Below are positions 1-64,000 of a stretch of 64,000 nt of DNA, one piece after another. Below the pieces are notes generated by a model, which saw only the letters and a program-made list of their open reading frames with translations, did not search any database and was not told where the DNA came from. A program made the position numbers and the translations under genes. Source of the stretch: Onthophagus taurus (lineage: Eukaryota > Arthropoda > Insecta > Coleoptera > Scarabaeidae); contig NW_027248940.1 of the NCBI RefSeq assembly GCF_036711975.1, forward strand, positions 124,001 to 188,000, written 5' to 3'. Numbering within the stretch: position 1 is the first letter of the stretch; each line of letters starts with the position of its first letter.

Positions 1-262
1 GTGGTGAAATAGAATCTCTCATCTGTGTATTTTGTTTTTCAATGAAAGGCTTAACCTTGAACAGCAAATCGTGAAATAATTCAAGATCCATTCTTAAGAA
101 ATTGTTATAATCTTCTGTCGAAGAAACTTCTAATTCTTTTAAAAGTTTGATATGCGAAAATTTTTTACGTTGTAGAAACCAACGCTTCGGCCAATACCTA
201 TGTCGTCTCTTTTTACGGCTTAACTCGTCGATTATTATTAAAGCGCAAGCTATATCACTCAT
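1..262 (-). CDS. PIF/Harbinger (HARBI1-like) nuclease, N-terminal part, cut by window edge
   Basis: Reading the minus strand from an ATG at 262-260 gives 87 open codons that run off the window start. The protein begins MSDIACALIIIDELSRKKRR and continues with HRYWPKRWFLQRKKF and a segment around residues 50-75 containing FLRMDLELFHDLL and VKPFIEKQNTQMRDSISP. This pattern (RRYWV-like block, then an 'F..F.RM....F..LL..V.P.I' helix, then 'T..R..I.P') is the N-terminus of HARBI1-like DDE nucleases encoded by PIF/Harbinger transposons. The catalytic DDE residues would lie beyond the edge, so activity cannot be judged. It could be an active transposon copy, a relic or a domesticated HARBI1; nothing here separates these. 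Confidence 0.75.
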   Translation of the reverse strand, partial: MSDIACALIIIDELSRKKRRHRYWPKRWFLQRKKFSHIKLLKELEVSSTEDYNNFLRMDLELFHDLLFKVKPFIEKQNTQMRDSISP

Positions 263-1072
263 TATAGATGTACCGATAATCAGTACTTACCACCTTCGAG
301 GATACGGATTAAATAAATGAATGACAAGCTTGCATGATAGTGTATGGAGAAAGTAAGAAACGGCATGAACAGCATGCATGACAAGCATGCTTGACCGTGG
401 ATAGGTCCCTTAAGCTTGGGTAAAGTGTGAGTGTGTCTCCCTTATTTGTTTGCTAAGGAAACTTGATTCGATTAAGATAACGAATTTTTAACATTTTCTT
501 CTATAATTCGAGAATGGATGGAGATATCGAGATGCGGTTTTCACTAATATTTAGTAAATTTTATGGTGATTAAGGGTCTGTGAAGTAAAGAGTACCGTTC
601 CATTTAACTATTTTTCAAAAATCACAAAAATATGTAATCGCTGCAGATAACGCCCTCTAGCTTATTTGTTTTAAACCAAGAGGTCTTACTGAAAATATTT
701 TTTAAAAGAGCATAAAATGCTCTTTCAAACAAGATCAAAAATATTCAAATCGGATAAATGGTCCAGGAGATATTAAAATGTAAACATTTGAAAACGCACT
801 GGTCTCTCCCTTCTTTATTATAACAGATATGAGAATTATCGCAAAACAAAAGCGATGCGGTATTATCCAAGCTACTAAGTGATGTCAAAGTTATAGCTCA
901 TTGTCTAACTTTCTGAGATAACGGGAATTTTATGTTTCTCTATGGCAATTACGCCCAGTTACTTCAAAATAATTTCCAGCAATTTCTCTTATCCACTTTG
1001 CTATAAGGATTTTTTTCCCAAACCTCTAGGCCTTACCGTTGTTGAGATACAGCCCCTCCGTACCCTTAACAT
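263..1072. other. No gene recognised; AT-rich intergenic DNA
   Basis: No convincing coding segment or repeat family is visible. A short stretch near 325-395 repeats the word 'gcatg' several times. A 74-codon plus-strand ORF starting at 942 only exists because it reads through the hairpin at 1073-1133 and is not credible as a gene. Confidence 0.5.
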
Positions 1073-1133
1073 AAAAAAAATTATCACCCCAATATACAGG
1101 TGTCCCCTGTATATTGGGGTGATAATTTTTTTT
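1073..1133. repeat. Perfect 28-bp inverted repeat with 5-nt loop
   Basis: The left arm (1073-1100) runs through aaaattatcaccccaatat and ends in acagg. The right arm (1106-1133) is its exact reverse complement, separated by tgtcc. Arms this long without a mismatch in decayed intergenic DNA suggest a recent snap-back or a young palindromic mobile-element end. No transposase or second copy is seen. Confidence 0.85.
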
Positions 1134-1431
1134 GTAATATTTCTACGTAGCAATTTTATAAAATGATTGTTGTAATATTTCTGTGTATGTAATTATGCTA
1201 GCAATAAAAAACATGGAAATCATAATTTTCTCTATCAATTTTACTACAACAACCTTTTTCATTGCGGTGAAACTGTTGAAGATTTTAATCAAATTGAAAA
1301 TAATATCAAATTGTGACAAGAAAATGCATATTTTATTTTAGAATTTATACATTAAATTTTATTATTATTATACATTTATATAAGTACGAAGGCTTTCACG
1401 TTATACATATTCATTTATACATTTATTAACG

Positions 1432-3573
1432 CTAATCGTTGGTGGCAACGTTTTTTTCATCGTTGTTGCTGCATTTGCCGTATTCGTCTTCCCAATCGCT
1501 GTCCGAGTGTCTTTGTCTGAATCGATCTTTACGAGTCCATCGACCGGAATACTTTTCGGTAACAGTTATACCGTTGTTGAAAGACTTTTGCCGAATCTTT
1601 ACAATGTTACCGTCGAGCAATTCGATGGCGTCACTTTTGACTAGGTCGTCGTTGTCAAATTGAACGTACGAATACAACATGTGGTAGACTTCAATAACGT
1701 CGTAGAGATTTTGACATGCGGCAAAATAATATTCGAACGGTTCAAGATCAACATTAACATATGCGATATGTTCCAAATCGTAATAGACACCAGGATTTAT
1801 CGGTTCAACAGGCAATACGTTTACGGGTAACTTTTCCGCAACAATTTTCAATTTGTCCTCGGGTCGAGAATAGACCACGTTCTCGTCGACGTAGAGATCT
1901 TTGGTGCATACTTTTTCGTTGTTCGTATCGGACGGGCACTTGCACAAGCATAGTTCGTATTGGTAACGATTTAATTTCTTTGGATGCACGTCGACGTACA
2001 TTAACGACACCATCATTCGAAGCGTTTGTCTATCGACATCTTTCAACGTTTTAATCTTTTCGTCAACTTTGAAGTAATAGTACAAACCATCACAAGCATA
2101 GCTTAAATTGTCGCACGTTGTCAACTTATAGTCGACTGTGACCGGGACATTGTTGAGTGTTTTGAAAAATAGAATGCATTCTTCCAGCTTTGTTTCGTCT
2201 TCAATTGGTTTCCCGAGAATTGATTCGAAACGATGCCGGTTCACTTGATTGAATCGCCACGAGACGTTTTCCTTCAATTCCGGATGCTTGATACTTTGCA
2301 ACATCAAGTAACAGTTTAGATCGAAATCTTTTTGAATCTTGTCGTTGAATTGAATCTGTGGTTGTTTGTTGATGGGAAAGACAATTTCCGTTTTGATGAA
2401 TTCACGAAATCCTTCGCCTTCAACGCGATGCTTGACCCAATGCGGTAAAACGTACATCGTATTTTCCGTCAATGGAACGATAACCTCTTCGTTTTCGCCC
2501 AGATACATAAAATTAGCGTTTGGAAGTTCAACGTTCATGTAAATGAGCAGCGTGTATAGGGAACATGCCGATTTCTGATGATCGACAAACATTGTATCGT
2601 AATGAGCGTCAAATTTACCACCTCGATAGTATCGGTTCCATTTGAAGACATCGTTCAAGTAAAACGTTTGTTTATCGAATAGATCGGCAAGACGCGATTC
2701 TAGAGCCGTTTTCAATTTGGCATTAACAAACATCAGTACTTTACCATCGCGTTCGTTGTCGTTGTTTGGCGTTTTGAAAATGTATACTCGTTCGTCGCTG
2801 TTGGTCTTTACTTTGTAATGGCATTGATGGTAGAGAGGTTCATTGAAATCTGTTTTGCCACGATCATTATCGTACGTGTAACGGTGCTCTTCAAGTTCCC
2901 CAGATGCGTCTTCATCTGCATTGTCATCATCGCCAAACTTTAAATCTCCGGGCTCGTACGCGTTAAACGGATAATGTTTGAAACGGTTGGGGCCCCTAGA
3001 TCCGTAGAATAGAGTCGAATAGATGTCGTCGTTGCTTAGCTTTACGATAATTTCGGAACAATCATAACCGACGGGACTCGGTTCGCGACCAAACATAATC
3101 TCGTATCCGTAGTAGATTAACGGTAGGTGAACTTGGTTCCGAAAGAGATCGGGTCTGAATTTGTTACCTCTATCCCGTAGAGGCAACAAATTCGGGGCAG
3201 GTTGTGCGTCGTCGTTTTCGCTTCCCATGTCGAGAGTGAAACAATTGATCATGTCACAAAAGATATCACCGTCGCCTTCGTCGTCGGATTCAAAGCTGTC
3301 GTTCAACGCTTGCTGATTATCGCAGTAGACTGGGTAACGGTATTCGGATGTAGGATAGAGCGAAAGGTCTTGCGAATGCTTGGAATGATTTGGATACGTT
3401 GTATTCTTGAGACTGTATTGGGTAACGGGATCGTCGGGCGACACCAAATACACCAAACGCAACAACGTGTATACCTCGTCTTTTTCAATCGGTTTGGCTT
3501 CATCTGGGGAATCGTAGATTGATTTCAAAACAGAATACGCTTGATCGTAGGCTTGTTTCGAAAATGGATGCAT
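1432..3573 (-). CDS. Intronless 713-aa protein with 2-oxoglutarate/Fe(II) dioxygenase domain
   Basis: A single uninterrupted minus-strand ORF. The middle (about residues 290-400) carries a double-stranded beta-helix oxygenase signature. It has GGKFDAHYDT with the HxD iron ligands near residues 325-327, a hydrophobic strand CSLYTLLIYMN, and a distal histidine in LPHWVKHRVEGEGFREF near residue 381, followed by basic residues suited to holding 2-oxoglutarate. This resembles prolyl-4-hydroxylase-type domains. Residues 1-130 are acidic; residues 400-713 match nothing I recognise. The ORF is visibly richer in CG dinucleotides than the flanking AT-rich DNA and has no introns, unlike the host genes in this window. 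A viral or other horizontal origin is possible but is inference. The substrate is unknown. Candidate poly(A) signals (AATAAA on the minus strand) follow within about 100 nt. Confidence 0.8.
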   Translation of the reverse strand: MHPFSKQAYDQAYSVLKSIYDSPDEAKPIEKDEVYTLLRLVYLVSPDDPVTQYSLKNTTYPNHSKHSQDLSLYPTSEYRYPVYCDNQQALNDSFESDDEGDGDIFCDMINCFTLDMGSENDDAQPAPNLLPLRDRGNKFRPDLFRNQVHLPLIYYGYEIMFGREPSPVGYDCSEIIVKLSNDDIYSTLFYGSRGPNRFKHYPFNAYEPGDLKFGDDDNADEDASGELEEHRYTYDNDRGKTDFNEPLYHQCHYKVKTNSDERVYIFKTPNNDNERDGKVLMFVNAKLKTALESRLADLFDKQTFYLNDVFKWNRYYRGGKFDAHYDTMFVDHQKSACSLYTLLIYMNVELPNANFMYLGENEEVIVPLTENTMYVLPHWVKHRVEGEGFREFIKTEIVFPINKQPQIQFNDKIQKDFDLNCYLMLQSIKHPELKENVSWRFNQVNRHRFESILGKPIEDETKLEECILFFKTLNNVPVTVDYKLTTCDNLSYACDGLYYYFKVDEKIKTLKDVDRQTLRMMVSLMYVDVHPKKLNRYQYELCLCKCPSDTNNEKVCTKDLYVDENVVYSRPEDKLKIVAEKLPVNVLPVEPINPGVYYDLEHIAYVNVDLEPFEYYFAACQNLYDVIEVYHMLYSYVQFDNDDLVKSDAIELLDGNIVKIRQKSFNNGITVTEKYSGRWTRKDRFRQRHSDSDWEDEYGKCSNNDEKNVATND

Positions 3574-3977
3574 GTTTAGGCACTAGTAAAAAACTAAACT
3601 AAACTTGTTACGGTTTGACTTTTTGGGGTTATGTGTTTAATGTTATGTAATTAATGTTTTGTTTCTGTATCGGATAGATGTTTTGTTTTGTTTACAGGTA
3701 TTTTAGGTTGCATGAATACACGTTATTTTATTTTCTTTAAGTTTTATTTTATTTTATTAAAATTTCAGGGTAATTAACTTTTTTTTATAAAACGACAATT
3801 CTCCGATGATTTCCCTTCTTAATTTTCTTTTCCCCATTTCTTTCCCCTTCAGATATGGCGTTAGTCTTTGTTATTTTTTTGCTTGTGCGCAAGTATGTTT
3901 TTTTTTTAATTTTGAGAGGTTATTTATCGTCTTGTCTGGTTTTCCTCGATCTCTTTTGAATGTCAGTACAGTACGTG
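3574..3977. other. Intergenic, probable upstream region of the dioxygenase ORF
   Basis: T-rich, low-complexity sequence between the ORF start and the TA target of element A1. No gene is seen. A 67-codon plus-strand ORF at 3806 runs into the transposon end and is discounted. Confidence 0.5.
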
Positions 3978-4203
3978 TACAGGGTGGTTCAAATTCGATG
4001 TCCGAATAGGCTAACTCGGAAGCTATAAGAGTTAGAAAAAAAGTAGCTTACATGTCATGATCTCGTTTTTCGAGAAACTGCTAATGCCGAAAACCTCATA
4101 GCGCTATCGTCTTTTGTTTTTCCGCTAGAGGTTAAAATTGAAAATATCGTAAAACCAGCAAGCGCAATTATCTTGGTTATTATTATAGCTGGAGTATTAT
4201 AAC

Positions 4204-4751
4204 TAGAGCTCGGATTTTTCGGTACCTAAGTCCAGTCGACCAGTTCATGAATGTTGCGTTATTAACGAGCGACGCATAGCCAAGGTCCCGAGTTCACTGG
4301 TCTACAGCGTTGTCATGGTAATCCATAGGCGCGCATTAGCAAGAATCTGTATTAACGCTAAATAAGCAAGTAATTATGTACTTTATCATAATTTTTCTCG
4401 ACTCTCAGTTCCTGTTTGGAAAACAAGCCCTTCTAATTATGAAAAAGCAAGAAAATATTTGATGATAATTAAATAAAATATTCAATACACTCGGTTTTAA
4501 ATTATAAAAACTGAAACAATAGTACAATTCTAATTCAGAAAATGAAATGGATTTAACGGTAAATAAAGGATATTAAATAAATTGGCACTGAATTCTCGGA
4601 ACGCACCACAGATAAATGCAGGCCTAGCATGCTTGTAGATGTGTGAGCGATCGGAACGGTAGATCGGGTGATGGGAGAGCATTTATATTCGCGCCCCATA
4701 GGTTCTGCGCTGGCGACGCTACTGAGATGGTACCGAAATATCCGAGCTGTG
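4204..4751. mobile_element. hAT-type MITE (548 bp) nested in A1
   Basis: The ends are TAGAGCTCGGATTTTTCGG at left and a reverse-complementary ...CCGAAATATCCGAGCTGTG at right. It is flanked by the 8-bp direct repeat attataac (4196-4203 and 4752-4759), the duplication size of hAT elements. Both ends match the transposase-bearing hAT at 14934-16787 in inverted orientation, including the inner blocks ctcgactctcagttcc and gcgatcggaacgg. This is therefore an internal-deletion derivative of that family. Confidence 0.9.
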
Positions 4752-5296
4752 ATTATAACTAAAACATTATATGGACACTTTTTTACAGAGAATTTGATGA
4801 CGTAGTCAAAAAAAATTTTTCGGTTTTAGATTTTGAGATATTATCACAATGTTCGTTTTTTTAAATGGAAACAACCACTGATTACTCGCTTATTAAATTC
4901 GTTATTTTTTTCTGATTACAAAAATATAGGGTTTGACAGGTCTATTTCTTATTGTTTTAGAATAAAGCTAAAAATTAACTTTTCTTTTAGTGTCTTCCAA
5001 GAAATTAAATTTACAGTTTCCTGTAAATTACGGTACTATAATTAAAAATTAAAAAAACATTTTTCTGATATTTGAAACAAATATATTTGTTGAACTATTT
5101 AATTTATATATGTAATTATACAAAAGTTGGAATAGATTGCATAATTTCACATTTTTATATTAACATTTAATATTATTATTAAATGACTTAATAAATTATT
5201 GATAGATGGCGCTCATATATATATTTTTTTAATTCAACCTAAACATAGCAACATTTGTTTGTATTCAAAAATTTTCTAAAAATCCTGTTTTTTAAG

Positions 5297-5371
5297 ATGG
5301 ATTACGAAAATTACGAAAAGTTTAACATGTTAGAATGTTACATATTAGAAAATAAAGTAAATTTTATATAA
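5297..5371 (+). pseudogene. Transposase N-terminal remnant in the loop of A1
   Basis: An ATG opens 24 codons reading MDYENYEKFNMLECYILENK before a stop. This matches the start of the transposases in element B (MNFENYEKCNMMECYIL) and in D2 (MERYENYEKYDMLACHI), both of the insect DUF4817-type Tc1/mariner family. It shows A1 descends from an autonomous member of that family. Confidence 0.65.
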
Positions 5372-6539
5372 ATTTTTAGTAGAATAATTTTTAGTTATAG
5401 TACCGTAATTTACAGGAAACTGTAAATTTAATTTCGTCGATGACACTAGATGGAAATTTTATAAAAAAAGTTTATTTTTAGCTTTATTCTAAAACAATAA
5501 GAAATAGACCTTTCGAACTCTATATTTTTGTAATTAGAAAAAAATAAAGAATTTAATAAGCGAATAATCGGTGGTTGTTTCCATTTAAAAAAATGAAAAT
5601 TGTCATGATATCTCAAAATCTAAAACAAAAAAAATTTTTTTGTCTACATCATCAAATTCTCTGTAAAAAAGTGTCCATATAATGTCTTAGTTATAATACT
5701 CCAGCTATAATAATAACCAAGATAATTGCGTTTGCTGGTTTTACGATATTTTCAATTTTAGCCTCTAGCGGAAAAACAAAAGACGATAGCGCTATGAGGT
5801 TTTCGGCATTAGCAGTTTTTCGAAAAACGAGATCATGACATGTAAGCTACTTTTTTTCTAACTCTTATAGCTTCCGAGTTAGCCTATTCGGACATCGAAT
5901 TTGAACCACCCTGTACAGGGTGTCCCAATTTCGATGTCCGCATAGGCTATCTCCGAAACTAAAAGAGATAGAAAAAAAGTAGCTTACATGTCATGATCTC
6001 GTTTTTCGAGAAAATGCTAATGCCGAAAACTCCGAACAGCTATCGTCTTTTGTTTTCGCCCTATCGGCAAAAACTGAAAATTTTGCGAAAACGACATTCG
6101 CAAATATCTCACTTATTATCAAAGATGGAGTATTATAAATAAAACATTATATGGGCTACTTTTTACGAAGAATTCAGTGGCGTACGTAGAATTTTTTTCC
6201 CATCTTTTATTTTCGAGATTTTAGACGTAACTTTATTTTTTTAAATGGAAACCATAGTTGGCTATGACTTAAAACAATTTGTAATAAATTGTGGGGTATA
6301 TTTCTTATAGTTATTGAATAATTAACAAAAATTCATTTTGTTCCATCTAAATCTAATGTATGTATTTAAAAGTTAATGTTGCTATGGTGATAACTATACA
6401 TACTATGATGGAATATAATATATCAATTTTTTTTGTTCTTTCTAAAACTATTGTATGTATTTAAAAGTTAATGTTGTTATGGTGATAACCTCATGGTATG
6501 AGGGAAAGCATTGTTTCCAATTATTGGCAAAGTTTGTAG

Positions 6540-7749
6540 CAAGGACAGTAGAATCTAACAGGACTGCTACATCGCAGTCTACATCACACTATTTGCCACG
6601 CCTGCGCCTGGTAGATAACTGTCTATGTTTTTAGAGGTTATATGATAGACATTAATACGTCTAAAAACATAAAACTTCAAAACTAATATGAATACGTCTA
6701 GGATATAACCTCTCACAGCAAACGCATAGACCATAGCTTTGTTCGTTGGGACTGCACTACTCTGCACGACATGGCACTCGTATGACGTCATAGTGCAATG
6801 AAGTGTAAGTCAGTGCAATGTCATGTCAACTTAGTGCAGGTCAGAAAAGTGTATAAACCGTGGTCGCAACGAACAGATTTTTATAAAAAAAAGTGTATAA
6901 TATTTGAAATGGACGAACAGGAGATTGTCAGCGAAATACTCGTGGAAAATGAAATCATTGCAGAATGTTTTTTTAGTAGCGATTCATCAATTATTATTAT
7001 ATTATTATTATTTTTTATTTTTTTCAATTATTAGCGAAATATATTTTCTACCTCAAACAACAAACCCTTATTAGTTCTTTCAAAAGTACTACTTAACGTA
7101 TAAAGAAATCACATGCTAAATTGCACCAAAATAGAAAAGCAGTACTTGCAAAAAAAAAATTTGGGGTGGTGAGGGTAGTTAACCCCAGCCACCCCTAAAT
7201 GAGAAAAAACATATAATTAATATTTTTAAATGTACTATAAGTGTATTTAATGAAGCCAAAATCGACAGGGTAGTTTTTAAACTATTCCAAAAAAGTAGGG
7301 GTAGTTTTCTACTGCCTCTACTGGGATTGAATATACTGTGTTCTCTAATACAACAAATATTAATTGTTATAAGGTTTTATTTCTTAATATTTAATATTAA
7401 TATTAATTATTACAAAACACGCAAAAATTTAAAATATTCCGCCATTTTAGTTACACTGCACTTATTGAACTTAATCGAAAGCAGGTGCAACAAAATCTGC
7501 ACTAACTTGCACCGGCTGCACTAAATTGCACTGCACCCGGCCCAACGAACAGTATGAATGCAACTGCACTATCCCCAACGATCACACAACATCTGTACTA
7601 AACTGCATAGTGCAAGTGAGTGCAAGTAGTGCAGTCCCAACGAACAAAGCTCATAACAACAGCTGGGTGTGGAAAATGGTGTGACGTAGTTTGCGGGTAG
7701 GCTGTCACAACAATGGATGTAGCAGTCCTGTTAGATTCTATTGTCCTTG
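6540..7749. mobile_element. Nested DNA element with 31-bp TIR and 9-bp target duplication
   Basis: Left end CAAGGACAGTAGAATCTAAC and its reverse complement at the right end (one mismatch over 31 bp) are flanked by a 9-bp direct repeat agtttgtag (6531-6539 and 7750-7758). No transposase is recognised. A 9-bp duplication fits Mutator/MULE- or Merlin-like enzymes, but the class is unassigned. It interrupts the transposase gene of element B and carries another insertion at 6735-7651. Confidence 0.75.
6735..7651. mobile_element. Second-level nested element with AGCTTTGTTCG ends
   Basis: The ends AGCTTTGTTCGTTGGGACTG and the reverse complement are flanked by a 3-bp repeat cat (6732-6734, 7652-7654). 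Both flanks inside are rich in the word 'gtgca'. A 3-bp duplication is compatible with Harbinger-like elements, and a short reading frame at 6909 starts MDEQEIVSEILVENEII, faintly like acidic Harbinger N-termini. Positions 7037-7310 carry a diverged piece of the element-C family. Confidence 0.55.
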
Positions 7750-7764
7750 AGTTTGTAGTAGTAT

Positions 7765-8396
7765 TTAAAAATTCACTAACAACTCTGGCATTCCGTCATA
7801 TTGAAAATATATCATTTGAGACATATTTAGTGGCAAATTGTCGACCAAAGGCTCAATGTGCTGCCTTAATATATTGAGGTATTTCCCTGAGTTTAAGTTT
7901 TTATGGTAGATACTATATGTCAAAATTCTATTATCTAAAAGGGCACACCATACATTGAACCCCAATCTTCTTTGAACACTCAGAGACTTCATCGGTCCAG
8001 ATAACATTTTGAACAAACTGCAGATTATTTAATTTTTTTAAATATCATCTACAAAATTCTAATCTTCGATTGACATCTCCGGCACGTAAATAATGAGTTA
8101 GTCCCGCTTTGTATGGTTTATACTTATTTTTTTTTTCATATTCGGGAGCAGCGGCTTTTGGGTCAAACGTCTTGTTGCAATTTCTCTTGCAGGTCATTTT
8201 GGTATGTTTTTGTATGTGGTTTGGGGAAGGACCAAATATCTATTAAATTTTCTGCTAACCGGCTAAAGGTTCTTACGTGCGGTTGTCTTCTTTCCGGATA
8301 TCTTGTGAAATACAATTCTGCGGCTAACGTCGCATTCTTATCTGATAATATATAACATTCCATCATGTTACATTTTTCATAATTTTCGAAATTCAT
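7765..8396 (-). pseudogene. DUF4817-type Tc1/mariner transposase of element B, broken
   Basis: The N-terminal part (8396-8163) reads MNFENYEKCNMMECYIL, then a helix-turn-helix block with YFTRYPERRQPHVRTFSRLA, the typical DNA-binding start of this insect family. A second fragment (8016-7765) carries LGFNVWCALLDNRI, LNSGKYLNILRQHIEPLVD and IYFQYDGMPELL. The usual QDGAPAH motif with the second catalytic Asp appears here as YDGMPEL: the Asp is kept but its context has decayed. Frameshifts separate the parts and the 6540-7749 insertion removes the C-terminus. Confidence 0.8.
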
Positions 8397-9047
8397 TGTA
8401 AAGTTTTATTCAGTTTTGTTATACTTTGACACCTAACATGCTGGTGCATGGTACCAGCACATAATGCCAGAGTTGTTATGGAATTTTTAAATATAAACTT
8501 TGGCAATTATTTGATACATCATGTTACATCATAGTATGTATGGTTATCACCATAGCAACATTAACTTTTAAATACATACATTAGTTTTAGATAAAACAAA
8601 ATGAATTATTGTTAATTATTCAATAACTATAAGAAATATACCCCACAAACTATATATATTTGTTATCAGAAGAAAATAACAAATTATTTTAAGTCATAGC
8701 CAACTATGGTTTCCATTTAAAAAAATAAAGTTACGTCTAAAATCTCGAAAATAAAAGATGGGAAAAAAATTCTACCTACGCCACTGAATTCTTCGTAAAA
8801 AGTTGCCCATATAATGTTTTATTTATAATACACCATCTTTGATAATAAGTGAAATATTCGCGATTGTCGTTTTTGCAAAATTTTCAGTTTTTGCCGATAA
8901 GACGAAAACAAAAGACGATAGCTGTTCGGAGTTTTCGGCATTAGCATTTTCTCGAAAAACGAAATCATGACATGTAAGCTACTTTTTTTCTATCTCTTTT
9001 AATTTCGGAGATAGCCTATGCGGACATCGAAATTGGGACACCCTGTA

Positions 9048-9449
9048 CAGGATGGTTCAAATTCGATGTGCGAATAGGCTAACTCGAAAACTATGAGTTA
9101 GAAAAAAAAGTAGCTTACATGTCATGATCTCGTTTTTCGAGAAACTGCTAATGCCGAAAACCTCATAGCGCTATCGTCTTTTGTTTTTCCCCTAGAGGCC
9201 AAAATTGAAAATATCGTAAAACCAATAAGTACAATTGTCTTGGTTATTATTATAGGTGGAGTATTATAACTACGACATTATATGGACACTTTTTTACAGA
9301 GAATTTCATGACACAGTCAAAAAAAAATTTTCGATTTTAGATTTTGAGATAACATGAGAATTTTCGTTTTTTTAAATGGAAACAACCACTGATTATTCGC
9401 TTATTAAATTCGTTATTTTTTTCTGATTACAAAAATATAGGGTTCGACA
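9048..9449. mobile_element. Element A2: left-arm fragment of an A-family element
   Basis: It starts CAGGATGGTTCAAATTCG right after the TA closing element B and follows the A1 left arm for about 400 bp, up to gggttcgacagg. There it stops, with no matching right arm. Confidence 0.8.
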
Positions 9450-9480
9450 GGTTCAGCTTCTTTCTTGCTTTTTTATTAAA

Positions 9481-9531
9481 TTTCCTCGGTACCGGTTTCG
9501 ACTAAACAGTCATCCTCAGCCGAATCTACAT
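9481..9531 (-). ncRNA. Possible hammerhead-like motif from a Penelope-type element
   Basis: On the minus strand the words CTGAGGA (9519-9513) and GAAAC (9499-9495) bracket a small stem GACU/AGUC with a 4-nt loop. CUGANGA plus GAAA is the conserved hammerhead core, and such ribozymes are known in Penelope-like retroelements. One extra base sits before the stem and the partner helices were not established, so this is only a candidate. Confidence 0.3.
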
Positions 9532-9533
9532 AT

Positions 9534-10990
9534 ACACTCAGTTCCAAAAAAAGTGACGCACTTGATTTTTGACCTAATTTCAATATCTTATATTTTTTAA
9601 ACCAGTGGGCCGATTTTTATTATTTTTTTATTTTTTGGTAGCCAATTCTTTTTTGTCTTAAAAGAAAATTAAAAAGGTGGACATTTTTTCAATGACTCCT
9701 GGATGGTAGTGGAAAAACTGGAACCATGTTTTTTTCCTAATTTTTGACTCACCCTGTGTATTAATCAAGTAATGGTATAGAAAGTACTTACACCCTATAT
9801 GAAAGACGTTTCTTTTATGAGCATTTTGTTTTTTTATTCATTAATTTATCTCTAAAATTGTCCGAATTGAAGCTTTTTTGTTGAAACCTTACGTTTATCC
9901 CACAGATTTAAGAAGTATGATCACATTGTCAAACAATTGACGTTGCCATAGCAATTAATTTGTCGTTGTGTCATTAATTAATTACAAAAAAGTTTTGTAG
10001 TGATTAAAATTACATGAAATGCCTCAAATAAATCCAGAACAAGTATCAAGATTAGTTGCTTTAGTAAACGATGGGCGTGGTAAACGTTACGCCGCTCGTG
10101 CAGTGGGAGTCCATGAAGCAACTGCTCGTAGAGCAATCCGCAAGTACGAACAAACAGGAAGCACTGCTCGGAAGGTGGGTTCTGGTCGCCCTAGAAAAAC
10201 GTCTCCAAGGCATGATCGTTTCTTGAAATTGCGGATTTTACGGAATCGATCAAACACTGCGGTAAATGTTCAGCAAGATCTTCGCCAAATTCGTGGTGTT
10301 GTAATAAGTAAGCAGACGGTATGTAGACGTCTAAAAGAAGTTAATTTAAAAGCTAGGAGACCTGCGAAAGGTCCTAAATTATTGCCCGAACATCGTGCTG
10401 CTAGAAGAAATTTTGTTCAAAATTATGGAGAATGGAATATTCCTGAATGACGGACGAGTCAAGGTTTTGCCTTAACATGGTGGATGGAAGAAAAAGAGTG
10501 TGGAGAAGGACTGGTGAAAGGTTTAATCAGAATTTAATAACAGAACGCGAAAGTTTTAATGGTGGGTCGGTTATAGTGTGGGGAGGTATGTCAATGAATG
10601 GAAAGACACCCCTCATGTTTTTCCGGTGAGGCGATTTTATATTGATGCAGAATAATGCCCGACCACACACCGCAGTAATAGTGCGAAACTTCTTAGAAGC
10701 TACGGGTATCACCACATTACAGTGGCCTGCGAAAAGCTCCGATATGAACCCTATGGAACATTTGTGGGATGAATTAGGGAGAAGGGTACGTTCTCGCGAG
10801 AGGCCTCAGGAATGCCTCGCAGAAATAGCAGATGCGTTAGTGGAAGAATGGGATCGTATACCAATGGAAACGATAAGAAACCTGATTTCCAGTATGCCGC
10901 TTAGATTAGAAACTCTTAGAGTTGCTAGGGGAGGCAATACACGGTATTAAGCAGTTATCCCAGTTTATAATTTAGTGTTTAATAAAACTT
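9534..10990. mobile_element. Tc1-like element, decayed
   Basis: A probable left end (ctcagttccaaaaaaagtga, near 9537) precedes a Tc1-type transposase frame. A clear matching right end could not be found, so the right boundary is approximate. It follows the truncated A2 fragment. Confidence 0.55.
10019..10950 (+). pseudogene. Tc1-like transposase, internally deleted, second catalytic Asp changed to Asn
   Basis: Frame 1 (10019-10450) opens MPQINPEQVSRLVALVNDG with two helix-turn-helix blocks and a GRPRK hook (GSGRPRKTS). Frame 2 (10447-10629) has the first catalytic Asp in TDESRFCLN and the VIVWGGMS motif. Frame 3 (10642-10950) has MQNNARPHTA and WPAKSSDMNPMEHLWDELG. Tc1 enzymes normally read QDNARPHTA there, so the second acidic residue is Asn. 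The roughly 30-40 residues that normally separate WGGMS from QDNARPH are mostly deleted. A stop between HTH and catalytic domain and a frameshift make it inactive. Confidence 0.85.
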
Positions 10991-11394
10991 TTTTAAAAAT
11001 TCGTATTTCCGTTCAGCATCTTTAATATGATCCCAAAAACACTGAAAACACTCGAATTATCTCTAATTTCCTCTAAACCTCTAATTTCCATTGATTCCGA
11101 AGTATATAGTGCGTTTAGTTGATTGGCCGACACCACACTATTGAAAATCTCCACATTCATATTGTTTTGTTGTTAACTGTAATGTCTAAACGGTTGAAAC
11201 GACTTGCCGTCATTGACACCATTATTGAGAATAATGTTTGGTTTTGCGGACGTCAATTCAGGAAATGAAAACGCTGAAGGTTTTATTAAGGAGCCTATAA
11301 ATAAACATACGCATTACAAATTGAAGCGAAGCGAGTCTTTTTACCATCACAGTTTTTTGGACGCTATGCAGTATGGAATTACTTCAAAACTAAT
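10951..11394. other. No gene recognised
   Basis: This contains a short decayed reading frame beginning at 11181 (MSKRLKRLAVIDTIIENNVW...) that I cannot assign and that quickly meets stops. It may be a further transposase N-terminus. Nothing else is visible. Confidence 0.4.
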
Positions 11395-11913
11395 CTGCCA
11401 AATCTTAAAACTATAGACTAGATTTGGTTTGTGAGTTTTGAAACATTTAAAGTTAACGTTTAAGAAAAAATTAAACGACTACGTTAAAATGGGTACGTTT
11501 CGAGCTATAACAAGACTTTGGAGGGCATTTGAAAACCGTTTCAAGTTTTTGTCGCGTCGATAACGCAGCATGTCGATAGTTGGACGACGCCGAACACACC
11601 TTCTTTCACTGCCAGAGGTGGGAACTCGGGCCAATAACGCCAGATATTCGTGGCCAGCATGAACAACCACGAAAGAGTTTGTGACAGCAGTTCTCAAAAC
11701 CAAGAAGGCGGAAATGACAAGAAGACGTGACAGCGCGCGCTGCTGTGTAATTGTACAAATGCAATCCTGGAAGAGGTGATGATGGAGGGAGCATTTCTCT
11801 TGGAGAGGAGGGTTTTTACTGGGCAGACACTGTCAGTCCCAGACTTTCGACTGAAACACACCTTACAAACACTTCTAGGCGCTAACAATAGGCCTGGGTG
11901 CGTAAAAGCGTTT
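11395..11913 (+). mobile_element. 3' remnant of an R1-type LINE
   Basis: At about 11577-11660 the plus strand reads LDDAEHTFFHCQRWELG followed by PITPDI, the C-terminal zinc-knuckle signature that closes ORF2 of R1-clade non-LTR retrotransposons. Stops interrupt it. The whole block recurs in inverted orientation at 60304-60824, where the motif reads VEHTFFHCQRWEIG, so it belongs to a repeat family. Confidence 0.65.
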
Positions 11914-12733
11914 TTTGTAATTCGCGACGGTAATGAAAGCTATAACAGTACTCAAACGGGTGCTGTAATGAGATTTTAGTAACATTTTATGGAACCAGTT
12001 CAAGTTGGTGACATTGGGTCATTAATTTTTCTAGTTGTCAATGTGACAATTTTTGTCTATGGATGTTTAAACACGTTCTTAACATCGAATACAAGATCCA
12101 CAATGATGAGGACATTGAACTCTGAGCAATTTCTCTTATTTTGGGAGGTGTACATGAAACATTTTTGTCAGGTGAATACATTTTGTGTTTTGACAGTTTC
12201 TAATTGTCAATTCAAATTTCTATTTTCAAGTGTTACGGTGTTACCAACTGCTACATACCTATTTCCCTACATTGTCAAAATTTATTTTATTTTTGAGAAA
12301 AAAAAAGGATAAAAACGCGAATTACAAAAAATAGCATAAAAAACACGTTTCATAAGACTTAAAGCACTCATTCATTAAAAAACTCGTGGCTTCGCCACTC
12401 ATTTTTCAACTTGAATTCGTGCATTTCAAACGTGTCTTACGAAACTTGTTTTTTAATATACTATTTTGTAATTCGCGACGGTAATGAAAGCTCTGACAGT
12501 ACTCAAACGGGTGCTGTAATGAGACTCCTTACAGCTTCCGATACTGTAATGAGATTTTAGTAACATTTTATGGGACCAGTTCAAGTTGGTGACATTGGGT
12601 CATTAATTTTTCTAGTTGTCAATGTGACAATTTTTGTCTATGGATGTTTAAACACGTTCTTAGCATCGAATACAAGGTCCGCAATGATGAGGACATTGAA
12701 CTCAGAACAATTTCTCTTATTTTGGGAGGTGTA
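11914..12733 (+). repeat. Tandem repeat units (unit 1 and first half of unit 2)
   Basis: Unit 1 (about 11914-12470) and unit 2 (from about 12471, continued at 17078-17316 beyond the insertion) share ttttgtaattcgcgacgg, a roughly 190-bp block with a weak hydrophobic ORF, and the palindromic gtggcttcgccac motif. Inverted copies lie at 59752-60303 and 60825-61288. The ORF (MEPVQVGDIGSLIFL...) recurs in each copy, but its conservation follows that of the DNA, so I do not call it a gene. Confidence 0.7.
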
Positions 12734-13680
12734 CAGGGTGTCCAAATTTCGATGGGTTTGCAGGGTATCTCAGTTATTATGAAAGATAGAAAGTTGCGGC
12801 TTTCGCGAACCTGAGCTACTTTTTTGTGAAACTTACACTGGCGTAAACCAAATTTTCATAGCCCTCTTCGTTTTTGATATACAGGGAGTGTTTGAAATTT
12901 ACGATTTTCAGACACCTCCTGTATCTCGGCTATCCGGAAACTCAATAAAAAACTAAAAACGGGTTCTAATAGATTTTTTCACGTTGAATCCAATGGTGCA
13001 CGTAGAATTTTTCTAGTCATCACGGTTTTTGAGTTATAAACACAACCCAAATACTGAATACTCAACTTCTGAAACACTTAACCCTTTATAACTCACAAAC
13101 CGTGATGACTAAAAAAATTCTACGTGCAGCATTGGATTCTACGTGGAAAAATCTATTAGAACCCGTGTTTACGTTTTCGGATAGCCGAGATATAGGAGGT
13201 GTCTGAAAATCGTAAATTTTGAAACACTCCCTGTATATCAAAAACGAAGAGGGCTATGAAAATTTGGTTTGCGCCATTATAAGTTTCACAAAAAAGTAGC
13301 TCAGGTTCGCGAAAGCCGCAACTTTCTATCTTTCATAATAGCTGACAAGGGAAGTATCAGAACTGTCCCTCACCGATTTTGTTGAAATTTGGTACAGCGA
13401 TAGTATGACCAAAAATAAGGTTTACGAATTTTTTTATGCGTGCTAATAAAGCCCCTGGGGCGAGTTATAAGGGTTGGAAATCGGGGCGAAATATATATAT
13501 TCGCTTATAGGCTGAAAACGAAAATAGCTATCGAAATGTGGTAAATGTAAACTGATATTCATTTTCAAAGAGCTTTCCATTGATATATCTCACATATATC
13601 TGAGGGCTTCAGGGGGTAAATTACCCCTAGTTTTTTGGAATATTTTAAAAACTACGTTTGGACCGAGGGTAATAAATACA

Positions 13681-14270
13681 ATGTTCAAAGCAGATAACAT
13701 ATTCGTTTTGGCATCAAAGTCTGGTAAACTGATTTCTGCTCATATGAAAAATTGGCTACAAAATGTCTATTTCCCAAACACCGGACCCAAATCATTACTA
13801 TTACTGGATTCTTGGAGTGGCCACTGCCCTGAAATTGTTAGTGAAGTAACTCCATCGGATGTTAAGTTTAAATATTTGTCTATACCTGCAGGGACAACAG
13901 GCCAAATTCAACCCCTAGATGTATTTGGTTTTAGAATATGGAAACATTTCATTAGAAGATTTTTTGATCAAGTTATTCTCTACCAGTACGATGTCAATTT
14001 GCATCAGCGAGATAATATTTTAAAATTGGAATCCTTAACGCTTCCCCACGATTTATTAATGTGTTTAAATACGCCTGTTTTGCATCTGGCTATATAGAGG
14101 AGAGACCAGAATAGTTTGAAAATCCTGTGGAGGTTTGCTTTTCCAATGAAAAACCTATGTGCGATATCTGTGGAGATATAGCTGTTATAACTTGTGCATG
14201 GTGTAAACAATCGTTGTGTTTAAAACATTTTTTCCATGATTTTCATTATTATCAACAATATATTGAATAA
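13681..14270 (+). pseudogene. C-family DDE transposase fragment with C-terminal Cys/His motif
   Basis: The frame has KSLLLLDSWSGHCPEIV, a central Asp strand like the pogo/Tigger 'LLLD...H' motif, then IPAGTTGQIQPLDVFGFRIW, equivalent to the 'P..TT..LQPLD' block that carries a DDE_1-type catalytic Asp. After a stop at 14095 the same frame continues with MCDICGDIAVITCAWC and CLKHFFHDFH, a CxxC-CxxC-CxxxH-H arrangement that probably binds zinc. The N-terminal half is missing. C2 carries a homologous fragment. Confidence 0.75.
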
Positions 14271-14933
14271 AAAACGTAAAAAAAAAAGAAATTAAATTAA
14301 TAATGTAGAATACAATTTGTGATAGTCAAACATTCTTTTGTCAGTTACTTTTTAACTCATTACTAATAAATATTTATATAATTATCCTAACTTTTGTGTT
14401 ATTTAAATAGAATAAGGATAAAAAACATTTTTCTGTAGGAGTATGAAAGTTATTAGCGAAAATATATTTTCTACCCCAAACTTCTAACCCTATTGTAAGT
14501 TCTTACAATAGTACTACCTAACGTATAAAAAAATCATCGTGGGAAATTGCACCAAAATCGACAAACAATTTTCGCAAAAAAAATTAATTTTTGGGGTGGT
14601 TAGGGTAGTTAACCCCAGCCACCTCTTAATGTCGTATATTGTTTATTTTAATGGGTAAATGTTAATTTACAACTAATTTATGGTTTTCTTCAAAACATTG
14701 TTCAAAAGTGTTACAGCTTATCACATTATTCTTAAGAGAAAAGGGGTTATCTATCATACCCCGTAATTTTGCAGGGGATGATCAGAGGCAAATAAGAAAA
14801 AACACATCATTAATATTTTTAAACGTACTATAAGGACACATAATATCGCCAAAATCGACAGGGTAGTTTTTAAAATATTCCAAAAAAGTAGGGGTAGTTT
14901 ACCCCCCTGAAGCCCTCAGATGTATGTGATATA

Positions 14934-16787
14934 CAAAGCTCGGATATTTCGGTACCGTCTCAGTAGCGTCGACAGCGCAGAACCTATGGGGCACGATTGT
15001 AAATGCACTCCGACCACCCGATATACCGTTCCGATCGCTCACACATCTACAAGCACGCTAGGCCTGCATTTATCCGTGTTGCGTTCCGAGTTTCATTTAA
15101 TATCCTTGTTATCTTCGTTAAAACCAATTATTTTTATGAATTAGAATTGTACGAATGTTTCAGTTTTTATAATTTCAAACCGATTGATTATTTTATTTAA
15201 TTATCATCGAATATTTTCTTGATTTTTGTTAATTAGAAGTGCCTTATTGTTTTAGGTTTTGTAGTTTAAAACTACTTCTATTCAGCCCTATTGTTTTAGT
15301 TTTTATAATTTATTTCAATGGCACACTTAATAGCGACTTTTGGCGATATGTTCACATTAATTGACGATAATGTAGCATTTTGCAACTGCTGTTCGGAAAA
15401 TATCGTGTTTCTTGCAAAGCGGCAGTAACTGCAGGTGCATATAGATACCAAAAAACATCAGCAAAACATGAAGGGACCATCGAGCAAAGAATTTTGAAGA
15501 CATTTGCCAAGCTTTTGTATCGGCGAATATACCTCTTTCAAAGCTCAATAATCCTAGTTTACGAGATTTATTTAAAAAATATACCAGGCGAGAACTTCCT
15601 GATGAATCCACAATTAGAAAACTGTACCTTTTACCTGAATATGATAAAACCATTGCAACAATAAAAGATAATATATCTGATTCTTACATATGGGTAAGCG
15701 CAGACGAGACAACAGATATTAAAGGTAGATGTGTGGTCAACGTAGTGGTAGGTATTTTGGATCCTCAGAGACATTATCGGCCCTATTTAGTGTCGACGGA
15801 ATTCAGAAATACCGTAAACGCAGAGGTCATATTTGAGATTATTAAAAAAGCTATTTTGAAAGTGTCCAATTCTCCGGAAAATATATTGGTATTACTTTTT
15901 GTATCTGATGCTGCAGCTGTGATGCTCAAAACCAGAAAGCTTTTACAGCAACAGTTTTCCAATATGCATTGGAAACATTAAACATGGAAATTACATTTAA
16001 CATGTTTAGCCCACGGATTACATCGGATTTGCGAATTTATCAGGGAAACTTATCCAGACGTTAACGTCTTAATTAACAATGTTAAAAAAGTTTTACTTAA
16101 AGCACCATTTCGGGTATCTTATATAAAGAAATGTTCCCCAACTTGTGTCTACCCCCACAACCTGTAATTACACGTTGGGGAACTTGGTTAGGAGCCGCTT
16201 TTTTTTATTACCACAATTTTGAGAACATACGATCTTTTATAAAAAAGTTAACAGTGAGTATTAAAGAATGTAAAAAAATTTTAGAGAGGGAAACCTTACA
16301 CAATGATCTCAAGTTTATTTACGAAAATTTTAAACAAATACCAGAAACGCTACAGTTTTTAGAAATACAGAATATTGAACTTGCTACGTCGATTTTTAGA
16401 CTTTTGAACCAATTAAAAAATGTAGATGCGGATTTTACTACAAAATTGCAGCATAAAATTCAGTTGTGATGTCGAAAGAACATTTTCTAGATTTAAAAAC
16501 ATTTTAACACCCAAACGGTCGTTATTTTCTGAAGTAAATTTAGAAAAAGTCATTATTATTCAATCATTTCACCAAATAGGAACTGAGAGTCGAGAAAAAT
16601 TATGATAAAATATATAATTACTTGCTTATTTAGCGTTAATACAGACCCTTGCTAACGCGCGCCTATGGATTACCATGACAACGCTGCAAACCAGAGAACT
16701 CGGGACCTTGGCTATGCGTCGCTCGTTAATAACGCAACATTCGTGAACTGGTCGACTGGACTTAGGTACCGAAGAATCCGAGCTCTA
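14934..16787. mobile_element. hAT transposon (1,854 bp) with 8-bp target duplication
   Basis: Ends CAAAGCTCGGATATTTCGG and TAGAGCTCGGATTCTTCGG (as TIRs) are flanked by gtgatata on both sides (14926-14933, 16788-16795). It contains a decayed hAT transposase. It is the parent type of the 548-bp MITE at 4204-4751. Confidence 0.92.
15318..16585 (+). pseudogene. hAT transposase, multiply frameshifted
   Basis: Fragments in shifting plus-strand frames give an N-terminal BED-like finger (FCNCCSENIVF followed by HIDTKKH), then YIWVSADETTDIKGRCVVNV, the hAT first-catalytic-Asp motif. Next come FVSDAAAVMLKTRKLLQQQF, PVITRWGTWLGAAFFYY (hAT 'RW' block) and finally CDVERTFSRFKNILTPKRS, the C-terminal hAT dimerisation signature. 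Several stops and frameshifts make it inactive. Confidence 0.85.
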
Positions 16788-17077
16788 GTGATATATCAAT
16801 GGAAAGCTCTTTGAAAATGAATATCAGTTTACGTTTACCACATTTCGATAGCTATTTTCGTTTTCAGCCTATAAGCGAATATATATATTTCGCCCCGATT
16901 TCCAACCCTTATAACTCGCCCCAGGGGCTTTATTAGCACGTACTATAAAAAAAATACGTAAACCTTATTTTTGGCCATACTATTGCTGTACCAAATTTCA
17001 ACAAAATCGGTGAGGGACAGTTCTGATACTTCCCTTGTGAGATACCCTGCAAACCCATCGAAATTTGGACACCTGTA

Positions 17078-17316
17078 CATGAAACATTTTTGTCAGGTGA
17101 ATACATTTTGTGTTTTGACAGTTTCTAATTGTCAATTCAAATTTCTATTTTTAAGTGTTACCAACTGCTACATACCTATTTCCCTACATTGTCAAAATTT
17201 ATTTTATTTTTGAGAAAAAAAAAGGATAAAAACGCGAATTACAAAAAATAGCATAAAAAACACGTTTCATAAGACTTAAAGCACTCATTCATTAAAAAAC
17301 TCGTGGCTTCGCCTCT
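17078..17316 (+). repeat. Second half of tandem unit 2
   Basis: It continues at catgaaacatttttgtcagg exactly where the unit was interrupted by D1 and ends at the ctcgtggcttcgcc motif. Confidence 0.75.
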
Positions 17317-17763
17317 GATGGCGTCTTTTACAATCAAGTACTCTCTACTGCCTCAGAAGAACCTTTGTTTTTAGCTGTAGTTTATGAGCTAATGTCTCGG
17401 CAGCTTTGCTGCCTCGGCTTAAAACCAACATATTCCTATTAAGAAAAGCTTTTTTTTGATCAAGTAAACTCCACTGACTCAGCAACATAACTCCTTCGGC
17501 TACAAAATAACATGTTGTCATAATAACGTGTCCCGGGCATTTCTATTTGTATTTTACTTATAATTAATAAAAAAACAATTTTAGTGCATAAGTAACCTTT
17601 ATTTTTAATAATCTAATTTATAATTCGATTAATTTAACAATTGAGGTGATTTGCCGAACTGCACAAAACAATCCTAATATCGACTAGAAAACTTTTAAAA
17701 TTACCTTTTTCAATTTGCGATTTAATTAGGAATGTGTTAACTCTTTCAATTAAAGAAAATTTT
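17317..17763. other. Downstream flank of the LPCAT3-like gene
   Basis: No gene. It contains a small GC-rich inverted motif (ggcagctttgctgcc, near 17401-17415) similar to the hairpins at 61888-62260. Confidence 0.5.
17598..17603 (-). terminator. Poly(A) signal AATAAA for the LPCAT3-like gene
   Basis: AATAAA on the minus strand, about 160 nt past the stop codon of the 17764-30288 gene. Confidence 0.5.
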
Positions 17764-18648
17764 TTATTCTCTATGTTGCTTTAAACTTTCAGGACCACCC
17801 TCACTGACACTACTAGTAGTAAATTCGCTTCGATAACTAACACCCTCGCCATCACTCGCTTGGGCGACGCGCTTCTTCGCCAACAAAATCCGCAATAAGG
17901 GGCCATAAATAATCGGCCATAAAATGTATAAATAAATCCCCACGTAATCGACGTTTGAGTAAGCTTTCCAATACCTATCGAATTTCAATAAAGCAAACGG
18001 AATCAAACACCACCCCATAAAAACGAATGTGTATAATCTCAAAAGTAAGTTAACCACGAGTGCAATGGAAGGAGTATTTTTTAACCACCCCCTCACATTT
18101 TCGTTCCTTTTCAAAATCGATTGCAAATCCTTTTCCAAATAAATCACCAAAAACTCAAACAAAAAACAAACGTAATAACCCGAATGAAATCCGTGCCAAA
18201 TTGCCAAAAATAACAACGAAGTTGCTTGGCTAACGTATCGATTATTTAAAAATTTTAATCGTTTATAAACGTATTGGAGAACCCATTGATTCGTGTTTAC
18301 GTTAAACGACTGAATGTAATGATTAAATTCGGTTGAGTTTTCTAGTATGGTTAACTTCACGTTTTCTAATCCGTTCCATTTTACTTCTCCTTTCTCATCG
18401 AGACCATTATGCGAAATCCCGAACAAAATTCCTCCGCCCTCGGCTAACAACCAGCAGGAAATATATTTATACAGCGTGTATCGCCCCCAAATTCCCAACC
18501 AAATCAATCGTTTCAATAAATTTAACTCCCCGTACTCATCCGAAATTATATAAGAATCATCGATGAACACACCCAAAATTTGAAACACAACAACGTAGAA
18601 TACTCCAAGAGAAAATCGGCGTAGAGCGTACGAAGTTGAATTTGGTGC
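17764..18648 (-). CDS. LPCAT3/nessy-like lysophospholipid acyltransferase, exon 2 (C-terminal)
   Basis: The exon opens at an AG acceptor (18650-18649) with APNSTSYALRRFSLGVFYVV and ends at a stop at 17764-17766, giving 294 codons. It has the MBOAT active-site pair: Asn in SFNVNTNQWVLQYVYKRL and the invariant His in LLFLAIWHGFHSGYY, within several membrane segments. Joined to exon 1 (29650-30288) in frame it gives about 507 residues, close to the roughly 490 usual for LPCAT3. Family role: reacylation of lysophospholipids in the ER membrane (Lands cycle). The C-terminus is hydrophilic (...SLKQHRE) without a clear dilysine signal. Confidence 0.9.
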   Translation of the reverse strand, partial: APNSTSYALRRFSLGVFYVVVFQILGVFIDDSYIISDEYGELNLLKRLIWLGIWGRYTLYKYISCWLLAEGGGILFGISHNGLDEKGEVKWNGLENVKLTILENSTEFNHYIQSFNVNTNQWVLQYVYKRLKFLNNRYVSQATSLLFLAIWHGFHSGYYVCFLFEFLVIYLEKDLQSILKRNENVRGWLKNTPSIALVVNLLLRLYTFVFMGWCLIPFALLKFDRYWKAYSNVDYVGIYLYILWPIIYGPLLRILLAKKRVAQASDGEGVSYRSEFTTSSVSEGGPESLKQHRE

Positions 18649-19202
18649 CTAAAATCAATTATTTACAAAAAAATATTTCTTTTAACCCTCCGTTAGGCGC
18701 GCATATATGCACTTCGGAGATGAATATCACAACTGTTCAATGAAAAAATTTGTTTCGCGAATTCTCGCGGTTTAAGAGGATGCTGTTATTTAGAAAACGG
18801 CTGGACGGATTTCAACGCGGTTTCCACTGAATTCTATGCAATAACTCTATATGTACGTCGAATTCAACAACAATTGAGATTCTCAACAAAAATTACCGTT
18901 GTAATATAATTATTATTTATAACTCCACGATGCCTTTTTCGATATTGATTCAAGTTAAGTTGCATCTCTCGATAAAAATTCATATTAACGTCATGGTGTG
19001 CAATCTTACTACTATAAAAATGTAAACCGAGATTTAGTACCCTCACAATCCACTGGATGACGTTGTAGACTGAATTTGCAGCAATCTGCATTATCTACAC
19101 AAACAAAGCGCTTGAAACCATAGAAAAATTTATGTGTATAGTAAAAACCACGAGAGCTGGCAGTGACAGATCGCTTAAAAATTGTATGAATCTTTGATTA
19201 TA
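18649..19202. repeat. Intron start of the LPCAT3-like gene; foldback-repeat end
   Basis: Positions 18895-18995 (ataactccacgatgcctttt and following) are an inverted, diverged match of 29385-29480 at the far end of the intron. This indicates two ends of one repeat family. No gene. Confidence 0.5.
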
Positions 19203-21130
19203 CAGGGTGGTCCGTTACTAATGGGACACAGAGCAACAGTGAATTCCTTACATTAAATTATTACGATTTAACCCAATTTATGTTAGTCCAATTGTTAATA
19301 ACAACGAAGATACAGATGGTTAAAGTTAATACTTTATTTTCGTTTTTCTTTAATAATTTCGTTGTCTCTTACATTATGAACATGAAAATTGGTACATTAT
19401 CATTTTTTAATACAATAAATAATAATTTGGTGTTAGTTTTGATTTATCTTTCAGATGGCGCTGTCTACCTTAAAAAACCACCCTTAAAGTAGTCATATCT
19501 TTTTCATCGTTAAAATTTTTACAACTCACATAACATAAAACAGAAATGCGTGATATGGTGTGCATATACGCTCAAGAAAAGTTTAATGGAAGGGAAGCGT
19601 GCAGAAGATATTTATTAAAATACCCCAACAGAAGACAACCAAATCACAAGTTATTTAAAAATTTGTATGACCGCTTAGGTGAGACTGGTTCATTTCGTCC
19701 TAAACGAAATACAGGTCGTCCAAAAAAGATTTCCGTTGATGAAGAAGATGAAGTTTTAGTACGAGTTAGTAACAACCCAAAAGTTAGCTCTAGACGTTTG
19801 TCAGCTGCAACCGGGTTAAGCAAGTCGTCAATTCTACGAAAATTAAAAAAAGAAAGACTGTATCCATACCATTTTGTACCTGTACACGCCTTACTGCCTA
19901 CTGATTTAAGAGTTCGGTTAGAATTTGCTAATTTTATCAAAAATCGAGTGCGAGATTATCTCGATATGAATTTTCCACGAAGATGGATTGGCCGAGGTAG
20001 TCATTACACTTGGCCACCACGAAGTCCCGATTGTAATCCTATGGATTTTTGCGTATGGGGATTTGTAAAATCCCTTGTTTACAAAGACAATCCTGAAACT
20101 CGTGAGGAACTGTGGCAAAAAATTGTAAAGGCAGTGGATATCATTAGGAATGAACAAATATTATTTAACATAAGAAGATCATTTTCTAAACGGATTGGAA
20201 AATGCATTGAAGCTAACGGTGGTCACTTTGAACACTTACTCTAATGCAGTTCATTTTAATTGTTATTATTGTTTCCTCTTTTTGTTCGATGTTATTATTA
20301 TTAAAATGTTTAAATAAATTATAATCGTTATTAAAATCGATTTTTAATATAGTAATTATGTTAATATTTTTGTAACATCAACTTATGTTTGTGGATAGTT
20401 AAATTATATCTGAAAGATAGATCAGAACTATACTAATTTATCATTTATCATCTTAAAAAGTAATAATATAAAAATTTTAATGTTCATAATTTAAGAAAAA
20501 GCGAAATTATTAAAAAAACAACGAAATTAAAATATTAACTTTAACCAACTCTATCTTCGTTATTATTAACAATTGGACTAAGATAAATTGAATTAAATCG
20601 TAATAATTTTACGATTTAACCCAATTTATCTTAATCCAATTGTAAATAAAGACTTTTTCACCGCCAACTAATGTTTATTGAGCATAGTGAAATTTTGCAA
20701 TGTGCGCTTAAACAGTGATTATCTCGGGAACGGAGAACTTTAGAGAATATTGATAGGTATACCAAATTTATGTAAAAATGTCTGAGAAACTGTTTTATGT
20801 TATGTGAGTTGTAAAAATTTTAACGATGAAAAAGATATGACTCCTTTAAGGGTGGTTTTTTAAGGTAGACAGCGCCATCTGAAAAAGAAATCAAAACTAA
20901 TACCAATTTATTATTTATCGTCTAAAAAAATACTAATGTACCAATTTTCATGTTCATAATGTAAGAGACAACGAAATTATTAAAGAAAAACGAAAATAAA
21001 GTATTAACTTTAACCATCTGTATCTTCGTTATTATTAACAATTGGACTAAGATAAATTGGGTTAAATCGTAATAATTATATGTAAGGAATTCAGTGTTGC
21101 TCTGTGTCCCATTAGTAACGGACCACCCTG
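19203..21130. mobile_element. Element G: mariner-like with long inverted repeats
   Basis: It begins CAGGGTGGTCCGTTACTAAT after TA (19201-19202), with the reverse complement ending at 21130 before TA. The arms match over about 340 bp (19203-19540 against 20780-21130), and a second internal inverted set lies near 20480-20640. It carries a deleted transposase and directly abuts E1. Confidence 0.85.
19546..20244 (+). pseudogene. DUF4817-type transposase of element G with catalytic centre deleted
   Basis: An uninterrupted 232-codon frame opens MRDMVCIYAQEKFNGREACR and has YPNRRQPNHKLFKNLYDRL, TGSFRPKRNTGRPKKIS, and a second HTH (SSRRLSAATGLSKSSILR). At about residue 130 it jumps straight to DLRVRLEFANFIKNRVRDYL and then GRGSHYTWPPRSPDCNPMDF. 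The segment that should hold the first two catalytic Asp motifs (DEA.F and QDGAPxH) is absent, while the third (SPDCNPMDF) is kept. Open reading is therefore preserved but catalysis is impossible. It could in principle bind the G ends as a repressor-like product; that is speculation. Confidence 0.85.
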
Positions 21131-21134
21131 TATA

Positions 21135-23038
21135 CAGGGTGTCTCAGCGAGACCGGTCATTAGACGTTTCTGGGGTTCTGGCGAAAATAAAAATTTGAGA
21201 TTTCAAACTTAAGTATTATCAATTACGATCTCTTCGTCTAAAATATTTTCAGATTTCTTGCACTTCCGGTTATACCGGAAGTCGCCACCTACTTAATTTT
21301 TTTAAATGGAACACCCTGTATATTTTTACATATTTGGATTTGTCTGTTTTCAAGGTTTATAAATAACTTTACTTTTTGCAATTTGATTCGGTCGTTCTCG
21401 AGTTATTCGAATTTTTCTAGAAAAATCTGCTCCAGCAGACATTTGTTCAAAAAATCAGAAAACACTCAATTTTTGGGATATCAATTTAGGATTGAGAACA
21501 TGCTTAAGCAACATGATAGAGTATGTTTTGGTGCCGAGAACTGCGGTCTAGAACGTTTGATCACTTTACTATAGCACGTTAACTTTTCAAAATTTGGAAG
21601 TTCCATAACTTCATTTTTTTAAATGGCACCCCCCATATTTTATTTTTTAGTCGTCTTCGGTGTCTCATTCTACATCTTTTATATCCCATATGACCCACAC
21701 CTAATATTAATAGTTTGGGAGATAATTAGGGTTTTTTGAAAAATGCACACATATCATATGGATATTTAGCCTAGTGTGCCATGAAAAACAAGCCTTCTCA
21801 ATGAGTTCTTGTCAAAGACTCACTTGTTTACGTCACTTGATGCATGTGAGCTAATAATTATCTGTTATGTCCCTTAATATTAGTACTGAAACGAGTTAAA
21901 ATCGATAACAATAACGAAAGTAATATTTACACAAATCAAGAAATTCTTAATTTATTTTTTTTGCATGAAAAGAGCGACAAAGTTCGTAGTATGATTCCCA
22001 GATCTTCTTTGGCAGCTCGAATTGAGGTGTTGGGACTGGGCTCGAAATAAGCCAAGGTATTCACCTCTTCCGTTGCATTATCTACTACATTTTTTGGTCA
22101 GTTTAACACGTGATTAATTCGTCCAAAATGCAAAAAATTTGCTTCTATTCCTCTAAATTTACCTTTTGTCATCGGAGATAAGTGTGGATAATTTTCATTA
22201 AACATTCTGCAAGTTCTACTAAGCACTTTGTCGCACTTTTCATGCACAAAAATAAATTATGGATTTCTTCATTTGTATAAACATTATTTACGTTATTAAT
22301 ATCCATTTTAACTGGTTTTAGACTCACAAGCATCAAACAACCTAAATTAGACTTTGACGTTTATCAATAAGTCATTAAACATTTGTTTTCCATGGCACAC
22401 TAGGTTAATATCCATATGATATGTGAGCATTTTTCAAAAAACCCTAATTATTTCTCAAACTATTAATGTTAGGCATAGGACATATGGAATATAAAAGATG
22501 TAAAATGAGACACCGAAGACGACTAAGTAATAAAATATGGGGGGTGCCATTTAAAAAAATTAAGTTATGGTGCTTCCAAATTTCGAAAAGTTAACGTATG
22601 ATAGTAAAGTGACCAAACGATCTAGGCAGCCGTTCTCGGCACCAAAACATACTCCATCATGTTGTTTAAGCATGTTTTGAATCCTAAATTGATATCTCAA
22701 AAATTGAGTGTTCTATGATTTTTTGAACAAATGTTTGCTGGAGCAGATTTTTCTAGAAAAAATCGAATAACTCGAGAACGACCGAATCAAATTGCAAAAA
22801 GTAAAGTTATTTATAAACCTTGAAAACAGACAAATCCAAATATGTAAAAATATACAGGGTGTTCCATTTAAAAAAATAGAGTAGGTGGCGACTTCCGGTA
22901 TAACCGGAAGTGCTAGAAATCTGAAAATATTTTAGATAAAGAGAACGTAATTGATAATACTTAAGTCTGCATTCTCAAATTTTTTGTTTGGCTAGAACCC
23001 CAAAAACGTCTAATAACCGGTCTCGCTGAGACACCCTG
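21135..23038. mobile_element. Element E1: mariner-like, composite inverted repeats
   Basis: It begins CAGGGTGTCTCAGCGAGACC after TA and ends with the reverse complement before TA (23039-23040). The arms are about 700 bp. Each arm contains a 21-bp palindrome around cttccggttataccggaag and, about 185 bp in, an inward-facing ggaacaccctgta that looks like another element end. Related copies are E2 (27669-28218), E3 (35277-40662) and E4 (57369-61526). Confidence 0.85.
21985..22306 (-). pseudogene. Transposase N-terminal remnant in E1
   Basis: The minus strand from an ATG at 22306 reads MDINNVNNVYTNEEIHNLFL. In a shifted frame it continues TCRMFNENYPHLSPMTKGKF, then EANFLHFGRINHVLN, and further on SPNTSIRAAKEDLGI. 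These are the helix-turn-helix blocks of DUF4817-type insect transposases. The catalytic domain is absent. Confidence 0.65.
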
Positions 23039-23040
23039 TA

Positions 23041-23452
23041 TAATATGGATTGAGCCAACGAGAGAGATAGCTTGCGCAAGGTGATCGAACCGAGATAGAC
23101 ATAGAAGCGTACTGACATATAATGGGCGTGCGTTAATTTATAAGATAAAAACTATCAATTAGAAGTAACATTTATAATACTTACAGGTGATGTGAAACTG
23201 TATTATCGCGAACTTTGCACACGAAACAATACATTTTTAAACATAACGGTGTGACTGGCTGTGACACAACAAAACGATAAACGTCAAATGGAAGAGGTTT
23301 GACACTTTTGTGCGCATGCGCCCGTCTGTTTAGTACCGTTTTATGTCTATCTTTGTTACACTTTCACATTATCGCTTTCCATCTGCGTCCATTCACCTTG
23401 AGCCACATTTTTGTTAGTAGATATATTCAGTTAGCTCAATCCATATTATATA
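23041..23452. mobile_element. Short foldback (MITE-like) element
   Basis: Inverted ends taatatggattgagc (23041) and gctcaatccatattata (23434-23450) enclose about 400 bp without coding potential. The left end lies against the TA closing E1. No target duplication could be read. Confidence 0.5.
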
Positions 23453-23493
23453 TAATCAATGTTCTATGCGCTAACGGTCGAGTCGAAAGCATT

Positions 23494-23533
23494 CACCTCT
23501 GCAACGATCCACTTGTGGATCGTTGCAGAGGTG
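23494..23533. repeat. Perfect 19-bp inverted repeat with 2-nt loop
   Basis: cacctctgcaacgatccac, tt, then the exact reverse complement. It sits at the 5' boundary of the LINE at 23459-25845. Confidence 0.85.
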
Positions 23534-23552
23534 CAACTTGTGTTCATTTGTC

Positions 23553-25584
23553 TGAGTGATGGTCCGAATGTTCGCTTTCTTTTTAAGAACGCGAATTCCG
23601 GAGCTATCAAGTGTTTCTTAAATAGTATCGATTGGCAGACTGTTTTTGCTGGGATGGGCGTGGAGAGCATGGTTGAAGTTTTCTATGACCGCGTTAATTA
23701 TGTAATTAACAGAGACGTTCCTAAGCGCTTTCTGCCTAAGCAACGTTTTCCTTACTGGTACAAACGTTCAACTATTCGTGTCATTAAAGAAAAGCTACTT
23801 TACCATAAAAAATGGAAATCTACTCGCCATAATAGTGATTACTTGGCTTTCTCTATCTTGCGCTCCAGGTCTAAGAGGCTTATTGCGACTGATTATAGAG
23901 ATTACTTAAACTCGATTCAGGCGGGGGTTATGGAAAATCCCAAAGGAATCTGGTCCTTTGTTAAGTCCAGGAAAGGGGATGTGTCTGGCTTGCCGGCCGT
24001 TATGTTTTCTGTTGATGGGTCAATGGTGACCTCAGGTCATGATATCTCTTGTGCATTTGCAGAGTATTTCGCCTCGGTTTTCGTAGATGGTAGTATTGAC
24101 CGCTCAACAATCCTCAATGTTTTGACCCATCTTGACAAGTCCTCTGGCTCTGGTCCGGATGGTATTCCATCTTCCTTTTTGAGGGAGTTTGCTGCCGAAC
24201 TGTCGACCCCACTTTTTCTTATTTTTTCAAAATCCTTACTCGAAGGTACTTTTCCGCGCGCGTAGAAGACAGCTTTTATCGTTCCAATATTTAAATCAGA
24301 CAGTTGGTATCTAATTACCGTCCAATTTCTATTATCTCGTCTATTTCAAAGGTTTTTGAAAAAATTGTTTGCGATTACTTTAACCACTCTATTGCTCACT
24401 CTCTCATTACTGAACAACATGGATTCTTGTCTGGCCGATCGGTTGAGTCTAACTTAGTGTCTTATGTTAATTTTATTCATTCTACCTTAAATGAGGACTC
24501 ACAGGTTGACGCAATTTATACCGATTTCTCTAAAGCCTTCGACAAGATTGACCATGGAATTCTTATACAAAAGCTGTCCTCCTTTAACATTCCTGCCGGC
24601 ATTGTGCGCTGGATAATGTCATATCTTTCTGACAGAAGTCAGGCAGTTAGGATGGGTAGCTTTTTGTCGGACTACAAACCCATCTCATCTGGTGTGCCTC
24701 AGGGAAGTCACCTTGGGCCCACATTATTTCTAATTTACATAAACGACATTTCTGCTTGCTTTAAATTTTCCAAATTCCTGCTCTATGCGGATGATAACAA
24801 AATATTTACTAGAGTCAGCTGTAGTCATGACTGCCTAAGGGTCCACGAGGACCTTGATCGTCTACATGATTACTGTCGCGTTAACAAACTTTATTTGAAC
24901 TATGACAAATGCCAAAAAATAACGTTTACATGGAAACGCTATCCTATTAATTTTAATTACAACTTTAATGGTAGACCTATTATCTCTACTGACAGAGTGA
25001 AGGATCTTGGCATTATACTTGATGCCAAATTGAGATATCACCTTCACATCGAAGTCATGGTGGCGTAACCTAGGGTTTGTTATCAGAATAAGTAGACAGT
25101 TTACCAATTTTACAAGCATTAAATCCCTTTATATGGCATTTGTTAATAGCGTATTATCCTATGGTTCCATAGTGTGGAATCCTATGTACGCGGTCTATCG
25201 TGATCGCATCGAAGCGGTTCAACGACGCTTTGTACGCTATCTGGCTTACAAATATCATCTTCCCTATTGCGATTACGATAGACGCTGTGTAGTTTTTAAC
25301 TTATTATCCCTGCGGCAGTGTCGGCTAGTCTCAGACTTAATTTTTCTTTTCAAACTGGTCAATGGCTTGCTGGACGCACCTGATCTTCTGTGTTGAACTT
25401 TAATGTACCACAGCGTTTCACGCGGCGGAATACTACATTCCTTTTAGGCACATCGAACACGAACGCTCATCTAAACTCGCCTATCGTTCGGCTTTTGAAT
25501 ACTTACAATCAGGACTTCAACCATGTTACTCTATTTGGACTCTCGTTGCGCTCATTTAGAGAATTACTATTACGTAACGTTTAG
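23553..25584 (+). pseudogene. Jockey-type LINE reverse transcriptase, frameshifted
   Basis: Frame pieces at 23553-24265, 24304-25068, 25133-25396 and 25390-25584. Motifs in order: SNYRPISIISSISKVFEKIV, then IYTDFSKAFDKIDHGIL (RT domain A), ISSGVPQGSHLGPTLFLIY (domain B), FLLYADDNKIF (catalytic YADD) and VKDLGIILDAKLRYHLHI. The 3' part has the usual 'Y..QRRFVRYLAYK' block. A stop at 24265 and later frameshifts inactivate it. Confidence 0.9.
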
Positions 25585-25845
25585 TTGTTATCTTCTGTAT
25601 TGTAGTACAATTATATAATATTTTTCGCTTTTTTTTTTTTGTAATTTTTTTTTTAATTAGCAACTATCAATGCTGTTATTATTATTTTCATAGTTAATGT
25701 TATAATTATTGTTATTTTTTTTTTCTTATCTCGCTTTTTTGCTTGGTATGTAGTTAAGTGCTTTGTTTTTATGAGGATGCTTCACTGGGGATATCCTCCC
25801 TGTTTGTGTCCCAATAATAAATAAATAAATAAAGGTATGAATCAA

Positions 25846-26689
25846 GATATGAACGTACGACTTAGATTATTTCACCACATACATTTAAATGTAGGTTATG
25901 TTAGTAATGGAGGTTATATGTCAAACATTGTCAAAGATATTATTTAATGATTTTCCTTTCAAAGAAAACATTGACACAGATTCATGACAACGCTCACAAG
26001 ACGTTTCGATTTGAGGTTATAATTATAGAGTGACATCCCTTAGAAGAACAGACGTACTTTTTCGACGTGGCCATTTGAATTGTACAGCAGGCATATTAAA
26101 CTAATGCTATCTCTTTCCAACACACATTACTCTCTAGCGGTTTGTGAACTACGTATGGCATTTGTAAGAGCGGAAAATGATGATTTACTACCAGCTCTCG
26201 TGGCGTCTACTATAACGTCAAACTCAGAGGTGAAAGCAAACGTCCCATTTTTGTTTTGTCGTTTAGTGTGATAACCCCGTTGTATAAGCAAATTTTCTTC
26301 ATTGCGTTCTTTTGGCTTAGTGTTTTATATCCTTTAGTTAAGTATTTAAATAAGTTAGGGCCATTTTTACCACCTCTTGATAAGTTTATCCGATAGATAA
26401 ATTGGCGCTCTCAGCCAATGAGAGCAATATACGTTCAAAATTATGAATATTATCTTGGAAAAACTTTAAATTCATAATTTTTCCTATTTATTTGGAAAAT
26501 GCTTGACCTCTTCAAAATAAAGTAATGGTATAAACCGGTATAGAAATACCTATATTTAAATTTCGCGCTTTAACCTAATTAGTTCCCTCACAATCCCCTT
26601 GGGAGCGCTTGTACCAAAAAATAGTGGAGAGATGACCTTCTATATACATAATATATATAAATTTTTCTATGATTAACGTTAAGAAATAT
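25846..26689. other. Intronic DNA, no gene recognised
   Basis: No transposon end or coding motif was recognised. Short ORFs such as 26080-26271 have no family resemblance. Confidence 0.5.
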
Positions 26690-26977
26690 GTTAACGTCAA
26701 ATTTTGAAATTAATTTATGTCAAAATAACATTTCAGTTTCAGTAATGGTTTATGAACGTACCCAATGGGTGCGTTCATAAACCGTTTTTAACGTTTGCAA
26801 ACCATTTTGCAAACGGCCCGCAATTTAAACAACCGTAAAATGTATACGTTTAAGTTTGCCAACAATTCTTAATTAATAGAAATATGCCCTTCACCAAATC
26901 ATAAGAACCGTAAACCGTTTGTGTTTGTGAACATAAACAGACTTGCTCAATGATCGTGGGCAATGGACGCATTCACC

Positions 26978-27238
26978 CAAGGTTTATATCAGTTTATATA
27001 TAAAAGGTTATCTAGGTTCGTACGCAACCATACTGCGCATTACGTCACATGTGGAAAATAATACCGCCAAGCAATTCAAATTAAACAAAGGCATGGAGCA
27101 CCATATGGCCATGAAGTTGCGTGCGCAATCCGTGATCGCTTACGTCACGAAACACTCCTGCTCTTGCCCCTCGCCCACAAACTAAAATCAAAGTATTGCA
27201 GCATAGGAACTTAGACAACCTTTAATATATAAACCTTG
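26978..27238. mobile_element. MITE I1 (about 261 bp)
   Basis: TIRs CAAGGTTTATAT... and ...ATATAAACCTTG, with an inner ggttatctaggttc/gaacttagacaacc pair. An inverted copy (I2) lies at 28503-28753 with about 90 percent identity by eye. Confidence 0.7.
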
Positions 27239-27668
27239 ATCGTAACCTGGAATCGTTTAGAAACTTTGACGGTTGGTGAACGTAGCCAATGGCTACGTTC
27301 ATAAACCGTTAACGTTTGCAAGCGGCCCGCAATTTAAGTAAACGTAAAATTTATACGTTTAAGTTTGCCAACGATTCTTAATTAATAGAAATTTGCCCTT
27401 CATCAAATCATAAGAACCGTAAACCGTTTGTATTTGTGAACATAAATAGACTTGCTTTTTTTTTGTTTATTATTCGTTTTTATTGTTGAAAATTTATAAT
27501 TAGTGTTAAGAAACTTTTTAATAATTTCAATACCAAGGTAATTATTTACAGATAAGCTATGATTTATTATAACCCCACATCAAAATTTGTAATTTTAGAT
27601 GCCCGTTTCATGTGCATTTAAAAATTGTCGTTCGAATTATGTTGTATCAACAGTTATTGGTTTAAATA

Positions 27669-28218
27669 CAGGGTGTCTTAGCGAGACCGGTCATTAGACG
27701 TTTCTAGGGTTCTGGCGAAAATAAAAATTTGAGATTTCAAACTTAAGTATTATCAATTACGATCTCTTCGTCTAAAATATTTTCAGATTTCTTGCACTTC
27801 CGGTTATACCGGAAGTCGCCACCAACTTTATTTTTTTAAATGGAACACCCTGTATATTTTTACATATTTGGATTTGTCTGTTTTCAAGGTTTATAAATAA
27901 CTTTACTTTTTGCAATTTGATTCGGTCGTTCTCGAGTTATTCGAATTTTTCTAGAAAAATCTGCTCCAGCAGACATTTGTTCAAAAAATCAGAAAACACA
28001 ACAATTTTTGGGATATCAATTTAGGATTGAGAACATGCTTAAGCAACATGATGGAGTATGTTTATGGAGTAGGTGGCGACTTCCGGTATAACCGGAAGTG
28101 CTAGAAATCTGAAAATATTTTAGATGAAGAGAACGTAATTGATAATACTTAAGTCTGCATTCTAAAATTTTTTGTTTGGCCAGAACCCCAGAAACGTCTA
28201 ATGACCGGTCTCGCCCTG
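27669..28218. mobile_element. Element E2 (about 550 bp), truncated E-family copy
   Basis: It starts CAGGGTGTCTTAGCGAGACC after TA (27667-27668) and ends ...accggtctcgccctg before TA. The right tip lacks 8 bp of the normal end. The internal part is deleted so the two arms nearly touch near 28060. Confidence 0.8.
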
Positions 28219-28502
28219 TATATCGTCTTATTTGAATTAACTTTTTAAATGAAAAATATGAATCGTTAAAAAAATTAAATGTGTTTAAAAGAAAAATCAA
28301 TAAGATTAAACAAATATTGAATAAAAAATAAAACTTAGACCAAAATAAGACTTAACTTTTTGTTCTGTTTATATTAGAAAAGGTTCGTCGTCTACTCGGA
28401 CTCGGATCTCCAGATCTGGTGACGTCATCCCCCCCTTCACTCTTCAAATCGAGTTTTTCCATCTCTGGCCAACCTGGTACAATACGCTTTACAAACCTTG
28501 GA

Positions 28503-28753
28503 CAAGGTTTATATATTAAAGGTTGTCTAAGTTCCTATGCTGCAATACTTTGATTTTAGTTTGTGGGCGAGGGGCAAGGGCAGGAGTGTTTCGTGACGTA
28601 AGCGATCACGGATTGTGCACGCAACCTCTTGGCCGTGTGGTGCTCCATGCATTTGTTTAATTTGAATTGCTTGGCGGTATTATTTTCCACATGTGACGTA
28701 ATGCGCAGTATGGTTGCGTACGAACCTAGACAACCTCTTATATATAAACCTTG
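28503..28753. mobile_element. MITE I2 (about 251 bp), inverted copy of I1
   Basis: Same TIRs (CAAGGTTTATATATTAAAGG) and same interior (gggcgaggggcaagggcagg) as I1 in opposite orientation. Confidence 0.7.
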
Positions 28754-29649
28754 GGTTACGATGACGTTTTGGGAAATGGTCTATTTCTATTAATTAAGAA
28801 CCATTCACCAACTGTCAACGTTGGCAAACGGAGACCCAACTGTTGGCAACATTTCTGGTGAACGCAACCCTAACTTCAAACGTGTTTGGTAAACGGCCGC
28901 CATTTTATCAATCGTAAGATTTTTCCGTTAGCAAACGCAAACGGTGTTTGGTGTCACCTTAAATTTAAAATTAACAAAAAAGAATGGCAAAAGCCCGAAA
29001 TTATTTATTTAATGGGTTGGTGTATACTATCTTTGAAAATGAAAAAATTCATGATAAATTGAGCGGTATGTACCTATAAATTATTTAAAATTGTAAATAA
29101 ATGTCATTAAAGCGCCATCTGTTGTTATCAAACCATATATCTATAGAAAAATTGGCCGTTCACCAAATCACCAACGCAATTGTAACGCGTTTGCGTTTGC
29201 CAACGTAAACGGAATTCTCTGGTGAAACGCCCATTGGCGTTTGCTAAAATTGGGAGCCGTTTGCAAACGTTGTCGTTTGGTGAACGTTACCAATGGGTGC
29301 GTTCATAAACCGTTAATAAAACTGAAACGTCATTTTGACATAAATTAATTTCAAAATTTGACGTTGACGTATTTCATGCGTATTTGTTAACGTCAATATA
29401 AATGTTTATAGAGAGATGCAACTTAACTTGAATTAATAAACGAAAAAGGCGTCGTGGGGTTATAAATAATAATTATATTAAACAATAAAGTGTTTACTTA
29501 CGACTAATTACGATTTTTGAAGCTTAGTTTACTGCAAATTTTTTCATACAGTTGCCTAAAAATCCATCACCAAACAGAAGGGCAAGCAATTTTATGCATG
29601 TATGTGCCAGATACATGCGCGACTAACGGAGGGTTTATAAAAAACCAAC

Positions 29650-30288
29650 TTGATCTCCAAATTGTCCCGAAACAAAATCTTGATATCTCCTCATTGAAAA
29701 TTGCGGTCCAATCAAAAAACTCGTTGGGAATAATTGATGCCCACAAAATTCCAAGAATTTAGGTCGAATCACCAAAGCGGTCTTTTTCGCATCCCCTGAT
29801 AATTTTTCAATCGGTTGCCTCCCATCGTATAAATCGTAACTAACCGCGATTAATCGTAAAACAAGAACGCATTGGGGCACAGTCCAATTTATGTCATAAT
29901 CGTTGGTACCAGAATAATGATACCCAATTAATAAATAACCCATATTAAACAAAAAAACAGTCCCAACGCAAAGCGAAGAACTCCCAAGGAACGTTAATGT
30001 TAAATAAGTAAAAACGATGGCAATCAATGCATGGCAAATATCAAAGCCGTAATTGAAGTAGCCCAATAAAAATCCGGTTATAATGAAGTAAAGGTGTTGG
30101 GAGGTTGGGGCGTTGTTGTAGAGGCGTTTCCGATGGTATAAAGCGATGGGGTAACCTAAAAATTTTGTTTTAATAATAATTCTATTAAAAATAACAAATT
30201 CACCTAATAATAACGATATTAAGATTCTTAAAGCTGGTTCGGGAGTCCCAACACTCTCGCTTAATTTTGCCACCAACATATTCAACAT
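29650..30288 (-). CDS. LPCAT3/nessy-like lysophospholipid acyltransferase, exon 1 (N-terminal)
   Basis: An ATG at 30288 opens 213 codons with several hydrophobic segments (ALRILISLLLGEFVIFNR, HLYFIITGFLLGYFNYGFDI) and the LPCAT3-type block TSFLIGPQFSMRRYQDFVSG near the end. The exon closes at a GT donor after CAA (29650/29649), a weak GTTGGT site but the one that joins exon 2 in phase 0. The intron is about 11 kb and loaded with transposons. With exon 2 (17764-18648) the membrane-bound O-acyltransferase appears intact. Confidence 0.85.
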
Positions 30289-30884
30289 CTTTTACGATTC
30301 TTAATTTTGTTTTCAATTGAAGTTACGTCCTAATTACCCGATTTATTTTTAAAAGGGACAAGAATCTGAACCATTTGTGGCTCGGATCGATTCCAATTCG
30401 CGTGTGACGCCACCTCTTTGAGATAACCTCTTTGGACCTCTCGAGAAAAACTTGCTTTATCATCCGATTAAACTTAATAAAAAGCAATGATCGAGGATTT
30501 AGTTTTTCAATGATTTAAAAATTAGATTACGCAGCTCAATCTTTGAGGTTAAAAGTATTTCCTGTCATCGTTGTCGGTGGAGTAGGTCTCCTTAATTTGG
30601 ATGGATTAGAATTAAATATGAATTCATGGGAAAAACTTATTATTATTAATTAATATCGACGTAAATTTTGATTTTTTTTTTAAATCGTTTGATTTAATAG
30701 GTTTGAAATAATTTGAATTATTACTGACGTTTATATCGGTTAAATAAATTTCTGTATTTATAATTTTGTGCTGTATTCGAATAGGCAACCAATTTAACAA
30801 TAGCGTATTGATTATCTAAAATAAAAACGCATTTGGAATAAAAAAAGTCTTAAAATCTTATTTAATATTTATTAGTTTGAAATA
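30289..30884. other. Intergenic between the LPCAT3-like start and the gephyrin-like 3' end
   Basis: AT-rich, no gene. Probably includes the LPCAT3-like promoter and 5' UTR; no defined element is recognisable. Confidence 0.5.
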
Positions 30885-31793
30885 TTAACTAAATAACTTA
30901 ATAGCATTTAAAGTTTTTGTATTTTCATATTCGATTTCTGTGTTTTCCGGAATAATTAATATTCCAGCAAATTCTTTCAAGCTGTTGCAAACGCAATCAT
31001 TTCTATTAGTTAAGACAATTTCTGTATTCTTATCACTTTTCCTCTTTGTTAACATTATTCTTTTGAAATTTCGATGATCACTATCTTTTATACATTCGTT
31101 TCTCTATAATTGCAAACTTTATTAATAGATATATATTAATCTCTATAATGTTGCAAATCGGATAAAAAGAATTATAATAATACATACCTTAACAGCACAA
31201 TAAGAAACTGGATAATAGCTATATGGATCACGTAAACATTTTTCATATTTTCGCAATGCAGGAATGATTAATAATCTACATGAAATCATTGTTGAAGCGA
31301 AATCTCCAGGTAGGGCAAAAATAAATTTAGAAGAACCATTAAAAGAGCATGTTGCAAAACTTGTCAAATACCTAATATATAAAGTTGTAATATAGTGCAA
31401 TATAATTTATATCGGTATGTAATTACCCCGGTTCCATTTCAACTCGACCAAAACGTATAAAGGCTCCAAAACTTCCTTTATCATTTCATATTCATCAATA
31501 GTGACACCTCCGGTTGTTATAATAACATCGTGTCGAGCAAAGGCTTTGAGTAATGCTTGTTTCAATAAACTTGGACTATAAAGATATAATAATAATGAAA
31601 CTATGTTAAAAGTAAATGCAACTATACTTACTTAAGTTTTACAATTCCGAGATCATTAGCATGGTAACCAAATGTATTCAATAGATTCAATAAGAGTAAG
31701 TTGTTACAGTTTTTGGAATGGCCAGGAGTAGAATGTGCGGTGTTTTGTGAATATAATGCATCACCTGTTGCTAATATTCCCACTCGTGGACGC
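30885..31793 (-). pseudogene. Gephyrin/cinnamon-like MoeA domain, 3' half, frameshifted
   Basis: Four exons with GT-AG introns: 31793-31632, 31575-31427, 31371-31188 and 31103-30885 (stop TAA). The translation has PRVGILATGDALYSQNT, then TPGHSKNCNNLLLLNLL, VIITTGGVTIDEYEMIKEVL, FGRVEMEPG, FIFALPGDFASTMISCRLL and a C-terminal domain ending LNAIKLFS. These are the MoeA molybdopterin molybdenumtransferase landmarks (GDEL, PG..., GGVS, MKPG, LPGNP.S). LPGDFAS in place of LPGNPVS is unusual. Exon 2 is one nucleotide short: the frame entering as ...IKEVLE does not match the frame leaving as FGRVEMEPG. Upstream exons are absent; a Penelope element starts at 31862. Either a decayed gene or a sequencing error in the second exon. 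Confidence 0.75.
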
Positions 31794-32288
31794 CTGTCAT
31801 TTAATATTAAATTCAAACGTATAAAGTATATGAGGAGCCTTTTTACAAAACGCAACAAGTCACATGAATTAAACTAAAACTAGAAACTTTCGGGTTTTGC
31901 CGTGCGTCTTTTAATAAAAGGTTTGACGTTTCGGATGCCATGTTGCAACCTTCTTCAGAAACTGGTTCGAAGTGACGAGATCAAAAATCGATGATAAGTC
32001 GGAAAAACTAATTAATAATCAGTTAACGCTAATTAATAACTAATTGCGTCGCGTCCGGTGTGAGATAGAATCTTTGCAAGATGTTTGGCCAGTTGGTATG
32101 TTGGGGAGTTGATGGCGCTGACGATAGGGCGGAGGGGGACGTCTGGTTTGTGAATCTTCGGTAGTTCGTAGATTCTTGGTGGTACCGGCGCCTGCACAAA
32201 CAAACCTTTCTGCTGTTCTGCTGGAATTCCTGTGGATTTTATCAGTTCCTTCATTTTTCTAACGATTTTGTTAGGACCCCACAGACAA

Positions 32289-33572
32289 AATCGTCGCGCC
32301 ATCAACTCCCCAACATACCAGCTGGCCAAACATCTTGCAAAGATTCTGTCTCCCTTTACAGGTAACACGGAATCGTATGTCAGGGATTCTACACATTTTG
32401 TGGAATCGGTAAAAGGTGTAAAGCTGGATGCTGGTGATATGTTGGTAATTTTCGATGTGGAATCCCTTTTTACTAGGGTACCAGTTAAGGATGCTGTAAA
32501 GGGTCTTCGCCGAAAACTCTTTCCGGAGGGTTTACCAGAATACGTGCTAGATCTGGTGGAGTATTGCTTATCGTCGACGTATTTCAGCTGGAAAGGAGTA
32601 TTTTACGAGCAGTTCGAAGGGGCAGCCATGGGATCTCCACTTTCGCCAGTTATAGCTAATTTCTACATGGAATTATTCGAAGAGGACGCTTTGAAGAAGA
32701 GCCAGTGGAAACCAAAACTATGGCTCCGATATGTGGATGACACGTTTGTGATATGGCAACATGGTCAAAAACGGCTCCAAGAGTTCTTGGATCACTTGAA
32801 CTCTCAACATCCTATGATTAAGTTCACCATGGAAACAGAAACTGCCAAAAAACTACCTTTCCTAGATGTGTTGGTCACCAGAACGACAAATGGAGATATA
32901 AAACTTGGTGTATACCGAAAGAAGACCCATACCAACAGGTATTTACAGGCATGTTCACATCATCATCCCCAACAGAACAGGTCCGTGATCCGTACATTGT
33001 TTCAATGAGCAGCGAGACTATGTGAAGGAGAGAACTTGAAGAAGGAGCAACACTTTCTACGAGGCGTGCTGCAGAAGAATGGATACACTTCGAGGGACAT
33101 CAACCAGGCCATCAAGCAGCGAAAGCAGAAAGAGGACACGGTAAGTACAAAACTACTTGGATTTATTTGTCTTCCCTATGTTTCAGGTGTAACGGAACGA
33201 ATTGCTAGGCACCTCAAGAAGAACGACATCGTAGTGCGGAATAAAATTCGGAACACACTCCCGATAGCCAAGGACAAACTAACTCCATTAAAACGAGTGG
33301 GAGTCTATCGACTATCGTGTAGTTGTGGGAAGGTTTACGTTGGCCAAACTGGACGCAACGTCGAGTGCCGCATCACGGAGCACGAGAGGGATGTAAGGCT
33401 GAAGAAGATCCAGCAGTCGGCGGTTGCGGAACATTGCCATGCAGAGGGGCACCGAATAGACTTCGAACAAACAAAGGTGCTGGCTAGGGAAAACAGATAC
33501 TACCAAAGACTGACAAGAGAAGCCACAGAGAGTATGGCTGGGAGCTTAGCAGAACATGGAAGATGGTGGTGA
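32289..33572 (+). pseudogene. Penelope-like polyprotein: reverse transcriptase plus GIY-YIG endonuclease
   Basis: Piece 1 has [36 protein letters not shown] (RT motif A), AAMGSPLSPVIANFYMELFE (motif B) and LWLRYVDDTFVIW (catalytic YVDD), then LPFLDVLVTR. After a stop near 33006 piece 2 continues with the linker and GVYRLSCSCGKVYVGQTGRN, the GIY-YIG nuclease core with its downstream CRITEHERD arginine/glutamate region. RT plus C-terminal GIY-YIG defines Penelope-like elements. The 5' part of RT is missing. Confidence 0.9.
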
Positions 33573-33700
33573 ACACGAAGACCTCTTCCCGCCTCACACC
33601 GGACGCGACGTAATTAGTTATTAATTAGTTTGTAATTATATTTATAGTTTGACTTATATATAGTTACCGATTTTTTGATCTCGTCACTTCGAACCAGTTT

Positions 33701-33740
33701 CTGAAGAAGGTTGCAACATGGCATCCGAAACGTCAAACCA
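33701..33740 (+). ncRNA. Possible hammerhead-like motif in the Penelope tail
   Basis: CTGAAGA (33701-33707) and GAAAC (33727-33731) bracket a stem GGTTGC/GCATCC with one mismatch. The same motif recurs in the outer tails (minus strand near 31930-31960; plus strand near 35171-35203). Hammerhead ribozymes are established in Penelope elements. One extra A before the stem keeps this tentative. Confidence 0.4.
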
Positions 33741-33781
33741 TTTATTAAAGCAAAGTTTCTAGTGTTAGTTCTAGTTTTAGT

Positions 33782-34925
33782 TTAATTCACACCGGCTCTG
33801 GCTTCTCTTGTCAGTCTTTGGTAGTATCTGTTGTCCCTGGCCAGCACCTTTGTTTGTTCGAAGTCTATTCGGTGCCCCTCTGCATGGCAATGTTCCGCAA
33901 CCGCCGACTGCTGGATCTTCTTTAGCCTTACATCCCTCTCATGCTCCTTGATGCGGCACTCGACGTTGCGTCCAGTTTGGCCAACGTAAACCTTCCCACA
34001 ACTACACAATAGTCGATAGACTCCCGCTCCTTTTAATGGAGTTAGTTTGTCCTTGGCTATCGGGAGTGTGTTCCGAATTTTGCTGACCGTACCGTACCGC
34101 ACTACGATGTCGTTCTTCTTGAGGTGCCTAGCAATTCGTTCCGTTACACCTGAAACATAGGGAAGACAGATAAATCCAAGTGGTTTTGTACTTACCGTGT
34201 CCTCTTTCTGCTTTCGCTGCTTGATGGCCTAGTTGATGTCCCTCGAAGTGTATCCATTCTTCTGCAGCACGCCTCGTAGAAAGTGTTGCTTCTTCCTCAA
34301 GTTCTCTCCTTTACATAGTCTCGCTGCTCGCTGAAATAATGTACGGATCACGGACCTCTTCTATTGGGAATGATGATGTGAACATGTCTGTAAATACCTG
34401 TTGGTATGGGTCTTCTTTCGGTATACACCAAGTTCTAATCTCTATTTGTCGTCCTGGTGACCAACACATCTAGGAAAGGTAGTTTTTTGGCAGTTGCTGT
34501 TTCCATGGTGAACTTAATCATAGGATGCTGAGAGTTCAAGTGATCCAAGAACTCTTGGAGCCGTTTTTGACCATGTTGCCATATCACAAACGTGTCATCC
34601 ACATATCGGAGCCATAGTTTTGGTTTCCACTGGCTCTTCTTCAAAGCGTCCTCTTCGAATAATTCCATGTAGAAATTAGCTATAACTGGCGATAGTGGAG
34701 ATCCCATGGCTGCCCCTTCGAACTGCTCGTAAAATTCTCCTTTCCAGCTGAAATACGTCGACGATAAGCAATACTCCACCAGATCTGGCCCTCCGGAATG
34801 AGTTTTCGGCGAAGACCCTCTACAGCATCCTTAACTGGTACCCTAGTAAAAAGAGATTCCACATCGAAACTTACCAACATATCCCCAGCCTCCAGCTTTA
34901 CCAGTATACGTGCCAGATCTGGTGG
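33782..34925 (-). pseudogene. Second Penelope copy: RT and GIY-YIG in opposite orientation
   Basis: The minus strand repeats GAGVYRLLCSCGKVYVGQTG (34102-33782) and, further right, AAMGSPLSPVIANFYMELFE and LWLRYVDDTFVIW (34779-34435). It is nearly identical to the plus copy at 32289-33572, so the duplication is young, but it has frameshifts and no start. Confidence 0.85.
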
Positions 34926-37900
34926 CACCAAAGACTGACAAGAGAAGCCATAGAGATCCACCGACATAAAAATAACGTCAACAGAGAGGATGGCTGGGAG
35001 CTTAGCAGAACATGGAAGATGGTGGTGAACACGAAGACCTCTTCCCGCCTCACACCGGATGTGACGCAATTAGTTATTAATTAGCTTGTAATTAGCGTTA
35101 ACTGATTATTAATTAGTTTTTCCGACTTATATATAGTTACCGTTTTTTGATCTCGTCACTTCGAAGCAGTTTCTGAAGAAGGTTGCAACATGGCATCCGA
35201 AACGTCAAACCTTTTATTAAAAGACGCACGGCAAAACCCGAAAGTTTCTAGTTTTAGTTCTAATTGTAGTTTAATTATTTACGTTATTAATATCCATTTT
35301 AACTGGTTTTAGACTCACAAGCATCAATCAACGTAAATCAGACTTTGACGTTTGTCAATAAGTCATTAAACATTTGTTTTCCATGGCACACTAGGTTAAT
35401 ATTGATATGGTATGAGCATTTTTAAAAAAATCCTAATTATTTCTCAAACTATTAATGTTAGGCATAGGAAACATATGGAGTATAAAAGATGTAAAATGAG
35501 ACGCCGAAGACGACTAAGTAATAAAATATGAGGGGTGCCATTTAAAAAAATGAAGTTATGGTGCTTCCAAATTTTGAAAAGTTAACGTGTCATAGTAAAG
35601 TGACCAAACGATCTAGACAGCTGTTCTCGGCACCAAAACATACTCCATAATGTTGTTTAAGCATGTTCTGAATCCTAAATTGATATCTCAAAAAACTAGT
35701 GTTCTATGATTTTTTGAACAAATGTCCGCTGGAGCAGATTTTTCTAGAAAAATTCGAATAACTCGAGAACGGCTGAATCAAATTGCAAAAAGTAAAGTTA
35801 TTTATAAACCTTCAAAACAGACAAATCCAAATATGTAAAAATATACAGGATGTTCCATTTAACCTTTCGAGTGCACTGTGGGGTCAATATGACCCCACGA
35901 CTTATTATTTTGTGTGTATTTTCTAAACTATTAAATCTTTTATTTAATGAATTTTTATAATCTTCTAGACTATAATGCTCTATATGTATCTGTAATGAAT
36001 TTGAAATTTATGCGTTTCTAAAGGACAAAAAAAATTGATTGGGGTCATATTGACCCCACAGTGCACTTCTTGTACCTTTTTTTCTTAGGAAATTTCTTTA
36101 AATACTTTGAATTTGGCGCCGTCTTTAGCTTTTATTTACACAAAGGGGAAGTACCTATCTATACATTACTACTTGTGTGAATCCCCGGCCTTCCTACTTT
36201 GCTACATTCAACTGTATAGCTTCATCACAGAGCCACAGAGGTTCATCAGTTTGTTGTAAAACGCGAACCTGTACGGTAGTTCCTAACTTTGTCGTATCAA
36301 TACGGAAGTTGTTTCAAAAGTCAAAATGAGTCACAGAAGGCTATCCGACGATGAATGGTTAAAACTATTAGAAGATGAAAATTTTCCACCGACGGATTTT
36401 AATTGTCAAGAATTTAGTGAAGACGAAGATGAAAGTGACGAGGAAAACTCAACTTTGAGTGAACATGATTCTAACTCTGAAAATGATCTAAGTGACGGTG
36501 ACGACAACCTGGAAAACGAAGTAGAAAATTATCATTTATTTATGGGGAAAGACGGTAAAACTAAATGGAATAGTTTTCCAAAGCCAACATCACGCACAAG
36601 GGCAAAGAATATAGTTTTACACCTGCCTGGTCCAAAGAGAGCTGCTAAATCGGTAGTGAAGCCTCAAGATACATTTTCATTGTTTTTTGATGGTGACATG
36701 GTAGATAAGATAGTCAAGTATACTAATATAAAAATTGAAAGTGTTCTAGAAAATCGTGTAAATTTATGTAGCTATGACAGAAGAACAAACCGAGAAGAAA
36801 TATATGCAGTGTTCGGTTTACTCTTTATTTGCGGAGTTATGAGATCGTCTCATCTGCAACTCCATGATCTATGGAATACATCATACGGACCAGCCATTTG
36901 TCATGCAGCCATGAGTGAAAAGCGTTTCAAATTTTTGTTGGGCAACCTTCGATTTGATGATATTACAACCAGAAACATACGTAAGCAAGGTAATAAGTTG
37001 GCAGCAATAGTCGATCTATGGGAAGCATTTATTGTTAATTGTCAGAAACACTACATTATGAGTGAATACGTTACCATAGACGAAATATTATGTCCTTTTC
37101 GCGGACGTTGCTGTTTTGTGCAATATTTGCCGAATAAACCTGCCAAGTACGGTATAAAAATTTTTGGAATGAATTGTGCCCGAACATTCTACTTTTATTC
37201 TGGAAAAATTTATGCCGGCAAAGAAAATTAAAACGCGCAAAAAACCTTACTTAAATCTTACCGTTCCAATTCACAATACTGCAAGAAATATCACAACGGA
37301 TAACTGGTATACATCTATACCCTTAGGAAAAAGTTTGTTGCGAAAAAAATTAACACTGGTTGGTACTTTGAAAAAAAATAAGGTCGAAATTCCCAAAGAG
37401 TTCCAAGCAAACAAACAACGAGCTGTTTATTCTACGTTAGAAGGTTTTTCAGAACTGGGGAAAATGGTGTAGTATGTTCCCAAGAAAGGCAAGTGTGTGA
37501 TCATTTTTAGTACAATGCATGATGATAGAAGCAAACTGGAAGCTGAAAATAAAAACAAGCCTGAAGAAATCGAATTCTATAATAAATCAAAGGGAGGCAT
37601 AGATACATTAGATAAATTGTGTGCCACGTACACGACTCAAAGAGGGTCACGACGCTGGCCTATGGTAATTTTCTATTTTATGTTGAATGCTTGCACAATA
37701 AATGGTCAACTAATCTTCAGAGATGTTAAACCTGATTATTTCAGAGATACTTCACATTCTAGACGATTATTTATACGTGAAATAGGTGAAATAGGTGAAG
37801 GTTTGGTGAGAGCGCAACTTCAGATAAGGTCCGGTATACCAAATTTGCAACCTTTGGTAAAGTTAAGTCTTGCGCGCTGTGGATTTGAAGTTCTCCCTAG

Positions 37901-38002
37901 ACAAGAACAAAACCTTGATCAACCAGGACCACCAGCAGAACGCAAAAGATGTGCCTTATGTTCACGGCAAGATGATAAAAAAACGAACCTTTATTGTTCT
38001 AA

Positions 38003-40271
38003 CAAGGGAAGTATCAGAACTGTCCCTCACCGATTTTGTTGAAATTTGGTACAGCGATAGTATGGCTAAAAATAAGGTTTACGTATTTTTTTATACGTGC
38101 TAATAAAGCTCCTGGGGCGAGTTATAAGGGTTGGAAATCGGGGCGAAATATATATATTCGGTTATAGGCTGAAAACGAAAGTAGCTATCGAAATGTAAAC
38201 TGATATTCATTTTCAAAGAGCTTTTCATTGATGTATCACACATATATCTGAGGGCTTCAGGGGGTAAACTACCCCTAGTTTTTTGGAATATTTTAAAAAC
38301 TACCCTGTCGATTTTGGCGATATTATGTGTCCTTATAGTACGTTTAAAAATAGCAATGACGTGTTTTTTCTTATTTGCCTCTGACCATCCCCTGCAAAGT
38401 TACGGGGTATGATAGATAACCCCTTTCCTTAAGAATAATGTGATAAACTGTTACACTGTTGAACAATATTTGGAAGAAAAGCATAAATTAGATGTAAATT
38501 AAGATTTACGCAGTAAAATAAACTCTATACGACATTTAGGGGTGGCTGGGATTAACTACCCTAACCACCCCAAAAATTAAATTTTTTTGCGAAATAAAAT
38601 TTTGGTGCAATTTACGACGATGATTTTTTATACGTTAGGTAGTACTTTTGAAAGAACTTACAAGGGTTAAACGTTTAGGGTAGAAAATATATTTTCGCTA
38701 ATAATTTTCATAATCCTACAGAAAACGTTTTTTATCCTTACTCTATTTAAATAACACAAAAGTTAGTGTAGTTATATAAATATTTATTAATAATAAGTTA
38801 AAAAGTAACTGGCAAAGAAATGGTTGACTATTACAAATTGTATTCTACATTATTAATTTAATTTCTTTCTTTTTACTTTTTTTATTCAATGTATTGTTGG
38901 CAATAATGAAAATCATGGAAAGAATGTTTTAAACACAACGATTGTTTACATCATGCACAAGTTATAACAGCTATTTCTCCACAGATATCGCACGTAGGTT
39001 TTTTATTGGAAAAGCAAACCTCCACGAGATTTTCAACTGTTCTGGTCTCTCCTCTATATATCCAGGCGCAAGCCACGCGTATTTAAAAACATTAATAAAT
39101 CGTGGGGAAGACAACTGGTTATGCGTTAGGGATTGCAATTTTAAAATATTATCTTGCTGATGCAAATTGACATCGTACTGATAGAGAATAATTTGATCAG
39201 AAAATCTTCTAAAGAAATTATTCCATATTCTAAAACCAAATACATCCAGGGGTTGAATTTGACCTGTTGTTAGTGGCCACTCCAAGAATCCAGTAATAGT
39301 AATGATTTGGGTCCGGTGTTTGGGAAATAGACATTTTGTAGCCAATTTTTCATATGAGCAGAAGTCAGTTTACCAGACTTTGATGCCAAAACGAATATGT
39401 TATCTGCTTTGAACATTGTATTTATTACCCTCGGTCCAAACGTACCAGAGGATTCTAACAATGTAGAATACAATTTGTGATATTTAACCATTTTTTTTCA
39501 GTTGCTTTTTAACTCATTATTAATAAATATTTATATAATTATCCTAGCTTTTGTGTTATTTAAATAGAATAAGAATAAAAAAGCTTTTTCTGTAGGAATA
39601 TGAAAGTTATTAGCGAAAATATATTTTCTACCCCAAACTTCTAACCCTTGTAAGTTCTTACAATAGTACTAACGTATAAAAAAATCAGCGTGGTAAATTG
39701 CTCCAAAATCGACAAATAATTTTCGCAAAAAAAAATTTATTTGGGGTGGTTAGGGTAGTTAACCCCCGCCACCCCTTAATGTTGTATAGGATTTATTTTA
39801 CTGCGTAAATCTTAATTTACATCTAATTAATGGTTTTCTTCAAAATATTGTTGAAAAGTGTAACTGTTTATCACATTATTCTTAAGGAAAGGGGTTATCT
39901 ATCATACCCCGTAACTTTGCAGGGGATGGTCAGAGGCAAATAAGAAAAAACACGTCATTAATATTTTTAAACGTATTATAAGGACACATAATATCACCAA
40001 AATCGACAGGGTAGTTTTTAAAATATTCCAAAATCAATGGAAAGCTCTTTGAAAATGAATATCAGTTTACATTTACCACATTTCGATAGCTGTTTTCTTT
40101 GTCAGCCTATAAGCGAATATATATATTTCGCCCCGATTTCCAACCCTTATAACTCGCCCCAGGGGCTTTATTAGCACGTATAAAAAAATACGTAAACCTT
40201 ATTTTTGGCCATACTATCGCTGTACCAAATTTCAATAAAATCGGTGAGGGACAGTTCTGATACTTCCCTTG
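38003..40271. mobile_element. Element C2: second copy of the C family
   Basis: Ends CAAGGGAAGTATCAGAACTG and its reverse complement, flanked by taa (38000-38002, 40272-40274). It sits in the zinc-finger codons of the piggyBac transposase. A C-family transposase fragment is on the minus strand. Confidence 0.88.
38971..39491 (-). pseudogene. C-family DDE transposase fragment
   Basis: The minus strand from 39491 has MFKADNIFVLASKSGKLTSA and KSLLLLDSWSGH. After a gap and frameshift it has TTGQIQPLDVFGFRIWNNFF. It matches the C1 fragment, which has about 23 extra residues between SWSGH and the TTGQIQPLD block; that stretch is deleted here. Confidence 0.75.
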
Positions 40272-40700
40272 TAAGTGTAAAACTGCAATATGTAAAAATC
40301 ATTCTTATATTACATGTTCTAATTGTCATAAATAAAATATTTTTTATCTATAATGTAAAATAGACCTTAAACATTGTTCTTATAATTTGGTTTTCTCAAA
40401 TAAAGTTTGTTCCTAAATAATAACAACATTCTTTACATGGGGTCATATAGACCCCGTTGTGCACTCCGTGTGACTCAAAAAGACTGTGCACTCGGAAAAA
40501 TAAAGTAGGTGGCGACTTCCGGTACAACCGGAAGTGCTAGAAATCTGAAAATATTTTAGATGAAGAGAACGTAATTGATAATACTTAAGTCTGAATTCTC
40601 AAATTTTTATTTTCGCCAGAATCTCAGAAACGTCTAATGACCGGTCTCGCTGAGACACTCTGTATATAATACATCTATATAATATAAAGTTAAAAATCAC

Positions 40701-40828
40701 CTAAATAAATTAGCATATTATCTGGACGAAGAGCTTGTGCTGATCGTATGCTCGTCACGCAATGAGCTGCGGTAATCACATGATACCTAGACACTAGGGA
40801 TCCCCCACAAACATATCGTCGGCCTAAT
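40701..40828 (-). CDS. Trypsin-like serine protease, exon with catalytic His
   Basis: The exon runs from an acceptor ...ttttgcag inside the K terminal repeat (40829 is the last intron base) to a GT donor at 40700-40699. It encodes LGRRYVCGGSLVSRYHVITA and continues AHCVT...LIYLG. CGGSLVS...TAAHC is the S1A catalytic-His block. It ends in phase 1, as expected after '.LG'. The residues before YVCGG come from the transposon end. No exon with the catalytic Asp or Ser (GDSGG) follows in the window; the region to the left is solid transposon, so the gene is probably broken. Confidence 0.75.
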
Positions 40829-43800
40829 CTGCAAAACCCGTAAGTCACAAATAAACAATTTTGGAGGAGGAGTAAAAAACGTTTCAACAATTAATTGTCA
40901 AATATTTAATTGTTCTATTGCTATAGAATATCAAATATGCGTTCTATCTTATATATTTATGGGTTATTATGGATTAAACAATATTTATTGAAATTAAAAA
41001 GGACTTACGGGATTTACTCATAAAAAATTCAAATATAATTGGACATACTGGATTTCCATGTTTAAAGAATAAATACAGGATTATTAAGAATACACTAAAC
41101 ATTTTAAGGTATTTATTTACCAAATTATTGCAAAATTACAATTTTTTAGAATAAACAGATACAGCTACAAACAAAATATATTTATTTTTCGAAGAAACAG
41201 ATAAAACAGAATAGTTATGTTTTGAAATATATATGGAAATTATTATAAGACAATGCAATGGTCTTATTTAATAAATGGAAGGTTATTATAAAAGTAATGA
41301 TAGTCTCTTTGTAAACTTGACTTTAGAAATTGTAATTGCATCCACTTTTCATATTTAATTGGAATTGGACCCTTGTATAATACTGGAAGATCATCCACTG
41401 GACATTTAGCTTCTTTTCTCTGACCTTTACTTACTCGGCTATAATGAAGTTCAACAAAATCTTCTGTATGTCTCAATTTATAAAATAAAGAACTATCGGG
41501 TGCATATCGCAATGCTCGTATCAGCCCGCTTTCCTGGACGTATAGATTTCAAATAATTTAACATGTGAAAATCCTTGAAAAAAGTATAATCCAAATAAAA
41601 AACTTTATAAGGTTGTTTTTCTCGAGCTTTCAAACTAATGTTAACATAATCGGCAGGTACATTGATGTCTGTGTGCCGCATCCGTCTCTCAATCGTTGAA
41701 TGCATCGAATCGGCCTCCATCTGGGTATGGCCTTTTTCGAGGTATTTTTGTTCAATAGTTATATCCAGAGTCATCGATAAGTTTATTAATGCGTTGGCCA
41801 AAGTGGAATTACGATTTTGGGATGTACAGCCATCACTGTACAATATTACTTTTTGTTTTGGTTCCATATTCATAAAAACATTATCTATTATAAATTTGCA
41901 GATTATAGTAGAATAGTCATTTGCCGAAACACTCCCATTTCATTCATGCCATAAGTAGCAATATCCATTTTTAGCTTTTAGGTCAAAAAATGTGAAGTTA
42001 TGTACCATTAACTTCTGTTTGAAGTAAAGTGATGAAGTATTTGACTTCGGCGATAACAGAATTGATTGCAGGTCCATGCAAAAAATATGACTTTCTGCTT
42101 CTTTATCTTTTATTTTTTCTTCCCTTGCTTCTTTTTTCATTGTCTGGTGTAAGTTGAAAATTTCATCTGATAGATTTCCGGTTCTATGACTTACACATTT
42201 GTCGCATTGGTCTTTCTTTGGACGAAAGAGCGACAAGTTCATTTTCTCAAAAACATGATCAAATGATGTACTGGATGCGAACTTGTATTTATTATCTGCG
42301 CACCATTGTTTGTAAAATGTATAAATTGACGATTTTGACTTCCATAATGGCTCTAAGTAAAATTTTGATGATGACGATCGGCAGTAATGAGACACATTTA
42401 AAAAACGCTGTATATTTTCTTTCACTTTCTGATATCGAGTAGCTTTGTCTTTAATACATTTTTTTCTTGTTGTTTTTCAGTATTCTCTCCCACATCTTTA
42501 TTTATATTCTTTTCCCGAGCAATTTCCTTCAACCAGTCCAAAACCATGTTCTCTTTTACGCAATGTGTGCGTAAAAACATTTGCTTGCATACTCTTAAAT
42601 GATCACCTGCTTTTTTTAAGTAGTATTCTAAAGTCTCGCTTCTCCTTGACACATTATCCTCTTTTCTATTTCTTTGTCTATTAATAGGCTTAGATACAAT
42701 TAATAATGACACATACACATTTCTGACCAAAAATTATCAAAAATATTTTCCCTCTCCGTTTCTGAAAAATCGCGACATTTTAGCACCGAATTCTCATGCA
42801 AGGAAGGTTTGCAGTTGCACCACTCTTGCATTTTTCTCTCCTCTTTTGGCAAATCGTATCTCCATTTTCCGTCGACCATTTTTCTTCCTAAATATTCTTT
42901 TCCTTGTTCGCGAAACGACTTTCTTTTACTTTCATTCCATGTTTTGCTGTCTACAAACTGTCTCTTGTTTCTTTTCCTTTTCATCTCTGGTAAGTCAGAT
43001 TGTTGAGCTGTGTTATCATCCTGGGGATGGATGGTAGTTTCAGGTACATAATTTGGATCCCCTTCATCAGCATCCATTTCTTCATCTTCCTCATCTTTAC
43101 TATTTAATTCAGGCACATAATCCGGATCATCTATTTGCACTTCTATCTCTTCTTCAATATTTTTATATGGTAAATGTTCTAAAAGCACATTATTTTCTAG
43201 TCCAGTCTTTTTATTTTTTTCAATATCACATTCTGTACTCGCTAAAGCTTTGCAAACTTTATTTATTTCTAAGGTTGTCTCGTCAGTCTTTCCATCACTT
43301 ATTCCTATATTATCATATTGTTGTGTAAAACTAAAACTAGATTCGATGGCATCAGTAATTTCTGGAATGTCTAATAATAACAAGCTTTTATCGTCTTGTA
43401 TTGGTGTCGGATTGCACAAACTAATATCGTTCGTAATATTGTCTATTTGTTGATTATAAGGTAACATGATACTAGTTTCAATACTCTGTTCATTATCACA
43501 GAAAGGTGTTACAGGGTTACAATAATTGTACATTATAAGACATGAATGATTGTTTCTAGCAACTGATTCAGGATCAGATTCATTTAAAATTTCATTCAAA
43601 TGTGTGTGACTTGATTATTCGGCAGCCTAAAATTTGCCGAAATCTGCCTATAATTTTTTTTTTATCTTTGACATACTCAATTATGTTTGCTGAAATGAAA
43701 TTAAAAACTAATTATAAATTATTTTATTATACGAAACCTCTCGAAAATCCCACAAGTCCAACTGTGTTAATATATAACATAATATAGAATAACTTACCTT

Positions 43801-44101
43801 TAGCAAAAATTGCAAATAAAGTCACACTGATACCGGATGTTTACATATAATTTGTTTTTCAACAGAACCATCTCTTCACTGCATGCTGGATTACTCTGCA
43901 ATGAGGACTTACGGCTATTACGTGTCCGGTTCAACGAGCATGGACTTGCGGGGTTTACTAAATTTTAAATTAACGAAAAAGTAATTTTTACAAGAATATG
44001 TAATTTTTTCAGTCAATAGATTATTGTTTCCTCAACAGATGCTACTAAAATGTCAATTTAGACCAAAAGTATACTTACGGGTTTTGCAGATTAGGCCGAC
44101 G
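40817..44101. mobile_element. Element K: 3.3-kb DDE transposon with 29-bp perfect TIR and ATAT duplication
   Basis: The TIR starts CGTCGGCCTAATCTG and ends CCCGTAAGT (40817-40845 on plus, inverted at 44073-44101). It is flanked by atat on both sides (40813-40816, 44102-44105). It encodes a DDE-type transposase on the minus strand. A 4-bp duplication is compatible with Sola- or Chapaev-like elements; the class is open. Both TIRs contain strong splice-site words (see findings). Confidence 0.9.
41264..43599 (-). pseudogene. DDE-type transposase of element K, lightly damaged
   Basis: Pieces: 43599-42700, 42730-42422, 42425-41940, 41873-41493, 41512-41264. The acidic N-terminus is followed by DSKTWNESKRKSFREQGKEY and a Cys block (WCNCKPSLHENSVLKC). 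The core has CMDLQSILLSP (Asp 1), QKLMVHNFTFFDLKAKNGYC, VILYSDGCTSQNRNSTLANA (Asp 2) and KGHTQMEADSMHSTIERR (Glu), a plausible D-D-E triad. A Cys motif (PKKDQCDKC) precedes it. An in-frame TGA between CYLWHE and NGSVSANDYS and one or two frameshifts inactivate it; some breaks near 42720 could be introns. I know this layout from other arthropod genomes but cannot name the superfamily with certainty. Confidence 0.75.
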
Positions 44102-44203
44102 ATATTGAAGACCAACCCCTCTCGAATGATACAAAGCGGCGTGCCACGGAAATTGCCCAATACTGGTTTTTTGGCCATACACTATCAAAGGTTGGGCCGC
44201 CAC
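44079..44203 (-). CDS. Trypsin-like serine protease, exon split by transposon K
   Basis: An acceptor at 44206-44204 opens VAAQPLIVYGQKTSIGQFPW, then HAALYHSRGVGLQY, the start of an S1A protease domain. At 44101 the codons pass into the K terminal repeat (RRPNLQNP) up to a GTAAGT donor at 44078. Without K the exon would continue directly into YVCGGSLV at 40812. The combined length of this exon and 40701-40828 keeps the reading frame. Confidence 0.75.
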
Positions 44204-44281
44204 CTGAAACCCAAAATAAACGAAAAAAAAAATTAAATGCAAATTTAAACGTTAAAAAATTGTTTTCAATTAAATTTTTAC

Positions 44282-44428
44282 CTGTGATTGGGCGGGTCTT
44301 TGATTTTGTATCGCCAAACTATTAACGATGTAGTTAATGTAGTCGTACAGGTTCATTTGGGCCGAGGATCCGTCCCCAGCTATTGATGAGTCTCCATCAA
44401 AATAATATACTTGCCTTTTAAACCGATT
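44282..44428 (-). CDS. Trypsin-like serine protease, upstream exon
   Basis: A 147-nt, 49-codon phase-0 exon: acceptor ending at 44429, donor GTAAAA from 44281. It encodes NRFKRQVYYFDGDSSIAGDG and LYDYINYIVNSLAIQNQR, a linker ahead of the protease domain that I cannot assign to a named module. Earlier exons are not recognised; the ALG11 3' end lies 150 bp to the right, so any would have to be further away or lost. Confidence 0.55.
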
Positions 44429-44513
44429 CTAATACACACACACATTCACAAAGGAGAATTTGGATGTATGAATAGAAATTTTTTACTTTTGGTAAAAATG
44501 TTTTTCAAAATTC

Positions 44514-44533
44514 TTTATTTAAGCGCATTTATT
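44514..44533 (-). terminator. Two AATAAA poly(A) signals for ALG11
   Basis: Minus-strand AATAAA at 44533-44528 and 44519-44514, 45-65 nt past the ALG11 stop. Confidence 0.55.
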
Positions 44534-44577
44534 TCTCTTAAACTCTATCTTTTATCTTTAAGCTACAACATTCCATT

Positions 44578-46103
44578 CTAATTCGTCTCGAACAAATAAT
44601 CAACAGCTTTCAAAAATTCATCTTGAAATTTTTTATTCGAGAATCGATCGACGGAAGCTCGCGCCCGCTCGATTAAGTCCAAAACAGATCTTTCAGCCAT
44701 CGTTAAAACATGTTTTATCGTTTGAGCGTATTCCTTAGCTGAAATTGCTAAATAACCTAACCTACAAATCAAAAAAATTATTTTTTTAATTACTTTGAAT
44801 TAAATTAATTTTACCTAGATGATTCGGTCGTTTCAATAATATCAAGTAAAGGTCCCCCGGATTTATGCGCAATCGTAATTAACCCAGCTGCTAATAATTC
44901 AACAACTCCAATTCCAAAATGTTCATCAATCATCGTGTGTATTCCTAACGAAGCACTTTCGAATTCTTTTAATAATTCCTCATAGGTGATATTAACGCGA
45001 AATTCAACTCTATTCTCTAAGCTTAAATGTTTACTAAAATCCTTTAAATCTTTTACGCGGATTGTGTCGTCTTCGTTGCGACAACTTCCGCATAAAACTA
45101 AAGTAATCCTTTCAAAATCCACCTCAGAAATTATCTCCCGCAATTCATACATAGCTTGAATTTGTAACTGATGGTCCTTTTCCGGTCGGAATTGCGCCAA
45201 AGATAAAATTCGAATATTTTCCGGGAAAGATCCACTCCTTTTTAACGTTTTTAAATGATTCACTTCACACGGGGGGTAAACCAACCGTAAAGGACGACTC
45301 CAAAGCGAAGTTAAATGCTCCAAAGTAAACGTTGAATTCACCATCGACACATCAGAACAATCTCCAGCTAATGAATAAAGCCAGGCGAATAATCGATAAT
45401 AAATCAGTTTTCCAGTTGTTAAAAAAGGACTTCGAGCGATCGTGCTTCGATTGTTGTACATTACTTGGCGAGTTGAGACGCGTTTTAGCATCTCAACTGT
45501 TATCGTGGGGTAATGAACGTAACAAGCAGTTTTGCAACCCCCGATGTATTTGAAAATGGGGAGGGTAAAAGCGAAACCGGTTGTGTCAATAAAAATATCT
45601 GGACTCAATGATTTTAAAGCTTCGTAACCCAAATAAATCGAACCGAGACTTTGGCCCAATAACGTAAAGTAGGGGTACATTTGGGCCTCCACGAACCTTC
45701 GTTTGCTCAAATAAACGAATTTAACGCCTTCCTCTAAATGTACGTTAAGATTATTACGTATTTTCAGCTTAATTTCTTCTGGGGTAACCCCCACATCGCC
45801 GGTATAAACGAAAATTTCGATTTCCGGGTGCCTAAAAAATTTTTTTAATACTTTTTTTATTAAATTAAAATGATTATACCGTTTTTGTAAAGCTTGTATT
45901 GCAACCCAAAGCACTTTTTCACCTCCCCCGCCGGCGTTGCAATAAGGATGAAAGAAAGCGACTCGAAGTTTACTCCGATCCTTCTTCCTCGAAAGACATC
46001 TCCAGCGTAGGAAGTAAAATAAAATAGGTAAAAGTAAGGCGGAGAGGATAATAAGATAAACGGTAAAGACGAATATTATTTTGCTCAAAGAAATTAGTGA
46101 CAT
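44578..46103 (-). CDS. ALG11: ALG11 alpha-1,2-mannosyltransferase
   Basis: Two exons (46103-44815 and 44761-44578) joined across a short GT-AG intron give 490 codons, against about 492 in human ALG11. The N-terminal hydrophobic anchor (residues about 8-32) precedes HPYCNAGGGGEKVLW, the glycine-rich acceptor loop. Further landmarks are FIDTTGFAFTLPIFKYIGG, CYVHYPTIT, LAQFRPEKDHQLQIQAM and EHFGIGVVELLAAG (GT-B donor-site E-x7-E region). In the family this enzyme adds the fourth and fifth mannoses to the dolichol-linked oligosaccharide on the cytosolic ER face. It appears intact. It is divergently placed to RAD54, with transposon J between them. Confidence 0.95.
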
Positions 46104-46432
46104 CCTAAAAAGAATCGTTTTAAATTATATTGATGTGGATTTTGAGGTTATAACATAACCTTAACTGTCAAATTGAAAAGATAATTTAAACTTACACGTA
46201 ATTAAAGTGAATTTTTTTAGTGTTAATTAATTAATTTAACTTAATTAAATCGATTTATATTAAATGAGATTTATTTATTTTTTTTAATAATTTATTAATC
46301 TTTAATTTATTAAAAAGTGTAATTTTTTCATGTTGGTACTACTTATAACTAATTACGTCCCGTTTATCAAATTAAATGATTATTTAATTAAAATAACGAA
46401 GCTAATTTAATTAAATTAATAATCTTTAATAA
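46104..46432. promoter_or_regulatory. Residual ALG11 upstream region
   Basis: The 329 bp between the ALG11 ATG and transposon J are AT-rich with no recognisable motif. With 49786-49975 this was presumably the shared ALG11-RAD54 divergent promoter (inference). Confidence 0.4.
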
Positions 46433-49400
46433 CACAGGCCGACAAATTTTTAAACCAGAGACCAGACTATACCTTCCAAATAATTTTCGATACCCTGAAT
46501 CCGAATCTGACGTCAGAATTGCTTCATCACCTAAGATTTTCAAGATATCTTACCTAAAATATGCGAAAAACACGATTTTTCAGCACATTCAAGGCTGAAT
46601 TTACATCAAAAGATAATTTTTCTCCACAGAAGTCATTATGCCATTTAAAACTATTTCTCTGCCCCCTTAAAATCTTATGTTATTCATTTAAATATTTTTC
46701 TTGATCTCTGAGAAATTGTCTCCTAAAACTAAGAAATTCATCATATTTGAAATAACATCTGTTTATTTTCCAGTTTTATTTACAAGTTTTAAAATGTTTT
46801 ATTAACACTTCAAAGCAATACAAAATTAATAAATATTAATAAATATTATAATATAATATATTATAATATATTAATAAATAACAAATAACAACAAACGTAT
46901 GGTCTAAAACGAAATTAATGATAAAGAACCTGAAGTGGCCTGCCCTTACCCTATCAATGTCGTTTACAGAGATTGTTAAAAAAAGGTTTCTTAATGTAGT
47001 TGGAAAAACGCAGTGAATTCAAAACATTGTAAACACTTACATACAAAAAAGTACAAATGACTGATCCGATCATACGATTTCGATAACATTCCATATATGG
47101 TATTTTTTTCTCATTTTACAGACGTATACAAAAGTGTATGTGTTCAGGTAAAGTGCCATTTCCAGTTGGTGGATTTGGTCTAAAAGGTGTTTACGAGCTT
47201 TCGATTTTGGTTTAATAGCTATATACCAAATGTCATTACGATAACTGATTGCGTTTTTAAGTTATCGTGTTTACACACATACATACATACGTACGTACAT
47301 AAATACGCACAGACATTTTCTGGAAATAGTCAATATGGACTCAGGGGACCTCAAAACGTGTATATCCATCAAAATGTAGAGGTCGAATTTCAATACTTTG
47401 TCTCATATATACCTATACATATTTCGTATATAGTGCTAGAAAGTAAGAATTAATTTACAATATTTTTCTTTGATATACTTTATAACAATAAAACTTCATA
47501 ACTTTCACTTATTCTCGAATATTTTTAAATTAATTTGTTTTTTATTGTATTTAATTTTGTATTTTTAAAACTTCTTTCCTATTTATAGCAATTGAGATGT
47601 TATTTTAGTTTCTTATGATAACGAACGCGCATCAATTCAAACGATCGTTTAACACTCTTACGCTTATATTGAGCAGCGTTATCGTTTCTTTTCAAAGACC
47701 AGCAGTAGCCAGCCATCATTCTTTCATCCCATCTACCTTGATAGTGTGGCTCTTTTTCTTTGAAATTCTGATGGAATCGTTCACCCATCTCTTCGCTGAA
47801 GGCTCCTACATTTTCCGGTAAGTAATCCAAATAGGAAAATAGGAAATGTAGCTTCAAACTCATTAAACAGCCTAATTTTTTAAAGTTTAATAACATTGTC
47901 GATACAATGTTTTTATACTGTTGATCCCGATGGTTGCCCAAGAAATTTTGTACAACTTCTTTGTAACTTAACCAAACATTTTTTTCGTTATCTGTCATTG
48001 TTCTTATAAAATCGTCATCTTTCATTAAGTTTCTTATATCAGGCCCCACGAAGATACCTTAACTTTAGCATGACTTAAATTTGGAAATGCAGACTTAAGA
48101 TATTTAAAACAGTTTCCATCAGTATTTAAGGCTTTTACGAATTGTTTCATCAAGCCTAATTTGATGTGGAGTGGAGGTAACAAAATACGCTTTGTGTCAA
48201 CAAGACTCTTGTAAACAACATTGTTGGAACCAACTTTCCAATCAAATCTTTCAGGCCAATTTTTTTTGAATGCAATGTTGTTCTCGGGCGCGACTGTCCC
48301 AAATGCAGAGAAAGCAAGGTTTTTTTGTATTTCCTGATTGTAAACCAACCAAAATATTGATCATTTTAAAGTCACCACATATAAACCAGTTATGGATATT
48401 GTAGTTGATTTTTTCGAGTACAAATTGAAGGTCTTCGTATGATTCTTTTCGCCTGGTGGAATGACCAATAGGGATTGCTGCGTATTTATTGCCGTTATGG
48501 AGCAACACTGCTTTAAGGCTTTCTTTAGAGGAATCTATAAAGAGCCACCAGTCATCGGACTTATACACACCTACTTGATATGTATTGATAAGTCCTTCTA
48601 TATCATTACAATAAACTAAGGAATTTTCACTAGAAAAATATTTCAGAAATTCCTCATCTCTTTTTCTGTACGCTGTAATTTTTGTTCCGGGTAACAACAT
48701 GTTCCTCTTTTCAAGTCTGGAAGCCAATATTTCAGCTGAATCTTTAGAAAGACTAAGATCGCGAATAAGATCATCTAATGAATTTTACTGGTGTTACGCT
48801 TTGTACGTTAGAATATTATATGTTTCCTTTATTTTTTCTATTATAACCTGTTATATCACAGGCACAGAAGTAACAGTCTTCATTGTGATCCTTAGGCTCA
48901 TACCACATGGTTGGTGTAATGATAACTTCCTTTTTCATATCGTTCCAATTAATTAGAGTTAATCTACAAGTATTACAAATAGATGTAAGTACCCACGGTT
49001 TACCTACATTTCTCATAAGTATGTTATAACAATCTAAAAATTTTTTTTTAATCCATTCATTAATGGTTCTGCGGTAAAATCCAATATGGTTGTGATTTTC
49101 ATCCTATAAAACGCTATAGAGCTTAAGTAAAAAATAATATGTAAATTGTCTCTTTTAGAATGAATAAATCTCGTAAACAATCGTTTTATTTTTGTAAATA
49201 CTGCAATAGTTTTCTCATTAAAACTATAACTTTGCTAACAAACCAAATAAATTCATAAAAATTAACTGGATTTTGAATGTCCTGTTTCTCAATTGAATAC
49301 CATCTGGTTGAAAGATAAATGTATGGTTAAATATTTCAACTTTAAAGTTTCATTTTTAGATATTTAATCATATTTTCGCATATTTATTTTACTTGTGCGT

Positions 49401-49785
49401 TAGCATCGCTAACTTGATCTAACTCAACATCAGTTTATCGAGGACAGAACAAACCGACGTACTTATTAATTTCAACAGATGATATCTCGAAGAAGAAAAA
49501 AGATATTTAAATAATTGAAAAAGAGTTTTAAAGGGAAAGGGTAATAATTTCACAATTTCTAAAAAAATTTTTTTTTTTTTAATTCCGTCATGGTGAACCA
49601 CAAACACGACCAGAAACCGTATTTTTAACATATTTTGGCTAAGATATTTTGAAAACCTTACGTGATGAAGCATTTTTGAGGTGAAATTTGGATTTAGAAC
49701 GTGAAAAACCTTCGGGATGTAGTACGTTAGTATAGTATAGTGTACTTGTTGGTTTAGAAAACATTTAAATTTTTGTCGGCCTGTG
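46433..49785. mobile_element. Element J: 3.35-kb TIR transposon carrying an arthropod-wide gene family
   Basis: The left end CACAGGCCGACAAATTTTTA and the right end (inverted) CACAGGCCGACAAAAATTTA are flanked by taa (46430-46432, 49786-49788), possibly taaNNa. The interior holds a minus-strand gene (47600-49016). Positions 46440-47590 and 49020-49780 are AT-rich, with AT and 'acat' microsatellites near 46830-46880 and 47274-47300. The superfamily is unassigned. Confidence 0.75.
47600..49016 (-). pseudogene. Protein of element J (unassigned transposon family), frameshifted
   Basis: Pieces: 49016-48816 with a Cys cluster (SICNTC...CYFCACDITGYNRKN), 48727-48251 with LLPGTKITAYRKRDEEFLKY, FIDSSKESLKAVLLHNGNKY, WFICGDFKMINILVGLQSG and PCFLCIWDSRAREQH, then 48348-48034 with ILLPPLHIKLGLMKQFVKAL, then 48049-47600 with GPDIRNLMKDDDFI, FSEEMGERFHQNF and YQGRWDERMMAGYCWSLKR. 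I know proteins of this layout from many arthropod genomes as unnamed repeats. The conserved acidic residues (FIDSSKESLKA, ICGDFK, SEEMGERF) could be a DDE-like triad, which is inference. Three or more frameshifts. Confidence 0.65.
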
Positions 49786-49975
49786 TAATTATTGTTTAAA
49801 AATCTTAACTTTCCTTATAATTGTTTTTTTAAATTGTTTTTTTGAAGTTGGTAATCCGGAATAAACACCATCTTTGTTTAACAAAGTTTTGAATTGTTTT
49901 GAATCAAATTTTCATCAAATTTTAACGATTTCGGATTTCTGGTGCAAAAACTTAATAATTGATACAAATTTTAAA

Positions 49976-51222
49976 ATGGTAAGCATATTTTAATACGTAC
50001 CACTTAGTAATTTAAAAATTTTCTTTTAAAAAGATAACCTAACAAACGCTACATAACCTCAAAATATTTTAATTTTATTTTTCAATAAATTTAGCGGCGC
50101 AGTCAAGTTTTGCGACATCCGGGATTATCAGCGACGTCTTCATCACCATTAAAAGGATCTACGTTAAAAAGGACGCGAAGAGAAGTTGTATCGGTATCAC
50201 AAAAAGCCACAGATGAAAATCTTAATATCGCTCAAAGTCATGTAAGTTTAAAATTTATTATTTTTTTTTAATCAATATTAATCAAATAAATTTAGGAGGA
50301 AATCATCAAAATTTTATCCCGCCCGTTTAAATGCCCGATACCCAATTATGTCAGTTGTTATTCAACGAAAACCCTTGGAATGCGAAGACCCCGACCCCGG
50401 CGAGCACTTTACGATCCAAATACCCCGAACGCATTGGTCTTGTATGTCCCCCCTGACGTCTCAGAGCACGATAAATTAAAAAACGGCGATACGATTTTAG
50501 TCCACGTCGTTGTCGATCCAATTTTAAGTAATGTTTTGAGGCCACATCAAAGACAAGGAGTTAAGTTTATGTACGATTGTGTCACGGGAGTACAAATCCC
50601 CGATTTTTTCGGGTGCATAATGGCCGATGAAATGGGCCTGGGAAAAACTTTGCAATGTATCACCTTGTTGTGGTCACTTTTGCGTCAAGGACCCGAGTGC
50701 AAACCAAGTATTGATAAGGCTATTATTGTTTGTCCGAGTTCGTTGGTTAAGAATTGGGCTAACGAGATACAAAAGGTTATATTAATTCATTAAAAGAAAT
50801 GTTAATTAATTTAATTAATTTTTTTTAGTGGTTAGAAGGTCGTCTCCCCTCATTAGTAATGGAAGGTGGGTTAAAAAAAGAAGAAATGAGGAAACGATTG
50901 ATGCAATTCGTGCATGCGTTGGGTCGTACTGCAACTCCTTTGCTTATTATTTCGTATGAAACGTTTCGAATGCACTGCGATATTTTGCATCGAAGTGAGA
51001 TAGGTATGGTGATGTGTGATGAAGGGCATCGATTAAAAAATTGCGAGAATCAAACGTATCAGGCTTTGATGGGATTAAAGGCGAAGCGTCGCGTTTTATT
51101 GAGTGGTACTCCTATTCAAAATGATCTCACCGAGTATTTTAGTTTGATTAATTTTGTTAATGAAGGGCTTTTGGGTACCCAACAGGAATTTAAGCGAAAA
51201 TACGAAAATTATATTTTAAAGG
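49976..51222 (+). CDS. RAD54: RAD54/okra DNA-repair translocase, first four exons (partial)
   Basis: Exons: 49976-49978 (the ATG alone), 50095-50241, 50296-50775, 50829-51222, with consistent phases and GT-AG introns. The product opens [20 protein letters not shown] as in RAD54/okra. It continues to [20 protein letters not shown] (SWI2/SNF2 Walker A), then [11 protein letters not shown] (Ia), [19 protein letters not shown] (DEGH box II) and [20 protein letters not shown] (III), and stops at ENYILKG in phase 1. Rad54 is the dsDNA motor that assists Rad51 in homologous recombination. The C-terminal helicase lobe is not in the window, so the fourth intron exceeds 12.7 kb and is full of transposons. 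No damage is seen in the exons present. Confidence 0.93.
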
Positions 51223-51436
51223 GTAAGTCATTTTATTAACTTTTATGAATTAATATTGTTAGGATAAACAGTATTAAGTACGTTTAGTAAAGTCCTATTT
51301 TAAGTGTGATTGATCCTATTTGCGTTTAAGTGTTGTAACGTTAAGAGTATTACTTTGCTCCAATTGAGCTGGCTAAAACCCACCTCTCTGGATAAAGATC
51401 AACTCACATAGAGATACTATATACAGGGTGATTCAA

Positions 51437-54027
51437 ATTAATAATAATAATAATGTTTATTAACCCATAGCACCATTATAAACCCCAATAACAAAATACT
51501 TAAAAACTAAAATAAAACCAAAATGAAATGCCATGAGCTAAAAAGGACCACGTCAGCATTCCCAGTGGGCCAGCTGTTTTTCATTGGTCCTTTTTCTACA
51601 TTTTGTATAAATAAACTTAAACTTCATGACGGCAAACGGAAATAGAAAGACTAGTTGTTACCAAAAACTTAAAATTAATACCAATTATACATAATAGTAA
51701 GACTAGCTTTCTAGTAAATAAGAAGAGCTAAGACAAGGAAAGGAGAAGAAACACGAAAAAACAATAAAAGAAAGAAAAAAGAGAAAAAACAACAAAAAAA
51801 AAAAAAATTGATTCATATGTCATCACAATTCTGCTCATTCAATAACTCAGACCTATATATCACCCTGAAAACCCGCTCAGATTCCTGCAAGACCGAAAGT
51901 GGACAGTTATTCAACAAATTAGGCACACAATACGTGAAAGTTCTTTTAAAAATTTCCAGTCGATGCTGGGGTATTGTTAACGTATGTCTGTGCCTAATAT
52001 TAATATTATGAACGTCTGTTCGAAATTGAATTTTGTTGTATAAATATGGTGGACATTTGGTAGTCAAAACCTTATGGTAGAGGCAAGCAGAGTGAAGGGC
52101 CCTACGACGTGACATATTCAACCAGCCCACCCATTTTAAGGTGTATGAGATACTCGCATATTTCCTAATGCCATAAATAAAACGTAAGCACGCATTCTGA
52201 ACTCTTTGAATTCTTACCTTGTGAATATTATCAATACAAGGGCCATATAATACATCACCGTAATTAAAGATCGAGAGAACCAGGGCATCACACAAGCGTA
52301 TCCGCAGTTGCTGTTCCAATAAATGCCTACTATTATAGAGCAATTTTAACGCTGCATATGCACGACGCAGTAGACTACCAATGTACGAGTCAAATCTAAG
52401 TTTACTGTCAATAATGATACCCAAATTCCTTGCACTTTCAGCAACCTGCAAAACATCAGAGTCAATTTTCAAGCTCAACCCATCCCTGACTTCGTCCAAA
52501 ACACCCCGGCTCCCAAAGACCATCACCGATGACTTAGATGGATTTATCCTTAAGCTGTGCTCATTAGCAGTATTGACCAAGGCCTTCAAGTCAGCATTAA
52601 TATTACTTTCAGCCACAGCTAGATTTGATGTTGGGAAAGTGTAGTATAATTGAATATCATCAGCATACATGTGCGCAGTACAGTGCTTTACAGCCAAACA
52701 CAGTTGGGAAGTATAAATTGAAAACAGAATTGGGCCAAGAATAGAACCCTGCGGCACACCCGACACGACCTCAACTTGTGCAGATAACTCACCATTACAA
52801 GCTACTCGCTGTGAACGGTAACAAAGATAATTCTGAATAAGATTGAGAGCAGACCCCGACAGTCCAATATACCCAAGCACTCCAACCAGCAGCGAATGAT
52901 GCAAAGTATCAAAAGCTTTGGAAAAGTCAAGCAAGACCAGAGCCGTGGCCAACCCGTCATCGATACCACGTAGAACATCATCCGTGATATCCAAAAGAGT
53001 CGTAGTGCAGCTATACCCAGAACGGAAATCCGACTGCAAGCTAGGTAGTATACAATGCGCATTTAAATGTGACCACAACCTAGTGGACAATAATCTTTCA
53101 AATACTTTAGAAAAGACCGGCAAAATACTTATAGGCCTAAGATCCTGCAAACAAGCAACCGTTCCAGATTTAGGTACAGGTTTAACAAGAGCACCCCTCC
53201 ACTGCCTCGGATAGACCGACCCCTCGATGCAAAAGTTGATAATGTGGCACATGTACGGCAGTGTTACCGAAGAACTTAATAAAAGCATCTGCTTCGTAAC
53301 TCCATCACTACCAACAGCATTTGTTTTAATTCGATTAAGCGCTTCCAAAACCTCTTCCTCAGAAACTAAAGAAAAGGAAAATTCTGTAGAAACAGAAGAT
53401 AATCTATTAGTATTGTAGAAGTGCAATAAGTTGGGATCACAATCATGTTGATTTTGAGAGGAAAGCAAAAAATTATTAATATCATCAGCATTTCCCACAG
53501 TAGACGGAATTGACTTCGTTTTAGCACCACATACTCCAAACGACTTGAGATTGTTCCAGAGTTTACGAGAATTATTGTTATGAAATATTAAAGAAAGATA
53601 AGCCTTTTTTTCCCGACGGATTGCTGAGTTAGTATAGTTTCTCAAGTCTTTGTACGACTTAAAATGAGAGGGATCCCTGGTAGACCTGTATCTCGAATAG
53701 TCATTATTTCGTAAATTAATGAGAATTTTAATAGTATCAGTTATCCACGGGCGATAATTCTTTCGCAGTGTAACTGTTCGGAGTGGTGCATGAGCTCTAA
53801 ATAAAGATAATAAGGAATTATTAAAAAAATCTACCTTATCATCAATGGAATCAGAAATAAGAAAGTTGTGCCAGTTTAGATAGTTTAGGTCATCCAATAA
53901 GCATTGGTGGTTAAAATGCCTGAAGTCCATAAAAGTTAATGTCTGCGGAACTCCCCGAGGAATATCATTACCTAAGGTAACATAAACCATGCTGTAGTCA
54001 GCAACGTTATGAACAGGAATGACACCA
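51437..54027 (-). mobile_element. 5'-truncated jockey-superfamily LINE with (TAA)n-type tail
   Basis: The minus-strand element ends in an attattatt microsatellite at 51437-51452 and is flanked by aatt at both sides. It lies antisense in the fourth RAD54 intron. The endonuclease is lost but the RT frame is intact. Confidence 0.85.
51813..53990 (-). CDS. LINE ORF2 fragment: intact reverse transcriptase, 725 aa
   Basis: An uninterrupted frame from the linker after the endonuclease to the C-terminus. In order: RPWITDTIKILINLRNND, LQDLRPISILPVFSKVFERL, ALVLLDFSKAFDTLHHSLLV (RT motif A), VVSGVPQGSILGPILFSIY (motif B), AHMYADDIQLYYTF (catalytic YADD), NLGIIIDSKLRFDSYI and a C-terminal QNACLRFIYGIRK block. 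This is a jockey-superfamily RT. The lack of stops over 725 codons argues for a recent insertion. The first Met is internal to the ORF, not a real start. Confidence 0.88.
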   Translation of the reverse strand: MVYVTLGNDIPRGVPQTLTFMDFRHFNHQCLLDDLNYLNWHNFLISDSIDDKVDFFNNSLLSLFRAHAPLRTVTLRKNYRPWITDTIKILINLRNNDYSRYRSTRDPSHFKSYKDLRNYTNSAIRREKKAYLSLIFHNNNSRKLWNNLKSFGVCGAKTKSIPSTVGNADDINNFLLSSQNQHDCDPNLLHFYNTNRLSSVSTEFSFSLVSEEEVLEALNRIKTNAVGSDGVTKQMLLLSSSVTLPYMCHIINFCIEGSVYPRQWRGALVKPVPKSGTVACLQDLRPISILPVFSKVFERLLSTRLWSHLNAHCILPSLQSDFRSGYSCTTTLLDITDDVLRGIDDGLATALVLLDFSKAFDTLHHSLLVGVLGYIGLSGSALNLIQNYLCYRSQRVACNGELSAQVEVVSGVPQGSILGPILFSIYTSQLCLAVKHCTAHMYADDIQLYYTFPTSNLAVAESNINADLKALVNTANEHSLRINPSKSSVMVFGSRGVLDEVRDGLSLKIDSDVLQVAESARNLGIIIDSKLRFDSYIGSLLRRAYAALKLLYNSRHLLEQQLRIRLCDALVLSIFNYGDVLYGPCIDNIHKVRIQRVQNACLRFIYGIRKYASISYTLKWVGWLNMSRRRALHSACLYHKVLTTKCPPYLYNKIQFRTDVHNINIRHRHTLTIPQHRLEIFKRTFTYCVPNLLNNCPLSVLQESERVFRVIYRSELLNEQNCDDI

Positions 54028-54225
54028 TGAATTCGATGTCCGAATAGGCTAAATTGGAAACTATAAGAGTTAGAAAAAAAGTAGCTTACATGTCATGATC
54101 TCGTTTTTCGAGAAACTGCTAATGCCGAAAACCTCATAGCGCTATCGTCTTTTGTTTTTCCGCGAGAGGCTAAAATTGAAAATATCGTAAAACCAGCAAG
54201 CGCAATTATCTTGGTTATTATGTTA

Positions 54226-54879
54226 ATGCTAAAGATTAACAACCGTGCCAAATAATTACAGATTCTTCAGAACCACATGGCAGTCTGCATCTATAAATGA
54301 AAGAACCTTAACAAACTTAATATCAAGATTAATAAAAGAAGAAGAATTATTAAAAGGTAAACTAACTAATGAATCAGTTTTGTTTGCATCGGTAGAAAAA
54401 ACTTGCTTTCTGTCAAATGTGGAAGACATTGTTTCTGTCAAAGACAAATGTGGAATTTGCAAGAATACAATCACGATGAAAAGGATTGTTATTTTAAAAA
54501 GAAAGAAACTGAAACAAATAGAGCTTTTCAAAATTGGAAAGTAGAGATATAGCAACAAAAAATGAAACAATAATGGCAGAAGGAAAAGGAACAATAGAAG
54601 GAGAAAATCGTGTTTCAACAAAGGTATTAGTAAAAAGCGAAGAAATTAAGGAACAAAAGATAATGAGTAAGAAATGGTTATTCAAGATCAAGGACGACGA
54701 AACTTATAAAGCCATATTAGTGGTAAGAGGTTTTAAACAACGAAAAGAACACATAGAAGAGTTATTCAGTCCTGTAGCAAATATGAGCTGTATTAGAGCA
54801 ATATTAACAACAGCAGATGCAGAGTCATGTAAAATCACAAAATTTGATATAAAACCGGCGAACTGGAAGAAGATATGTA
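54226..54879 (+). pseudogene. Ty1/copia remnant: gag fragment fused to RT start
   Basis: Two overlapping frames: 54245-54544 with a gag-like segment and the knuckle start CGICKNT, and 54534-54935 with KKWLFKIKDDETYKAILVVR, then GFKQRKEHIEELFSPVANMS and CKITKFDIK, the copia RT opening ('W.FK.K...KARLVA.GF.Q..G.D.EE.FSPV'). Protease, integrase and most of RT are missing. The body resumes after the D2/E4 insertions at about 61527. Confidence 0.75.
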
Positions 54880-57368
54880 CAGGGTGTCCAAATTTCGATG
54901 GGTTTGCAGGGTATCTCAGTTATTATGAAAGATAGAAAGTTGCGGTTTTCGCGAACCTGAGCAATTTTTTTGTGAAACTTACAATGCCACAAACCAAATT
55001 TTCATAGACCTCTTCGTTTTTGATATACAGGGAATATTTCAAGATTTACGATTTTCAGACACCCCCCGTATCTCGGCTATCCAGAAACTTAGTAAAAAAG
55101 TAAAAACGGGTTCTAATAGATTTTTCACGTAGAATCCAATGATGCACGTAGAATTTTTCTAGACATCACGGTTTTTGAGTTATAAACACAACTTAGGTTT
55201 TTTTAAATGGAACCACCTATATTTTGTTTTTTTATTGAACTAGAATTTTTTCAAGCTTTTCACTGATATATAATACTCTATACTTACCTTCATAATTAAC
55301 CTCGAAATTAAAAAAACCACATTATTTTATAAGTAGGCTATGATAAATTAAGTGATCGCGTTGCTAGGATACCAAAATAAACAAAGAATTTTGAAAATAC
55401 TATAATATTAATTATTGACTTATTAAAAAAATGTATCTATTAAATTTTGTTTGCTAAAAACGAAAAATTATTAAAAACTAAACATTATGCAAATATGGCT
55501 TCAAGTTACAAGAATTGTTTAAAGTTGTTACCATTTTGATGCACACATTGTTCACAAAGTTTAGTAATGCGTTTAATTGCATTTAGAATAGTTATGGGAT
55601 GTTGCTGTAAATGTGAAAAAGCATCAGTTACAGCAATTTTCAATTCCAATTTTGTTCGATTCTGGGTACTATATACCCGATTCTTGATATATCCCCATAA
55701 AAAGAAGTCCAAAATAGATAAATCAGGTGATCTTGCTGGCCATCGCGTTGGACCAATTCTGCAGTTTGATAGTGACTCACTAACTGCGCATTATGAGCGG
55801 GAGCTCCGTCCTGCTGAAAATAAATATTATTTAGCCGAATAAGAGGAATATCATCCAAAATCTCTGGCAAAGCCTCTTGCAAGATGGCCAAATAGCGATT
55901 AGCGCAAAGGTTTCCTTCACATATTTTGTAAACAATTCGTGGCCCAATAATAAAACATGCCACGCTAAAACCAAATTTTCCTTGACGCACCCGCTCAATT
56001 ACAATATGTTGGTTTTCTTGATGCCAATGCCTGTTATTATGACGATTATAGATTCCTGTGCTGGTAAAATATGCCTCATCAGACCATATAATAGAGGAAC
56101 TAAATTCAATATTACTTTGTGCATGGTTCAAATCGATTCGATTTTTTAATTCCAACTTGACATTCAATTTCCCTACATGATGTTTTAGGCGCGGCTTCCA
56201 CACATCCTAACACGGTAATTTCATTGTTATTCCGATTTTCTTTATAATATTTTTTTGGCCTGGGCATCAAAAAACATCCATAATTGATCAAATTACGCTT
56301 TATTCGCAAAAAAATTTTTGAATTTGGTTGCGCTCTTTCTGGATATCTGAAGTGAAACAATCTGCTAATAAAATGTTATTGCTGATAAATGTTGCATTCT
56401 ACCTATTTATGTATAATTCAGCAGCTCGGTTAACATTTTCATTTGCATGAATGTGACATGCTAGCATGTCATATTTTTCATAATTTTCATAGCGCTCCAT
56501 TTCAAGAAAAAGATAATTAAGTTAAGTTAATTAAAGGTAATTAAGTAACACACGACTTATTGTTAGCACAAAATTCAAAATTAAGTTTGACAGTAATTAA
56601 CTATATTTACTTTGTTTATTCCGGTATCCTAGCAACGCGCTCACTTAATAGACAACCTAAGCCTTGACGTAACAGAGATGGGCGGAGCTTATATCGACTC
56701 CAAACATTTTCATAGCTAAGTGTGTTGCTAACGGTAAATCACCATATGCAATTTTTCAAATTAGTGTTAAAATAAAATAAACTAAGTGACTTTTTATGAC
56801 ATTTTTATTACGGTTTATCATTAGCAACTGTGGTTAGCAACGAAATTGTTTGGAGTCGATATAAGCTCCGCCCATCTCTGTGACGTCAGGTTAGGCAGTC
56901 TATTTATCATTGCCTACTTATAAAATAATGTATTTTATTCAATTTCGAGGTTAATTATAAAGGTAAGTATAGAGTATTATATATCAGTGAAAAGCTTGAA
57001 AAAAATCCAGTTCAATAAAAAAATAAAATATAGGTGGTTCCATTTAAAAAAACCTAAATTGTGTTTATAACTCAAAAACCGTGATGACTAGAAAAATTCT
57101 ACGTGCACCATTGGATTCTCCGTGAAAAAATCTATTAGAACCCGTTTTTACTTTGTTACTATGTTTCCGGATAGCCGAGATACGGGGGGTGTCTGAAAAT
57201 CGTAAATTTTGAAATACTCCCTGTATATCAAAAACGAAGAGGTCTATGAAAATTTGGTTTGCGGCATTATAAGTTTCACAAAAAAGTAGCTCAGGTTCGC
57301 GAAAACCGCAACTTTCTATCTTTCATAATAACTGAGATATCCTGCAAACCCATCGAAATTTGGACACC
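54880..57368. mobile_element. Element D2: mariner-like with near-complete transposase
   Basis: It starts CAGGGTGTCCAAATTTCGAT after TA (54878-54879). The right end ...cgaaatttggacacc lacks its final bases and passes straight into truncated E4. The arms match over about 500 bp (54880-55400 against 56600-57368). Confidence 0.85.
55506..56500 (-). pseudogene. DUF4817-type Tc1/mariner transposase of D2
   Basis: From an ATG at 56500: MERYENYEKYDMLACHIHAN, then FRYPERAQPNSKIFLRIKR (HTH), IIWSDEAYFTSTGIYNRHNN (first Asp), NIYFQQDGAPAHNAQLVSHY (second Asp). In another frame it ends with SPDLSILDFFLWGYIKNRVY (third Asp; the end of this is 55712-55506). This is the most complete member of the family in the window; all three catalytic motifs exist, but frameshifts near 56390, 56160 and 55700 break it. 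Confidence 0.85.
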
Positions 57369-57710
57369 ATTTTTCAAAAAACCCTAATTATCTCCCAAAC
57401 TATTAATGTTAGTTATGGGACATATGGGATATAAAAGATGTAGAATGAGATACCGAAGACGACTAAGTAATAAAATATGGGGGGTGCCATTTAAAAAAAT
57501 GAAGTTATGGTACTTCCAAATTTTGAAAAGTTGACGTGCCATAGTAAAGTGACCAAACGTTCTAGACAGCCGTTCTCGGCACCAAAACATACTCCATCAT
57601 GTTGCTTAAGCATGATCTGAATCCTAAATTGATATCCCAAAAATCGAGTGTTCTCTGATTTTTTGAACAAATGTCTGCTGGAGCAGATTTTTCTAGAAAA
57701 ATTCGAATAA

Positions 57711-59709
57711 TAATAATAATAATATTTATTGATCACAACGTACTACACTTCAGAATAAACAACTAAAAATGGTTTCCAATAAACAACTGATCAATCTTAT
57801 GGTGAGGTTCAATATATATTGTTCTTCCACCTCACCATAAAGTATATAAAGAGAAAAAAAAACAGTATAGCGTGTTAAATATAAAAAAAAAGAATCGCGA
57901 CAACGGTATAAAGCTATAAACAAAACAAGAGTTTTAACATATAATACTTAGGTGAATACTACCAAAGGCCACAACAAGTCGTTATCGATACCATGTCAGT
58001 ACTCGAAAGGGTTCCCCAGAAATTAAGAACAAATTGAGGTAGAACAAAAAGATTACAAAAACATTCAAACGCAAAAGCAAGATCTGTGACTATTAAGAGA
58101 TTTGCAGGTATTGCGAACACTGCTGCCCAAACAGAAAATCAGCATAGCGCCTCCTGGCGGTGGCGGCAGACCCACACTCTGTCAATGCGCAACCAGAAGG
58201 GAGCTCATTAATTACTTTGCATATCTGGTATGAGAAGCATTTTTTAAAACTCATAGTGTGGAATATTGGTGGAGATAGCCTTCCCTTAAACCTCACATTA
58301 ACCGAGTGCACGTCACCCCGAAAAGACAACTTTTTTACAAGATACGCTGGTTTATGTAGAGTGAGTAATTTATGGTAAAAACCTACAGCATGCAACATTC
58401 TTCTCCCCTGCATGTTCAACCACTTTAAAATCGGCAGCTTACAGCTGACGTGATCTCTGCGTTTCAATCCAAAAATTAGTCTGATACAGGTGTTTTGTAC
58501 CTTTTGAATTTTCCTCTTCAATGCATAGGACAGAAAGGGTGTTTACAATGCATCGCCATAATTAAACATTGATAGTACTAAACTTTCGCATAGGCACACT
58601 ATTGCACTATGATTAACAAAGGCTCTGTTAGTATAAATAATTCTAAGGCTACTGTAAGCTCTTTGAACGCATTAATTCGCACTCAAGCCTGTTTTATATC
58701 ATGAGCCGGAAAAGAATAGTATATTTGCGTGTCGTCGGCGTAAAAATGGGTCTTGCAATGCATAACCCCTTGGTTAAAGTTTGATGTATATAAAGCATAA
58801 AGCAAAGGCGAGAGTATAGAACCCTGAGGAACGCCCGAACGAGTGTATTGATATTCAGATTGTTCATCACCCATAAATACGGCTTGTTGTCTATGTGTTA
58901 GAAAATCATATAATATGCGGGTAGACTTATCATCAAAACCGGAATACCTCAAAATTGATGCCATTGTCTCATGATTGACCGTATCGAACGCCTTTGAATA
59001 ATCTAGTAGGCAAACAACTGTTAAATTACCTCTATCGGTTTCGCGAATTATATCATCAATGATATGTATCAATGCTGTCGTGCAACTGTAACCCCGTCTG
59101 AAACCCGATTGGTTCTGTGGTAGTATGTCATTCTCCTCCACAAAGGAGACCATTTGTTCATAAAGAATTTTTTCTGCAACCTTTGCTAATACTGGCAAAA
59201 TACTAATGGGTCTCAGGTCGCTAAGTACCGAAGGTTTAGAGATTTTGGAAAGCGGTTTTATTACGGCTTTCTTCCATGTCATTGGAAAAACACATGTTTC
59301 GATGCACGCATTTATAGTATCGCGAATATAAGGTAATATATGTGGACAGCACAATTTTAAGCATTTAATATTGGGACGATCATGACCAAGCGCATTACTC
59401 TTAATTGAATTAATTGCACGCTCCACATCCATATCCTCCACCACTCGAAAGCCAAAAGACAAGTTATTCCGTTTGTTGGAATTATAAAAGTTGACCAGTT
59501 CTAAGTCAGGAACACCTTCCCCCGATACCGCTGCAATAAAGTAATTATTGATATCATTGGGTGACCGAAGGTGAAGTAGAACTGACATGTTTTTTCTTTT
59601 AAATATTCCCGTATCGCAGTGCTTTCCAACAATCATTTGTGATGTTCAATTGCGACTCAAAATATGCCCTGCGCTCATGAATAATCGAGGTATTAACTAA
59701 ATTACGTGC
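57711..59709 (-). mobile_element. 5'-truncated jockey-superfamily LINE with 7-bp target duplication
   Basis: Flanked by cgaataa (57704-57710 and 59710-59716). On the minus strand it ends with an att-repeat tail at the left, as does the 51437 LINE, but it is a different family. Confidence 0.88.
58093..59636 (-). pseudogene. LINE reverse transcriptase, frameshifted
   Basis: Piece 59636-58683 has VLSDLRPISILPVLAKVAEK, TVVCLLDYSKAFDTVNHETM, TRSGVPQGSILSPLLYALY and CKTHFYADDTQIYYSF. Piece 58521-58093 has the C-terminal QNTCIRLIFGLKRRDHVSC. The frame is broken between 58521 and 58683. Confidence 0.88.
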
Positions 59710-59751
59710 CGAATAACTCGAGAACAGCCGAATCAAATTGCAAAAAGTAAT

Positions 59752-61288
59752 AGTATATTAAAAAAACAAGTTTCGTAAGACACGCTTGAAATACACGAAT
59801 TCAAGTTGAAAAACGAGTGGCGAAGCCACGAGTTTTTCAATGAATGAGTGCTTTAAGTCTTATGAAACGTGTTTTTTATGCTATTTTTTGTAATTCGCGT
59901 TTTTATACTTTTTTTTAACAAAAATAAAGTAAATTTTGGCAATGTAGGGAAATAGGTATGTACCAGTTGGTAATACCGTAACACTTGAAAATAGAAATTT
60001 GACTTGACAATTAGAAACTGTCAAAACACAAAATGTATTCACCTGACAAAAATGTTTCATGTACACCTCCCAATATAAGAGAAATAGCTCAGAGTTCAAT
60101 GTCCTCATCATTGTGGATCTTGTATTCGATGTTAAGAACGTGTTTAAACATCCATAGACAAAAATTGTCACATTGACAACTAGAAAAATTAATGACCCAA
60201 TGTCACCAACTTGAACTGGTCCCATAAAATGTTACTAAAATCTCATTACAGCACCCGTTTGAGTACTGTTATAGCTTTCATTACCGTCGCGAATTACAAA
60301 AAGCGCTTTTACGCACCCCGGCCTATTGCTGGCGCCTAGAAGTGTTCGTAAGGTGTGTTTCAGTCGAAAGTCTGGGACTCACAGTGTCTGCCCAGTAAAA
60401 ACCCTCCTCTCCAAGAGGAATGCCCCCTCCATCATCACCTCTTCCAGGATTGCATTTGTGCAATTACACAGCAGCGCGCGCTGTCACGTTTTCTTGTCAT
60501 TTCCGCCTTCTTGGTTTTGAGGACTGCTGTCACAAACGCTTTCGTGGCTATTCATGCTGGCCACCACGGTCTCTGGCGTTATTGGCCCGATTTCCCACCT
60601 CTGGCAGTGAAAGAAGGTGTGTTCAACGTCGTCCAACTATCGACATGCTGCGCTATCGACGTGACAAAACTTGAAACGGTTTTCAAATACCCTCCAAAGT
60701 CTTGTTATAGCTCGAAACGTACCCATTCTAACGTAGTTGTTTAATTTTTTCTTAAACGTCAACTTTAAATGTTTCAAAACGCACAAACCAAATCTAGTCT
60801 ATAGTTTTAAGATTTGGCAAATTAGTTTTTCAATGAATGAGTGCTTTAGGTCTTATGAAACGTGTTTTTTATGCTATTTTTTGTAATTCGCGTTTTTATA
60901 CTTTTTTTTTAACAAAAATAAAGTAAATTTTGGCAATGTAGGGAAATAGGTATGTAGCAGTTGGTAACACCGGAACACTTGAAAATAGAAACTTTGAATT
61001 GACAATTAGAAACTGTCAAAACACCAAATATATTCACCTGAAAAAAATGTTTGATGTACACCTCCCAAAATAAGAGAAATTGCTCAGAGTCAATGTCCTC
61101 ATCATTGTGGACTTTGTATTCGATGCTAAGAACGTGTTTAAACATCCATAGACAAAAATTGTCACATTGACAACTAGAAAAATTAATGACCCAATGTCAC
61201 CAACGTGAACTGGTTCCATAAAATGTTACTAAAATCTCATTACAGCATCGGATGTACTTTTATAGCTTCCATTACCGTAGCGAATTGC
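59752..61288 (-). repeat. Inverted copies of the 11395-12733 repeat block
   Basis: Order on plus: unit (59752-60303), LINE 3' remnant (60304-60824), unit (60825-61288), all in reverse orientation to the 11.4-kb locus. The junction with E4 is at gcaaaaagt on the left and gcgaattgcaaaaagtt on the right, suggesting a duplicated gcaaaaagt target. Confidence 0.75.
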
Positions 61289-61526
61289 AAAAAGTTATTT
61301 ATAAACCTTGAAAACAGACAAATCCAAATATGTAAAAAAATACAGGATGTTCCATTTAAAAAAATAAAGTAGGTGGCGATTTCCGGTATAACCGGAAGTG
61401 CTAAAAATCTGAAAATATTTTAGACGAAGAGAACGTAATTGATAATACTTAAGTCTGAATTCTCAAATTTTTATTTTGGCCAGAACTCTAGAAACGTCTA
61501 ATGACCGGTCTCGCTGAGACACCCTG

Positions 61527-61720
61527 TATAGTCAAGTCAAAACGAATTAAATGGATCCATTGTAATAGTGAAAACAATTTAGCAGTCTTTTTTACTAAGC
61601 TATTAGAAAGGGTTAAATTTGAGGGATTTAGAGATAAACTAGTTGTTCGAATTTAAGTTATTGTCTGTAAAACTTTGTTTTTGTTTACTGGAGTATGTTA
61701 AGTTTGACTTTTAGTTGTAT
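61527..61720 (+). pseudogene. Ty1/copia 3' remnant
   Basis: The frame reads VKSKRIKWIHCNSENNLAVF then FTKLLERVKFEGFRDKLVVRI and a stop, the copia RNase H C-terminus ('...N.AD.FTK.L....F..LR..LG'). It is the continuation of the remnant at 54226-54879. Confidence 0.65.
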
Positions 61721-62523
61721 AAACAAAAACGAAGTAGGTTGAATGACAATGTCAATATAATAAAACACCACTCAGTTGTTACGTTCTATCAAAGAAACAT
61801 CCCATTGAAAGCTTAGCAAAAAATATAACCCAACAACATAATGTGAGGCACAGACTTACTCAAGAGAAACAGTGGTTCAAGTAATCAAGCCGAGGTCGAT
61901 TGCGGCCGAGGCAAAATGTTGTTTGACACCAGCCTTGCGTTGATATGATTTTAATTGTAATGCCTCGTCCGCAAGGGATCTCGGCTTAGTTCCTTAATTC
62001 CATTGTTTCATATCATTAAGCCAAGGCCGCCTGCGGTTGAGGCATTGTTATATGTTATTTACAATTAGATTTAGAATGGTGTAATAACTGTGGTGCAGCA
62101 CGTGATTGTTTCTCTTGAGTAAGCCGAGGCATCACAATACTAACCACGAAATAGAAGCTAAGCAACATATTACAGTATCCTGGCCGCAAGCCTTAGTTCC
62201 TTAAACCACTGTTTCTTTCGAGTAAGCGAACGCCGTTTGCGACTGATTGTGAGAGGCGTATATATTGTAATGTTTTTCCAAATGGACCGCAAATAGTCCC
62301 TCTTCTTTTGAAAAGAATTATTTTAATGAAAACAACATTACTAAATTTTATAATAATTTGTTTTTTTATTAAATTGAAAAAAATTTAAATATTTAAACAG
62401 AATTGTCGAATTATCTCAGGGTTAAGGCAGGTTCTGGTAATACTATCAAGACAAACATGTGCACAACTTAAGGTGCAATCAAATTGAGATGTTGTCGACA
62501 AAATTAACAAAATATACTGATTA
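61721..62523. repeat. Non-coding stretch with recurrent GC-rich 'aagccgaggc' hairpins
   Basis: The word aagccgaggc or its complement occurs near 61888, 61961-61989, 62018-62047 and 62124, often as imperfect hairpins with gcgg between. The rest is AT-rich without genes. The left part (to about 61800) may be the copia LTR. Confidence 0.5.
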
Positions 62524-62525
62524 TA

Positions 62526-64000
62526 CAGGGTGATTCATAAGTAATGGGCCAAATTGTAAATGTACGTTCAGGAGGCCAAAATAATAATATTTTCATTAAC
62601 AATAATGGGTCTTAGTCTGCTTCTTACTGAGATACAGGATGTTAAAGCGAAAAAAATAAAATAGATTTTTGTTAATAGATCAGCTACTTTTCTACATAAT
62701 GACTCATAGTTGACTTATAGTTTTTGTAAGGGTAAACAATAATGTGTGAGAGGATTTGAGTTAACTCGTAGATGTCGCCACATGCGCCATATGAATTATG
62801 AAACGTCAATGAGCTTTTACGTTTAATGAATAGTTTAAAACATTTTATTGTTAAGTAAACTGATTCATTCTTGTCCTAACATAAATCAAAATGCCGAGAC
62901 ATAATCACTTTTCAAACGAAGAAATGAGAGACATGTTATGCGTTTACGCACAAGAACGTTTTTCTGGGCAAGCAGCATCCAGAAGGCAGCCAAACCGGAA
63001 GATATTTCAAAATATTTATAATCGATTGGGTGAAACAGGTTCATTTCGTCCAAAATATCATACAGGACGTCCTAAGATTATCACTCCGCAGCAAGAAGAT
63101 GAAATTTTGGTAAGAATTGCGCAAAATTCTGAAATAAGCACTCGTCGATTGTCTGCAGCAACTGGAATAAGCCAACCATCCGTGACTAGAATGGTGACTA
63201 CACAAGGAAAATTTATATCCCTATCATTTTATACCTGTGCAAAATTTACTTCCAACAGATTATCGAATCAGAGTTCAATTTTGTCAGTGGCTAAAAGGAA
63301 AATTGAATAATAATCCAACATTCCTAAATAACATTCTTTTCAAGGATGAAGCAACCTTTACCAGACGCGGAGTTTTTAATTGGCGAAATAGTCATGCCTG
63401 GGAAACCGAAAACCCTCGTTTAAAAAAAGATAGACATTTCCAGCACGAGTTTAAAATAAATGTGTGGTGCGGTGTAATAGGCAATACATTACTGGGCCCA
63501 GTTGAATTACCTCCTAATTTAAATGGAGCTCTTGCGAGATCTTCCATTACAACTAAGAAGAAATATGTGGTTCATGCAAGACGGTGCTCCTCCACATTTT
63601 TGACGTGCTGTGCGCGAACATCTGAATGAAACATTCCCTCACCGTTGGATTGGACGTGGTAGTGAATTTCAGTGGCCACCATGTGTGGGGTTACATGAAA
63701 TCAATGGTCTATGCTGAACCTACTATAAATACACGAGACGAGTTATGGAATAGAATTCAAGATGCAGCCAATTCAATACGAAATAATCCTGCTACATTTT
63801 TTAAAGTCAGACAATCCTTAACCAAACATGTTGAAAACCTTTTGCAGTAGCTCATAATTAAGCTTAAATTTAATTTAACTTCGCACAACATTAACATGTA
63901 GGTTTTGATAACAGTTGTCGTAAGTGGTCTTAGTTCTAATGTTGTATTTCGTTTTATTAACTGGCGTACAATAAATTGTTTTATTACGTAATTTTTTTAT
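62526..64000. mobile_element. Element F: mariner-like, cut by window end
   Basis: It starts CAGGGTGATTCATAAGTAAT after TA (62524-62525) and contains a DUF4817-type transposase on the plus strand. The right end is not reached. Confidence 0.8.
62891..63850 (+). pseudogene. DUF4817-type transposase of element F, third catalytic motif deleted
   Basis: MPRHNHFSNEEMRDMLCVYA, TGSFRPKYHTGRPKIITPQQ, STRRLSAATGISQPSVTR, then in another frame NLLPTDYRIRVQFCQWLKG and LFKDEATFTRRGVFNWRN (first Asp), INVWCGVIGNTLLGPVELP, and in a third frame MWFMQDGAPPHF (second Asp). After GRGSEFQWPP the block 'RSPDLNPLDFYL' is missing and the text resumes GYMKSMVYAEPTINTRDELW. It thus keeps the two Asp that element G lost and lost the one G kept. 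Confidence 0.85.

Follow-up and report, generated by a model that had tools for sequence, protein, structure and literature searches.

We suggest that element K, a DNA transposon with terminal inverted repeats (TIRs) in the dung beetle Onthophagus taurus, is a chance insertion in a non-functional protease duplicate, and that the splice-like signals in its TIRs are unselected for splicing, a reading to which we give a probability of about 0.75. The window, the whole stretch of DNA that was analysed, is 64 kb long (G000:C15:124001-188000) and belongs to a 290.8-Mb genome. A functional reading of the splice-like signals is not supported; we infer that the pair is neutral and without function, and K is an anatomical curiosity whose striking part is probably fortuitous.

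K is 3,285 bp long, carries perfect 29-bp TIRs between ATAT target site duplications (TSDs), and divides a trypsin exon. The slash marks the border between exon and intron sides:
40817..44101, minus strand: element K, TIR DNA transposon; transposase on the minus strand, its frame broken in this copy
40813..40816: TSD ATAT, flank of K
44102..44105: TSD ATAT, flank of K
40817..40845, plus strand: 29-bp TIR; acceptor TTTTGCAG/A on the minus strand, at 40829
44073..44101, minus strand: 29-bp TIR; donor CCC/GTAAGT on the minus strand, at 44078
40829..44078, minus strand: hypothetical GT-AG intron, 3,250 nt, as a reading of the sequence only

We detected a paralogue without K at G000:C15:232350-232563, on the opposite strand and within locus L031. 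Comparison with this empty site shows that a single exon is interrupted by K and identifies the 4 bp as a target duplication. Elsewhere in the genome, the four best matches to K have 92-94% identity across about 2.8-3.0 kb; a search of a phage collection with K gave no match and was uninformative.

Read on the minus strand from 44078 to 40829, the 3,250 nt start with GTAAGT and end with TTTTGCAG. Joining the two sides across K gives ...GLQY-RRPNLQNPLGRR-YVCGGS..., with 13 stop-free codons added. With identical TIRs, the splice sites come out the same whichever way round the element inserts. The anatomy described in an earlier note on this DNA therefore stands: the trypsin-like exon interrupted by K agrees with the empty site, the perfect 29-bp TIRs agree with inverted arms that are 100% complementary, the donor at 44078 and the acceptor at 40829 of a 3,250-nt GT-AG stretch are present on the minus strand, the 39-nt scar is 13 stop-free codons in frame in the joined translation, and the symmetry of orientation follows from the identical TIRs. 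The comparison with a relative lacking K, which that note had proposed, is provided by the empty site in the paralogue.

In terms of the splice-site consensus, GTAAGT is a full match to the intron side of a donor and TTTTGCAG is a fair acceptor, while the usual exon side of a donor is AG and K has CCC. These signals could be read as introner-like, the TIR having evolved for spliceosomal removal from genes in either orientation, with 39 nt left in frame and the harm to the host softened. Both sites lie in a perfect TIR with orientation symmetry, and the scar length is divisible by 3 in the sole open phase, which speak for this reading. The same scar also speaks against it, being open in just one of the three phases, the one present at the K site, so that an open scar is expected for one insertion in three. 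The unusual CCC and the length of the supposed intron are further points against it; inside lie 11 AATAAA poly(A) signals on the strand of the K transposase, a second strong donor (AAG/GTAAGT at 43797) and four other GTRAGT sites. Together with the evidence from the host exon and from related elements given below, this makes the introner-like reading unlikely. K may possibly be spliced, and if the locus is transcribed we judge the chance that the pair would be used at about one in three; any such splicing would probably be fortuitous. Pairing of the two arms, which covers both sites, also speaks against use of the pair. A search of the genome for the joint that splicing at the TIRs would leave (for instance, in a retrocopy) gave 0 matches with up to 3 mismatches.

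The host exon belongs to a truncated copy of a protease gene, located next to ALG11:
44282..44428, minus strand: protease fragment, exon c, 147 nt; missing from the public isoform X2 protein
44102..44203, minus strand: protease fragment, 5' part of exon d, from comparison with the parent
40701..40812, minus strand: protease fragment, 3' part of exon d, with the TAAHC motif
40675..44488, minus strand: whole protease fragment around K; parent exons a, b and e without convincing match in the window
44811..46124, minus strand: main open exon of the neighbour ALG11, whose last exon ends near 44579

The parent, a gd-type serine protease gene 64 kb from K, holds the empty site and encodes a protein with GD_N and trypsin parts. 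Its exons a, b, d and e correspond to the public Onthophagus taurus isoform X2 (P0125) without substitution (284 identities, 50 gap columns); isoform X2 skips exon c. The public protein extends to the GDSGGG motif; a search of L031 and the 7 kb after it did not bring up the serine-exon motifs that this protein contains. As a side observation, parent exon c (L031:4115-4261, 147 nt, in frame) looks like a cassette exon, given its absence from public isoform X2. A 2.3-kb insertion, starting with CAGGGTGTTCCGG and inverted at its far end, occupies the parent intron beside exon d (L031:4587-6912); the window fragment is without it, and another sequence cuts the fragment at about 40670.

Alignment of the window with L031 covered 142 nt at 98.6% and 398 nt at 96.0%, with outer ends at 40675 and 44488. 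The tblastn search of parent exons a-e against the 64-kb window found only c and d, with no convincing match for a, b and e. The window copy is a truncated two-exon duplicate within the 64-kb window, and a functional protease in it was ruled out on the same search; even perfect removal of K could not restore the protease, since parent exons a, b and e are unmatched in the window. Leaving aside the ragged end beside the next insertion, the alignment of fragment and parent shows 2 synonymous changes in the exons and, in the introns, 4 substitutions and an 11-nt gap. Non-synonymous changes number 0, which counts against the chance-insertion reading, and splice sites and frame are intact in both exons, c and d. 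The few differences make K younger than a recent duplication. The "protease exon" of the earlier note is thus right as to insertion in an exon, and wrong as to the exon being that of a gene.

A host exon within a fragment counts against the introner-like reading. The fragment might be rescued by splicing into a functional transcript, for example by read-through from ALG11, with K as a real new intron. The immediate upstream neighbour on this strand is ALG11, and the retained splice sites and frame of exons c and d would fit. Against this, the ALG11 frame is closed by a stop of its own, AATAAA signals follow at 44533-44514, immediately before the start of the fragment, and parent exons a, b and e are unmatched in the window. 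We consider such a transcript very improbable.

The sites of the other copies of the K family are consistent with the chance-insertion reading. Twenty-two K TIRs were found with up to 3 mismatches, all of them (22/22) keeping AG and 20/22 keeping GTAAGT, a retention that counts against that reading, though it may be due to recent descent. They belong to 14 copies, 8 of them two-ended and 6 one-ended. The TSD is ATAT in 7/8 two-ended copies and AAAT in 1/8; beside the known end of the one-ended copies there is ATAT in 4/6 and GTAT in 2/6. The two one-ended TIRs next to GTAT (loci L025 and L029) have similar flanks, and both may sit in copies of one repeat.

As far as translated frames can tell, recognisable coding sequence was present at the site of 1/14 copies, K itself. 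By eye, no protein could be recognised in the joined-flank frames of the 7 other two-ended copies or in the frames beside the 6 one-ended ones. Copies D, E, J and M have open stretches of 50 to 100 aa across the joined flanks, and two J frames searched against Pfam matched no family. According to Pfam, copy B has retroelement integrase and RVT_2 pieces on its two sides, copy D follows a class-III aminotransferase gene (its last exon recognised by eye) on the 3' side of that gene, at a distance of a few hundred nt, and copy M lies between exons of a Dicer-like gene. Copy M is a 113-bp deletion derivative with both TIRs (L050:4874-4988; G000:C1:43270874-43270986) and a 78-nt GT-AG stretch in either orientation. 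On its sequence, it is the most introner-like form; none of the 7 other two-ended copies is as short. The Dicer-like intron (L050:2997-4881) also contains tandem repeats, with alternating 50-aa open stretches recurring every 399 nt.

If coding sequence makes up about a tenth of the genome, as we assume, a single coding-type site in 14 copies is close to chance level, and there is no burst of genic copies such as the introner-like reading would call for. Other exonic copies were considered as support for splicing and rejected, no protein being recognisable at the 13 other sites. The genome search for exonic TIR copies that the earlier note had suggested therefore went against it: among 22 TIRs and 14 copies, the sole coding-type site is that of K, in a fragment. 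Its central claim, that the TIRs make K a self-splicing-out intron, is unsupported, as the host is a two-exon fragment, the 13 other copies include no coding-type site, and the sister subfamilies do not have the K pair at the ends that were read. Nor is "self-splicing" the right word for K, which at most would be removed by the spliceosome.

Two sister subfamilies, S1 (loci L051, L052, L055 and L056) and S2 (L053 and L054), have nearly the same outer TIR end as K and different inner halves. The S1 transposase (L052) has 45% identity over residues 1-537. The S1 TIR is CGTCGGCCTAATGTGAAAATTGCACAAGTCC, in which CACAAGT or CATAAGT replaces CCGTAAGT at 8/8 ends and TTTTCAC stands where K has TTTTGCAG, with the K donor and acceptor missing at 8/8 ends. 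S1 retains the weaker GTGAAA and ATTAG, and on this sequence may have another splice pair. One end was read per S2 locus: L053 has GTAAGT in a TIR without AG, and L054 has GTAACT with AG about 6 nt closer to the tip, so that GTAAGT is present at one of the two ends and TTTTGCAG at neither. With two ends, one per locus, S2 is weak evidence against a kept splice pair. ATAT lies beside 8/8 S1 ends and 2/2 S2 ends. The K pair is therefore not seen in the sister subfamilies where read, a further point against the introner-like reading.

The donor motif, in the inner half of the K TIR, recurs in four varied repeats near the K ends (family D1):
41000..41057, plus strand: two subterminal repeats of the inner TIR motif, 41000-41017 being AGGACTTACGGGATTTAC and 41040-41057 78% like 41000-41017
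43904..43958, plus strand: two more subterminal repeats of the same motif, 43904-43921 and 43941-43958

S1 likewise repeats its own inner-TIR variant near its ends (I4, I7). As these subterminal repeats resemble each family's own inner TIR half, the inner motif ACTTACGGG is most likely a putative transposase-binding motif.

The most plausible course of events would then be as follows. K would be an ordinary cut-and-paste TIR DNA transposon making a 4-bp duplication, mostly ATAT, and its insertion would by chance have hit a two-exon duplicate of a gd-type serine protease gene, recent and non-functional, directly 3' of ALG11. The splice-like signals would sit in the variable inner half of the TIR, likely as part of the binding motif ACTTACGGG, with the outer end kept. 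If the locus is transcribed, the pair could be usable as a cryptic intron, and the product would still be without the rest of the protease.

The rarity of the pair in other 29-mers speaks for the introner-like reading. We counted 29-mers containing GTRAGT plus YYYYNCAG on the complement, a motif defined after being seen. In the window 34/127,942 29-mers fit, 26 of the 34 in the K TIRs. Outside the K TIRs, 8/127,612 fit in the window (two places) and 3/321,730 in 27 other loci (L031-L057, K-like TIRs omitted; one place), giving 11/449,342 in three places for both sets. A donor-acceptor pair in one 29-mer is rare, a figure that gauges surprise and is no test, because the motif was picked post hoc and a looser rule gives more. 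The rarity is tempered by the pair having been noticed in one among many repeats.

The transposase of K is encoded on the minus strand in open stretches:
42700..43614, minus strand: N-terminal open stretch, by eye like the open frames of locus L002
41493..42476, minus strand: catalytic part, in two open stretches (42476-41940 and 41939-41493), interrupted in K; DUF7869 match below the curated cut-off

The direct Pfam match of the K transposase to DUF7869 (PF25273) is below the curated cut-off; the search gave 380 homologues, and PF25273 occurs in part of the 120 listed. Among these 120, the best match is an unnamed protein with 62% identity, and named beetle and moth proteins have 42-52%. D543, D623 and E662 are among the invariant columns of 34 aligned relatives, and the catalytic part has an RNase H-like fold. 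By its TIRs and TSDs as well as by its transposase, K is a TIR DNA transposon with a DUF7869-like DDE transposase. The transposase family is common to K and the DUF7869 transposons of beetles, moths and others, whereas the donor-acceptor pair is a feature of the K-family TIR. A literature search on DUF7869 found no paper. K may resemble the Sola superfamily, which has a Sola transposase and a 4-bp TSD; of these, the 4-bp TSD is seen in K. Literature searches on Sola gave no paper or only general ones. The portions of PMC4455052 and PMC5199201 available to us give no TSD for Sola. Elsewhere in the window, a transposase open frame at 36287-37231 (plus strand) matches Pfam DDE_Tnp_1_7, presumably of piggyBac type, and a 716-aa open frame at 1432-3582 (minus strand) has, by eye, a 2-oxoglutarate-dioxygenase-like stretch and no Pfam family.

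Inverted repeats are known to trigger SOS splicing. For K this would mean pairing of the two TIRs, then excision of the element and rejoining of the ends by RTCB, independently of GT-AG. The two K arms (40813-40845 and 44073-44105) are 33 nt long and 100% complementary, each made of the 29-nt TIR and the self-complementary ATAT duplication, and their perfect duplex has a computed energy of -60.3 kcal/mol, in agreement with such a mechanism. The pairing would at the same time cover both GT-AG sites, and the window has no sign that SOS splicing occurs in Onthophagus taurus, which leaves it a quite unlikely route for K. A review (PMC13247085), in its accessible part, describes how DNA transposons are cut out of mRNA, with ligation by RTCB. 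As described there, it is a possible exit route from animal mRNA and not spliceosomal; for K, just the TIR pairing was computed.

Transposon-borne cryptic splice sites can be used when maize Ds and dSpm or C. elegans Tc1 lie in an exon. Splicing was measured in those systems, whereas K is known as a sequence possibility only. Our literature search on spliced transposon insertions gave nothing direct, and one on introners together with insects gave two papers only, negatives that reach no further than these searches.

A further comparison is with introners. In the sections of PMC9860276 that we draw on, introners are bounded by TIRs and TSDs, with splice sites inside and codons added, as in Aureococcus, where they carry both splice sites and add 12 bp; introners of this kind favour the introner-like reading of K. 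The same sections give families whose median length ranges from 30 to 654 nt and whose copies number from 5 to over 2,000, and report introners in two groups only among animals and land plants (PMC9860276). As K reads, it has the TIR and TSD bounds, the donor and acceptor inside and the added codons in common with them. It differs in being 3.3 kb long with a transposase gene, and in that 1/14 found copies lies in a coding-type exon, a fragment (comparison with PMC9860276, in the same sections).

Both splice sites are thus carried by K, as far as its sequence goes, while many copies forming introns in genes are not seen (22 TIRs, 14 copies, one coding-type fragment site) and the host is a two-exon fragment in the 64-kb window, not a functional gene. 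K falls short of an introner on genic copy number and on functional host. The introner-type mechanism, with both sites and added codons, is already in print in the portion of PMC9860276 cited, and would not be new in K. Only under a reading that we regard as improbable would K belong to an insect transposon family with the TIR as a symmetric donor-acceptor cassette, the spliceosome removing exonic insertions of either orientation with a fixed 39-nt in-frame scar, and with the 113-bp derivative (78-nt intron) as a nascent introner in a terrestrial animal. If splicing at the TIRs were true, K would be a rare animal transposon turned intron by its ends, with the empty-site paralogue as control. 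Taken together, the K case suggests that a TIR motif can mimic an intron, and that, before an element of this kind is called an introner, one should look at its sister families and at the condition of the host exon.
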